Assembly: GCA_018466975.1 (NCBI GenBank)
Contig: CM031552.1
Coordinates: forward strand, 868,001-932,000
DNA length: 64,000 nt
Direction: 5' to 3'
Origin: Sparassis latifolia
Lineage: Eukaryota; Basidiomycota; Agaricomycetes; Polyporales; Sparassidaceae
Positions 1 through 64,000 of this stretch are shown in pieces. Both the position numbers and the translations under genes were made by a program. The notes beneath the pieces were generated by a model, which saw nothing but the letters and a program-made list of their open reading frames with translations, had not been told where the DNA came from and did not search any database. Numbering within the stretch: position 1 is the first letter of the stretch; each line of letters opens with the position of its first letter.

Positions 1-840
1 TAATCGCATGATCCACGGCGGGCGCTAGCGACATCGTAGCGAGTGAGGGTATAATGGCGTCGTTCTCGGTGAACAGCGCAGACTCTGGGTTTGCTTCAGT
101 ATCTGTAGGTACGGTAATCCTGGCAGACTCACTTTTCTTCTTCAGATCGTTCCCGAACTCGTCTGGCCATGCCTCGGCTAGCATTTCCAGTGTGACCATG
201 TTCTCGCCATCCAAGAGCGCTATCTTGGCGAGAATGTCCTCTTCGAGAAGCCTGTCCTTCTCACTCTCCATACTTTTGGGTACCGCGTAGTATATCCGCA
301 CGTACTGCTCCGCCGACAGCGGTCCGTTCGACTCTGAGTCTAGGTTGACAAAGCAATACGCAGGGTGCTCCGGATCCGTGACATCGATCACGGAGATCCC
401 GTCGTCGTTGTCTGTTCAAATAGTCTGTCTATAGCCACCAAACGGGAGTATGACGGAAACTAACCGTTGTCCCAACATCCCATCTCGGCGGACAGGAGGT
501 TGTGCATGAATGTGACACCACTGAAATACGCATCGTATCCCTTGGCGAGGTCGACGTCCCAACTAGCACCCAGGAGGAAGGCCGTAAACGGACACGGAAC
601 TGCAGGGAACTGCAGGCCTTCACCGGTACCCTGGTTCAGGGTGCGGATTTCCGCGCGCACGATCTCTGCGTTTTCCTTCTGCTTCACCAGCGTCAGGAAA
701 CGATGTGTGGCGCGCAGCGGCAGACGACCGTAGCACCATTGGTTGTGGTAAGCGGCGATGCAGCGGTACTTGGGCAATTCATTCCGAGGACTGCACGAAC
801 GCACTCGGGCAATGACGAAAGCCTGATGTCTCTGGCCCAT
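1..840 (-). CDS. Conserved fungal protein of unknown function, N-terminal part (cut by left edge)
   Basis: The gene starts at the ATG at 840 with MGQRHQAFVIAR, and the reading frame runs to the left window edge, so the C-terminus is missing. I read one intron from 464 down to 412 (GTTAGT donor, AACAG acceptor). It joins the frame as G|AC, giving a continuous protein with the segment DDGISVIDVTDPEHPAYCF after the junction. The N-terminal part contains YRCIAAYHNQWCYGRLPL and a helical stretch LTLVKQKENAEIVRAEI. I recognise this as the type of uncharacterised protein common in Agaricomycetes, but I know of no assigned function. No signal peptide or membrane segment is visible, and the later part is rich in charged residues. 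Confidence in a real gene is good; function is unknown. Confidence 0.72.
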
Positions 841-1310
841 GTCGATGATTCTTCAATGAGGCAGGCTCAAGGTGCGGGTCTCTGAGAAAGAGGATCGATG
901 GGGAGACAGACGCTCATACCACTGGTGTTTGGCTCTCTATTAGCGTCTGTGTGTCCCTTCTTTCTAACCATGTGCTGACACGATGACCAGGCTTATACAA
1001 GAGGAGGAAGAGAAATAAACGTCTTGAAGCCAAGTTTTATTCTAACCCTAACCCGAATTTGATCCGCCTCGACGCCATGGGGCTGATCACAGCAACCGGT
1101 GCCAACGGGAACCCCGTATTACGCTGCGAGGATAGATGTGTTTAAAGAACTTGAACGCTTTCAGAAAAAAGATTATGCTTACATAATCACGGACAGAATT
1201 TGAAGGGAGAGTCGGATGCATTGTTCTCCACTGATATCAGGCATCGGGAATGTTTCGGCTACAAACAAGACCGAGTGCGAGTTGCTTTAGAGACCGTGGC
1301 GCGACGCGGC

Positions 1311-1323
1311 CACGTGACACGTG
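1311..1323. promoter_or_regulatory. Paired E-box CACGTGACACGTG, copy 1
   Basis: Two CACGTG palindromes separated by one A form CACGTGACACGTG, about 310 nt upstream of the transporter start. CACGTG is the core site of bHLH factors (Pho4/Cbf1 type in fungi). An identical 13-mer recurs at 1496. The exact duplication within 200 nt makes a functional site plausible, but binding is inferred. Confidence 0.45.
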
Positions 1324-1495
1324 TAAGTGGAGCATTTTCTCACTGCGTAAAATCCCTCAAACATTGTCAAATGAACATTGCGGAATATTCGAACGAGTAC
1401 TCGTAGAGTATTTTATGTGTATTTAATGCAATCGTACTTGGCCGTACTTGCCAGCAGAGCTGCGCCTAAGCGCATCTTTCAAGTCGCGACTAAGG

Positions 1496-1508
1496 CACGT
1501 GACACGTG
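1496..1508. promoter_or_regulatory. Paired E-box CACGTGACACGTG, copy 2
   Basis: Second exact copy of the 13-mer, about 125 nt upstream of the transporter ATG and flanked by G and C, so the palindromic context is longer than in copy 1. It is placed where an upstream activating site for the transporter would be expected. Confidence 0.45.
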
Positions 1509-1633
1509 CCCCGCGCTTGAAGCCGCCAGACCGCGGCGCGGCCAGCACTGGATCCTATGTACGTGTCCTGCACTGCGGCCTGCACGATGAGCCTGCTTAG
1601 GCTGATCATCCTTCAACTTTGTCCGCACAAACA

Positions 1634-2943
1634 ATGAGCACGAAATCCCAGTATATTATTCGAAGTGTATCCTTTGCCTTGCTCGCAGATTGGACCACCA
1701 CACTGACTCTGATTTTTGGGGGTTGTTGCAGGTGCGTGTTTGCCGATGGGCAGGCAGTACAGGCTATTGAGACAAGTTTTGCTGAGATGCTTTTTTTTAG
1801 CAATGCTCTGACTCTCGAGCAGGTCATCAGCGAGTATCCGCGGGCGGGTACATTGATCACGTTTATCCAGTTCCTGCTCATCTCTGCTCACGGGCTGACG
1901 AAGTTTGTGGAATTTACGCCATACCCACGTCTCAAGCAGCGCCAAATACCACTTTCCCCATACCTTCTCCAAGTTTTCCTCTTCTATGTGCTTTCTATGT
2001 TGAATAATGCTGCATTCGGCTACAACATCCCCATGCCTGTACATATCATATTTCGCAGCGGTGGACTCGTTGTCAGTATGCTTTTGGGTTGGCTTTTGCT
2101 TGGGCGGAGGTAAGCTAATTTCCAGATGAAAGTGGAATATTTTTTAGGTTCGTGTACAGGTATAATATCACACAAGTTAGCTCAGTTTTGCTCGTCACGG
2201 CCGGTGTGCTCCTCACAACGCTATCCGCCTCGCACCCCAAATCTCCCGGCACCGCCGCGCGGAGCACCGAAGGACAATCCGAGGTCCACGTACGCGAGTA
2301 TGCTACGGGCATCCTGTTCATGACCACAGCGCTCTTCCTGGGCGGCTTCCTTGGGATCGTCCAGGACCGGACGTACGCACGCTACGGGCGGCACCGCCCT
2401 GCGAAGGCAGCGAGCAACGACCCGAAGGGGAAATTGAAATCGAAGGCAGACACTACAGAGACCTGGCAAGAGTCCATGTTCTACCTGCACTTCCTCTCAC
2501 TCCCGCTTTTCCTCTTCGTCCGGCACGACCTTGTCGCGCAGGTCAGCGCGCTCAACGCTGGACCCGCGTACACCTTCGTGCTCCCGTTTCCCCTCCCCTA
2601 CGCGGTGAAGCTCCCTGGACCCGCGCAGCTCGCACTCCCAGCGATCTACTTCCCGCTTCTACTGAACACCGTGACGCAGCTCCTGTGCGTCGCGGGCGTG
2701 AATCGCCTCACCGCGCGCGTGTCGTCACTCACCGTCACACTCGTGCTCGTCGTGCGCAAGGCGGTGTCGCTCGTGATCAGCGTTATGCTCTTCAGTGCTA
2801 CGCGGCGTAGAGATATGGACAGCCGCGAGAAGCGCATGTTGTGGACCGGGGCACTGCTGGTGTTCATCGGAACTGTGGGGTATTCGATTGGGAATGGATG
2901 GAAGTCGCAGCGAAAGCCGGAGGGAAAGGATAAGAAGCAATAG
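1634..2943 (+). CDS. YEA4: UDP-GlcNAc-type nucleotide-sugar transporter (UAA / SLC35B4 family)
   Basis: The predicted protein is 400 aa and highly hydrophobic, with about ten membrane segments. It would carry UDP-N-acetylglucosamine or a related nucleotide sugar across the ER/Golgi membrane for glycan or chitin synthesis. Family-type stretches include LADWTTTLTLIFGGCCSNAL, SEYPRAGTLITFIQF and AHGLTKFV near the N-terminus and FRSGGLVVSMLLGWLLLGRR before the second junction. Two introns are read: 1732-1800 (69 nt, in frame) and a very short 2110-2147 (38 nt), with exons 1634-1731, 1801-2109 and 2148-2943. The start ATG at 1634 is preceded by in-frame TTG codons, so it is the first ATG. The C-terminus is Lys-rich (EGKDKKQ), which could act as a dilysine-like ER-retrieval signal. 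Substrate specificity is inferred from family resemblance. Confidence 0.88.
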
Positions 2944-3750
2944 GCAGGACTCTTTCTAAAGGAATGGCCGTCTTCTGTAGGAAAGAAGATCAAGTCCATC
3001 TATGAGGGAATTTAACACAATTTTAGACGCCTTGACACTCAGTGGAACTGTTCGTCAACTGTTCGTATCGTACACGCGCTTGAAGTGGTCAATAGACTTG
3101 ACAGCAGATACGATGTTCGTTGCAAAGATAGAGTATGAGTTGAATGTGTAAGTGGAGGAATCGAATAGAGATTCAACAGATAGCAATGTAATAGCGAAGT
3201 GAACAATGCAATATAAACAGGGAAGATTGATCTACTGATATAAAAAAGTATACAAGACATCTCAGTCAAAGCAAGGCGGCGCACGACAGCGGAAGAGAGG
3301 AAAGAGCGACTCACACATGACATGCATATTACATACAAGCAAGAGAACATAGCGATCCGCGAGAAAAACATACGAAGAGCAACGAGGCATGGAAAGATGA
3401 CTCCTCGGAGGCGAGCGGACCACCGACTCGCATGGCTGAGACTCTGAGAGAGTCCGGTATACCAACATCGAGGCTCCATATCGGCTTCTGAGCTCGAGGC
3501 AGCACGGTCGTGCACGATCACCAAATCACGACGAGAGCCAGTGCATTGGTGTGTGAAGGTGGGGGGGCCGTCCGCAATCTTCCAGTCACTTCAGTTGCTG
3601 GGGTCTCCATCGTGCCCGCCGTCGGCGACTCGAACCATAGGAACTCCTCCGGCCCCGGAGGTAGCAGTATCCACCTTGGAACAATCGCAGATAGAATATA
3701 ATTATTGATTCTGACCAGAGAAGAACTAGTTATGCTACGGCCGTGGCCAC
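2944..3750. other. Intergenic region between convergent genes
   Basis: This 807-nt stretch lies between the ends of the transporter (+) and CBC1 (-) genes. It is AT-richer in its first half and shows only short, biased open frames. I see no gene, RNA or repeat that I can support. It presumably holds both 3' UTRs and polyadenylation regions. Confidence 0.5.
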
Positions 3751-6700
3751 TCACACCTCCTGTCCTATTGTGATGTTCCACGTCTTCTTGAACAGATCCA
3801 CGGCGGGATCCGAAGGGCCAGTTTTGGAGAGGCAGAGCGCCTCGAGGGTTTGGGTGTAATTGCGGAGGTAGGGGGCGAACTAAAAGGGATGGATCAGCAT
3901 GGCGGTCATGCGGGACAAAGCTGGCCGAGGAACATTATGCAGGAAAGTTGCGATGACTCACCGCCCTGCTAAAATGCCTGTACCAACACCATGTCTCCCA
4001 GGCCTCCCATTCAGCTTCGCTCCAATTGGCACGATTGTGCCAGGCCCTCTCCGTGGCGACCTCGCTAGCCTTCGCGTTCGGATGTGATGCTGAAGCGAGA
4101 CCCTCAACGAAGCATTCCACGGTGCGGACGATGGCGGCCTTCTGCTCCCGGCTGAGTGTCTCGAAGGCTCGAAGCGCGGTGGTTAGAGCAGGGGACTCAA
4201 CCGCGGGAATGGTATCTAGAGGGGACGAAATAGCATGAGTTCTGCATTCATCGGATTTCTCCCCGACAGACCTGGTTGGGCGGCGGTATCCACATCCATG
4301 GACGCCATTGTCGCGGCCGCATTATCGTCGGCCTCCTTCCGCAATTGCGTGACCCGCCGGCGGGCAACCATGACTCGCCCGTTGGCCTTCTCTAGTGCAC
4401 CCTTAAGGATGTCCCACTGGAACGCATCAAACACAAATTGGGCTGCAGTTGCCGAATGCAACCCTCCACGGGTGAAGGTCCAGGACACCACATCCGTTGG
4501 GTCGACGATCTGATACTGCATCAGCTTGTCAAAGACAATCACCACCATGTGCTTGCTCCGCTTCCAAAACGATGCGACGGCGCTGAGGATATCCATCCTG
4601 GCCTCCGTGTTGGAGCCACCGCCGGTGCTCGATATTCCGCCCGAGGCCAGGTTGCGGAGGAGAGATATGTAGCGCTCGATCGCGTTAAGGAAGTGAGAGA
4701 ACGATCTTGAGCCGATGTGGAGCAGCGACTGGACTGCAATTGAGCGGATCACACAGTCGGTGTTGACCTCCCCTTCAGCGCTCTCTGCCAGTGAGTTCTT
4801 CAGCGTTCCGAGTAGCTCAATGACGTCCTCCGCCTTCGTACGACCGCGTAGGAGATTCAGCACTGTCTGGGCGGCTTCATGATGAGGCTTGCCTGTATCA
4901 TCCCGTCAGAAGGACTTTTCATCAATAATGGAACCAACATACCGGGGTCGTCATATTCGTAATCTGGACCTGGGGCCTCCATTGGCATAACAGCAGCATC
5001 GGCGCCTTGCATCGGCTCAGGCAGAGTCTTCAGTATCCGATCGTAGTACGAGAGCCGAATTTCAAACTCGACTACTCGCCGCATGAACACACGCTTTGGA
5101 TGGTGAACCGATAGAGAAAGGTCGGGGATCCTGCACAATAAGGAAATATCAGTGAGCTACGTTTTTCGTCATACCATGCGATGCAGTGGCAAACAAGGTG
5201 TGATGATTACCATTCTTTCCAAACCCAGGCGAAGTTGAAGTTACTCATGTGCACAGAGAACCAGTCGGCCAAGCGATGCGAGACCTCGACATCTAGTCCG
5301 TCGGCCAAGAGAGCATACAGTTTGCGTATTGACTTGCCAACAGCAGGTCCAGCTGTCGGTGGAGACAGCTTGCACAGTTCAGTGATCAGAGCAATATAAT
5401 AGATCGACCTGTGCTGTGATTCTGGAAGGAGGAACACGGAACCCAGGATAGTCTGCGACGGAACACCCAAGGAGGCTTGAGCAGAGCTTACTGAGTTGAT
5501 TGGAAGTTGAACTGACCTCAATGACGGTACTCTCCAGTTGCCAGTCCTTTCCGGGTACGGGCTCCTGGGGAGGCGCGCCCGGCGTTGGCTTGAATGTACC
5601 GGGTAGCGTCCATTTCGGAAATTCCAGCAGTAACCGTGCACACTCTTTCCGGTTTACCTCAAAGACGTCGATCAGGTCAATCAGACCAGAACGTAACGCA
5701 TACCCCACGGGCGTTGTCGGATCCGGCGTCACCTAGAACTCCCGGTGAATATCGTGTGAGCACTACGCCAGATAAGACACATACATCGTTGTCGAACAGG
5801 CGGACATAGTATTGTGGCCATTGCTCCTTCTCCACCCGTGCGTCGTCGTTTGTCTCTGCTGGCAGGTCGTCCACGTCGGGAGCAACCAAGATAGATCGCA
5901 GCTCGAACCGTGGTTCGCTAATAGCAGGGTAGCGCGAGTATGGCTGCGGGAAGGTGTTGGTGGTCTCTGCAAAGTCAGAAGCCTGCAGAGCCTTGAGCAC
6001 AGTAAGCGCCGAATCTAACAACTGCCATGGTGTCAAAATCACCAAAAGCCTGTCAGATTCTACGTGATTATCACCTCGTCAGCATTTTCTATGGCTGTAG
6101 AATCCCCATAAAGCTTGACTATAGGTTGCACAAGTAGCTTGGACTTGGAAATCGACTCGGTGTAAGCGGTAATTGAATCAATAATCTCGGACACCCTGGA
6201 AGAATCTTCCTTGATGACGGGGCCTGCCTAAATTGGAGACCGGGTCAACGCGGTCTGAGAAGTGTGTATACAAAGAACTCACTATCATAAGGCCTTCCGC
6301 GGCACAGAATGCTGCGTTCCGAGCCCGACTATTGGCAAGGTTCAACTCCTCCAGTACGGCAGTGAACGACTTTAACAGCTCGAACATGGACTGTGGAGTG
6401 ACAATATTTGCTACCGTCAAATGCGCAAAAAAGTGGATCTGGACTATTGTTCAACCAGGGCCACAGGATCCCAGAACACTGAACTCACGCAAAGGCGAAT
6501 TTCTCTCCATGCGAGACCATCGAGGAATGCTTGAAAACCCCTCCAGAACTCTTCCAGCACCTGCTGTCCTAGAGACGAGCCACTGGCATCAGTAGTAGAT
6601 TCCTCCGACGCTTCATATAGATCACGGAGTAAAGCTGCATAGTAAGGGATCTTGAACGGTTGCTCTGTTACACTTTTTGACACGGCAAGTTAGGTCGGGT

Positions 6701-7050
6701 CAGTGCTCATGTAAACAAACGTACCTTATCCACAGGTTCTCTGCGATGGCTCGAATACCGAGCACAGCATTCGCCCGAATTTCTTTCGAAACCTTAGGAA
6801 TCTCCTCTATGGGATCCTACGGAGGGTGTGGAGTTGTATGCGAAGTATCTGAGTACTGAATAGACTCACCACTTCGCCCAGTGTGATGATAGTCCTCCTA
6901 AGCTTCTTCTCTGGAGTGTCGTACACTTCCCGTCGGTTGTCATAGTCATCTGCACCTAACCAGCCGTTGCCGCGCAATGTCACTTGCAATAGTCGTGTTT
7001 TCCTCACCTCTGTAGTTCCGTCGCCGGTGACCTCCATGGTGGTTACTCAT
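3751..7050 (-). CDS. CBC1: Nuclear cap-binding complex large subunit (CBP80/NCBP1)
   Basis: This is the 80-kDa subunit of the nuclear cap-binding complex, which with CBP20 binds the m7G cap and supports splicing, export and early translation. Reading from the ATG at 7050 gives MSNHHGGHRRRNYRG, then an intron 7007-6956, then ADDYDNRREVYDTPEKK and LRRTIITLGE. This basic N-terminus is what the family shows. The alternative ATG at 7037 would read through that intron in another frame. The protein is about 870 aa in at least a dozen exons: an N-terminal MIF4G repeat, then MIF4G-like domains 1 and 2. Recognisable segments include HLTVANIVTPQSMFELLKSF (first repeat), DCVIRSIAVQSLLHIGSRSF, and ERAWHNRANWSEAEWEAW near the end. 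The last exon ends KKTWNITIGQEV with TGA at 3753-3751. All parts expected of an intact gene are present. Confidence 0.9.
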
Positions 7051-7523
7051 TTTTTCAATGTGTGAACACACGGAAGTTCAATTGAAAACCGAGCACCAGA
7101 CTGATGTCTGCGGCCAACGTCGGTAACGGACCAACTCACGAACGTGACGAGCGAGTTATATTGCTGGTGTTGTAGTTACTCTCCCACGCTGCCTCCTATA
7201 CAATATTTTGTACTTTACAGGTTTATCTTCTGCATGAGGACTTTGGAGAATATAGAGAATAGATGCTGTATTTTTTGGTGGACATCTGATGCTTCGATTC
7301 GTGTCAAGTAGTGGTGGCCAGGCTCTTGAGTGGAAGGGCTAGCCGACAACCAGCGTTTGTGCAACCTCGCGACTTGCCCCGACCAACTCAACCGCTGCAA
7401 GCGTTTCATCCTCAGCAACGCGCTCCCCTCGTCGGAGCTCTTGGGCTGGTGTGGTGAGTGCTATTTTATGCGCGACAACTGCAGAAGTTCTTAGGGGTTT
7501 CTTGTCACAGGTATGCGCGGCAC
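7051..7523. promoter_or_regulatory. Divergent promoter between CBC1 and PPR gene
   Basis: This 473-nt gap lies between the starts of two divergently transcribed genes, so it should hold both promoters. I see no long repeat or clear TATA element. The proximal 60 nt before the PPR start could be 5' UTR, since an open frame without ATG extends to about 7458. Confidence 0.4.
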
Positions 7524-10424
7524 ATGCAATGCAATTGGTCGACAGCGGCCAATATCATCCCCAGGCTCGGGAGTATCATTCGCCATAGCTCGTTCACAAC
7601 CACCAGTCTCCACAAGTCGCGAACACCCTTGGGCTCTTTTTTTGAGCAGCCGAAACCGCGAAGTGACTGCTGGAATCGCTGCCGCATCAATGCATCCGCA
7701 CTGTTGTTCACATTCGCGCCGAGCCGCGCGTCCGCTGCTCTTGCCATACGACAAGACATTCCCTCCCCACCTGCGAACACTATTTCCGCGTCGGAGAGTG
7801 CGATTGCCTCGACATCATTGACGGCAGCCCAGCTGTCGCGTGCCGCTGCGCAGGCTGCCCGTCTTTGCGTAAAGGACGGAAAGGTCGGGGATGCCTTATA
7901 CCTCATCCACTCTCTTCATCACTCTTTATACCACGGGCCGTGGAAGTCTGATAGTCATCGATCCAAGAGCAACACACACCGCTCGAAGGCTTCGCAACCA
8001 CCTCTGCAGCCTATCGACTTTGGGCAACCGGTATCTCTCCGGCTGACCGCGCACTCCTTTCTGCATGGAATGATACGTGCTGGATATCACAAGAAGGCGG
8101 CGAAATACGCGGAAATCATGATGGCGAATGGCCTGCGCATCCGGAGCACTACGATGGAGTCCATCGTAGCTTCCCTCACGACTGCCGACAGTGTTCTCAA
8201 CGGCGTAACTTCAAAATTATCCCGCAACCGCTTGCGACTGCCTGATGGGCCTGAGGTGTTGCAGCTGCGGGCCAACATGATTGGGGATCGGTGCACGCGG
8301 GTTGCGTTTGACCTCCTGTCTGAGGCTCGCGCATTCGGGCAGCATCGTACGAAGCGGATGTATGACCGGCTCATCAGCACGCTTCTCATGCAAGGCGAAA
8401 TTATCGTCGGGTCTCTTCTGTTCGTTCTGTTGGTGAAGGATTGGGAACTGCAGCAGGCCAAGGCCGATGCTCTCCAAGCCAGTAATGGTGGCATGAAAAA
8501 CTCCGCAGTTGAGGCGTGTCATAGGAGGGTTCTGAGGTTATCTCCGAAGGATGCTCCGCTGAGCACGCCTTATCCTGCTCTGGAGATGATGCGCGTCATC
8601 CTGAAGCAAATCGACAATACGTTGTCTCGAGACCCTCAGGGTCCAGAAGATCAATCGTATCTAAGGGCGCCACTACAGGCCCTGGCGAACCTGGCGATAC
8701 TTCTCGATACGGGTCAATTTCGTGTGGGCAACCTGTCACCTCTGATCCGATCACTATACTCTTGTCCCAAAACTGATGAATCTGTATGGATAGTTCGTGA
8801 CGGCAAGCCGACTCGTGTCCTCGCTCATACCTACTTTCGAGATGTCTTATCGCGTCTGCTCGAGTCATTGAAGGGCAACGCCCCGCAACGATCAGTGCGA
8901 CTTGATCTCCGGTCGTACAACACGTTGTTGTCTTACTCCCTCCGCTACCGACTTTCTCCTGCCCTTGCCTCACAGGTGCTGGAACATATGTGTGTCAAAA
9001 GGGAGCCTCCGTTTATCCCTGATGTTGTCACATACAATATCCTCCTGCGTTCCGGAACGCTGTTGCGGAGAATAGACATCAGTGACGCTGCGCTTCGTGT
9101 ACTGCGTAACTCCACGATGAAGTCACTGCAAGAGCCTACAGTGAAGCCTCTAGCGAAGGGTCCCAGCGGTAAAACTCCGAATCCTGCGGCCGCTATAGCT
9201 CCATTGATAAAATCTCCTGTGCGGTCACGCTTAGGACCGGCATTGCAGCGACTTCAAATGGAGCCTCTTAATATGACGCTGAAAGACGGCACAGAGCTGA
9301 ACTTCGATTTAACTGCGGACGCCTACACGCTTTCCAGCTATGTGACGCACTTGACGTCCATTGGAATGAACCGCGTCATCGCGAAGCTGCTCTTCGATAT
9401 TCTCCCGGAGTTGCAGATTGTGGACCACCCGTCGTGGGGTAACCTGACACGCCAGGATCGCCGGCTGCTTAAACACAACTCTCGTCAAGCATGTCTCCGG
9501 CGCGCTGTCGAATATGGGCCGTACGTCTTTGCCGCTATCCTCAACGCGCTCAGGAAGGCGGGCCAGACCGGGCTGGCAGAGCGAGTGTGGTTCCTGGCGA
9601 AGCAGGCGGAGCATGCGAGTTGGGTCCCTGAATTCGCCCCCGAGATTCGGCCGTGGTGTCTACCTGTGCACGCATATACATCTATGATGCAGTGCTATGC
9701 AGCGGAGTGCAGGAAGGGTTTCCATACGCGCCGCCGGACCTACCGTACTTTGCAGCATGGCGAAGAGTCGGAACTGTGGAAGCCGAGGACCACTCATCGT
9801 CTCACTGGGTGGGCACATTTTGTTCTGAAGCGGCAGCGTCTCAGGCTCGCGGCCAACAAGCGCAGACAATTTCACTTGCCCGCACGGAGGTTGCAGTCAG
9901 AGCTATATAAGTGCATGATGTCTGGAGGGTGGATGATCTACAATGCACTGTTCTCGTTCAACAACGTGAAATGTCCCTCTAACGTCCAGGCACCATCTGC
10001 AGATGCCCGGTTTTTTAATGCCGCTCTCGAGCTGTTCGGCCGACAGCCGCACATGTACGCGCGCGCGAGACGCAGCACTGGTTCCCATTGGAAGAGCAGA
10101 CTTGGAGCCGCCCGTACACGATATTTACGTTACGGTCGCTTGTCTCCTCGTTGGACACCCATGCTGGATACACTCGCAAAGGCCATGGTTGCTGCAGGAT
10201 TCTCGGTGCCCCTGGGCTTCCGCGAGGTTTTCATCGGTCGTTGGTCTCCTGGTACTTTGTCTTTGGGCCGTCAGGTCCATCCGCTGGATCGCCGTCCCGA
10301 TACTTTTCCTCCTGTGCGCGCGGCATTTCGACCACACGCCTTACCTGTTGTACGGACTCGAGGTCTTCCATTGAGGCGTAGAGGGCGTACGCGCAAGAGG
10401 AATGCCAACGTAGAAGTAATTTAA
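7524..10424 (+). CDS. Pentatricopeptide-repeat-like mitochondrial protein
   Basis: One uninterrupted frame of 967 codons from the first ATG (7524) to TAA. The N-terminus is rich in Ser, Arg and hydrophobics with almost no acidic residues for the first 60 residues, as in a mitochondrial targeting peptide. PPR-like helical pairs are visible, for example LDLRSYNTLLSYSLRYRL followed by PDVVTYNILLRSGTLLR, and later ADAYTLSSYVTHLTSIGM. Such proteins bind organellar RNA and act in its processing or translation. The C-terminal third is very Arg/Lys-rich and ends LRRRGRTRKRNANVEVI. It converges on the mitochondrial IF-3 gene with only 64 nt between the two stops. An intronless 2.9-kb gene is unusual beside its intron-rich neighbours. 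The exact RNA target is unknown. Confidence 0.8.
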   Translation: MQCNWSTAANIIPRLGSIIRHSSFTTTSLHKSRTPLGSFFEQPKPRSDCWNRCRINASALLFTFAPSRASAALAIRQDIPSPPANTISASESAIASTSLTAAQLSRAAAQAARLCVKDGKVGDALYLIHSLHHSLYHGPWKSDSHRSKSNTHRSKASQPPLQPIDFGQPVSLRLTAHSFLHGMIRAGYHKKAAKYAEIMMANGLRIRSTTMESIVASLTTADSVLNGVTSKLSRNRLRLPDGPEVLQLRANMIGDRCTRVAFDLLSEARAFGQHRTKRMYDRLISTLLMQGEIIVGSLLFVLLVKDWELQQAKADALQASNGGMKNSAVEACHRRVLRLSPKDAPLSTPYPALEMMRVILKQIDNTLSRDPQGPEDQSYLRAPLQALANLAILLDTGQFRVGNLSPLIRSLYSCPKTDESVWIVRDGKPTRVLAHTYFRDVLSRLLESLKGNAPQRSVRLDLRSYNTLLSYSLRYRLSPALASQVLEHMCVKREPPFIPDVVTYNILLRSGTLLRRIDISDAALRVLRNSTMKSLQEPTVKPLAKGPSGKTPNPAAAIAPLIKSPVRSRLGPALQRLQMEPLNMTLKDGTELNFDLTADAYTLSSYVTHLTSIGMNRVIAKLLFDILPELQIVDHPSWGNLTRQDRRLLKHNSRQACLRRAVEYGPYVFAAILNALRKAGQTGLAERVWFLAKQAEHASWVPEFAPEIRPWCLPVHAYTSMMQCYAAECRKGFHTRRRTYRTLQHGEESELWKPRTTHRLTGWAHFVLKRQRLRLAANKRRQFHLPARRLQSELYKCMMSGGWMIYNALFSFNNVKCPSNVQAPSADARFFNAALELFGRQPHMYARARRSTGSHWKSRLGAARTRYLRYGRLSPRWTPMLDTLAKAMVAAGFSVPLGFREVFIGRWSPGTLSLGRQVHPLDRRPDTFPPVRAAFRPHALPVVRTRGLPLRRRGRTRKRNANVEVI

Positions 10425-10488
10425 TCCGCATTGTATAAACCAGTATCTAGGTGGACGACAAAAGTAACGCACTCCAATAATGTCACAA

Positions 10489-11232
10489 CTATGATCGTTT
10501 TGCTCGTTTCTGCGCGTATGAGGACACGGCGGGCTTCTCCGTCTCCTGCTGTGGTCGCTGCGGTAACGGCGGCGGCAGGTTGTGACCTTGAAAATAAAGC
10601 GATGTGGTATGTTTGTTTGCTTTGCGCGGCCTCCACTCAGCACCCGCTTCTGCCAACGAGCTGATCGTCTCCTGCACCCGTGCCTCCATTTCCTCTGGAG
10701 TCAGCTGAGGTTGGTCCTTCCGGCGTGCGTAGATCAAAGTCACCCTGTTCCCCTTCTCCAGCTCCTGTCGCGCTTTGTCGAGCTTGTGGTCAAAGTCGCC
10801 CAACGAAACACCCCACGTCATCATGATCTCCTTCTCCTCCCTGGGCCTCGGCTGCACCCTCTTCTTTTCCTCCTGCGCTTTGCGTTTCAAGTATTCGTCG
10901 CGCATGTTCACGAGTTTGACGATAGGTTCGGGATGCTCAGTGACAAGCTCCACAGCAAAAAGGGTGAGATCTGTGCGCCGCAGGATCTCGGATAGCTCTT
11001 CGGCAGGTTCCAAGTGAGACGTCTCCGGATTGACCATTCGGACGACCCGGTGCTCGATCTGCTGGTTCCGCGGACGACCTTTGACGCCCTTTGACGAAGA
11101 TTTGGTTGGCGCTTTTGAGGCGTTACGAGTCGTCTGATAGAATACTGGGAGGTCTATTCTCGACGAGGACGCGAGACACGACTGGCGAGGGCAGACGAGC
11201 GACCTCGTCGTCACTCGGAAAACCGAAGCCAT
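10489..11232 (-). CDS. AIM23: Mitochondrial translation initiation factor IF-3
   Basis: A 247-aa protein encoded in one exon. The first 45 residues (MASVFRVTTRSLVCPRQSCL and on) form a basic, acid-free mitochondrial presequence ending near NASKAPTKSSSK. The IF-3 N-domain pattern follows: LEPAEELSEILRRTDLTLFA then EPIVKLVNMRDEYLKRKAQE. This matches the order seen in bacterial IF-3 and fungal Aim23, in which a DL.L..V segment leads to a P..K..D..... K motif. The C-domain starts at MMTWGVSLGDFDHKLDKARQ and has the KGNRVTLIYARRK strand. IF-3 keeps ribosomal subunits apart and proofreads initiator tRNA. The Lys/Pro/Gln-rich tail is typical of fungal mitochondrial versions. It pairs with the mitochondrial PPR gene in convergent orientation. 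Confidence 0.85.
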   Translation of the reverse strand: MASVFRVTTRSLVCPRQSCLASSSRIDLPVFYQTTRNASKAPTKSSSKGVKGRPRNQQIEHRVVRMVNPETSHLEPAEELSEILRRTDLTLFAVELVTEHPEPIVKLVNMRDEYLKRKAQEEKKRVQPRPREEKEIMMTWGVSLGDFDHKLDKARQELEKGNRVTLIYARRKDQPQLTPEEMEARVQETISSLAEAGAEWRPRKANKHTTSLYFQGHNLPPPLPQRPQQETEKPAVSSYAQKRAKRS

Positions 11233-12754
11233 TTCTATAAAAAATTCTTGGATTAGTCACAAACAACAGACGGTCGTAAAATGATGAACGGAATGCGTAC
11301 ATTGTCTTCCTCAGACCCAGCGGGCGGATGTACGGACTTTGCGAAGCACACAGCTGGGTGTTTGGCACTGTTTGCGTTTTTCTCAGTTAGGCCCATTCAA
11401 CGCCAGGACGATATCTACAGAAAGTAGTGCTTTCGGTCAAATTTCGGACCTCAAATTGATACCCGCCCCTAAAGGAGCCCAATAGAACTTGAATAGCAAC
11501 AATGCTGATGCCCCGCCGCGTGACGGTCTGACATCTTAGAGGAAATCCCACGCTGAGGTTGTTTGATGACTCTCTGAAATGCCACAATCCAAGCTCTAAA
11601 CTGGCCCGCTCGGTCACCTATATCCCCTCGCCTTGTTACTATGAGCTTGGCGTCGGTCGCCGCAAGTCAACGTCGTCAGCCTCAGCCACGTCTCTTCATG
11701 CAGTCTTCCTTTCGCTTACGTGTATATGTTCAGCCGACACACTGATGACTTCCATGGACCCATTCATCGCCTAACCGGCCTGAATTGTGATGAGGTGTGA
11801 GCTCCATTGCCCATTAATTGGTTGTAAAGTAGACAGCTGACACACTATTGTCGTGCGATGTCTGTGTGTGTGTGTGTACACCCACTACGCCAGCACACCT
11901 TCTCATGCCTGTATATTGGCTGTTCCAGGAGGGCCACTTGGACCGGCTGTTTTTCTGCGGCCGCTCTGTGGGCGTTGCGTGTCATGCGCCTGCTACTCCG
12001 AGTGAACACCACCCGAGAAAGGCACCGGTGAAACGTACACCTTGAGCAAGTCCAACTTGGCCAAATGCTCCGCGAGCCTCGCGGCTCCTTCGAACGTTAT
12101 CTTCACCACTTCCTCGGACAATTTGCAAGAAGCGGTGGCAGCATGACGGTAGTATGACGTGAATACTTCGTCGGTCCATGCGATTTTTTCATCGCGGCGG
12201 TTGCGAGTACGTGTCGGCCATCGGCTGAGACGCGTCGCGGTCACATGCTGATGTATATCTGCGCACGTGAGCGCATCACCGTTTGACGCGGCTACTGTGA
12301 GTAGTCTGAGTGCCATGCAGTGCACACGCGGGCATTGCGGGTGCGAATTTCTGGATTTGGGCGCCCGCGATTCACTCCGACATGCTGGTGCGAAAATGCT
12401 GGCGTGGAAGTATACACGAACATGAAACTACGCGGTGGGGGCTCTGCGATGATGGGCATGCTCGGAGATTCGTGCCACGCGGTCAGCCCTTGTAAACTAT
12501 TCAACAGATGATATATCTTGATTTCACCACGGTATCTGGTCGTCAAAGAGTCCTGGGAGAGCAGCGTCGTACGTGCAACCGGCATTGGACGATGTCGAAT
12601 ACCATGAACAAATAATCTAATACATGAGATATCAACAAATCCACTCGACCAAGAAGTCATCAAGTTCTATAACAGTTCTATATTGTAAATTAGCTTTCAG
12701 GAGCATGTCCACCACGTGAGCCAACAAGTGATAGAAGGATATGGAGAGCATTTA
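11233..12754. other. Intergenic region, no firm gene
   Basis: 1.5 kb between the IF-3 start (-) and the prolyl oligopeptidase end (-). It contains a short (TG)n run near 11863. On the minus strand, an open frame of 110 codons at 12325-11993 is moderately protein-like (LSEEVVKITFEGAARLAEHL). I could not connect it to neighbouring exons or recognise it, so it is not called as a gene. Confidence 0.4.
11993..12325 (-). CDS. Doubtful 110-codon open frame
   Basis: Open frame starting MHCMALRLLTVAASNGDALT and ending SPVPFSGGVHSE. The middle has a plausible amphipathic helix, but there is no recognised domain and no partner exon that I could join. It lies 3' of the prolyl oligopeptidase gene on the same strand. 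It could equally be chance or a decayed gene. Confidence 0.12.
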   Translation of the reverse strand: MHCMALRLLTVAASNGDALTCADIHQHVTATRLSRWPTRTRNRRDEKIAWTDEVFTSYYRHAATASCKLSEEVVKITFEGAARLAEHLAKLDLLKVYVSPVPFSGGVHSE

Positions 12755-15700
12755 TCAAGTGCGCTTGAAGGTCAGCCCCAGCGACTGCACAATGAATCCA
12801 AACTTATCCACCGAGTCTTGAATCCTACGACGACTATGAGAAAAAAACCATCGTGTGAACAAACGACACAACCAACCTTTTCTCCGTCGACTTGCCAGCT
12901 CCATGGCCCGCTTTCTTCTCGATCCGAATGATCAATGGATGTGGGTTGTCTGGATGCAGATGCTGAAGAGCGGCAGCATACTTGAAGGAGTGCAAGGGCA
13001 CTACTCGATCGTCATCTGTGACGATTGCGTGTCAACATTGTGACAACGATTTAATCTTCACACGTACGATCAGCAGTGAGCACCATCGTCGGGGGTAGGA
13101 CTTTGGCCGTCGGGATGTTGTGCAATGGTGAGATAGGGTAGATGTAGTCGAAGTCATGAGGATCATGAGGATTGCCGAAGTCAGACATCCACGCTCGTCC
13201 TGAAGTAAAATGGGAGTTAGCACTGGCGCGCGAAATTTGTTGTGATGCCCTCACCAATAGTGAAGTCCGCAAACTGAGTGTAAGAACGAGATGAGCACGA
13301 TGGTTATGGAAAATTGGAAGAAATTTACCTTCAGGAGATCCATGACACCAACTTCCGCGAGGGCCGCACCAATGAGGCCCTCTGGGGCGCGATTGATACA
13401 CGTACCCACGAGTAACCCTGTGAGGTATTAAAAGGACATGAATATCGGGGATATATAAGACCTAATAGGCCATACCTCCGTTCGATGCGCCATGAATAGC
13501 GACTTTTCCGGAGCAGCGAACTTGTTGTCAACCAGGTATTGCCTGCACAGAAATGTCCAAAGTCGAAGCACTGATTTCATCGTTCAAATACAACTTACGT
13601 CGCAGCGATGAAGTCGTCAGAGCAGTTAATCTTCCAAGATCCCACCATCAGAACTACACCAACAACAGAGAGTTAAAATCCAAAATACCTTGCGTTCTCT
13701 TGCGCCGGCATAGTGCCATTCCTCGCCGAACTCATTGCCTCCTCGAATGTTGACTACAGCCATCACTGCACCGTACATCTTCACGAAGCTAAGGTAAGAC
13801 GCGCTGAAGAAGGGCACCACAGACATCGCAAAGCCGCCGTATGCTGTAAAATTCTGTCAACAACGTTCAAATGACGAATGAGAATTAGAGCCAACCTACC
13901 GTACTGAATCGCGGGGGCAGTGCCATCCAACTTGGTATCCTTGTGGCGCACAATGAACATGGGTACCTTCGTTCCATCCTTGCTGTTAAACCAAACCTAT
14001 ATCCAATACCGTCACACTCTCGTTAAAGCCGTCTGAGCGTGAAAATGCACCTGCTGTACAAGGAAGTCATCGGAATTTAATCCCTGGACAAGTGTCTTGC
14101 GGTACACGCTCCATTTCTTGGCTTCGTCCTGCTCCTTCTCGTTGAAGTCATAACGCAGAACTATGCCAGGATTCGTGAATCCGGTGAGCGTAGCGAAGAA
14201 CCACGGGTGCTCGCGTCTCCCTGTAAGTATTGATGTTCCAACAAAGTCAGGTAGCATCTGATAGAGGCGTCTGCCGTCCATGGTATAAAGATAGATTTCA
14301 TCCTTGACCTAGATACGGCGACTGATGAGCCCCGCCCAAACACAAGTCAAAGCATCGGGCATACATTCCGATTAAACCTCACAACGAAGCTGTTCTTGTT
14401 CACAGGGAGTACTTCGTCCAAAAGCGCGTCCTCGTCCTCAGGTATCACATCCTTGAACATCCGCTGGTCCGGCGGGTCGGCGAGATCGACCGACACCAAC
14501 CTGTAACGCGGCGCATCCTTGTTCGTCATGAGGTAGAACTTCGTGCCGTCGTTCGCAATACTGTATCAGTAAGTTAGAACAACCTGATACAATGTTTCAA
14601 TCCGACCACGGCGAACCAGTACACAAAAAAGGTACGTTGCGCGTCACTCACTAATAGTATGCAGCCTCATACTCGTCTATCAACTTGTCCCATTGCATGT
14701 TCGGTCCGATTTCGTTCTTCTCGAGATCCGTAATCCACATCGCATTTTTCTGTATGTGCGAGCACCGATTGAGGTGATGCGATGCGAAATAACACTGTGA
14801 TACATACGCGCGCGGTGTCCCGACTGATGGTTAACATTAGATAGCGCCCATCTACTTCTGTTACGCCGGCGCCCCACATCCACTCTGGATGCAAATCGTC
14901 CCTGAGAACCAGAACATCTTCCGCTGAAGAATGAAACAATACAAACTCTGAGTCTTATGCACATTCGAAATTCCAGAGCACTTACATTGGTCAGTACCTA
15001 TACGGTGATAATACAGCATCGCATGCTTGTCTTTGTCAGTTTCCGTCCCTGCAAGATCATCTGACGCGGTGCCGTGAGATTCCCGGGAGGGAAAACGCTA
15101 GAGATAGATCAACGATCAGGACATTGTCTTACGGAAGAATCTGCGAGAAGCAAGATTGGAAAGCTAGTAGACAGACCTGATAAAAGAAGCCTTTTGAGTC
15201 ATGCGTCCACATAATGCCGCAGAATTTAACATAACGAATCTCTTCTGAGAGTCGCTGATCATCATGAGATGGGAGGGAATCGCCCGCGGCGACAAAGTCT
15301 GCGGATGTGGGACGGATGTAGATTGTATAGAAATCGCTTCCCTAAGTAGTCAATGGTCAGGTCTGGGGAACATAACGTTGGGTCGCACATACCGAACGTG
15401 AAATACCGTAGGCATAAAATTTTCCGCAGTGGGAGAAGGCCGCCGTGGCTAGGGCCGCAGATCCGTCCGATGAAAGTAAGTTGGACTGGCAATCTCTTCA
15501 ATCAGCGATACCCCAGATTAAGAAGGCATACTTACATCAAAGAAGGGTTCTCCGCCTGGGCCCTCGACCTTGGTGAAGTCCGGAAGCTTGTCGTCCTGCG
15601 AGCGATAGATGACTATGGTTGTATATGCATCATGTGACCTGTAAGTGGAACGACACCGACAGCAATGAAGCCGCGCAAGACATACCAGGATGTCCCTGCA

Positions 15701-16182
15701 ATCCTGAGTTGTAGGTCCAGTACCACCGTCCATCTCCCTTCAAGGAAGGAGGAGAGAACTAAATAATTCGAGTTAGAATCGCGAATCGCGAGAGCTGTAA
15801 CAAATCGGACCTTGGCGAAGTCAGTATTCTTCCTGACCTCATCTTCCAAGACCTTTCTCTCCGGGTTCTTGTCCAGGTATTCTCGTGCAAACCCTGCTTG
15901 AGTAGTAGTCCACTCTTCTGTTTCGGAAGTATTCTTCTCGAGCCAGTCGTAGGGATCATGCACTCGTACCTCCCCCTTGCTCTCACTCTTGTACGCGTCG
16001 ACATGGTCTGAGCGACGAGCAGGAGGGTAGCGGTTGGTCACCCAGGGTGTAGAGGCTACAGGCATAGTCCTCGGTAGTGCAGTGTGGAACTGGAAACGAA
16101 AAGGATGAAGGACACGTCTGAGGGCGGGTGCCACGCTAGAAACGACAGCAAACATGTGGCTTATATAGCTGGGCCGGGGCAA
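12755..16182 (-). CDS. Prolyl oligopeptidase (serine peptidase family S9A)
   Basis: Cleaves short peptides after proline, usually in the cytosol. The canonical N-terminus starts at M40 (ATG at 16065; [20 protein letters not shown]), followed by [16 protein letters not shown]. An in-frame ATG at 16182 adds 39 residues that are Arg/Pro/hydrophobic and contain no acidic residue. The N-terminal part is the beta-propeller. The hydrolase triad is complete: Ser in GASNGG at 13485-13483, Asp in [13 protein letters not shown] (junction near 13040) and His in [10 protein letters not shown] near 12895. The last exon ends [15 protein letters not shown] with TGA at 12757-12755. There are about 18-20 short introns. 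It is divergent from the mitochondrial carrier. Specialised fungal members (POPB) mature cyclic peptides, but I see no precursor gene nearby and treat this as the general enzyme. Confidence 0.9.
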
Positions 16183-16572
16183 CCTTCGCTTAATGTCTTA
16201 TTACTGTATCCACCGGTCTCCGCAAGTGCGGGGAACTCGATCGCTTGGACCGGCGGAAGAACCTGTTGACCCACTCGCGCGAATCATGCAGAGACGAAGC
16301 CTCAGCGAGGTCGTACCGGAGCCACGGAGGAGACCCACCGAGAACAGATACGGTGGCCACTTGCGGAGATGCCGTCCACGCTGAAATTGTTGTAAGACAT
16401 TCGGATGGATATCAAACGGGGAGGCAACTGACCGGCGCCTATCTTATCAATTGCCTTCCTGGGAAATTACGCCATTGCGGAATCGACGAGCGCTTCGGCG
16501 CTTGCTCAGTTTGCTCCAGTCACGCTCCCTGCTCGTGCTTTGCTCTTTGGCAGATTACCGCTTGGGCCGTGC
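16183..16572. promoter_or_regulatory. Divergent promoter, prolyl oligopeptidase / mitochondrial carrier
   Basis: 390 nt between two divergent starts. If the downstream ATG of the peptidase (16065) is used, the shared region is 507 nt. No repeat or clear motif stands out. Confidence 0.4.
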
Positions 16573-17914
16573 ATGTCCCAGCAACCACCCAGCTTTTTTC
16601 CTACGGCTGCTATCGTTAGTTTTCTCTTCTTGAGGTTCTTCCTTCGCAAGATGGCTTCGGGGTTCTGATGTGAGGTTTTACAGGACCATGCTTTCGCGGG
16701 GCTGGGCGCAGGCGTCGTCGCGGTGCTATGTATGCACCCCCTAGATCTACTCAAAGTCAAATTCCAGGTCGCAACCGACAAGCCGCGAAGCGGTGTCGGA
16801 AAGCAAATTTGGTTTGCCCTGAAGGACATTAAGGACCAGCAGGGTTGGCGTGGTCTGTACAGAGGTGTGGGACCAAATCTTGCCGGTAATGCAACAAGCT
16901 GGGGGTTCTACTTTCTGTTGTGAGTACCCCGTTTCTCTATTGTAATTGAACGCGTGTACATTGACTCACGGCTCGTGCGACACGCGTCCAGCTATCATAT
17001 GTTGAAAACCCGTGCGTCCGGTGGAGATCCAGACTACAAGCTGTCTCCGGGATCCTATCTTCTTTGTTCTGCCGAAGCGAGTTCGCAAGCCATCAGTGAT
17101 TTGTCCAACTGGCGCCTCTGACCTTGATGTCTCCGTGTGTAGGCGCTGTAACTGCTATCATGACAAATCCCATCTGGGTGGTGAAGGTGCGCATGTTCAC
17201 AACACGGCCAGAGGACCCGACGTCGTATCGCAATCTCTGGCGTGAGCATCTTTGCTGATTGGCTTTCCTCGTGCCCTTCTCACTTCTAATGCGTCCGCAC
17301 CAGACGGCCTATCGTCAATATACCGCACCGAGGGTGTCGGCGGCCTGTACCGCGGAACGTCGTTAGCCCTCTTGGGCGTGAGCAATGGTGCCCTTCAGTT
17401 TACGACCTACGAGGAAATGAAGCGATGGGGCTTTGAACGGAAAAGAAGACAATTCATTGAGGCTGGGAAGAAGTATACCCCAGGAGATGATAAACTGGTG
17501 AAAACTCTTCCCATGCCTGATGTTCTTCGGCTGAACGCGTACGGCAGTCCAACACTGCTTACACCGTAATGTCAGGTGCTAGCAAAGTCATTGCCCTTGC
17601 ACTAACTTACCCGTACCAAGTAATCCGATCTCGTATACAAGTGCGTCACGTCCTACTTTTGAAGGTTTTTGCGTCATAATCATGGCGAGTAGAATAATGC
17701 CACAGCAACCTTATACCCCACCATTCCCGCCTGCATATTCCGGACCTTCCATGAAGAAGGCGTTCGTGGATTTTACCGTGGGCTGGGCACGAACCTCGTC
17801 CGCGTTTTGCCCGGCACCTGTGTGACCTTCGTCGTCTACGAGAACCTCGCATGGCTTCTGCGCACGTCGGCTCTGCGCCGCACCCAGCGGAAATTAGTTG
17901 GCACGAGCTGTTAG
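16573..17914 (+). CDS. FLX1: Mitochondrial carrier of the FAD/folate type (Flx1 / SLC25A32-like)
   Basis: A six-helix inner-membrane carrier with three repeats. Exon 1 is short (16573-16614, MSQQPPSFFPTAAI). It joins through a GTTAGT donor to DHAFAGLGAGVVAVLCMHPL at 16684. The three carrier signatures are HPLDLLKVKFQV, NPIWVVKVRMFTT and YPYQVIRSRIQ. The Trp after NPI in repeat 2 is typical of the FAD/folate/pyrimidine-nucleotide group. Repeat ends GWRGLYRGVGPNLAGNATSW and GVRGFYRGLGTNLVRV are also classical. There are five or six introns, and the C-terminus KLVGTSC ends with TAG at 17912-17914. The likely role is FAD (or folate) uptake into mitochondria. Substrate is inferred from the signature residues only. 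Confidence 0.88.
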
Positions 17915-18371
17915 GATCCGGTAGCGGAGCTCCGGCACCACTGGTCGAGACGCGACAGAAGCTCTGCAAATATTGTAGAATCCATAGACGCATGCCCGCT
18001 TATCATATGCACCTTGTACTTAAAATGTCAAATTACCTGCTAATTTCGTCTTGGGTGCCTTCTGTCCCTGTATCGTGACGAAGATCCCATCTCCGACGTT
18101 GCATGCCACGCGCAGACACGGTACGTATGAGAACCCAATCTTCTGCGTTGCAGGATGATCGATGGTAAAGCCGGCAGCCCGTGCGTTCCTTGTTGTAGAC
18201 CGGTGAAGGGACTGCAATGTTTCTATGTAACCGAAGCCAATCAGCATTTCGGTATTAGTGACTGCTATGGCCGTCCAGGGAGCGTCAGCGAAGGAATCAA
18301 GGAGCTATTATGCAACCCTTAGCTAACGATGGCGTACATGATTACAGAAGAGTACTCACTATCATTGTGCT
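17915..18371. other. Intergenic region between convergent genes
   Basis: 457 nt between the carrier stop and the Tad2 stop. It holds a minus-strand open frame (18247-18020), listed separately with low confidence. Confidence 0.4.
18020..18247 (-). CDS. Doubtful 75-codon open frame downstream of TAD2
   Basis: Reads MLIGFGYIETLQSLHRSTTR and ends TKLAGNLTF. The frame is open for about 20 further codons upstream of the ATG. It has a balanced, folded-protein-like composition (for example GFSYVPCLRVACNVGDGIFV), unusual for chance sequence, but I do not recognise the family. It might be a small gene, a lost exon, or part of the TAD2 3' UTR. Confidence 0.18.
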   Translation of the reverse strand: MLIGFGYIETLQSLHRSTTRNARAAGFTIDHPATQKIGFSYVPCLRVACNVGDGIFVTIQGQKAPKTKLAGNLTF

Positions 18372-19215
18372 TCAACTGTTCACCACGTCCTGTGGCTTTG
18401 GGGAGGCTCGTGAAGGGATTTCAGTTTTCAAGACCCGATTTGCTTTGGACTTTGGCACAGGCGCTATGGATAGTTCTATCATTTAGGCGCGCTAGCAGGC
18501 CAAAAAGATACCTACCATTAACATTCTCAGTGACGTAGAATTTGCGCAAGACCATGATCGCCTCGTCCCGCATATAACCACTGAAAGCTTTATACGCAGG
18601 ATGCCTAGGATGGGGTACTCTGGATACGTACTGTGATCAGGGTCAAGTCAAGTGAGATTGATTGAGAAAGGCAACGTACTCGCCATTTACCCCGAGCACG
18701 CTCCCACACCCACCAAACCTATCGTTCTGGCACCCGTAGAATACTTCTTTAATTCCCGTTTGTCGGAGGGCTGATGCACACATGATGCAAGGCTCGACAG
18801 TGACATAGAGGGTTGTGTCCGACAACGGGTACTGCGTTACCTCTGGCGTGAGAGTCTTATCGGCAAGAATTTCGTCGATGGCCTCGAGTTCTGCGTGTCG
18901 GGTAGCCTTGAAAACGAGGAGACGCATGTCAAGCACGCGGCTTGCACATGCGGATAGAGTATGGGGACGTACGTTTCGCAGCTCGTTTGTCCGGTTACGA
19001 GCTCTAGCAATAGCCCGGCCGTCCCTGACAAACACACACCCAACGGGCACTTCGCTGGCTTCGAGCGCTTCCTCGGCCTGATTGGGTTGGTGCGAGGGGA
19101 ATCTCGAGAGACGCAGGACAGCGACTCACCATTGACATCGCGACGCGCATCCACCCGAGATGTTCAGGGTTCAGATCGCTGTCACCATCTTTCATAAAAT
19201 TTGAGTCTGCTGCCA
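18372..19215 (-). CDS. TAD2: tRNA-specific adenosine deaminase catalytic subunit Tad2
   Basis: Converts adenosine 34 to inosine in tRNA anticodons, together with Tad3. The protein is about 187 aa in five exons. The first starts [20 protein letters not shown], followed by [20 protein letters not shown]. The zinc/catalytic motif is [11 protein letters not shown] (His and the proton-shuttling Glu). The metal cysteines lie in [11 protein letters not shown]. The family-specific [19 protein letters not shown] follows. Later exons read [20 protein letters not shown] and [16 protein letters not shown], ending at TGA 18374-18372. All active-site residues are present. It is divergent from the cytochrome-b5 fusion gene with about 308 nt between starts. 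Confidence 0.92.
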
Positions 19216-19523
19216 TGGTATTACAAGACTCTGCAATACACATTGAAACGAGATTCAGGAAGATTTAGATGATTTATTTTGGAAACATACCGCGTGAGAT
19301 ATATTTGAATACTGGCAATCCTCCGGCTCGGTGAACGTTGAGAGCCAGACTGTCCAAAGAGTGGCGGGGTCGGTCATAACCAACCGCGAGCAGGAAGAAA
19401 TCACATGGCGCAATCAAAATACTTCAGACACTCGTGATGACTGTCACGACTACTAGGCCGCAGACGAGCCTGACGAGGGCCCTCACTTGCCATAGAGCAC
19501 CACCAGACTAGCAGACATTGAGG
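19216..19523. promoter_or_regulatory. Divergent promoter, TAD2 / cytochrome-b5 acyl-CoA dehydrogenase
   Basis: 308 nt between divergent starts. No specific element recognised. Confidence 0.35.
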
Positions 19524-21646
19524 ATGAAGACATTCACTATCGAGGAGGTCGCCAAGGTAAGGTGGACCTCGTCTAGATGGTGCATACACTCATGTTCGCG
19601 CCCACTCAAAGCACAACAAGGAGGGAGACTTGGTATGTGATTTAGTAGGCTCCTGAGATTGCGTGCAGCACTCAACGGTGCATGCAGTGGATCACCATTG
19701 ATTCTAAGGTGTATGACATCTCCAAGTTTGCGAATATGCATCCAGGAGGCACGGGTATACTGCTAGCATCATCCATAGGTAAGTGTTCATCATTCCACGA
19801 CGTCGTGTATCTCTTATCTTCGGAATAATAGCTGGACAGGATGCTACACAAGCCTTCTTTGGTTTACACAGGCATGAGGTACTCCTGAGGCCTCAGTACG
19901 CTCGTCTGCAAATTGGTACCATAACCGGTCAAAACTCGGTGGTCAAATCCCTCGCTGCAGGCGAGCTGTCGCAAGTGCCTTATGCGGAGCCATCCTGGCT
20001 CTCGAAAGGCTTCTTCAGCCCCTACTATAAAGATAGTCATCGGCGGTTCCAAGTGGCTGTACGGAAGTTCGCCATGGAAGTCGTTCAGCCTGATGCCATC
20101 AAGTGCGAAGACAACGGCAAGCGGATTTCGCAGGATGTTGTCGAGAAGTTGTGGTGCGTGTTGTCTGCTTCGCGTTCGCCAGCTGCATCTGAGCCCCGAT
20201 ACCCGTACAGCGAGATGAACATTCCCGCTATGCGTCTCGGGCCGGGGAAGCACCTCAAGGGGCGAACCCTCATGGGTGGTGTCATCAAGCTCGAGGAATT
20301 TGATCACTTTCATGAGGTATGTTGTGTGTTCGCACGCATAACTGCCGAACTCACTTCTCCTAGCTCATCCTGAACCTTGAACTCGCACGTTTCGGCACAC
20401 GAGGCTATATGGATGGCCTTCTTGCTGGCTTGGAGATCGGTCTTCCGCCTGTGCTTAACTTCGGCTCGCAGGAGCTGCAAGGGAAGGTTGTCTCGGACGT
20501 CCTCGCGGGCAAGAAATTCATCTGCTTGGCCATCAGCGAGGCCTTCGCAGGTAGCGACGTCTTTGGTCTGCAGACAACCGCTGTCCGGGAGGGTGACGAA
20601 TGGGTCATCACGGGAACGAAGAAGTGTGTAGCCGCACGCCCAAGATATGGTTCTATTCTGACCTGTGGCATAGGTGGATTACGAACGGAGTCTTTGCTGA
20701 CTATTTCACTGTCGGGTGCAGATGCAAGGTACGCTTGCCCTCGGGTTACCTCAAAGCGTATCTGACGGCCCTCTCAGGAGGGCTATGTCGTCATTCTAGT
20801 GCCTCGATCAGACGATGTCTCAACGAAGGCTATCAAGACCTCGTACTCTTCGACCGCTGGTACCGCCTACGTTACTTTCGAGAAAGCGCGAGTGCCTGTA
20901 GCGAATACGCTAGGAGAGATCGGCAAGGGCATGTCGGTCATCCTGAGCAATTTCAATCACGAGCGCTGGATGATCGTCGGCAACAGTCTCGGTGCTCAGC
21001 GACTCGTGGTTGAAGAGTGTCTGAAGTGAGTATACTTCTGAGTTAAGATGGCCGAAGTGTGATTGCTCACGATACATCCAGATGGGTGAACCAACGGACG
21101 GCGTTCGGCAAGCCGCTCAGCACTCAGGCCGTAGTACGTGCGAAACTAGCAAGCATGATCGCTCGGGTGGAGGCCTCGCAAAACTGGCTCGAGTCGGTTA
21201 CTCATCAGATGAACAACGTATGCACATCCGTTCTTTGGCTGTCCCTAAGCTTGAGTTACTGAACTCGATACAGATGTCCTATGCGGAGCAATCAGACAAG
21301 CTGGCAGGACAGATCGGGTTACTGAAACAGCGAGTCTCTGGATAGTCAATGTGATCAACTGAAGCTCAACGTTCGTTTTCAGATTCGTGACTCGCACAGG
21401 CCGCGAGACCGCTGAAGATGCGACGCAGATCTTTGGCGGGCGCGGCATTACTGCAAGTGGCATGGGCAAGCTCATTGAGAACGTGCGTATCAGTCTCATT
21501 GTTGCTGTGTCGCGCCTGATCTCTTCGTCGTGCAGTATCACCGTACCTCTCCATTTGACGCGATCCTGGGCGGCCAGGAAGATGTACTGGGAGATATGGG
21601 CGTGCGTCAGGCCATCAAGAAGATGCCGAAGAATGCGCGGTTGTAA
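19524..21646 (+). CDS. Cytochrome b5 - acyl-CoA dehydrogenase fusion protein
   Basis: An FAD enzyme oxidising acyl-CoA, with an N-terminal haem domain as possible electron acceptor. Exon 1 (19524-19556) reads MKTFTIEEVAK and joins HNKEGDL and then WITIDSKVYDISKFANMHPG. HPGG is the cytochrome b5 haem-ligand motif, and the second His lies in FFGLHRHEVL. The dehydrogenase part (about residue 100 on) has ISEAFAGSDVFGLQTTAV, TGTKKWITNGVFADYF, NHERWMIVGNSLGAQRL and the C-terminal IFGGRGITASGMGKLIE. The whole is about 510 aa in eight or more exons, ending KKMPKNARL at TAA 21644-21646. Fusions of this type are known in fungi. The acyl substrate is not predictable here. No peroxisomal C-terminal tripeptide is seen (ARL differs from SKL but resembles weak variants). 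Confidence 0.9.
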
Positions 21647-21861
21647 GGCACTCGTAACCGCCATTTCTCCTGATTCAGTTTCTTCTCTAGATATATATCT
21701 TTCAGTATAAGCACACATGCCAGTGTGATGTAATGTTCGACGACTCCGATTCTTTTGAGCTCTGACCCGAGCTTGATATAACGAACCCGGAGGAACAGCA
21801 GCGATAACGCCGTCGACCGCCGCCCACGGTGGAGGCCGCCGAATTCGAACTTCTAAGTCGG

Positions 21862-21869
21862 GCTCGCGT
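21862..21869 (+). repeat. Putative 8-bp target-site duplication, left copy
   Basis: GCTCGCGT lies immediately outside the left inverted repeat of the transposon. The identical 8-mer lies immediately outside the right repeat at 28745-28752. Confidence 0.75.
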
Positions 21870-22387
21870 ATTAGGACCCTGGATAATTCCCTCTGCTTTT
21901 CAGATTCTTTGTCCGGACATTTTGGGCGCTTTCCGGAGCATTCCGGGCTTTCCCGGCCTTTTGGGCCCCCTTGCGGGGCCGACAGCTACCACCATGTCCG
22001 GACCAGGAGATGGCGTTCCGGCCTTTGAAATGACCGGATGGTGAGATATATCGCGTCGACGAAGGGGGGGCGATATACGAAATGCTTCATCCCAGAATTA
22101 CCGCCACTTTCCCGCCACCTTAGTCACGTGAAAGTCACGCAATGTTTGATACTCCGAAACTTTAACCCCTCCTTCACTCCCTACAGTGGCTGGCACCAAA
22201 TATTAGAACAAACAAACACCACCCGGGCAATTCTCCCACTCGAAAGGCCGCCAGGCGGCGGCGGAACTTGCTCGGAGACGAGGGTGGACAGTGCCACAAA
22301 ACAAATAGCGCACAACAACTGTGTAAAAAGGACACTTTCACTTTTGGGTCGGGAGAGCTTGCTCTCCGAGCAAGAATGAAAGGTAGG
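21870..22387 (+). repeat. Left terminal inverted repeat of the transposon
   Basis: The outermost 20 nt match the right end with one mismatch. An inner block from about 22062 (AAGGGGGGGCGATATACG) to 22387 (ATGAAAGGTAG) matches the right repeat closely, including TCACGTGAAAGTCACGCAAT and GATACTCCGAAACTTTAA. Between these blocks the left end has about 100 nt of CCGG/GGCC-rich hairpin sequence that the right end lacks. A 138-nt element interrupts the inner block. Confidence 0.8.
22238..22378 (+). mobile_element. Small nested element (copy 1 of a dispersed 138-nt repeat)
   Basis: This stretch begins CTCGAAAGGCCGCC and ends GAGCAAGAATG. It is about 93% identical to 38605-38748. The intact right inverted repeat of the host transposon reads CTCCCATGAAAGG, so the inserted piece is 22238-22375 or 22239-22376, placed between A and TG with at most one duplicated base. 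It has hairpins close to both ends (GCCGCCAGGCGGC at 22247-22259, GGAGAGCTTGCTCTCC at 22352-22367) and internal inverted 12-mers CTTGCTCGGAGA and TCTCCGAGCAAG. An A^T insertion site, no duplication and subterminal hairpins suggest a Helitron-like non-autonomous element. The termini do not match the canonical TC..CTRR. Confidence 0.7.
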
Positions 22388-22490
22388 AGGTGTGGCGCAA
22401 AGTCACCATAGGGTTAGGGCATTTTATTCATCGTACATCGGCTCTTTTCTATTATCACTTTCATCTGCTGTCTGTCAACTTGAATTCTTG

Positions 22491-24792
22491 ATGGTGAATC
22501 AATCATCTCAACCTTACATTCCCTCTTTGGACGAGATCAGAACTAAGACTAGAGAGAAATTCGGACATGTTCCGTGTCACTGGCAGACTGTAGTAACTCA
22601 AAAAATTCTACAGCGAGACAAAGATGTTGTCTGCATCTCCAGCACTGGATCTGGCAAAACCCTGACATTCTGCCGTTGTTGTTCCGACAACATGGTATAC
22701 AGATTGTGATAAGTCCCTTGAACATTCTAGGGGATCAGAATGAAAGACAGCTCAGAGATGTGGGTATCCGAGCTATCAACATCACGGCAGACACTGCAAC
22801 ATCCAAAAATTTCAAGGTCAGTGTTTTGAAATTCACTTCTGTATTTTTCACACACTTAGAGGCTTACCTGGCTGGAAGGATATCGAGGATGGAACCTATC
22901 GTGCTGTCGTGGTAAGTCCGGAGCAGGCTTTGAAACCAGGTGGCAGTTTTGAGCGACTCTGGAAAAATGCCAACCTCATGTCAAATGTCCTGAGCATTGT
23001 CTGGGATGAGGGACATTGTGTAGGTGCATGGGGTTCATTTCGACCTGAATACGCAGAAGCAGGGTGCCTTCGACACATAATCACTGGAGATGTTCCTTAT
23101 CTAATCGCATCTGCTACTCTGCCTACACATGTTCATAACGACGTGATGGGCACATTGCAGGTCCGGCATGAAGCTACTCATGTCATGCACTGCTCCAATG
23201 ACCATTCCAACATTTACCTTTCCGTGCAAAAGATCGAGCATCCCCTGGCGACATTCAATGACCTTGCATTCTTAATTCCTGAGGGCTGGAAACCTGGTGA
23301 TCCGCTTTCAAAATCTCTGGTATTCTTTGACAATATCGAGGAATCAATCAGGGCAGCGGAAGCACTACGAGCACGCCTACCCATAGAGCATCAAAACAAG
23401 ATTGTTTGGTTTAACTCCAACATGACTCCCGAGTTCCGAGAGATCGCAACATCCAACTTGAAGGAGGGTACACTGTATGGCCTGTATTGTACCGATTCAT
23501 TCGGAATGGTGAGTTTTCTCTCCTGAGATTTTGTCGAGACTTACTGATGCCACTTCAGGGTGTTGACTTGCCTGATATCAAGATTGTCATACAGTGGAGA
23601 TGTACATGCAACCTCGATACACTATGGCAATGGTTTGGATGAGGAGCGCGAGGTCCTGGCATGGAAGCCATAGCAATCTTCTTCATGGAGCCTAAATATT
23701 TCGATGACGAGAAAGCCAACGCCATTGCCTGAGCCGAGAAGCAAAAAGAGAAGAAGGCACAGAAGGCAGCTCACCAGGAGCAGGCGAAATGAAAGGAGCC
23801 GATGATGCTAATAGACTGCCATCTTCGAAAAGGCCTCACACAGATGCTCAGCCCGCTGCTGCCAACAATTGCTTGAATCAAGCCGAATCCTCCTCAAACA
23901 TGACTTTGACCGAATACGAGGTGCTACAAGTCATGTTTGCTCAAGCTATGCCTCAGCCCAGTGGTCAGCGAGGCAACATCAAGAAGACAACTCTGGGCGA
24001 GGTTGGCCCCAAAATGGACAACCTCATCAATGCGAAGACCCGCGCATTCAAGTGCTATCGCATACCTGTGATGGCTTACCATGAGAATGACAGGACAGAT
24101 GAGTAGCATTCATAACATGCGCTTGCACACGCTCACTTCGCGATTACCTAATACATTTCCCGATAACCATCTTTGTCGCCCCGACCTCCCTGCAGGCTGC
24201 CCTTGCTGTGCTGTCATCAAATCAAGTATCTGCTGTGAAATATGCTCTCCTGATTCACCCCACTTCAAGGTAGTAGCATACAACAGCGAGAAACCTGCTG
24301 AATTGATGTCTACCCATGCTTCCCACATTCCGAGAGAGTACGTGATGACGCCCACGGATATTGAGTTTTGGAAGGCCTTGAACAAGTATCGTCACGACAA
24401 GATGATCAAGCAATATGGACGAGCTCATCTCAATAACATCGGGCCCGGTGCAATCATGGGAGATGCAACACTCTCACGCATTGCTGATTGCGCCCGAATG
24501 CACAAGATTGAATGTCTTGATATGCTGCAGAAGGAGGTGAAGTGGTCAAAAGCATCCAATGTGATGGTGGCAGAAGGGGTATTGAAGCTGATTGTACAGT
24601 GAGTACGAGGCTTCGTTGTTTTAAGCCAACAGCTAACACTATCTATCAATTAGGTTTTATCCTCCTCTGAACCCTTTTACCAATGTACCGCTGCATCGGC
24701 AGGTGCTGGAGAATGGCACCATCTCTAGTTCAGTCACAGAGGTAGCGTCCACCACTGGAAAACATTCGATAGCAGCGCATGCGGGGCTCTAG
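22491..24792 (+). pseudogene. RecQ-like DNA helicase, inactivated, transposon-borne
   Basis: The start reads MVNQSSQPYIPSLDEIRTKT. The helicase core follows in order: CHWQTVVTQKILQRDKDVV, Walker A STGSGKTLTF, ISPLNILGDQNERQL, motif II WDEGHCVGAWGSFRPEYAEA, motif III ASATLPTHVHND, and motif VI region GVDLPDIKIVIQWRCTCNL. After Walker A the frame shifts (near 22672). In-frame TGA codons occur at 23640, 23730 and 23790, each consistent with CGA to TGA, and the expected WQRFGR reads WQWFG-stop. A C-terminal cysteine cluster (PAGCPCCAVIKSSICCEICS) and a final exon ending IAAHAGL with TAG at 24790-24792 complete the relic. Introns near 22816, 23510 and 24600 retain splice signals, so it was once a normal gene. 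RecQ-like families of this kind are multicopy in Agaricomycetes. Confidence 0.85.
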
Positions 24793-25213
24793 GGCATATC
24801 AGTACATTCCACACCTCTGTTTCAGGTATATTCGCTCACGTAGTGTGGCACAGAATCAAACTGTCAGTGTCCTAACTACAAGGCATCTGCCAAGGAGAAC
24901 ACACCGCTGTCTATGAGACCTGATGGTCTATCAGTCATCGCGCAGATTTCATCTGGAGCGTCATGTGTGCAACCGGCCACCAGCGATCCCTCTACTTTGG
25001 ATTCAACTATTGCATCTTCTTTTCCTGCACCGTTGCTCTCCTCACCCGTGCCGTGCAACCAAGGGCCGGCCCATCAACATCAATCTGGGACTCTCTGATA
25101 GAATCTCCAGCATATCCACGGTCTGTAATGCGGGTAGTGTCCACGCAGCATGTCTCGCTTGAACTCCCTCTGCCTGTCGGTTCAACGTCGTTTACAGGTA
25201 AATCTACTTTACA
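24793..25213. other. Spacer between the convergent transposon genes
   Basis: About 420 nt between the helicase relic and the DUF6589 relic. It has Ser/Pro-coding-like frames (for example TCCTCACCC clusters) but no recognisable domain. It could contain more of the helicase C-terminus after an unseen intron. Confidence 0.35.
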
Positions 25214-26875
25214 TCATATCAACCCTTCGGTACTAAGATCCTCACCCATTAGCTCCACGCCAAGGTCCCCATCAGCCTCCAGATCCTCTCCATTAGCACG
25301 CGAACCATTTGCCTCTCCATCCAGCTTCTCTGCACCTTCTACCAATGGATCGTATAGAATCTGCACTGATTTTCTGCCTCTTACCATCTCATTTACACTG
25401 TGTTTTTCCATGTACTCTGAAAGGATATTGAATGTCTTCGTCATATCTTTCATAGCGTGTGCAAAGCTCAAACCGAATAACCGGAAGTTCCGCTCGATGT
25501 TGCTATGACTGCTGCGAAAGATCAGGACCAAAGGAGATTCTAGTAAGACTCTAGTCTTGGTGTAGTTTGATCCTTCTCCGCCATATACATCCTCCCAATT
25601 GCCAATAAGCCACTTACACCATTGCAGATAGAATTATACTCACTTTGATGTACAAGTTTAACAGCTCCACCATCCAGTCAACAGCTTGGAAATGATGTGG
25701 TTTCCTGGTTGGGTTAATCAGTATATTATATCGCACGGCATGCCTTGCACAAATTCGTATGTCACAGTTTCTTGGATGCTTACATTTGCAAGACTCACCG
25801 TAAACCCTCTGGATACACGAAGTACCATTCATGCATCATTCGCAGCATCTGGTTGCCATATTTATGCTTGCCGGTAGCCCTAAAGATGAGGATCCATGGT
25901 GGGAACAAAGTCTCGACACGCCCGATATCACCTGCATTCATGGCATATGACAACTCCTCATAGAGGAGCAGTATTTGGTGAGTAAGGAGGATATTCTCTC
26001 GTTGCTGATCTCGAATTTCTGGATGTTTACACCGCATTTTATACAGGTCAATGCCTTCACCCAAAGTGTACTGTTCTGCAAGAATATCAGTGATCTCTAC
26101 AAGCTGTGCTTGTGACGGTTTCGATTCAGCAAACTCTCGAAGACTCCGGTGACCTGTGCACTTTTGTACCTCCGCACGCCAAGCATCAAGCCGTAACATA
26201 GCCCCGACATGACCGAGCAACTCGTGTTGTTGACGGAATTTGGGATTGGATGTAAGCTGTGAAGTCTCTTTTGGCCGCAGGACACCCATTAGATTGAAGA
26301 AACTAGTTTCGTCAGTGCGACCGGCCTTTGGACTAGGACCTATTCGCCACGCAGCATCCGCGGCAGCCATTTTGAGGTGAAAAAGTCCCATGATGAAGAT
26401 TGCAAACTGGAAGCAGCAAAATTCGGTTGTCTCGATGGCACGTCATTTAAGGATCGACCTGACACGTTCAAAGGTACTGAGGTCACCATGGATCAATGTT
26501 GCAAATTCTGAAATGTCCGTCAAGTCTGGCATGGTCTCGGATGGGATACCGACCGTGGCTTGAGCGAATAATATAAGTATTGCTTCGATATTCCCAGACA
26601 CCTTTGACTGGTTGATGTCCATTGCACGGGCAGGAACTTGTTCCAACTTCTTGACAGGAATCTTCTCAATTGACTCGGGCTCTACAATTAGAGGAAGGAA
26701 GCACCGGAAGTGCTCTGGTCCGTGCTGGCACAAGTCACGTAAGAAGTGCCACGAATTAAAGTGACCACGACACGACAAATTGGAGGCATTATGGTCCGGT
26801 TCAGGATGCAGTGTATACAGGAAGTCCATGGTGTGAAGCAGGTCAAAGGTACGTAGATCCGATGCATGTATATTG

Positions 26876-27282
26876 CATCAGCAAAACCCAACTTTTTCTT
26901 ACAGAGCTATTTTGACTTTTCGGTCTTACAACCCTTATTTAAGGCAATAAGTCTTCAAATAAGTGTCCATAAGTCTGATTTCAGACACTCATGTAATACA
27001 TCAGCATTTGTCACCATTTTCTTACCTTACTTTCATGTCTTGATCACCCTTCATCAAGGGAATTTAAGGCAATCATGCCTCTTATTTCTCCTTGGCAACC
27101 TTGATCAAGGAAAAAAGGTAAATTAAGAGTAGAGATTGTCTTAATCAAGACACTAAGTAAAAGGTGACAAATGCTGATGTATGCATTAGGCCCCTTTTTG
27201 ACCTTATACCCTTAAATAAGGATCATAAGTCCATTTAAGTCATTTAAGTACCCTTTTAAGTAAAAGTTGGGTTTTGCTGATG
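26876..27282. mobile_element. MITE inserted in the DUF6589 gene (outer element)
   Basis: 407-nt element with inverted ends CATCAGCAAAACCCAACTTT on the left and the matching reverse complement on the right (about 26 nt, one mismatch). Both sides are flanked by TG. It interrupts the reading frame after WDRSPLT and supplies an in-frame stop. It contains a second, younger element of the same terminal type at 26999-27179. The interior is AT-rich with many short AAG/CTTA repeats. Confidence 0.8.
26999..27179. mobile_element. MITE nested inside the first MITE (inner element)
   Basis: 181-nt element with 17-nt inverted ends CATCAGCATTTGTCACC, flanked on both sides by TA. It shares the first eight terminal bases CATCAGCA with the surrounding element, so both probably use the same transposase. 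TA flanks suggest the Tc1/mariner (Stowaway-like) superfamily. Confidence 0.8.
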
Positions 27283-28464
27283 TGAGGGGTGACCTATCCC
27301 ATAATAGTTTTGAACAGCGCAGATCATCGGCTGTTACACCGTGCGCAAGTCGGAAGACTGTTCCTGACGTCAGGTGCGCCAGGGTATCTACGGGATTCTC
27401 GACGGTAGGTATTGCGGTATTAAACTTGATGTCGAAATTATTGTATGCGTAGGATGCTAAATATGTTTGACCCAGAGTCTGCATGGCCTCGCTGGTCTGG
27501 ATGGACAACGAACAGATTGCACGATGAATGGACGTGAGTGAGATCGAGATCCCCATGTGCGCAAGTACTTTGATGAGCTTCTCCGGAGTATTGCATGAAT
27601 GTAAGAAAATTCCTATCGTACTTTGCAATGCATTACAATGCTGAACACGATTTTGCATCAAGATGCTTATGATGACAACTGTCTTCTAGTGGGACCTTTG
27701 TCAGGGATTTCGAGGTACCCAGTAGTAGTTACTAAACCTACGATGGTGGTCAAAACTTCGTGGGACTCCCTCTTCTTCTGCGCAGCTTTCTGATCCTTTT
27801 CTTCCTGCTGTACTTCGGCTGCAACTTCGTCAGGGCCCACCCACACATCCTCCATCCCTTCTGACTCCCAGTATTGTCTCTCCTCCAAATCTGGCTCTCT
27901 ACTATCCAACTCCATCTCCGTGTCTGTGTCCATGCTGTCCTTCCCAGACAGAAAGAAGTGCACCATCTCCCAGAGATCAGGAGTAATCGTGCGCATTTTT
28001 TCAGCCATATCTTCGATGCGAAAGTCGTGAATCTGCTCCGGCTTTGTGTTGGCGGCACTGAAGTGCCAGCCATGCTCTTTTCTAGTAAGCATCTGCACGG
28101 CTCCGGAGTAGCAACTTCGTGCAAGCTGCAGTGTCCAGTCGACAGTTGTTGCTGTTGTTTTCGGATGGAGATGGAATGCTGTGAGGATTTCCTGCGCACG
28201 GTTGACAAGGTCGGCAAGCATGATGTTCATGTAGGTTTCATGCATCTCAGCGGACAGAACGGACTTCTGAGAGGGTGATGGAATAGTGATTCATGTAGAC
28301 TAGGACATTTCTGATGACTTCTGTACGATCTGCCATGGCACCAGCACTTGCGGCGGTGAACTCCAACCCAACATGAGCTTCCCGAATTGGTCAGTTTGCA
28401 CTTGGACAGAAAATTTGGAAATGTTTATTACCAGAGTATTCTGGGCCCGCTTCCGGGACATGCA

Positions 28465-28744
28465 CTACCTTTCATGGGAGAATTGCCCGGGTGGCATTTG
28501 TTTGTCCCAATATTTGGTGCCAGCCGCTGTAGGGAGTGAAGGAGGGGTTAAAGTTTCGGAGTATCAATTGCGTGACTTTCACGTGATGAAGGTGGCGCAA
28601 ATTCTTAGAAAAAAGCATCAAATATTATTTCGTATATCGCCCCCCTTCACTCCCGCAGCGGTGGGACGGAGCCTGGCGTCGACCGCAAATTCTTGATTTT
28701 TTGTCCAGATGCAGATGGCGTCTAAGGGAATCATCCAGGGTCCT
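28465..28744 (-). repeat. Right terminal inverted repeat of the transposon
   Basis: Reverse complement of the left end. It starts AGGACCCTGGATGATTCCCT at 28744 and runs inward to ATGAAAGGTAG at 28475-28465. It lacks the nested 138-nt element found in the left copy and so gives its empty site. It has a 28-nt segment near 28650-28676 that is missing on the left. Confidence 0.8.
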
Positions 28745-28752
28745 GCTCGCGT
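28745..28752 (+). repeat. Putative 8-bp target-site duplication, right copy
   Basis: GCTCGCGT, identical to 21862-21869, directly adjacent to the right inverted repeat. Confidence 0.75.
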
Positions 28753-29598
28753 CCGTTATACTTATTTCTCACGGTGACGGTTAGGGCAAGTTCTGTGGTT
28801 CTCCGCCGCTCTATTCAATATTCACCCGAGACCAACTCAAATTTGCTAGCCCGACAAATGAGGAATTTCATGCTCACTACAAAGTAACCGTTTGTAGACG
28901 AAACACAGTTTCTATCTGCCGAAGGAACAAATTCAATTGGTCAATTGAGTCCTTATTCAGTCCTGATCACACATGTAAACTTTATCAATAAATTTGTACT
29001 GGCGACAAATGGTGACATTGTAAGGCGCAAACCGTACATTCACTCAGGGATACAAATCCGGGAGGGTCTCAAGTGATTGCTTTTTCTGCTAGCCTCAAAC
29101 GGCAACAGGACTTACGTCTTCTGTCGTCTGGCCCACTCAAGCTCAAGTCTCAAGCAGTCACTCCATCGATGCCGTCCATAGATCCGCGATACGCACTCGC
29201 CTGACGCGACGACATAACTGATTCAGAGCCTTTCGTACTGTAGTTAGTGCTCCGCTACCTGTGGCGGTCACAAGGAGACACAAAGGGAAGACCTCAGCCG
29301 GGGTATGCGAGGTGCGCGCAATGGTCCACACCAGTCGTCTTGGATACTTGTAATTACTCACCGCACTCAGCTAAGGGCAAACCCGACGCAGACCCGCCCA
29401 CAGCCGCGCGCCCCGCGATTGTCGCGCGGACCGCTGCTGGTCATTTATCTCGTAGCCGATTTTCTTATCACAGAACGCGCTTCTTGCAATTGCGGGCTCA
29501 CGTTGTGGGGCAGGCTAAACTTGTTTCAGAAAATATGCGGTGTTTTATATAAGTGACGTTGCGCACGTAAGGGTCTTTACCTCTCCTTCACGATACTA
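28753..29598. other. Intergenic region upstream of the methyltransferase gene
   Basis: 846 nt between the transposon and the next start. Short open frames only; no domain, RNA or repeat that I can support. It should include the promoter of the downstream gene. Confidence 0.45.
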
Positions 29599-30452
29599 AT
29601 GACCATGAACCATCTCAATTTGAAGTTGCCGCTGCTGCTGTCTGCAGCATATATAGTTCAACTGGTGTGTGACACCTCATCTCCAGTGGCAAATTACAAT
29701 CTCTTACTTGTTGCCAGTGTGTGCTGGTCCCGCAACCGCCGCCGAAGGAAGATGCACAGGCGAGGTTTATCTCCGTGGAACCAAGACACTCCAGGGAGAC
29801 GTTTCGCTGGCTGCCGAAGTTCATCATGGTGAGTCCGACCTCTGCTCGACATCTGGGCGCTCACCGTGGTTGTACCTCAAAGCGGACAGTCTGGGCGGCC
29901 TGTTTGTGCGAGTCCGCGATCCTCATTGCATACCAATTTCCGGCCCACCATCTCTCGCGCCGAGTACTGCAAGCGCTCATCCGCGGGCCCGCTCCAGACA
30001 CCTTCGCTGGCGTCGGGATCCGCGTTACAGTCCCGTTCATCATCGGCTGGTGTTTCCTCATTGCAGGAACCTTCATCCGGCAGTCGTGCTACCGCACACT
30101 CGGGCACTTTTTCACCGCCGAGCTCGCCCTTCACGAGGACCACAAGCTCGTGACCTCCGGGCCGTACACGCTCGTGCGCCATCCGAGCTACACGGGCGGC
30201 ATCATGGGTGCGTTCGGGGTCGCCCTCATGCAGATGTGCCCTGGCTCGTGGCTGAGTGAGTGCATGGGCATTTGGGATACCCGCAGCGGGATGGTGTTCT
30301 GCTACTCGTGGTTTGCCATCCTAGGCATCGTGTCGGTGCAGATGATCCGCAGGACGGGTATCGAGGACCGTGTCCTCAAGGACGAGTTTGGGAAGCAGTG
30401 GGAAGATTGGGCTCAGGGAGCCAAGTGGAGGTTGGTTCCCGGCATTTTCTGA
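29599..30452 (+). CDS. Protein-S-isoprenylcysteine O-methyltransferase-like (ICMT/Ste14 family)
   Basis: A membrane methyltransferase that caps farnesyl- or geranylgeranyl-cysteine of CaaX proteins (Ras, Rho, fungal pheromones) using SAM at the ER. The protein is about 250 aa in three exons. The first (from ATG 29599, alternative 29605) reads MNHLNLKLPLLLSAAYIVQL, a membrane segment. Exon 2 is CVLVPQPPPKEDAQARFISV to KFIM, and exon 3 begins RTVWAACLCESAILIAYQFP. The family core HKLVTSGPYTLVRHPSYTGG binds SAM, and the C-terminus has IEDRVLKDEFGKQWEDWAQ. The N-terminal region is shorter than in yeast Ste14 and basidiomycetes have several such paralogues. It may be the true CaaX enzyme or a relative with another substrate. 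Confidence 0.82.
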
Positions 30453-30627
30453 TGCATTTCTTTTTTCTGCATCGGCGAGCCGAGTGAGCTCATTCACGTA
30501 ACGAACTGCCACGAAACCTAACTGATTCATAGTATTAACGATATACATTTAGCTCAACTTTAGGATATTGCAGTGGAGACTTCAGGACACTCGATAGCAA
30601 TGGCACCTTGCACTCATCGACACGATT

Positions 30628-33600
30628 TCACGATTTCACAACTATGTATGACAGAAATGTAAGCTCGGGCTGAAATGGACCAAGATGCGAATAAAGTGCG
30701 AAACTCACTCGGAACAAGAAATTGAGCTGTATAGCGAAGAAACGGCGTTAAAATGGCCCAATGTCCGAAAACAGAAGGACTTACATCTCCCGGAGTTAAA
30801 CGTCCCATAGCCTGCAACGAAAGACATCAGCAGCATTCACATGGAACGGGTGCACAGCGCCTACCGAATCATCTGTGGAAAGTGTAGCATCCACCATGGC
30901 CGCTTTCTTTTCCTGTAACTGAACGCGCGACGATGAGATAACAAACACATGTCTCGGCACGTAATACTTACCTGAACAATACGACTCTCGATGCTATCCT
31001 CGACCACAAGCTTGACAACTTGAACAGGGCGGTGCTGGCCAAGCCGATGAATCCTATCCATCGCCTCTGCAAATTACCTCAGTATCGTCCAAATAGGAAC
31101 ACGGTCGGTCAGAATCTGGTACTCACGATACTCGACCTGCGATTAGAGTAAAGTTAGGTCACATCGCCTCTGCTAGAGACATCGACAACTTACGGCAGGA
31201 TTCCACCAGCTATCCATCAAAAAGACGCGTGACGCCTCTGTCAGATTTAGCGCGACGCCGCCTGCCTTGAGGCTGACAAGGAAGACGGTGACGTGCACGT
31301 TGTTCACTACACATACGCATCAGTTAACCGTTCACGGCTAGGACGGCACCACGTACTAAAATACTGTATTGTCGCATCTCGGGCTTGCGGACTCATCGTA
31401 CCCTCCAAACGGCATACCTGTTCATCGGATCAGCAAGCGATCACTTCCATAAGTGCAGGGAATGCGCGGTGGGAGCAGTGTACGCACGTTAAAACCGCAC
31501 TTCTGAAGGCGATACGCGATTAGGTCAAGGAAATTGACGAACTGGCTGAAGACGATGCTCTTGGTTGTCGCGTCCTGCCGCCGGAGGTTAGTCAGCTCCT
31601 CGATGAGCGCCTCGATCTTGGACGACGACCGCCACTTGTCGAGGTCAAGCCGGCCCAGAATGCCCTGGCGCGGCGTTGCATTCTCCACCTCGACCTCGAG
31701 GGCGGGCGCCTCGAGGTCAATGGTGAGGGGCAGGTGGCACACTGGGCATGCGGGCTGTAGCGATGGACACGAAACATTAGTTCTTGGCTCCGCATAACAA
31801 AAATACTGCAAATGGATAATTCACGTTCATCTCGATCGCGGTGTTCAGATACTGCTTGATACACTCTCGGTCGAAGATGTGCCGGCACTTCGCCTGGATC
31901 GCATCTTCTGCGACGTCGTTGCAGAGACGGCACACAGTCGCTTCGCCGGCCTCATCCTGTACAAATGCGCCTGCGTTGGTCTTGCTCCTCAGAACGAGGT
32001 CGGGGTGGCACGCCATCTGGCGCATACGGGTGAGCCTTTCCACCAAAGTCAGTAGCTTGACCACAATCACTGATGAAACAGGAGACATACAGACTGAAGA
32101 TGTTCGAGTAGTCTGCGAACGGGGATGCAATCTCAGTGGGGGACTACGCAGGCTATGGGCGGACTCACTGTTGAGCACAGTTCCAGAGTCGACGTATGTG
32201 TTGAACTGCCTCTTCGCGTCCGAAAACAACGATAGGTATAATTCCTTCTCTTCAGGGCTGAAGTAGTCGCGCCGAATGATCACTGTGCGAGGGGGCAAGC
32301 CAAGATCGTCAGCCCTTTGTATCTGCACATACACAAGGTATCAGAGTCGATCCACGCAGAGCATGAAGGGAAGGTGCACCTTCGTTCTGCGCAGCATCAT
32401 ACGATCGAGTAGGATTCTCAGTTTCTTGAACGCGTCCTTGCCGGGACCGAGCATCCCGTTCTTCTGGATTGGCGTTAGGATCTCTGTATTCCAGAAGCAT
32501 GTCTGCAAGGTATGATGAGGTCAACATTCAAGCACTTGAGTGACTAACAACGTACATGTTTCATAGGGCTATGGCCACAATCTGCAGGGGAGTACAATAT
32601 GTTCAGAACGGATGACGTGACAACGACAGAGATGGCTTGCCGTCGCAGCTCCGCTTGTCACTGAATTTCCAATGCAAGGACTTGCAATCGCACATCTTGC
32701 CTGCATGCAAACCATACATGATCAGTCTATCTCTTTCCCAGCCAATCCGAATGTGGATCGGGGAGATGTAGGACTTACAGAAATAGAACGAAAAGGGGTC
32801 ACCACCCAAAAACCGTACGAGACTGTACAACTCCCCGACGCGGTTCTGCAGCGGCGTCCCAGAGAGGCACCACTTGTATTCGCTCTTAAGCTCGAACGTT
32901 GCCTTCGCGGTATTGGTCGCGCGCTCCTTAATGTTGTGCGCTTCGTCAAGCTGCGACGATGGGAAGTCAGCGGGTGACTTACACCGAAAGACGACGAACA
33001 TGGGGTACGCACGATGATCCTGACCCATTTGATGGCATGTATAGCCGACGCCTCCTTGACGATCTTGCCCTTGCGCTTGAAGCCGCTGTGTTGCTTGCGG
33101 AACGAGCTCTCCAACACAGCATACGTGGTCAGCACCTGAAGATGCGTGAGTACGCGGTCCAGAGACATGCAGCACACAGGACTCACGACGTCGTACTTCT
33201 TGAGCTCCCGGACGTCAGACTCTCTAGATGAGCCGTGCCAGATGAGGACTTTCATGCCGTCGGTACGCGTCTCTATTTCGTTGCGCCACTGCATGATGGC
33301 GACGGTCGGGCTGTAGGGCGGGACACTGGTCAATAACGAACGCGTGGAATGATCGAAGACGATGGACGTACGCTACTACCAAGTTCGGCCTGGAGCCAGG
33401 GTGGGACACCAGTAGCGAAATCATCTGGATGGTCTTTCCCATGCTAGATACGTACGGATGGACGTTAGCGACGAATCTGGTTCAGACGTACATCCAGGAC
33501 GTACCCCATCTCATCCTAGAGAGGAATAGTCGTGAGCATGAGTGCAGCCTTGGCCAAGGATCTTAGACTTACTGCCAAAATGCCTCCTTTCCAGATTCCT

Positions 33601-34938
33601 TTCTCTTGGTCCCTCATCCAGTGGATACTCTCCAGCTGGAAAGGGAGCAGTGTCACCTTGAGGTTCGGTGGCTGCTCGGCCTTTTGAGGTATTGCGATGG
33701 GTATATCCTTCTCGAGGTCGCCCCAGACGTTCCGGAGCTCGGGATGATTCGCGCGGAGAGCAACCGACGTTTTCTCTGCCTGCACAAAAACGTCAGGAGA
33801 GGTGAACAACTCATTCACGCAGCACGTACGTGAGTCAACTTGCGCCCGAGCTTTAGGCGCAGGTCGGCCTCCTCCTTGCTGTGCGCTCCCCTCATCAACT
33901 TCGCCTTGCGCCGCTGCTCTCGTCTTACCTGCCGGAGCTCTGCAATAGTCATGTTCTTCGGCTTGCTGGTATCGGTAACCGTGACTTTCCTTGCGACCCC
34001 CTTGCCCTTGCCCTTGCCCTTGGCCAGCGGCTCCTCCTCGGACTCGTCGGAGGACTTGACGGCGGACTCTTCGAGGTCGGATGCCAGGAAGTCGGGAGCC
34101 TCGTCTTCGACGGCCATCGTCCGCTGGCAACCAAGCCGGCGTTCTGCAGCTGCAGCACGTAGTGCTGCTGCCTTGCTGATGGAGGTAGACCTGGTGGTGA
34201 GCGTCACCCCTGTGCTCGACGAGCCGGCTTTGCCCACTGTACGTGCAAGGTCCAGGGACATCTTGATGGCGGCATCCATCATCACGTCCTCATCGTTAAT
34301 ACCCTCTTCGAGGATGTCGTCGTCATCACTGGCCTCGAGGGGTTCGTTCTGAGCAAGTTCGTCGTCATCTGAGCCTTGATATTCCGAGCCGCTATCGTCA
34401 GACTCGTCGATGGAGAGCTCCTCGCCTGACTGCACATCCTCCTGTGCAGGGTTCGCTTCGTTCTCGTAGTCAACTTCAGTTTCCTGTATAGGTCTTCCTG
34501 CCTGTCTACTCTTCTGGCCACTCACAGACTGCTTGCCAATGGGGGTAGTTTTCTGCTGGCAGAAACACACTCAGTGTCGAAATGACGACGACGAGAAAGG
34601 TTCTCAACCTTGGCTATGCGCTTCGGCACACTGATCTCGACGTAGACCTCCTTCGTGATCACTCGCCTCTTGGTCGGCTTCCCGATAGCAGGCGCATCGT
34701 CGTCTAGTTCCTTCTCGCTTTCTAGTGCACGCTTTGTGCCCTTGCGGATGGTGCTCATTCTGGTGGTACGTCTTGTCTGAACGGTAGGCTTGAGCTTTGG
34801 CAGTTCTGCGTCTATGTCGGACGTGTCAGGTGTCGCTTGCTCTGAAGTTCTCGCGCTGAAGAGAGGTGACACGACGGTTGTGGGGGTATTTGGAGTGGCG
34901 GAGACCTCACTACGAGCACGTTGTCTAGTGCGCGGCAT
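30628..34938 (-). CDS. RAD16: DNA repair SNF2 translocase with RING finger, RAD16
   Basis: Partner of Rad7 in global-genome nucleotide excision repair, acting as DNA translocase and ubiquitin-ligase component in the nucleus. There are many exons. The N-terminal 350 residues are acidic and low-complexity with [12 protein letters not shown], typical of the family. SNF2 motifs follow: [30 protein letters not shown] (Walker A), [39 protein letters not shown] (motif II) and [25 protein letters not shown] finger splits the helicase lobes as in Rad16 ([20 protein letters not shown], then [10 protein letters not shown] near 31740). Lobe 2 has [37 protein letters not shown] and [19 protein letters not shown]. 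The end is MGRLTPGD, then LNFLFR and a terminal exon with TGA at 30630-30628. A stop a few codons earlier is possible, because the last intron length is a multiple of three. Confidence 0.92.
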
Positions 34939-36881
34939 GGCTGGGAGTATAGAGTATAGATCTGTGGTCGAGAATGTCTACGAGGCGGTGGTTACTAGCT
35001 ACGAGGTGGTAGAAGACAAACGCGACTTTTGACGCGTCCAAACCTTATTTATGGCGCATCCGATCATTAGTCACGCTCTAATTTTCAACCGTGACCATCA
35101 CATGACCGTGAGTACCATGCGACGCGACGCGTCCCGCGGCCGTTTGTCTTGTCGTCGAGGGATCCTCGCTCAATCCAATGTCCAGATGCACTGTCCAGAA
35201 GTTAAATACTTGGATGAAATAACATTTCAGTGGCTCTGTCTTTTACTCCTTATAATCTCGTACCTTCAAGTACGCTGCAATTCACCTCATGACTGCTGTG
35301 TCCCAATCCTCACCGTCTCCGCATTGCCTCCTGTATTGCCATCGTTCTAGCATTCAGAGAAGTTGTGGTTTGATGCGAGTGTCTGTACCCATTTCCGTTC
35401 GAGAAGTCACTAATTATACCTTCTGCAGATGAGAAGGTTCCGTTGATAATGCTATGATTGGTTTGAATACGCCTCCCTTCCCATCCCAGGATTAGCGCTG
35501 AGCCCAGATGGGCGCATCTTCAAGTCTCGTGCTGTATGGCGAATCGCGCCTCGATGACGCTCGATACCTCCAGTGAGCTTCTGCGCCGTTGAACCACGAC
35601 GCATGGGCTCACAGCCTTGTTCACTTCTACCTATATTCGGTCGGTCACAATTTCTAGTTACCAGAGTTCAGCAATCCTGTGCACACCCACAGCTCTCCCG
35701 CAGTATGTCACATTGGCCTGCCTTTGGTGACTTTCTTGACTTCTAAATACTCATGGAATTTATAGTGGCTTACGGCACTCATGATCTAGCTCAGGATGGT
35801 GAGCGGAGCTTGCCTTGCGGATGGTAATCTGAATATGCCTCGCACCATCCTCAAGCACGGCGCGGTACTTTGAACCACCTGGGCGTCTAGTCGTTACGGA
35901 ATGAAGAGTGCCTTTGGAGGTTGTATTGAAGGTTCAAACGACAAGTTGGCGGCAATTTTTCTGCGTGTCTATTCTTACTGTCTGGGATGGAGTACTGCTG
36001 AAGTATCATGCGATGGTATCCACCACGATACGGGAGTAGCTGCTCATTTCCAAGACACCCTCAGCGCTACTACTGCAGGTCACTAGTTGCACAGTGGCTC
36101 AAAACTCACGTTTGCTTACGCGGAAGACCTCCACTTTTCTGCAGAACGTCATCCGATAGCGCAGACCATACGCATCTGGTTGCAATATTGTATGGCATCC
36201 TATTTGTGGCATAGCAGTGGTCTGCCTCTCCTTGTTATCCCTGCTTCTGCTCTGGCTGCTTAGCTTGACGAACTCCCACATGCGTCATACCACCATTGTT
36301 CTGGAATCGCATGTTCGCAGGCCCCCCTTTTGTCGGAAAAGATACACCCTGATCGCCTCGCGGCTGGCAAGTCTGAAGGCGAGTTTCGCATAAGTACTGC
36401 TACCATTTCTCCCAACTTACCTGTCTCCTCGGTCTACTTGCTCAGCCATAACCTTCGTACGACGCGATGTACTCGAATGAGAACTTACGCGGCAATGTCA
36501 AAGCAGAGGTGGAATTCAAGACTTCCCATGAACACTGCGACGAGCACATCTCGCCCATTGTCGCGTATGTGTGATCTGATATGGTGTCTCTTTGAGTCTC
36601 AACGTAGAAAGTATCTACCATGACCACGTATAGACCTACGTTCTGCAGCCGTACTGATGCTCACTGTTTAAGCCACAGACGTCCTTTCTTCCTCGTCTTA
36701 CAAGCCCTGTGCTCGCACGGGTGGCATGTTTATTCGAGACCATAGTCGTACACACGATAATTAGCTGCGGTACGGTAATTATTGTCTATCGTAGGGCGTC
36801 ACCCTCGAGAACAAGCAGGAACCAAAAAAAAAAGCAGGAAAAAAATACAATTTCAACGCCCCTCCTTCTGCAGCGAATATA
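34939..36881. other. Intergenic region with scattered exon-like fragments
   Basis: 1.9 kb between the RAD16 start and the end of the zinc-ribbon gene. Minus-strand pieces are mildly protein-like. One is a short frame ending at 35760 with the sequence RRPGGSKYRAVLEDGARHIQ; another lies at 36627-36442. I could not assemble a gene, recognise a family or see a repeat. A hidden multi-exon or decayed gene is possible. Confidence 0.35.
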
Positions 36882-37482
36882 TCACGATCCCTCGGGCTTC
36901 TGACCTTGGTTGACCGCGTAGTCAATATATCCTGGTTGGTACCCTTGCTGGTACAGGTTCGGAGGAGGATTTATGTACCCCGACGGCGGTGGGACTTGCC
37001 AATCACTGACTCCCCCACGTTGGAAATCGTACCCTGGCTCCCAACTATCGATGCGTTCAGGGGCACAATCAGCGATGGAACTCGGTCAACACTTACCCTG
37101 CTTCCATGGGGATGCTCCACTGACAAATGCTACATATCCATATGCGCTTCGATGATAGAGGAATGAGGGGGATGAAGTAGAGCTCAAACCAGAGTCTGGA
37201 CTTGGCGGAGTGTACGGATGCTAGGATGGGGTTTGAGCCTGCATGGCGCTAGAAAAGGGAGACACCGACATACCGTTGCCACATCTCGGGCAGATTCTGG
37301 GTGTCTGATTCCCCTCTGGCTTGATCCTTGTGGGGCACCCAACTGCAAAAAGGGTATAAGCCGACCGCCCACGAAATTGACCCATCAAGGAACGTACAGA
37401 AGATAGGCAAACATACTAGAGAAAACGCGCGAGACAATCAGTTCTATGGGTTCAGACACTGGCACTGCTGCTCACAGAACAT
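36882..37482 (-). CDS. Small zinc-ribbon protein (fungal zinc-ribbon family), micro-exon gene
   Basis: I assembled this 126-aa protein from five small exons: 37482-37476 (7 nt), 37415-37398 (18 nt), 37342-37274, 37220-37097 and 37044-36882. The total is 381 nt with all junctions in frame. It reads MFLCLPIFFGCPTRIKPEGN, then ICPRCGNASVHSAKSRLWF, then FIPLIPLSSKRIWICSICQW, followed by a Pro/Gly/Tyr/Gln-rich tail with YQQGYQPGYIDYAV. The CPRC and CSIC pairs form a zinc ribbon. The hydrophobic N-terminus and FIPLIPLSSKRIWIC segment are hallmarks of a fungal family that I recall as zinc-ribbon proteins of unknown function. TGA at 36884-36882. No single long open frame reveals this gene. The perfect fit of exons to the family pattern gives good confidence. 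Confidence 0.8.
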
Positions 37483-37807
37483 CGAGACTGCGATACTAGA
37501 GAATGCGAAACAGATGGCTGGGCGAGAAAAGGTGCTCCGCGGCTAAATGCAGGGCATCTTGGTCTTTGAGCGCAGCGCGCAGTCAAGTGCCAAGGCCAAC
37601 CCTAACCCCCATTAATAATCACGTGCTCTAGAAGATCGATCTTCGATTTACGATCATGATCCCAGTTTCTGTCTCGCGACGGGCAATGGCGTTCTGACAA
37701 CCTGTCGGATTGCAGGGATGTAATTGTCTTAATCTGCATCAACTGTCCTTTGTGCTGAATGGCGTGACAAAGGTTTAACTGCGCCGACTATATACTCCGA
37801 CTATATA
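37483..37807. other. Intergenic region upstream of the zinc-ribbon gene
   Basis: 325 nt between the zinc-ribbon start and the repeat nest. It contains AACCCTAACCCCC near 37600 (too short to be telomeric) and should include the promoter of the zinc-ribbon gene. Confidence 0.35.
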
Positions 37808-38499
37808 CTGTGCTATTACGACCAATCCGGCCAGTCACGCGTCCGAACGGGGTTGGCCTGGCCGGAATCCTAGACATGTCCTATGTCACGCTCAGTAAAA
37901 ACGGGAAGTCAAAGTGTAGTCGGCCAATTTCAAAATTTTGGCAAATTTGACTATTACATGACTACTTGTGACTATTCTTACGGTTTTCTGTAGTGCATGA
38001 CCTCATATTGTTTAGACCATGTCTGTACAGTTATTTTCCAACCCCTCAGTGCAGAAAAAAGCAACATATGAACTTCAGAATGCCATGTATTCTGAGATGA
38101 TCAACTGTGGTGTCTGACTTTTACAGACTATAATTTGATGGCAGTTGATCACATAATTTCTTGGCATGATGAGTTTGGTGACTGTAAACAGACTTCTCTG
38201 GACTTTACCTGACCATGGTGCCAAAATTTTGAATCTGATTGACTTCAGCCTAACAATACCTGACTTAAATTGACTTCCGGTTTTTACTGAGTGTCACGGG
38301 TGTAGTGGCCGGATTGGGTACCCAGACCGTGACTTGGCCGGCTGGCCGGTCACCCCATCAGTTTTCCCTCCCCAGCGGCTGGCTTGGCCGGCTGGCCGCA
38401 ATGTGTCCACCGTCCGCTGTCACGACCGTTCCGGCCGGGTGGCCGGATCGTTACAAGGCTGTCCGTTGTCACACCCCCGGCCGGATTGTAATGGCACAG
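37808..38499. mobile_element. GC-rich MITE with TA flanks (outer element of a nest)
   Basis: The ends are inverted repeats: CTGTGCTATTAC on the left and, reversed, CTGTGCCATTAC on the right. Both continue into AATCCGGCC after a small indel. TA flanks both sides. The interior has many CCGGCC/GGCCGG and CCGNNCGG motifs that give it unusual composition and secondary-structure potential. A second element (37891-38291) is inserted in it, leaving an outer length of about 285 nt. Confidence 0.7.
37891..38291. mobile_element. 401-nt MITE with 7-bp target duplication (inner element)
   Basis: Inverted ends CTCAGTAAAAAC[G/C]GGAAG extend to about 22 nt, ending with GTCAA. The direct repeat TGTCACG flanks it exactly (37884-37890 and 38292-38298). 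The AT-rich interior has a second inverted pair around AAAATTTTG. It encodes nothing. A 7-8-bp duplication points to hAT-like or similar transposases. Confidence 0.85.
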
Positions 38500-38604
38500 T
38501 ATCAGTCTGGAGGATAGTTTTATTATTGTCCGATCACCTTCCATATATGGGAATTAGTGTGGCATGTTGGTGTAGGCCGAACATATGTTGGTGTCACTGT
38601 CAGT

Positions 38605-38748
38605 ACTCGAAAGGCCGCCAGGCGGCGGCGGAACTTGCTCGGAGACGGGAGCGGACAGAATTGCCACAAAACAAATAATGCACAACAACTGTGTAAAAAG
38701 GACACTTTCACTTTTGGGTCGGGAGAGCTTGCTCTCCGAGCAAGAATG
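38605..38748 (+). mobile_element. Small dispersed element, copy 2
   Basis: Second copy of the 22238-22378 element, same orientation, three nt longer and about 93% identical. It keeps both subterminal hairpins and the inverted 12-mers CTTGCTCGGAGA/TCTCCGAGCAAG. It also sits between an A and a TG, as copy 1 does. Confidence 0.8.
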
Positions 38749-39303
38749 CTCAGCAAGGTGCTTTAAGACAATTACCTCTCTGTTGTCCAAATTTTCAAAC
38801 GTTCGCCTGTAGCAGCTGGTTGTAAGCCACCATCACCTGTCGTGTCCTGCGAGAGCGGTCGTTCGAACACACAAGCAATGGCACCTGGCGGGAAGAGCAA
38901 TTTGAGCACGAGTGTGAGACGAGGGTGGAACGTCGTTCCCGTCCGTCCCCGCCCGCTGCGCAGTTCAGAGGGCACATCTCAAAAGGTATACGCGCCTGCG
39001 CGTCCGACGTTTTCGTCCTCTTACGTGCCGGTCACGGTTTATTTTCCCTTCTGGCTTGCGACTCATGGTGCAGTTACCTCAGTACTGTTGCGCCTGGTCA
39101 TGTAAACGTAAACGCCTTCAGTATCAATACCAACCCTACCGTGACCACTGTCAATCAATGTTGCGGATGTTGAGAAAGAGTCTAAGACTTTGGCTCAGTA
39201 AATTGTTGCACACATGAAAGGCTATAATTGATCAACATGTTTATCTGATCATGAGAGAACGCTCATGTACATGATATTTCTACTAGAATTGCACGTAGCT
39301 ACA
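38749..39303. other. Intergenic region
   Basis: 555 nt between the repeat nest and the end of the glycosyltransferase fusion gene. No gene, RNA or repeat recognised. Confidence 0.4.
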
Positions 39304-42300
39304 TCACACATAGGCCAGAAGCAGCGCCATCATCAGAACGGACATGGTCAATCTCTGCAAGTTGTTCTTCCTTTCCTCATTTCTAGGACCGTCACCTGCG
39401 CGATTCGTAAACCAGTCAAACCTGGTTCCTAGAAGCTCAACTTGCCCCCTCTCGAACAAGCCAACGAGACGTCCGAATTCACTGAAGATCCTGATGAGCG
39501 AACTCTCGATGACTGCGATAATCCATGCGAAGCCGGCGATGCTTGTTTTGATGGCTGCTGCCCTATTAGCGTCCCTCCAGAGATGGCGGTACATATCGTG
39601 TAAAATGTTTGAGAGGAGAACAGCAATACACATCCTCAATCCAAGCGATAGAAGGAAACTTTTGAGGCAGACCCATGTAGGAGGAGGAGCGACATCCACA
39701 AACTGAAGCCACTGAGGATTACGAGTGCCGACAACGACAGCAATTCAGCACTGTTCGGAATATCTCTGTAGGTGAGGTCCGGATACAACTTGATGAGAGC
39801 TCCGTCGCCTTTTGACCACATGTAGAAGCGCCAGTAGGACCGACTGCCGTCATTCCACCACGGATGTGTAACCACAACATCGGGTGCAGCATGGAAACCC
39901 CCGCCGCCCCGCTCAATCGAGTATGCCCTCTTTCTGAGGCATAAGTCAATGTCCTCTCCGCCACCAGTCTTTGGGAAGGTTACATCGAACTCGACATTAT
40001 CCTTCACGTTCCGACGAACCATGAGATTGGCAGTAACACCCCAAGGCAAATCACACGCCATGGCCATGTCGCCTGCCTTCGTGGCAATGTCCCAAAAATA
40101 AGTTACACCAGCGAGGTGGACAGCCGCAGTGTATATGGTATCTGCGGAGGGAAACTGAGAATTGCCGACGAATCCAGCAGCGCTGGGATGAGCACGTATG
40201 ATCTCTTCCGCCTTGTAGAGGATATTGGGCTCTGGTTTCACATCGTCGTCCAGAAAAAGAATCCATTCAGCCGCAGACTCTTTCATGCCTCGGTTTCGAG
40301 ATGCAGAAGCGCCGCGATTGACATCATTGATACGGATGCGGACATCAGGACGACCAGAATACTCGTCAAGCTGGGAGATATTGGGTGACCTAGGGTCATC
40401 GATGATGATAATAAACATGACCGTGCAGGTGGTCGACGACTCCAGAGACAAGAATGCGTCAAGATAGGGAGCAACACCCTATAACATGGTATCACCACGT
40501 CTAGAGTGAGCTTGCGTTTCACGTCTGGTTGATATCTGCCGACCCAATTCTCCACCGTTGATGTCGCACTGTCCAGCGGTTGAAAGGTCCAGTCTACTGC
40601 AGAAACCTTGCAATAACGTGCGCCGCCACTACCTCCCATTATGTTGCGAATGCGGGACGGAATCATCCGGGAGCAACCCCAGCGTCTGTACAGTTGGAAC
40701 AGGAATGGGTCGCCGTCCTGATTGATGAACGAGTCTGGGATGACTCTTCCGCCGAAGATATCCATATGCGTTCTGTGAACGACCGGAAATGTGGGCATAC
40801 CGGGGAATGTGGTATCTGTCAGGGCGACACATCCGAAGCCCTCTGGAACGCCCTCCCGCCGGGCAAAGTCGGCGAAGCTGTCATGAACTGCAGACAGCCA
40901 GTCGCTGTCTTCCAAAATGACGTCGTCACCCAAGAGGATAAAGTAGTCGCAACCATCTTGCCATGCTCGGAGAGCACAGCGACGCCAAAGCGCACAGACA
41001 TGGCCCCTCGGAAAGTCACATGCCAAAGTCACAACATCAAAAATCCCCTCATCTCGCAAGACAGTCTCAGCCTCGTTTCCATCCGGCTTTAAGAGAAACT
41101 CGTCATCATGGTCGATGGCGAGGTACACTTGCAGTCGGAATCGCTGACCAAGATGGCTCCTATCGTCTATGGTGGTGCGAAGCAGTGATCGTGCAAATTC
41201 GCGGAGATTGTTGAGACAGGCATATGGGGAGACAGATCCTCTGGAAGTGATAGGAAGAAGGATGCCAAAGGTCCTCCCTCGGACGTGTAGGTCCACGGTT
41301 TCGCTAGTCTGCATGCCTACGAGGAGACGTTGATGCTCCTCCTTGGTTGCACCTAACAAAAGGTGATCCATCTCCCCAGAGATCCATTCTGCTGTTCGCG
41401 CCATACCGACTTCGAGGGTAACCTGAGGAGTCCACTGTAAAAGAGACTGCACAAAGTCGTTGTTGGAGTTACGAGATCCAACTCCAACGGGCTTGTTGAG
41501 ATCGTAGCGAAAGTGTACCTGCTCACGACTGAGCTTCGCACACTGCACCGCGATACCGGCAAGCTCCTGGATAGAGACAGCACGGTCTGAACCGATGTTC
41601 ACCGCGCTCGTGTAACCAGATCGAAGTAAACGGATGATCCCTTCGACCGCATCGTCGATGTAGCAGAAGGACCTCCTTTGAAACCCGTCTCCCCAGAGCT
41701 CTAGATCTAAAGGGAAGGTCCCCGCCGCTCTTGCAGCCAAAGCTTTCCGAAGAAGTGCGGCGGGGGCCTTCTCGCGACCTCCGTTCCAACATCCGCCAGG
41801 CCCGTACACATTGTGAAAGCGAGCAACACGTATCGCAAGCGTTGATGCATACGAATGTAGTACCTGCTCCGTGTTCAGCTTTTCCAACCCGTACAAGCCT
41901 TGCGGACAAGGAGGTAGCGCCGCCCAGACGTCATCTTCCCTCAGAGAGACATCCACGTCCCCGTTACCTTGCAGTGAATCGGGATATACACATGCCGAGG
42001 ATGCGTAGAAGAATCCGCGCACATTATGTGACAGACAAGCCGAGAGCAGATTCAGAGTCATAGAATGATTTTCTTCGTAGATGATGAGATTATTGTCAGA
42101 ATGAATGACCCCCATGCCGCCCATTGTAGCTGCAAAATGAAGTACGACGTCGACGCCGTGGAGTGCCTTCATGCAAAATGTCGGGTCGCAGAGATTACCC
42201 AGCAGGAAATCTGCATTCTGAGGAACATCGAGATAGGACTGCGGGTTTATGTCCGTGACGCGAACTTTGTAGCCATCGGCACACAGACGTCGGGCAACGT

Positions 42301-42441
42301 GGCCACCCTCCAGCAACGTTAGTAAATCCAGTCTATCCCGGACAGGAACAAACTCACGATAAATCCGTGGCCGCCAGTTACCAATATCTTGCTGTCTGGA
42401 GATAACATGGAGGGAAGACTGGCATGCAGTTTCGTGGTCAT
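39304..42441 (-). CDS. Sugar-nucleotide epimerase fused to two glycosyltransferase domains, membrane-anchored (one frameshift)
   Basis: About 1,010 aa. Exon 1 (from ATG 42441) reads MTTKLHASLPSMLSPDSK and ILVTGGHGFIGGHVARRL across the first intron, a Rossmann NAD site. The epimerase domain has SSACVYPDS and the catalytic YGLEK, resembling GDP-mannose 3,5-epimerase or UDP-sugar epimerases. A GT-A-like domain follows (FGILLPITSRGSVSPYACL, YFILLGDDVILEDSDW). Then comes a GT2 domain (LTLDVVIPCYR, WILFLDDDVKPEPNILYKAE, GGGEDIDLCLRKRAY). The C-terminus carries hydrophobic segments around ALVILSGFSLWMSLLLLHG and MCIAVLLSNILHDMYRHLW, joined by an intron at about 39666-39622. The frame breaks near 40483: VIPCYRV ends in one frame and APYLDAFLSLESS follows in another, as if one nt were lost. 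No intron fits there. It may be an assembly error or a recent inactivation. It is divergent from the GT8 fusion gene. Confidence 0.82.
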
Positions 42442-43217
42442 TGCGCCCTTATATCCCCGACTGGCTGGCTTGCCCTTCTGCGGAATTCCGGAAGATGATC
42501 GGTGTCAAAGGTGGCCTCGTCCAGAACCGGAGGTAGTGCAGCTGACCCCTGTTGACATGTAGGGACGTGATTACTCTCCTGAATTAGAAGACAGGAGGGT
42601 GCATGCTTCTGGACATTGGACGTGGGACAGCTCTCGCCTCTGCAAGAACATCCGATTGCGACTACACTCCCAACCTACGAGATGGATTTTGACCTTCTCC
42701 GACGGTCGCAGGCGGCACTGAAGACAGGCGTGCGCTAGTTCCGGACAGTCTGTAGTACACCAGGCCGTCAACTGAGACGGACCTCGACGTAATTCCCGTT
42801 CATACCTTATCCAACTAATTCAGTGCCCTGATACTGCGCAAAACTTCTATCAGTACTAGTATGAGCTGTGTGAGACGACGGGTTATAATTCTGGGATTGC
42901 CACCGACCAATCGGCCTAAAGAGAGTGGTTCGTAGAGCGCCTGATAGCGATGAATGGACGAACTTACCATTATAGCCCATTTCGAACGAGTCATAAACGC
43001 GTCGCATGGGGGAGCTTCTTGCGGGCCGTTCAATAGCCACTACATACGACCAGCGCCCAGTCGGGGTGTCGCCATCCAAGATCATTTGGGAAGCGGAGTG
43101 TATAAGTTTACCAGAGCGTCTCTGGACACTGCCTTCAGCGGCATCGTTAAGACTTCGACGCGTTCAACTGGACTCCTTGACGCCCCCTTCCCCTCTGCAG
43201 CCCTAGCGCCTGATAAC
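42442..43217. promoter_or_regulatory. Bidirectional promoter region of the glycan gene pair
   Basis: 776 nt between the two divergent starts. No coding potential. It should contain control elements for both genes. No clear repeat motif noticed. Confidence 0.5.
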
Positions 43218-44917
43218 ATGCCAGAAATGGAGGTATGTTGCACGTTAGACCGCACAAAATAACAAGAAAGTCACGTACGATACGACAGGGCAGTCTTAAC
43301 TCTTCGTCAGACAACGACAGCCCTCAAGACGAAGGCCTCAGATTCACCCCAACCCAGGATTGGTTTTCTTTCAACATTAATACTTGGAGACTGCTCTTTC
43401 CCAGGGTGACGTCTCCAACGCCGCGTGTGTTGGAGATTGGATCCTGGGAGGGTCGTTCCGCCGTTTTTCTCCTGACAGAGCTTTGTGCCAAAGGCGGAGA
43501 CATCGTCTGTGTGGACCATTTCGACCTCATGCGAACCAGTGCGGGACGGGAGCGGTATGCGAAGATCACGCATAACCTCACCCTCACGAGAAAGCCGTTC
43601 CGCATCCTTGACCAGTTCAGCTTCCCGGCGCTGATGACTCTCTTGGAGGAAGAGATGTCAGCTGCCGATCCTGGCCTTGACTGGATCTACATAGATGGCT
43701 CGCATGAGGCCGACGACACCTTCTTGGACGGAGAACTAGCATGGCGCTTGGCCAAGAAGGGTGCTATCGTCATTTTCGACGACTATCGCTGGGACAAGGA
43801 GCCGGACGATAGCATCCACCACCCGAAACGCGGCATTGACGCGTTTATGACCCTCCACACTGGGGAGTACGAGGTATTGTCGAGCTCCACGCAGTACCAG
43901 GTTGTAATCCAGAAATCATCCGATATGCGCATCGGGTACCTTGTCACGGATAGAGTTGAACAAAGGTTGGACGACGCACTGGGATACGGCATCCATCTTG
44001 CGTTGACCGTTGACTCTGCATACGCCGCAGCGACTGCCGTCGCAATCCGCAGCGCGGTCGTACACACGAGCGGAAGGATGACAATCTACGTTGTCGATTG
44101 CGGGTTAACGATCAAGGATCGAGAAGGCATCCGCGTGTCTGCACCTCAGACACCAAATGTAACAATCATGTTCATCGATTTACCGAACCGTGCGTTCGCA
44201 GCCGGCGGAAATTCGACCTGGGCGAAGATAGACATGATCTCTCTCCTACCCGTTGAGCGCGTCCTGTACCTCGATGCCGACGTACTCGTTCGAGGAGACT
44301 TGAAGCGCCTGTGGGATGTGAATCTGGGGGGAAACGCCTTGGGAGCTGTCGTAGATCTGGGTTTTCCGATGGGCCACAGTGATATACAGCGGGCTGAGTA
44401 CTTCAACGCTGGGGTCCTGTTGATGGACTTGACCAAGATCAGAGCCAACATCGCCGACCTGAAGGAGCTTGCTGGAGTAATGAAAGAGTCCAGGTTTCGA
44501 GATCAGGACGTGTTGAACATCCACTTCCGTGGAGACTGGCTTCCGCTGGAGCTGAAGTGGAATGCGCAGGGATTGGGAACCTACGCCGAGCTTCCTTCGG
44601 CGGACCGTGACACACTCGACTTGTCGGATCTGCAGTGTCCGTCCATCGTGCATTTCACGGGCCCCGTTCACCCAGGAATAAAACACATTCTGAATCCCTA
44701 CTTACAACCATACACGGCCAAACCTTGGGGTTATGCTGGAGCGCCTGGACATCCATTCCAAGGAGAGTGGTGGCAAGTCGTAGAGCAGACGGCGTGGAAG
44801 GGCTGGAGGTCGACGAAATTTTTTCGCGAGACCTGCATCGGAGCTAAGGAAAAGGCAACACAGGATGCGTTGGAACAGTTCGAGGATATCGTCAAGCGCG
44901 AAACACCCATGGAGTAA
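43218..44917 (+). CDS. SAM-dependent methyltransferase fused to GT8 glycosyltransferase
   Basis: A 547-aa protein. Exon 1 is only 15 nt (43218-43232, MPEME), and an intron runs to 43288. The remaining 1.6 kb is one exon. Residues 30-220 form a class I methyltransferase (Methyltransf_24 type): PRVLEIGSWEGRSAVFLL (motif I), GDIVCVDHFD, DWIYIDGSHEADDTFLDGEL and AIVIFDDYRWD. Residues 240-500 form a GT8 domain: HLALTVDSAYAAATAVAIRS, ERVLYLDADVLVRGDLKRLW (metal-binding DxD), EYFNAGVLLMDLTKI, FRDQDVLNIHFRGDW and IVHFTGPVHPGIKHILNP. The product would methylate a sugar or small acceptor and transfer a hexose. No signal peptide or membrane segment is seen, so it may act in the cytosol or at a membrane with its neighbour. 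The divergent arrangement with the epimerase-GT gene suggests one pathway. Confidence 0.87.
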
Positions 44918-45517
44918 CGCAGCAAATGGCCCAGACAGTATTACTGGCACGTCAGAAAGTATAAATATGAGGGAGGTGAACAATGATGCATACATACCGG
45001 CGTACGTACTGACGGACCACGAGTCCCACGGAAGCTCTTTCTCATCGTCTGAACGAAGAGGAGTATTGCTGCAAGTGTGTAGACCTCAACACCTCGGGCC
45101 CGGGTGCGCGCGTCATGTCTGGACTTATTTACTATGTATGTTACACGGACTAAGTCGGCGGTGAACGACATTAGTCGCTTGTCGACCTCTTCTGAAGGTC
45201 GACGACGTCAAGGGTTTAATGTCGCGCTTAGATCACACGGCGTTAAAATAGGACTAGTACCTCGATTGCAAGCGCCGGGGCAAGAATGACAATGATGAAT
45301 CCATTACACGAAATAAACACAGCCTTAGGCTATGAAAGTCCGTCCGAGTAATCACACAGCATAAACTCGATACCTACCACGACGAAAGTACAAATATGGG
45401 TTTTATTGGATGTTCGCACAGTGCAAGATGGACAGTAAAAGAGCATACGGGAAGACGATGGGACAAGTACGAGGCAAGGCCAGATTGAATCGCGGGACGC
45501 CAGGGGTTTACCAGCGG
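44918..45517. other. Intergenic region between convergent genes
   Basis: 600 nt between the GT8 fusion stop and the WW-protein stop. No gene or repeat seen; probably two 3' UTRs. Confidence 0.4.
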
Positions 45518-46643
45518 TTGTCATCAAAGCCATCTTGGTATCCTGAAGAAGTCGCCGCGTCAGCAGAGGCAGCAGACACGCACAGCGCATCACGGCAAAC
45601 AGCACACACCTTGGTCGAACCCGACCTGGTCACCCTGGTCAAACCCAAAGCGGTCACCCTGGTTAAAACCAACCTGCTCCCCCTGGTCAAAACCGACCTG
45701 CTCCCCCTGGTTAAAACCGACCTGCTCGCCTTGGTTGAAACCCATGTTCTCGCCTTGGCCGAAGCCCATCTGTTCGCCTCGCTCGAAGCCGACCTCCTGC
45801 TCGTGGTGTTCAAACTTCTCGATACCCTCCGTCAGTAGGAAGCCGCCAAGTAAGCCAGCACCGCCTTGAATAATTGTCAGCCACACACAGCATATACAGG
45901 GACGAATGGCGCGGAGACAGAGGCGCACCTGCGGCGACGGCTGTCCCGATGCCATGATGCTTCTTGCGGGGCGCCTGTATAACTTCGACTTGTGACGCTG
46001 AGGCCATGCCCGGCGGTGGCATCGGCGAGCTCATGGGCGGGCGTCCTCCCAACCAACCTAACAGTGATATTGCGATCTCCGTTAGCTCGCACAGAAACCC
46101 ATAGCCACGGACGCTGCCACGCACCACGCTGCTCGTCCTGTTGCTGTACGGGGGGGCGCGAACCATACGGGCTCACTGGGCCCGGACCGGGGCTACGGCC
46201 AGGGCTGGGACCACCATACTGAGGCGTGTAGCTGTCGTATCGTTGCTGAGGAGGGGGAGGGCCCTGGCCGTATCGCACAGGCGGGTTGTATCCGCTCGGG
46301 GAGTAGGGACTGGCGCTCCGACGGTCGGGTGGGGGCGGCCCAGAGGGTGCCGCGTAGTGATGCGGCGACGACGAGGGCGGCCCGAGGGGGTGTACCCACG
46401 ACGGGCGGGGAGGGTCTTCACGCGTGTTCACGTAGAACCTGTTGGATCGCGGACGATGTCAGCCCCGAGCAGCGCCGTGGCAATCTGAGAGGTTACCATG
46501 CGTTGTAACTGCGAGATTACAGGATCAGCTGTAGATATGGAAAGAACTAACGATATCGACACGCACTTCGCATCGTATTGCTCAATCCACCCGGGAGGGA
46601 GATCCCGGGAGTCAGGGTTTCTTGGTTGACCTCCGTACGACAT
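45518..46643 (-). CDS. WW-domain protein with glycine-zipper and octapeptide repeats
   Basis: About 245 aa in five exons. The WW domain is split by an intron: LPPGWIEQYDAK, then RFYVNTREDPPRPSWVHPLG, with both tryptophans present. A Pro/Gly/Tyr-rich linker (PPPQQRYDSYTPQYGGPSPG) follows. Next come PRKKHHGIGTAVAAG and a glycine-zipper-like GGAGLLGGFLLTEGIEKFEH. The C-terminal part holds about eight degenerate eight-residue repeats of type GF(N/D)QGEQV (45619-45800), encoded by near-identical 24-nt units. It ends YQDGFDDNRW with TAA at 45520-45518. WW domains bind Pro-rich ligands. Proteins with this WW plus glycine-zipper layout are common in basidiomycetes, with unknown role. A membrane-associating function for the zipper is inferred. 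Confidence 0.82.
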
Positions 46644-47235
46644 GACTTGGTGGGTGTAGATGAAGAGAACTGCTGTGCAGCTGCAATCGCCTTCCGAGCC
46701 TTATATGTCGCGAGCCTGCGCGGCCGGCCCCGCTGATCCTTTCAAGTTTGTATCACTGATCTCTGGGAGTGTACACTGCCGCGGACAGTGTATAGCCCTT
46801 GAGACACTCTGCTTGCAACGTCTTGTGTTGTGCTGCGGTGCTCATCGCTTTCACTGAGCATGGCTGGATCGGTCTGAGCTGCATTGCCATTTCCGCCAAC
46901 TGTGCATGCATACATAGAGTATACACCAGCATACGTTTGTCACCGCGTGTGTTCTTGCCGACTTCCGTGCATACGATATCGTGACGTGTTAGTGCTGATC
47001 AATTGAGGTAGGTGTTCTCTTCTTGAACTCGTGCTGCGATCATCCCTCCGAGATCGTCTGTGTCCCTCAAACTGTTGCTCCAGCGTTCAATGCATAGCCA
47101 ACCAGTTGCAGTAACAGCGAAACCAACCAGTCCAATCATTAATCCGAACGCAATTACACGTATCGTCAAGCACTATGAATTCGAAAGAGCAGCGCCACGG
47201 CCTCCCTCGAGATGACTACTCAGCTAAGTAGCGGC
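46644..47235. other. Intergenic region
   Basis: 592 nt upstream of the WW gene and downstream of the HMG-box gene. No gene or repeat recognised; it should hold the WW-gene promoter. Confidence 0.4.
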
Positions 47236-48230
47236 TCAAGCCTTCGGTTTTTTGTGCTTCTTCTCTTTCACCAGCTGCTCCACTTTGGCAGGCGTCGCGA
47301 CGGGGAATGCTACGGGGGTCGCGATGGGCGTCGCAGCCGCATCCTTCTTCGACTTCTTGGGCGGCGGCGGCTTCACCTCATCCTCATCCTCGGAGCTGTC
47401 ATCAGACGATTCATCCTCAGAGCTGTCATCAGATGAAGTAACCACCGGTGCATGAGTCTCTTGTACTGGGGAAGCAACAGCCTGTGGAGGCCAACTTCAT
47501 CAGCTCCACATTCATGGCGAAGATCCAATGTGAACGTACAACCAGCGCTGCAGGAGCCGCTGTGGTTGCGGGAGTAACGTTGGGTGTAGTCGCGCTACGC
47601 TCGCTGTTGGCCTTGAGATACTCAGTCTTCTTGATCATCCACTCGTCCTTGGCAACCCTCTGGCGAATTTCATATGCCTGTGGAAGCGACCCATAAGCAT
47701 GTGCACGTTAAGTCAATCTCAGGAGCTAAGCACCTCTTTCTGCTCCTTCGGCATCTCAGTCCACAGCTTGGAAATGATCCCCAAAAGCGCGTTGTTCGGC
47801 AAGTCCGGATTTTTCTCTTTCAGCTCTTGGCGAACTTCGTTCTGGAAGAAGATGTAGGAGGACGCAGGACGCTTTGGTGCGTTCGGGTCCCTGGGTATCT
47901 TTTTCTTTTTCTCGCTTTCCTCAGTCACGACGCGCGACTTTCGCTTGCTTCCTGCGAGTGTAGGGGTAGTGGGAGGAGGGGCCATCACGAAGCCATTGGG
48001 ATGGGGCTGGATCGCGGCCGAGCTGTACGGGACATGGGTGACCATCTGCGCAAACTGGTCGGCGATGGCAGCGCAGTTGCGCATTGTCTCAGCTACAGCG
48101 CCGAGGCTGCCGATAAGCTAGGAGCCGCCCGACGTGTCGTAAGGACAGGGACGCGTATGGTGACGTGAGGGGGACTTGCCTGCATTTTCTGATACTCGAA
48201 TTGAGCGAGGCCCTCAGGGAGATTGGCCAT
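47236..48230 (-). CDS. HMG-box chromatin protein
   Basis: About 280 aa. Exon 1 (from ATG 48230) reads MANLPEGLAQFEYQKMQ and ends at 48180, followed by a GC donor (GCAAGT) instead of GT. Exon 2 begins LIGSLGAVAETMRNCAAIAD. The HMG box is RDPNAPKRPASSYIFFQNEV to LWTEMPKEQKEVLSS, continued in the next exon by AYEIRQRVAKDEWMIKKTEY. This is the sequence-nonspecific Nhp6/HMGB type of box, which bends DNA. A nuclear-localisation-like SEKKKKIPRD precedes it. The tail has an acidic Ser/Asp block (SSDDSSEDESSDDSSEDED) and a Lys-rich end (KEKKHKKPKA, TGA at 47238-47236). It probably acts as a chromatin architectural factor. It is divergent from the PNUTS-like gene. Confidence 0.88.
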
Positions 48231-48858
48231 GATGACTAGGCCGGTGAGCGCGAGCAAGGACTCGGACGCGTTGTAGTGAGGCAGTAAGAATGGCCTGAAG
48301 TGGGGGTAAGAAAGTGATGAAGCGTTTTTGATGCCAGCTAGACGTTGTATATGTTTGGTTCAATTGATATTTGTAGCACTTACAAACAGGTTTAAACCCC
48401 GTTAGTCCTCCTTTCTATCGACTCTATTGTGCCTCGCGTGACCAATTGAAGCGGTGTCAATCGATAGAGTCTTGCGCGTGTACGCTTGGAACAGAGCATT
48501 CTGCGCGAATTCTCGATGTGCAGACGGAGCATCCAAGATAGAGAGGTCGTAGCAAAGCACTGGATTTGTGCCTCGGCCATGCTCGGGGGAAAGCGTGGGA
48601 AAGGTACCCCAAAATGGTAAGCGGAGTTATAAAGGAGGGTTGAGATAGAAGCGGAGCCTGAAAGGGTGGTATCTTAGCCTGACCTCTGACCATCATCACG
48701 GACGGTGAACACGGCGACGACCTTGCAAGGTGATACCTATAGCGGGCAGTCGACGTCGCAGCTGTCTTGTCTTCTTGTCCATCTTGTTTGCACAGAAATA
48801 AGCCCAATTAGTGTTGCCGTAACGCTGAGAGCGCGAGTGCAAAAAAGAGTCGCTACAG
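48231..48858. promoter_or_regulatory. Divergent promoter, HMG-box gene / PNUTS-like gene
   Basis: 628 nt between divergent starts. No coding segment with support. No clear element recognised. Confidence 0.4.
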
Positions 48859-51800
48859 ATGGAATACAGTGGGGCGTGGCTGCAGCAGCACCAAATTCCC
48901 GATTTGCAGGCCGTCGCACACGACGGGCAGCATCCTGCGAACGATGACTGGAAGGAGAATACGTCCGTACAGCCGTCGGCGGCCTCCTCGCAGCCCATGG
49001 ATCTGAGCGATTTTGTGCTGGGGGACATGTCGGGTGAGCCTCTTTTCCAACCCCTTATTAAGCGCCGTCCGGCACCACATGGGCACTCGACACCCTCATG
49101 CAAACAACAAATGCTGATAATAACACCCGTCCAGTCCCACCGGCTTCGTCGAGCTCGCTGTCTTCCTCGTCGACGGGATACTTCGCGACGTTCCCCCAGC
49201 AGGGCTTCTTCTTATCGACTACGCCTGGACCGTTCAACGTCGTCCAATACGGCTCATCGCCATGGGCTCCCAACTCGAATCAACTGCCGTTGTCCAGCTA
49301 TTCCTCCCTCAACGGCGCAACAAGCGCATCCTCATCCGCACAACAACAATCTTCATCGTCGAACCCGACAATGATGATCGAGTGCGCATATTTCAGATTG
49401 TTTGGAACATCATCTCACCCGCTTTCCACAGTCCCGCCTTGACCACCATGAGCATGACTGCCATTAATTCTTCAGCGTCACCCTCGATCCAGCATTATCA
49501 GCATTCACCCCCTTTTCTCTCTTCACAGCCTCAACAACGCACACAATTTCAGTACCAGCATCAACCTCATCAACCTACATTATCCATTAACCCTTCCTTC
49601 GTTCATACCAGCACTTCACATTATCAAGCACCCCAGCTCCCTCGGTCGACATCGCAGCAGCAACAGCAACAGCAGGGGACGCTTTCTCCCTTTGTCTTGC
49701 ATTCTCCTGCCAATACACTTAATAGCCCCGTCACGCCAAATTCTTTTTATGCATCCTTGCAGCCGATACTTAATCATTCAGCACCGACCATATCGCCGGA
49801 GCAGCGGAAAATTGAGTTCCTCAACGGCATCAGGCCTCTTCTCTCTCCTACCTCGTTCACAGGTGCTGGCGCGGTATCGCAACTGGTAGGGTACATCGAG
49901 GATTACGGCGTACAGGAGGTCGAGCCCCAGACGCGATTGGAGATCCTGACGAAAATGAGGGACAACGCAGGTAATCATTACTTCCGTGCTTGGGTCGAGA
50001 ATGAAGTCGCGATGGACGTCACTCGCGAGTGGCTCAAGCTCGCGTATACTGGAAAGAACGATCCTCAGCTGGTAGAGACGATCATGCCTTTACTGCATGT
50101 ACGTGGCATGTGTGTCGATCATCGTAGCGCGCACCTGACGATCATCTTTATATGACCGACTGTTTAGGTTATCGACCGTCTGCCCTTGACAATCGAAAGC
50201 CTGAAATCCTCGAAACTTGGTAAGATTGTTGTCAGACTCGTGAAGGAGCCACCTGCCCCTGGTGAGTTACACTTCCTCATCGAACCAAGTGATCCCCACC
50301 TGCCAAGTGCAGCCTGCAAAGCTTCTGTAGTTGATCTGTTGCGTAATGCAACGATGATTGAGCCCTCCTACTGTATGAGCTTATGTGGACTGGCTATCAC
50401 GACCCGGACAATAAGTTATATGTATCTAATGATATCTTCCATCGCTCTATTAAACAGCGATCAAAGACATGGCAGCGAACCTGGAGCGTAAATGGCGACA
50501 ACTGCTCGCATCTAGTAGCGACTCGTCGAAACACCTGGACAGTGAACCGACAGAGGGTGGGTCACGTCAGTCCGTCGTAACGATAACCCCTCTGATATGT
50601 GCCCATAGATGTCAAGGGCAAGAAACGAAAAGCGGACGCCTTAAAAGCCGCCCCTCCTGCCAAGAAGGTCGTTTTGACCGCGCCGGGTTCGTCGTCAAAG
50701 CCTGTGGTTGTCAAGAAGGAGAGCAGCAAGTCTGTCGTTAGGGAGGTCAAGGACGCGAAAACAGACTCTTCGTTCTTCTCTGCTCCAAAACCGAAGGCAA
50801 AACTGCCGAGCTTCAAGAAAGCTGCTCCTGCGGTAGTCAAGAAGGAGCCGGATCCGAATGTCTCGCAACCGTCGTCCATCAACCCTTTCGAAGAGGCTCT
50901 CAAGTTGATGAAGTCGCGGAAGGACTCGCCTGCCACTGCTACCCCACCGCCTATGCCTGCGCCAAGTGTTCCTGTGGTATCGACGGGTTTGACCAGCTCT
51001 GGTAAGCAGAAGAAACGAGTCACATGGGCTCCCGAAGGCAAGCTTGAGATGGTCAAACTCATTGAGCGGGCTGTATACGACGATGATCCTGCGGATGTCA
51101 GCTCTCTTTCCTTCGTGTCTTTTTATGTACTGTACGTTAATTACGCGCTTTTCGCGCCGATACACAGGGTATGCACACAACACACAACGTTCGCGATCTT
51201 GACCGAGACGAGGGTGCGGCACTGCATGCCCACCTCTTCGAAGAGCAGATTGAATGGTTGGAGCCAATCCGTAAGCAAACACCAGCATAAATCCGTGTTA
51301 ATTCGCAATTATTAACATCTGCCCATGCAGTCATTGTCATCCCCCCAGACATCGATGCGCGTCCGAAAGGAGAACAAAGTCAGGAGAAGGTGACGCAGGA
51401 GCAGCGTGAGCAAAGCGCGCTGGTCGCGCTTTACATGTCCGCGGCGCAGATACCCGATAGCCCCGCCGAACCTCCGTCACAGATACCAGAAGAGCAGGTC
51501 GACGAGAAGGTCAGGATGATGCTGACCGGCCCCGAGGTCGACACGATCTTCTGGAGCGGAGGCGCGCCCGCGGCGCTAGAGCCACCCAAGTCGTCGGTAG
51601 CCGAGTTGGTGGGGCAGCTTGCTTCGAGTTCGGGCGACGTCACGATGGGAGACGCGTCACACGCGGGTCAGCAGCTGGATCCCAAGTCGTTCGGGTTTGA
51701 CCCAGCAACGATCCCAGCATTAGCGAACGTCACGCCGGAGCAGTTGCAGAACCTCATGCAGCAGGCGCAGGCTCTCGTCGCGCAGGGCGGCATGTTTGCG

Positions 51801-52155
51801 CCGGGTCAGTCTGGGGGTGAGCAGAACTGGGGTTCGTCTTCGTCTTCGACTAGCCAGTACCCAGATTATTCTGAGCGCGGAGGATACTACGACGAAGGTC
51901 GTGACCGACGGTGGTCAGAGGAAGGCTATAGCGACCGCGGGAGCAGCCGTGGGCGCACTCGGGGGCGTGGTAGAGGCCGCGGTGATGGATATAGAAGTAA
52001 TAAACGAAAGCCATGCAGCTTCTTTGCAGCGGGAAGGCGAGCATTAAATCTACAGTAAAGCGTGAACGAGAAAAACTGATGTGCATGTTTGCCCCTAAAA
52101 TTGCAGGTGCAGATATGGAGACCAGTGCGATTTCAGCCATGAACCCATCTACTGA
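48859..52155 (+). CDS. PNUTS-like PP1 nuclear targeting subunit (TFIIS N-domain, PP1 motif, CCCH finger)
   Basis: About 950 aa with three diagnostic parts. First, a TFIIS-N/LW domain: AGNHYFRAWVENEVAMDVT and VIDRLPLTIESLKSSKLGKI, preceded by a long Ser/Gln-rich region. Second, a PP1-docking motif KKRVTWAPEGKLEMVKLIE (RVTW, the RVxF class) after KPKAKLPSFKK. Third, a C-terminal CCCH zinc finger assembled over the last intron: CSFFAAGR joined to CRYGDQCDFSHEPIY (C-x7-C-x5-C-x3-H), ending at TGA 52153-52155. An RGG-type block (SRGRTRGRGRGRG) precedes it. This order matches animal PNUTS/PPP1R10 and fission-yeast Ppn1 in the phosphatase module of the polyadenylation/termination machinery. The last intron appears to use a GC donor (GCGAGC). 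It is convergent with the LDB gene. Confidence 0.85.
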
Positions 52156-52530
52156 CTTTATGCATGTATTATGGTATCACGTATACTCAGTTCTGTCATG
52201 ACATGGCTGTGTATGGCAGGTCGGTATCAGATCCGAGACGGGACCGATAACTTTCCCAGTCTCCTTTGATTGGTCAAAGTGCATGCACCACATAACCGCA
52301 ACATGACGACATTGCAGCAAGCAAAAAAACCGATAAATGATTAGTATACAGTACAGAGCACGATAAATAGAACGATGATAAAACAACATATCCACCGCCA
52401 TCCCGCCTCCGCTGGGCATGAGCCGCCCGCACTAGAATACAGATCTATGCTATGCTGGGATAGAGTATCAATGGGCCAATGATGCACGAGACCGAAAGCA
52501 AGATGAGAAATCCACTGGGAATACAACAAA
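52156..52530. other. Intergenic region between convergent genes
   Basis: 375 nt, AT-rich, between the PNUTS-like and LDB stops. Presumed 3' UTRs. Nothing else seen. Confidence 0.4.
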
Positions 52531-55500
52531 CTATCCACCCTGAGTCCGCCCCCGCTTTCGTGTCACCCGCTTCGCGGGTGGCGCCTGCTCCGCGCTATTC
52601 GACGGCGAGGCCGCGTCAGTCCGCTGTGGCGCCTTCCGCTTGAGCGTCGCGGGCGCCATCGATGGCGTCGTGCTCGGCCCACCGGGTGTCGCTGCCGCGG
52701 CCGGCGTCGACGCCGACGCGGGCGTGGATGTAGATGCTTGAGAAGACGGTTGTGGTGGAGCGGCCTTGCTCTGCGCCGACGCGGCGTCGGCAGGCGGCGG
52801 CTGATTTTGAGGGGTGGTAGACGGTGGCCCTTGAGGCTGCATCGTCAAGGTGCTCGGCGGATTAGGGTACAGCCCGACTGGAGGGGTCGCAACGACGCCG
52901 TTCGCATTGAGGCCATGGTTGTGGCCATGGTTGCCATGATTGTAGCCATTGCCGTTGAATATCGCAGGATTGCTGGGCGCAGGTCCACCATGGTGGTTGT
53001 TCCGTAGTGGCGGCGGCATGCCAGGCGGTAGGCCCTCCCGCGCTTTCTCTTCTCGAAGTATATGCGCAAATTTGGCCAGTGCAGCTGGGAATAGCGCACT
53101 CATTCAGACAACATTGGCTAAATACACCAGCAGAACGCACCCATGGGTCCCAGCTTTTGCTTGTCCGAGAACTCAATCAGATCCGACATCTGCGCGACGC
53201 TTTCCGCAAGCTGGACGGGCGATAGCATGGTCAACAACGGACGTGGACGGGCGGAAGGGATAACTCACCTCCAGACAGCGCATGGTTGCCTGCGGGATCC
53301 CGAACGCGTTGACCGGCTCCGCAGGAATGTACACGCGCTCGACGATAAACTTCATCTCATCGTAGCGTCGCTCGTCATCCTGCTTCGGGCCCGTGTTGAT
53401 GGGCGTCGGTGACTGGCCATCGCGCCCGCCCAGGATCGCATCGAGCGAGAGTAACTTGTCATGGTGGGTCGCGTCGAACTGCAGGCTGTCGATCTTGAGC
53501 GTATACGAGCCCTGCCCCTGCGCGTTGGGGATGACGAGAATGTGCGCGGTGAGCGGGCCTCGAAGCGTGACCGTATACCCATTCGTGTACTTGTACGTCC
53601 ACTGTGCAGTCACACACTCCACGATCCCGTGCCCGTGCGTCTGGTGGGGCATCAGCCGCTCCCGCGCGCCGTCGAGGTTGAACGACATCGACTTCACGCC
53701 GGACTGGCTCGTCACGAGAAAAAACCGCGGAAGGACTGACACCCCGATCTCTGTGGCTCAGATTAGCGAGGGACACCCGCGATCAGGAACGCGATACGCA
53801 CCAAAAGGCTTCGCCTCGTTCCGCTGGTTGTCCTTCCACAACGTGAACTTCAAAGTCGCTTTGTTCGTGAAATAATCCTTCACGAGTTTCTCCCAATGAG
53901 ACAGCTGCAGCTTCTGAGGGGGCATATCTCGTCAACACACGGGCCACAAAACGGAACAAGATCGTGCTCACATCTTTCGAGTCAGCCGACAGTGTACCAC
54001 TGAGTTGCAACAGCCTGCTGATCCCTTGACCCAGACCGACAAAGAGCGAACTGTGGAGCGAGAATTCAGCATCTACCGCTACTTCGACAAAGACAGATAC
54101 CGACTGAGGATTATTTCGGGACGAAGCAACTCCAGGAACCGGTGGCGCCGGTGCAGGCGCTGAGACCTCTGGCTGCGGTGGCGAGGTAGACGGTGGTGCG
54201 ATGGAGGTCGATGGTGCGGCCGCCGGTGGCGGCGCTGCAGGCGGTCTAGGCGCGATGTGCATCGGACCAGGCTGCGGCGGCGCAGGAGCCTGCGGAGGCT
54301 GCTGTGGTGCGCCGGGGTGATGCTGTGCACCCATCGGCGTGATCCTGGCCGGCGCTGGCATCATGCCGGGATTCATTGGCATTGGCAACGGTGTCTGTGG
54401 CACGCGCGGTGTACGCGACGACGGACCCGCCTGCTGTGGAGATCGCCGCTGTTGCCCTTGTTGTGACTGTGGCCGCTGCATCTGGTGGTGAGGATTGAAG
54501 TGATCAGGCTGGTGTGGGGACTGGTGGAGCTGGAGCGGTGGCTGTTGTTGTGGCGGAATTGGAATTGCGCCGTGTGACGCGTTGTGTGATGGCGGTCGGG
54601 GAGGAGCGGCCGGCTGGGACGGAGGCATGCTGAATGGCCCAGCGTAGCTCTCGCTTCCATGGTTCAGGTGCTCGCGGAGCTGTGCGGGCGTCGACATCAA
54701 GCTTTGCTGGGCGCCTAATCCTGACGGATTTAATTGTCCGCCGACCGACTGAGGGAGGTCCTGGCCGGGTGGCGTCGACGACGCACGGAAAGAAAACGGA
54801 GCACCGTTCTGAGGTATTCGCGCGTTGTGGGCGATGTTCTGTGGCATCTGCGGGTTGGACATGGAGAAGCTCATATACATGGGGTTCTCCGGCGAGACCT
54901 GTGGGCGGCTAGATGACGCCTGAGGGGGCACAACGTTCGGAGCAGGCAGATTCGCAGGTGTATGTGGCTGCGAATGGGCTCCAGTGCGCGGCGAGGACGC
55001 CATCGGTTGCTGCTGGTGCTGATGCTGCATGTTCATGGGATTCGGAAACGCATTCTGATGCATCTGCTGCATCCCGCCCGGATGCGACTGAGGTAGAGAG
55101 GGCGGCTGCGTGAGGTTGTTCATCAGCTGTGCCTGTCCAGAGGCCGTCCGCGACACATGTGGGGTCATCGGAGGGTTAACAGGCATACGCGGTGGGCGCG
55201 GCATCGACATTTCGGGCGACATGTTCCCCTGCATCTGTTGTTGCTGTTGCTGTTGCTGCTGCTGCTGCTGCAAGCGCATATTCAGTTGCTGTTGCTGTTG
55301 TTGCTGCTGCTGCTGCTGAACAGCCTGGCGTAGCTGGGCAGACATATTCGCCTGCGGATTCATGCCCATACCACTGATCCCGTTCACCGCCTGTGGCATG
55401 CCAGCCAGATGGCCCCCGACCTGGTTCATCCCCGGTGGCTGAGACACGACGCGGGGGACCTGCTGCCCGGGCATCATGCCGTTCGGGAAGCCCATGCCGA

Positions 55501-55858
55501 GTTGGTGGCCCATCCCATTGACATTGGACGGGCCACCAGGCCTCTGACTCAAAGACTGAGCATTGTGCGCCTGCTGTTGCATCATGACCTGCTGGCGACG
55601 TTGCATGTTTGCCGCCTGAAGCTGGAGTTGATACGACGATTCGGCATTGTTCATGTTGGTGGGTTGGCCATTGAAAGCCATGGATGGATTAGGATTGTTT
55701 TGAAGCAAGGCCATGTGAGAGGGCTGGCCCTGCGGCTGCTGACCTTGTTGTTGCTGTGGCTGCTGGGGAAATAAATGCTGAGGGTTCATGTTAATCATAC
55801 CCTGCGGGAGATGGGGGATGGGACCCTGCTGTCGGAGCATGTCGTGATGGGCATTCAT
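52531..55858 (-). CDS. LIM-domain-binding / SEUSS-type transcriptional co-regulator (LDB family)
   Basis: About 1,000 aa. The N-terminal 550 residues are Gln/Met/Pro-rich with long polyglutamine tracts (near 55240-55320), beginning MNAHHDMLRQQGPIPHLPQG. The LDB1 dimerisation domain follows: SADSKDVSTILFRFVARVL, SHWEKLVKDYFTNKATLKFT, VLPRFFLVTSQSGVKSMSFN, GIVECVTAQWTYKYTNGYT and YDEMKFIVERVYIPAEPVNA. Next come LAESVAQMSDLIEFSDKQ and the C-terminal Pro/Ala/Thr tail ending VTRKRGRTQGG with TAG at 52531. In fungi this family (PtaB, Mfg1, Adn1) partners with Flo8/Som1-type factors and controls adhesion, filament growth and development in the nucleus. There is a short gap and few introns in the N-terminal part. 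Confidence 0.88.
55235..55325 (-). repeat. CAG/CAA microsatellites encoding polyglutamine
   Basis: Two (CTG/TTG)n blocks on the + strand read as CAG/CAA on the coding strand of the LDB gene, giving runs of 10-13 glutamines separated by LNMRL. Length variation between strains is likely. Confidence 0.85.
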
Positions 55859-58457
55859 CTGCGAGACAAAGGAAAGGGATCAGGTGCGGTAAGGGTCTTT
55901 GTGGGGATCCTGGAGTGCAGGGGAATTGTCGCATGCAGAAGAACGGGGAGTAGCAGACGGATATGGGAAGCCCGCAGAAGGAGGATGCGATGGAACCCAG
56001 AACCCAGGAAGCTTGCCTCGAGGGTCGAAGAGAAGGTATCGGGGGTTGATGGGAGACGATGGGCGAGCTCGTCGTCGAGGACGGCGAGGAGAGAGGAGAT
56101 GTCGACCTGGAGAGTTGGGAGTGGGAGGGAGGAGGGGACGGGGCCGGTGTGGTGGCTCGCGGACGCACTCACACGCTCGCGGCGGCACTGCTGCTTCCAC
56201 GCCACGAGTCCATTTCCAAGATAGCGATCCCCCTCCAAGACGTAAAGCTTATCATTCTCCGCAGAAAACATATCCATCTCGCCCACCATATTCTCCGTGC
56301 AACATATCCTATTCCCCCTCTGCAACGGCGTCGTGTTGCACCCGCTCGAGGTTTCAAAGTACTCGTCGAAACTCTCGCGGGAGTCCCCGGCTCGTATCCA
56401 GATCCTTGTCTCCAGTTGCCGTTCTCCAGCGACTTATTTGCTTCCGAACATCTATTATTTCTCGCCCAGGCTCTATCCAACCCCCGGTCCGAATAACGCT
56501 CCCCATTATTTCCCCTGCACCTTCACGGAGTTCAGTCGCAGGACTTCACAACTACTCGAGGGAGGGCTCAGAATTTACCTCTTGCGCCCTGCGCGTCAGG
56601 AAGAAGTTGGCCGACGCGCCAATTCTGCAGCTGCGCCTTGCGTTCCTATTTTTTTCTAATGATCCGGCACCCGGACATGCAGTCTGCCTCAAGCCTGTAC
56701 ATGTGTGCTCCCCCCCATGCCGGAGGACCACTCTGCTAGGTGCATCGGTCCGGCCTGCCCTCTGCACCTCTCCCCGCGCACACCGATGATCTGAGCAGCA
56801 TCCCGCCCCCGACGATTGAATTGGGCGATCGGGCAGAAGATAAACGCCCTCGTCTATCCCGCTCGCAGGTACACCGCAGCACCAGCGAGATCTCGACGTA
56901 CTGTGCGCAGATGACATATCGTACCTTCTTGTATGCCTTTCTCCAGCATCATCCAAGACGCCTGTCATCTCAGGCGCGCGAGGAGATGCCGGTCCCTACC
57001 TGTCAGCGCGTCGGCCTGAGATGATCCGCGATGGCTTGCACGATGAGCACGATGATTCTGCCGGTGTGAAGATCGTCAGCATTCGGAGCGAAGGTGTCTC
57101 GAGCTACCGAGACTGACTCGCAACCTCGCACGATGTGGCAGGTATATCATCATCACCACAACCCATGGCATCAGCACTCTGTCTCCGAGCGCGTCTACTC
57201 ATCTCAGGCTGTTATTCCCGCTATGTCCTGAGTGCCCCGCGAACGCGCTCGCTTGGCCTCAACTCGAAATTTGGACCGCAGGGGAAGCCTCGGAACATGC
57301 GACATTGACAACACGAACGTGCTGCATTTTCGCGACTGGCTGACCGGCTACCCACTCGCAGCTGTCGCATTGCATATGGCCGCGATACGGCACACAGAAT
57401 GCCGTCAGATCACCGCTAGCGCATCTTCACTGGCTCTCACCCAGAAGCTTGATCGGCATGCTGCGAAGTGCCTACGATGAAATTGCCCACGGAACGGGTG
57501 CAGCGGAAGGGCGCTCTGGCGTATTCCTGGTCATTCGACGCGCGAAATCCACGGCCGTGGAGACTTTGATCAGTGCTAGAATATCTCAGCTTACGAACAC
57601 GCTGTGGAGCGGATGTGCGTGTGCTGCGTACCGTGGTCGTAGATGAGAACGATACGGCATCGTCTCCCGTTGCAGCTCGGTTGGGGATCTGAGATTGTTC
57701 GAGGCTTGTGAGCCCAAGGGACACGGTGTGAATATACCTCCAATGCATGGTCTTCCGCGTAGATAAGAGACATCTCTGTCAGCTCTGACATCATCGCGAA
57801 CCCACCGAAATGAGAAGAGCAGCACTAGCGGTCGATCCATGATGAATTCGGGGGACTCACGGAAACGCTGTTAATTGGATTATATTCTGCTACCGTATCA
57901 GAGGAAATTTTCAGGAACGCACCTGGGTTTCTGCTGAGATAGGTTAGCACACTCAACCATGGAGGGAATCAGTTTAGAGTAGCTGAAACAAGGAGCAAAC
58001 CGCAGTCACTTCTTCGTCGCCAGGGTCGTCAGAATTTTGCGCCAGACACTGCGATAACCATGGCATGAATACGATAGCAAATTACATACCCGGGCTTTTA
58101 TGATTGTTGCTACTCGGGAGCTGCAGACAATACCAATTCAGAGGATCATCACGGCCTTCGGAGAAAATAGCGAGGCAACCGGAAGACGGAGAGAAAATAA
58201 GCATTAAAATGGCTTTAGGTAGGACTCTCTATATCTGCAGGACAGGACAATTTTTGGTTCCGGGTAACACGGACAGAATTCGAGACAAGGAGCAAGCAGA
58301 AAGAGTCGACGGTTCGAACCACTTTTCCTTTCTGAGCGAAACTCCTTGTCACGTGAACGAGGAATTTCCGGAGGCGCCTGTTTTAATGGTGTACTGGAAG
58401 GTATCCTCCAAGTCGTGTATATACGCTCGCTACGGCAGACATCAGAAGACCTGAAAC
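55859..58457. other. Long intergenic region with no firm gene
   Basis: 2.6 kb upstream of both the LDB gene (-) and IMP3 (+). 55859-56330 on the minus strand has a Ser/Leu-rich open frame that is probably the LDB 5' leader. Short frames at 57232-57480 (+) and 57840-57586 (-) are weakly protein-like but unrecognised. No RNA gene or repeat is supported. Confidence 0.35.
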
Positions 58458-59299
58458 ATGGTCCGCCAATTCAAGTATCACGAGCAGAAGCTGCTCAAGA
58501 AAGTTGACTTTCTCAATGTGAGGATTTTCATCTCATGTCAGTAGAACGGTACTCACTGCGTTTGAGCGCAGTGGAAACAAGATGCGAACCTCCGCGAGAT
58601 CAAGGTGATGCGGCGATACCATATCCAGGACAGAGAGGATTACCACAAGTGTGCCACTTGCTCCACGCCTCACCGTTTCCAATGCCTGATCGTTCGTCTG
58701 GTTCTCGCCAGGTACAACAAACTCTGCGGCTCCCTGCGCTCGTTCGCACACCGCATATCCATGCTCCCCGCGCAGGACCCCTTCCGCACGCGCACAGAGG
58801 GCCAGATGCTCTCGAAGCTCTACGACATGGGCGTCCTGAACACCGCCGCGAAGCTCAGCGACATCGAGAACAAGCTCACTGTCGCGGCGTTCTGCAGGCG
58901 GCGCCTCGCGGTCATCATGTGCATGTCCAAGATGGCGGAGACCGTCAGTGCGGTGCGTATGCTGCGTTATGTCTGCGGGTGTGCGGTGTTTAATGTTTTT
59001 CCGCATCTGTAGGCTGTGAAGTTTATTGAGCAGGGACATGTTCGTGTCGGGCCTGACACTATTACCGACCCTGCGTATTTGGTGACTCGGTATGTGGTCG
59101 GTAATTTATTGTGATTGAAAAAGCTGATTGTGATTGAAATAGGCATATGGAAGATTTCGTCACATGGGTTGATACCTCCAAGTTGAAGAGGACGATTATG
59201 AGATACAACGACGAGGTAAGAATTTAGAAATTCACAGGCATGTCATCGCGGACTGACCGCTGATTTTTTCTCCAGTTGGACGATTTCGATTTGCTATAA
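58458..59299 (+). CDS. IMP3: U3 small nucleolar ribonucleoprotein IMP3
   Basis: About 184 aa in six exons. It reads [88 protein letters not shown] segment, [39 protein letters not shown] and ends LDDFDLL. Every segment matches the strongly conserved Imp3 family, including the S4 RNA-binding region and the terminal LDDFDLL. Imp3 acts in the nucleolus in the SSU processome, helping U3 snoRNA pair with pre-18S rRNA. TAA at 59297-59299. It is complete and presumably essential. Confidence 0.95.
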
Positions 59300-59774
59300 G
59301 GTTGGGAGTAACACTGCCATATTTTCAGTGTGATCTCTCAGCATTGGCGTTGAGGCCTCTCGATGCAGTAATTGCACGCGAGGCGTGCCCTCATATTTCC
59401 TGTGGCCTACTGCTTCGAGGATTGCGGCTGCGGGTTATACACTAGTACTGCATCAGGTTCATCTCGTCTTCTAAAGCAGAAGATGGTAGAGACAGGCAGC
59501 TCCTGGTTGACTCTTTCTCCAAACCATCCCTTCCATTCCACGAAATAGAACGATGACAACGACAAAAGAGGGTGGACTACTACTACTACGAGAGATGTAC
59601 ATATATGCAAATGGTATGTTGTAGTATGGATATCATATAGACGAGGAAATAACGACCGGTCGATGTATATGACAATAGTATCTATCGTAAAGTTGCAAGG
59701 AAGGACGAACGGGAGACGTGCAAAAATAAGCATAGCGAAACGAGCGGCGAGCAAAACGGGTGAGTGTAGATTTG
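59300..59774. other. Intergenic region between convergent genes
   Basis: 475 nt between IMP3 and the kinesin stop. It has long purine/pyrimidine-biased stretches. No gene seen. Confidence 0.4.
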
Positions 59775-62700
59775 TCACGATGGTAGTCTGGTCGGATCTA
59801 GTTTAGATGTCCATGAGTGCAGTTCTTTCAGGCTTGGAGCAGACAACGCATAGGAGTTGGACGCAGTGAAGAGCGTGAAGGTGAACCGTTTCTGCAGAAC
59901 GAGTCAGTGACAAAAAACACACTGAGAGAAGACTGCACGAACCCCGAGAAGAGCTTCCATTTCCCGATTGCGTTCAATGTTCACACCCTTCAAATTCACG
60001 ACGCCAGTCTCTTCTATCTCGTTCGAGTGCGCGTACACGTGCAAGTACGGTCTACATTCCAACAGACGTTAGAGCACATATTTGACTTGCCTACCGTAGA
60101 CTTGAACGTACCTCCTTAGTACAAACCATCGTCTCTCCCAGATATTCTCAGTCGCATCTACCATGATCATCATGTGACCCTTCTTGGTGGGGCCATCACT
60201 AGCAAATGCAGATTAGCATACCATTTCAGATCGCGAGAGCTTGCGCAAACGCACTTTCGGGGTACAACTTTCGTTGTGGAAGTCAATTTCGACGATTCCG
60301 TAGATTGACTACCGGACGTCCGCCCAGACTTCACGCTCGCCTCGTCTGTATCCGTCGGATCTTGGCTTATGACAATCTACAGACGAAAAATACTGTCAGC
60401 TCACAGGATCCGCCCGAAGTAATCTTGACTTACTTCGCCGCGATGGCCAAACTGCTTCTGCCAGAGATCTAGTGACTTCTTCAAAAGCTCCTCAGATGCC
60501 CACACCGCAGCATCCGACTGTGTGATGCGATTTGGCGACGTCGCGACGATAACACGAATGGCCTGAACGTCCGCAGCCCGCCGTTCCATAGACACTAGCC
60601 TGGAGTAGTCCTCGATTACAGAAACACCTCGTGGTCTCCACGCTCCCAGAGCTTCTTCCCCGCGGACATACTTCTCAGCTGTATCTAGCCGCCAGAGATC
60701 CTTCGGAGACCGTGTCAGAGGAGGAGAAAGGCGAACCGTGAACACCGTGCTGGTCTTCGGAAGGATCTTCGTCGAGCCCACGAAGGACATGAGTCGAGAC
60801 GGTGGACGAGCATCGCGCGTTTGAATACTGACTGCGGTGTCCATGGTGAATTGCACTGGATCCGAGCAGCTTTCCACAGCTACGGACCAACTCAATTGCA
60901 AGAAAACGCGCTGATTAGCTTCAGTCACGCGGTTCAGCAAAATAGAGTCGTGCACGCTAGAATCCCAGAGCGCCTCTGCTGATAAACTACCGGTGCCGTC
61001 ACTTTTGAATTCGATCGTTTGCTGCTGAAGTAGAGGAAGAGTCACAAGGACCTTGGAGGTTGACTCATGCAGGCGTCCCTTCGCATCAAGTAGCCGTATG
61101 TTGCCTATCCGTATCCGTGTGATCTCTGTCCATGGTAGTTGTCGGCCCGAGTTCGAAGTCAACGACATGACGATACGACGCTGCAAACCTTGATGCAACA
61201 GAAACGCGCCTGGATCCAAATTTCCCTGAGAGACGACGGGTACAGGGACATAACTGGCGTCCGGAGCCAATTCACTGATTTGAAGCCAAGCAACAACATC
61301 GTGTGTCTGTTCTGTGACAAAGTCGTTTTCCGATCTACGCATCAGAGGTAAAGTGGGAGGTCGACTGTCTGGAGAACTTGACATAGTATTGTGTGGTATC
61401 CGTTGTTCTCGGAGTTCATCCCAACGTTCCATTCGTTCCAGGTATGTAGACCTAAGCCGTGCAAAGAATTCGATCGGGGCGTAGCCTTGACGAAGGTAGG
61501 TGAGAACCTTGGACGAGGCAACAATGGTGAAACTACGGCGGAATTTTAGATCAGATAGCGATGATGTGTCCATATCCACAGCCGACGAAGGATAAACTTC
61601 TTCTGCAGTGATGGTGGGACCCATAAAGGAGGACAGCCGGATTTGCAGATGGATGGACGAAAAATCGTGAAGGGAAAGACCCTTCACAGAGTCGATGCTG
61701 AGCAAGAAACTCAACTTGCTCCCTGGCGGCACGGTTCCCGGAACAGGTGATGATGCACGAGTTGACGTCGCTGAAGAATTTGCATGCTTCGGCGATAAGA
61801 CGACGTTTGCAATCTTGACCTCTATACGACAAGAACCTATGGCTTCCGCGGTGTATCGGCAGAAGATAGGTACAACGGACGATGATGAAAGCCGCCGTGA
61901 AAGAGGAGCTAATGACAGCAAGGCGTTTCCAATGAAGGAGTATTCGGGAGGAGGGGAATCATAAAATGGTTCTTCCGAAGAGAAGTGCTGGGAATATGAC
62001 GGTCTGTCAATAAATGTAGTCAAATTGCGCATACGCTGCAACTGCTGCTGCAAACGATCTAATGACCATGCATAAATGGCGTTGTGGCGCTTGTCAAGCA
62101 CCTTCACAGCAACAGATGGTTGAGTTGCAGACGAGAGAACAGGATCTACAACGTCGCCAAACTGATCCAATCCTGCGATGGTGTCAATGACGGATGCGGG
62201 TGCTGCCAGGGAACCACCGGAGGCAACGGTGAAATTGTAGGAAATATCCTTCCCTAGCTCCTTGCTGTGTAACGTCTGAGATGAGGTGCAACGTAAATAT
62301 TGGCAGGACATACCTAATCACGTTGGCCTCCTTGACCAAGACAGCATTGGATAAGACAACCTCAGCCATGGAGAATGAGCGATGAGCTCGCCACTTGTCC
62401 AGAACCTTTCGGATTAACCTGAGCTGTCTTGCAGAGTACAACACAGGTTCGAAGACTGTTGTGTCAACGTCCGTTTCACCACGCGCCCTGGCATCCAGCA
62501 GCCGCTTCATATGTGATTGTACAAGTTTCAACTGGTGTTCCATCTGTTCCTTCTCGGCCTTCAAATCTTCTGCCTCTGTCGACTCGGCGATTGCCTGCAA
62601 TCGCGACTCAAACTCAACGCGTTGCAAGTCTAGTTGGTTTTGGACCTCTTTCAATGAGCCACCCATCTCTGGACTGTCGCCATGACTGGTCATTGCGTCC

Positions 62701-64000
62701 ACGCTGGTGTCATCGGTCGCATCGCTCGAGAACTGTCGGCCAGACTCGCTCCAGATGTCATCCGCTTGACTGAGACTACTTTCAGGACGAGGCTTTGCGT
62801 TGTGGTCACGGAGCGTCTTCACTCTGGTAATCTTCTCGAAGAGCTTATTCAGGTCCTCGTCGGGAAGGTTATCAAGGGCAGGATCCAATCCTAGTCGAGC
62901 AAAGGCTGCCTCACGCCTGGCGAATGTCCAGTCAACATCTCCGAGGTCAACGGAAGACCCGGTCGGCGACTGGGGACGAGTCGCAGCGTCGTTCTCAGTT
63001 TGCAGATCTGCAGCAGAGATGCTTATTGACATGCCCGACTTTGCCGCAGCGCGATCTCGCAGCTTGCGCACTTCTTCTGGGTTGTTGAAGCGGAAAACGT
63101 GGTGCTCTCCTGAGCAGTTTCGTTCATATGAGTATCGTGCCTGACTATCAAAACATTATAACGAACCGAGGATGATACGAAAGCCTGAGCGAAGCTTGTA
63201 CGACTGACGAGATCGGGCAGAAAATTAAGTGCCGAGCAATAGGAGAGCGACCAAGAAACTCACCTGGTCAGGGCTGATTTGTCGGCCATTGAGGAACTTC
63301 AATGTTACGTTAGTCAAAGGCGGTCGGCTAAGAGGCGAAGGATATTTACCGTGACAGCATCCGGTAAGGCATGAAGTGTAACCTTGCCGTCATTGTTCTC
63401 GAAATAACAGTGTTCCTCTGCAATACTTTCGCCACTGAGACGAATAGTCGCAGGTTTCTCGCTGTCTAGACGTCCTATCTGCACTCCCGAGAACATCAAT
63501 ATTGGTCGTCCTGACAAAAGATATTACACACTATTGTCCGGCCAGACTTCAGTTGATAAATCAAACATTCGCTCATGAGAGGGTCTAAAGGTGATAATGT
63601 TCAGAAAAATTAGAGGGAACGTCCAACAAAGGTAGTTCCGCACCTTCATTCTAGAGAATACAACAAATTGTTAGCACAGCAAAACCTAACCGCGTGGGAC
63701 GGCGACGCACCAGATTGACCAAATGAGGCATCTACACATATTCAGGTATCAGACGAGACTGACTAGGTAACAGTGAGAACTTACACTCTTGGGAGTATGT
63801 ACGCCAACGTTGTTCTTGTCGATGGTGATACCCAGTTCTTCCAGCGCCTTCTCGCGCTCTTTCTGCACCGCTTGGGTCCTTTGCATCTTCTGCTCCCAAG
63901 TCTCGTTCAGGCCTTGCATGAGCTTTTCGCTGGTTTCAAGCTGTTCTTGTAGCTCTGCCTTGGTAACCGTCTTGATAGTGCCATCCTTCGCCTGGTACGT
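59775..64000 (-). CDS. Kinesin-3 (Unc104/KIF1 type), C-terminal portion, cut by right edge
   Basis: Long-range vesicle and endosome motor. The motor domain lies beyond the right edge. In-window parts, N- to C-terminal: a coiled-coil piece (LNETWEQKMQRTQAVQKERE, 63.8-64.0 kb); the FHA domain (GRPILMFSGVQIGRLDSEKP, SIAEEHCYFENNDGKVTLHA, then FLNGRQISP; about 63.28-63.52 kb); and a stretch with FARREAAFARLGLDPALDNL and a further coiled coil near 62.55 kb. Next are the KIF1-type region with ISYNFTVASGG and the DUF3694-like part at 60.5-61.6 kb. Last is a PH domain at the end (KGHMMIMVDATENIWERRWF, LHVYAHSNEIEETGVVNLKG, SYALQAPSLKELHSWTSKL; 59.78-60.19 kb). TGA at 59777-59775. The FHA plus C-terminal PH domain identifies the cargo-membrane-binding kinesin-3 subclass. 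Confidence 0.92.

What the first reader, a model, noticed from the sequence alone, without database searches (positions are those of the whole stretch)
21870..28744. A 6.9-kb transposon pairing a RecQ-like helicase with a DUF6589 protein
Seen: long inverted repeats at both ends starting AGGACCCTGGAT, an identical 8-mer GCTCGCGT directly outside both, and inside only two convergent genes, a RecQ-like helicase and a DUF6589 protein. Known: both families are multicopy in Agaricomycetes, and I know of no named transposon superfamily defined by this pair. Inference: they form one mobile unit, with a helicase accompanying a new kind of transposase. This would explain why both families are expanded together.
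Basis: partly seen in the sequence, partly recalled or inferred. Interest (0 to 1): 0.88.

Follow-up and report, generated by a model that had tools for sequence, protein, structure and literature searches.

The report
Mushroom jumping gene with helicase partner
A decayed 6.9-kb DNA transposon in a mushroom genome carries a transposase, until now only labelled "unknown family DUF6589", next to its own RecQ-like DNA-unwinding helicase; it most likely belongs to the already named AcademH transposon lineage.

Summary
In detail: a 6.87-kb unit (21,872-28,745) with long inverted ends, a RecQ-like helicase gene and a convergent DUF6589 gene. One detail is wrong: GCTCGCGT abuts the right end but lies 3 nt outside the left end.

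It is one mobile unit. All 14 DUF6589 loci found in this 41.4-Mb genome (about 10 families) have a tail-to-tail helicase. In 7 other fungal species, 8 helicases sit within two locus tags of a DUF6589 gene. Of 14 related elements inspected at both ends, 6 have perfect flush 9-bp target duplications.

DUF6589 is the likely transposase: two AlphaFold models match Hermes, P element, ISCth4, RAG1 and Transib ahead of anything unrelated; D325/D505/E757 are the likely triad. The window copy is dead: first D is N, stops in both genes, nested MITEs.

The pairing is probably not new: AcademH (Kojima 2020, not held) is described as helicase plus 9-10-bp duplications. Sequence membership could not be tested. 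New here: DUF6589 as a DDE transposase.

The parts
21872..22238 (+). left terminal inverted repeat region (TAGGACCCTGG...), about 366 bp, with a subterminal stretch not found in the right arm
   Evidence: inverted blocks; terminal 20-mer; the extra stretch matches derivatives L026-L028
28475..28745 (-). right terminal inverted repeat region (ends ...CCAGGGTCCTG)
21862..21871 (.). left target-site duplication: GCTCGCGT (8-mer, 3 nt from AGG), or CTCGCGTAT in the 9-bp reading
28745..28754 (.). right target-site duplication: GCTCGCGT, or CTCGCGTCC (28,746-28,754) in the 9-bp reading
22491..24602 (+). RecQ-like SF2 helicase pseudogene with a C-terminal extension; a stop codon (23,640-23,642) falls in motif VI
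   Evidence: frames; DEAD E 2.5e-4 and 3.7e-5, both below Pfam's cut-off; tblastn to L010 helicase, 37-50% identity, and to its extension, 26%; relatives hit recQ_fam
25256..28290 (-). DUF6589 DDE transposase pseudogene; first catalytic D reads N, in-frame stop at 26,443-26,445
   Evidence: (PF20231 E 5e-47 and 4e-17)
26876..27282 (.). MITE of a high-copy family (about 226 bp without its own insert) inserted in the DUF6589 gene
   Evidence: by my count of the listing 29 other places match query 6-128 directly followed by 310-412 (40 of 201 candidates were scored)
26999..27180 (.). second MITE (182 bp) nested inside the first
   Evidence: query 129-310 alone matches C14:137890 (100%), C15:375887 (99%), C8:1299371 (90%)

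Best explanation
A dead copy of a class II DNA transposon, most likely of the AcademH lineage. DUF6589 is its DDE transposase: an RNase H-like core with D325, D505 and E757 (P0001 numbering) and an all-helical insertion between the second D and E, as in Hermes, P element and RAG1. It would bind the long inverted ends (CAGG...), cut, and join them to target DNA with a 9-bp stagger that becomes the duplication. The convergent RecQ-like helicase travels in the same unit as an accessory enzyme. My most likely role for it is 3'-5' unwinding at the cut ends or at the strand-transfer joint, clearing the transposase and letting gaps be repaired or copied. Shown: pairing, ends, 9-bp duplications in relatives, non-autonomous derivatives, conserved residues, decay of this copy. 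Predicted: the fold. Inferred: the chemistry, the helicase's role, and AcademH membership (no AcademH sequence was available to compare).
Confidence: 0.75

Rival explanations
1. A separate, unnamed DDE superfamily that acquired a RecQ-like helicase on its own, as KolobokH did; the resemblance to AcademH in helicase and duplication length is convergent.
For: DUF6589 matches no transposase family in Pfam (56 of 56 members hit DUF6589; the other four families listed, each in 1-2 members at E 0.002 or weaker, are not transposases). No paper in the searched library names DUF6589 (0) or uses PF20231 for it (1 unrelated). RecQ was also acquired by KolobokH. [quoted passage not shown]
Against: AcademH is described with the same two hallmarks in fungi including Basidiomycota, so a second such lineage is not needed.
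Confidence: 0.2
2. KolobokH element.
For: Fungal transposon lineage with a RecQ helicase (PMC9587614 passage).
Against: Kolobok makes TTAA-specific 4-bp duplications and KolobokH carries RecQ downstream of the transposase domain; here duplications are 9 bp without TTAA and the genes are convergent.
Confidence: 0.02
3. hAT- or P-like element that picked up a helicase.
For: Best structural neighbours are Hermes and P element; the window and L026 can be read with 8-bp duplications, the length I recall for hAT and P.
Against: 9 bp in 6 related copies; no hAT or P Pfam domain in 56 members; C/DxxH is G/QxxH.
Confidence: 0.04
4. Copy-out/paste-in transposition instead of cut-and-paste, with the helicase opening a circular or branched intermediate for replication (a rival on mechanism only; compatible with AcademH).
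Against: Hermes ranks closer and P element about as close; no element circles or empty sites could be examined.
Confidence: 0.2
5. Two host gene families that lie together by chance or as a gene cluster.
For: The window copy alone has an imperfect duplication.
Against: 14 of 14 loci, inverted ends, 9-bp duplications, short derivatives, four copies 97-99% alike over 8.1 kb that end at the same base.
Confidence: 0.01

Closest known systems
AcademH (lineage of the Academ superfamily; Kojima 2020, Mob DNA 11:15, not held; known here from passages in PMC10045372 and PMC10799480)
   Same: DNA transposon of fungi with a helicase; 9- or 10-bp target duplications; low copy number; Academ is listed among DDD/E superfamilies (PMC9587614 passage)
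   Different: Transposase sequence relation not tested; the window copy reads 8 bp (offset) or 7 of 9
KolobokH
   Same: Fungal DNA transposon with a RecQ helicase
   Different: TTAA 4-bp duplications; [quoted passage not shown] here 9 bp in relatives and a separate convergent gene
hAT (Hermes) and P element transposases
   Same: RNase H-like DDE core with a large helical insertion before the last E (predicted here)
   Different: No Pfam match; G/QxxH not C/DxxH; 9-bp duplications in relatives; helicase partner
AcademX
   Same: Sister lineage in the Academ superfamily
   Different: Said to carry a nuclease and make 3-4-bp duplications (PMC10045372 passage)
CPA element of Tolypocladium inflatum (Kempken 2008; title seen in a reference list only)
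   Same: Fungal element said to encode a RecQ helicase-like gene
   Different: Structure and any transposase not seen

Membership tests
AcademH | Encodes a helicase | tested here: met
   SF2 helicase in copies and relatives, recQ_fam and RecQ/WRN matches; present at 14 of 14 loci
AcademH | 9- or 10-bp target-site duplication | tested here: met
   For the family: 9 bp perfect and flush in 6 of 14 elements inspected at both ends, 4 without a convincing duplication. For the window copy itself inconclusive: 8 bp with a 3-nt offset, or 7 of 9
AcademH | DDD/E transposase | tested here: met
   By prediction only: two AlphaFold models, top rows all DDE enzymes; D/D/E conserved
AcademH | Transposase homologous to other Academ transposases | not testable with these tools
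   No Academ reference sequence found in the tools used; the defining paper is not held
AcademH | Helicase falls within the AcademH helicase clade | not testable with these tools
   No AcademH helicase reference available
KolobokH | TTAA-specific 4-bp duplication | tested here: not met
   9-bp duplications without TTAA in 6 copies
[quoted passage not shown]
   Separate region on the opposite strand, convergent, at 14 of 14 loci
hAT / P | C/DxxH motif between second D and E | tested here: not met
   G537xxH540 in 53 of 53; QxxH in L015, L017, L018, L020, L021 and GxxY in L022
hAT / P | RNase H-like core with helical insertion | tested here: met
RecQ helicases | RecQ-type SF2 helicase core | tested here: met
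   recQ_fam is the best NCBIfam hit in 5 of 5 (E 4e-20 to 3e-39), though below its curated cut-off; best PDB match WRN
RecQ helicases | Zn-binding/winged-helix (RQC) and HRDC domains | tested here: inconclusive
   recQ_fam matches stop at position 294-357 of 470; no such domain among the precomputed Pfam accessions of the 120 listed of 235 relatives (accession meanings recalled)

The most novel reading that the evidence does not exclude
DUF6589 elements are their own DDE superfamily, unrelated to Academ, marked by D-(179)-D-(251)-E with G/QxxH, CAGG ends and 9-bp duplications, and RecQ capture happened at least three separate times in fungal transposons (KolobokH, AcademH and this).
Probability: 0.2. 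Interest if true: 0.62.

Novelty: new member of a known kind. Interest (0 to 1): 0.4.

Why it matters
It turns a fungal family of unknown function (DUF6589; 301 relatives at E <= 1e-3) into a testable transposase with named catalytic residues. It explains why the RecQ-like and DUF6589 families are expanded together in mushroom genomes, and warns that many of these RecQ annotations are transposon genes, not host repair genes. It also gives related copies and short derivatives with clean 9-bp duplications for asking what a helicase does for a DDE transposase.

Tried and rejected
Rejected: chance pairing or host cluster; KolobokH (ends and gene order); plain hAT or P element (duplication length, motif, no Pfam match). 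'Identical 8-mer directly outside both ends' was corrected. D328 as catalytic residue was rejected because divergent copies have N or Q there.

Led nowhere: viral contigs and genome-contig scans (23 and 62 stretches matched a pattern, none a relative); an empty site for the window (left flank single-copy; right flank not searched); the left end of the C6/C11/C13/C10:3,512k copies (runs of N beside it in two of the three copies fetched there; no inverted match to the right end); a duplication for clade B copies L012 and L016; L027, L030 and two elements in L034 gave no convincing duplication; L060 and L063 are single-end fragments. Protein search was a poor choice: an 88-residue piece found 4 short proteins. 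Papers: Kojima 2020 and one further id tried from memory are not held. Searches: DUF6589 (0 papers), PF20231 (1, unrelated), AcademH (7 papers, at least one an accidental match), Academ with XPG and transposase (0), and the broader listings. For every paper cited I saw listings and passages only, none whole. Absence of a family from the VIA lists was not used as evidence.

Limits of the locus-tag argument: it assumes that serial tags follow position. Of the listed helicases 21 have serial tags and 8 have a listed DUF6589 within two tags; of the listed DUF6589 proteins 30 (my count) have serial tags and the same 8 are paired. Both lists are cut at 120 (of 235 and 301). In all 8 pairs the longest-contig lengths agree. 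The Mantel test (14 hand-chosen pairs: the 8 by tag and 6 by equal contig length under 100 kb; one further short-contig pair and the large-contig pairs were left out; r 0.62, 0 of 20,000 permutations) is confounded by host phylogeny and was not used as independent proof.
Full report
OBSERVATION. The unit spans 21,872-28,745. The terminal 20-mer AGGACCCTGGATRATTCCCT occurs twice in the window, inverted, with none in 100 shuffles. Inside the ends, blocks of 93, 31 and 19 nt are 94-100% complementary. The left arm is about 96 bp longer than the right. GCTCGCGT is flush on the right and 3 nt out on the left.

GENES. The + strand frames carry a DEAD-type helicase (DEAD at 2.5e-4 and 3.7e-5, below Pfam's cut-off; 37-50% identical to the helicase of copy L010, whose pieces pass the DEAD and Helicase_C cut-offs). 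The - strand frames match PF20231 at 5e-47 and 4e-17, above the cut-off. Both genes are broken in this copy. A stop falls inside helicase motif VI (the frame ends LWQWFG; L010 and P0125 read on). The DUF6589 frame has an in-frame stop at 26,443-26,445. Its first catalytic D reads N. A high-copy MITE, itself holding a second MITE, sits in the gene. This copy is a fossil.

THE GENOME. The window lies on contig 1 of a 41.4-Mb, 22-contig genome. The closest named relatives of L010's DUF6589 are from fungi such as Trametes and Fomitopsis (one search gives Trametes cinnabarina as Agaricomycetes, Polyporales). DUF6589 gives 27 rows, which I group into 14 loci: C10:4,139,876 and C10:4,154,506 are two halves of one element, since each side carries the matching inverted end (L023 1,668-1,866 and L013 7,169-7,367, 95.5%). 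Every locus has a helicase, tail to tail: 13 by tblastn within the fetched stretches and the fourteenth (C10:2,340k) by the hit at C10:2,348,438. Four loci are near-identical copies (97-99% over 8.1 kb) and two more share 97% stretches, so there are about 10 families. Conversely, of the 11 helicase loci that the window's helicase finds, 9 lie within 10 kb of DUF6589; C10:4,269,228 and C10:4,282,337 do not.

ENDS AND DUPLICATIONS. Copy L010 (C10) is 6,455 bp with 265-bp arms (97.7% alike), begins CAGGCTCC and is flanked by GCGCCCTCG on both sides. Its own DUF6589 frame has one in-frame stop. Short derivatives with the same ends have ATCTACACA (L035) and GGATATAGA (L036) and, read by eye, CCGAAAACG (L056/L057), CATCCGACC (L058/L059) and GGCGGCCGC (L061/L062). 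L010, L035 and L036 can also be read as 10 bp with unequal ends. Of 14 elements inspected are perfect and flush at 9 bp; L011 is 7 of 9; L031 is 9 of 9 with a 3-nt offset; L026 (AGGACCC ends) is 8 of 8 flush; the window is 8 of 8 with a 3-nt offset or 7 of 9 flush; four (L027, L030, two in L034) gave nothing convincing. The targets show no obvious shared motif.

OTHER SPECIES. Searches list 120 of 301 DUF6589 and 120 of 235 helicase relatives; the named ones are Agaricomycetes as far as I recognise them. Of 21 listed helicases with serial locus tags, 8 have a listed DUF6589 within two tags, on contigs of the same length: Trametes cinnabarina g2/g3, Rhodofomes roseus g6058/g6060, Cerrena zonata 004609/004608 and 014706/014705, Tricholoma furcatifolium 004013/004012 (contig of 5,792 bases), Athelia 34599/34597, Pleurotus ostreatus 011708/011710, Dentipellis g7563/g7564. 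The other 13 have no listed partner, and 22 of 30 serially tagged DUF6589 proteins (my count) have none; both lists are cut.

THE HELICASE. Relatives match recQ_fam best (E 1e-35 for P0125; 72-135 bits in five proteins, below the 219.8 cut-off) up to position 294-357 of 470, so the RecQ core is present and the RQC part is not evident. WRN is the best solved relative (E 2e-25). P0125 has a Cys-rich C-terminal part, and some relatives carry PF15288 (a CCHC zinc finger as I recall).

MECHANISM. Shown: unit, ends, 9-bp duplications, derivatives, conservation. Predicted: fold. Inferred: DDE-catalysed end cutting and staggered joining; helicase action at the ends or strand-transfer joint. Whether the helicase is essential is unknown.

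COMPARISON. AcademH is said to make 9- or 10-bp duplications and to encode a helicase, where AcademX has a nuclease and 3-4 bp (PMC10045372, Discussion passage), and to occur at low copy in Basidiomycota, Ascomycota and Mucoromycota (PMC10799480 passage). The fit is good, but I compared no AcademH sequence. KolobokH has RecQ downstream of its transposase domain and Kolobok TTAA targets (PMC9587614 passages), which these elements do not. I therefore rate this a probable new AcademH member whose value lies in giving DUF6589 a function; the bolder reading, a separate superfamily, is kept at 0.2.

Noticed in passing
window 26,876-27,282: A high-copy MITE (about 226 bp, most listed copies 93-100% alike) interrupted by a 182-bp second MITE; the many uninterrupted copies are ready-made empty sites for the second.
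   Followed up: partly
L015, L018, L019, L020 (C6, C11, C13, C10:3,512k): Four DUF6589/helicase copies 97-99% identical over 8.1 kb ending at the same base (GAGGGAAGC), with an extra - strand frame upstream of the helicase (L015 935-1,951; its larger part has no Pfam match); a recent burst of a divergent clade. The left end falls next to runs of N in two of three copies fetched.
   Followed up: partly
G000:C10, about 4,136,667-4,157,367: One DUF6589/helicase element split by an insertion of roughly 14 kb within the DUF6589 gene.
   Followed up: no
L034 248-1,075 and 1,082-1,657: Two different CAGG-type derivatives side by side, each with one damaged end.
   Followed up: partly
G000:C10:4,269,228 and 4,282,337: Two helicase relatives of this type without a DUF6589 neighbour within 10 kb; decayed copies or host genes.
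   Followed up: no
window 31,777-34,570 (-): Frames that look like a RAD16/RAD5-type SNF2 protein with RING motif about 3 kb from the insertion; recognised from the translation by eye, no search run.
   Followed up: no
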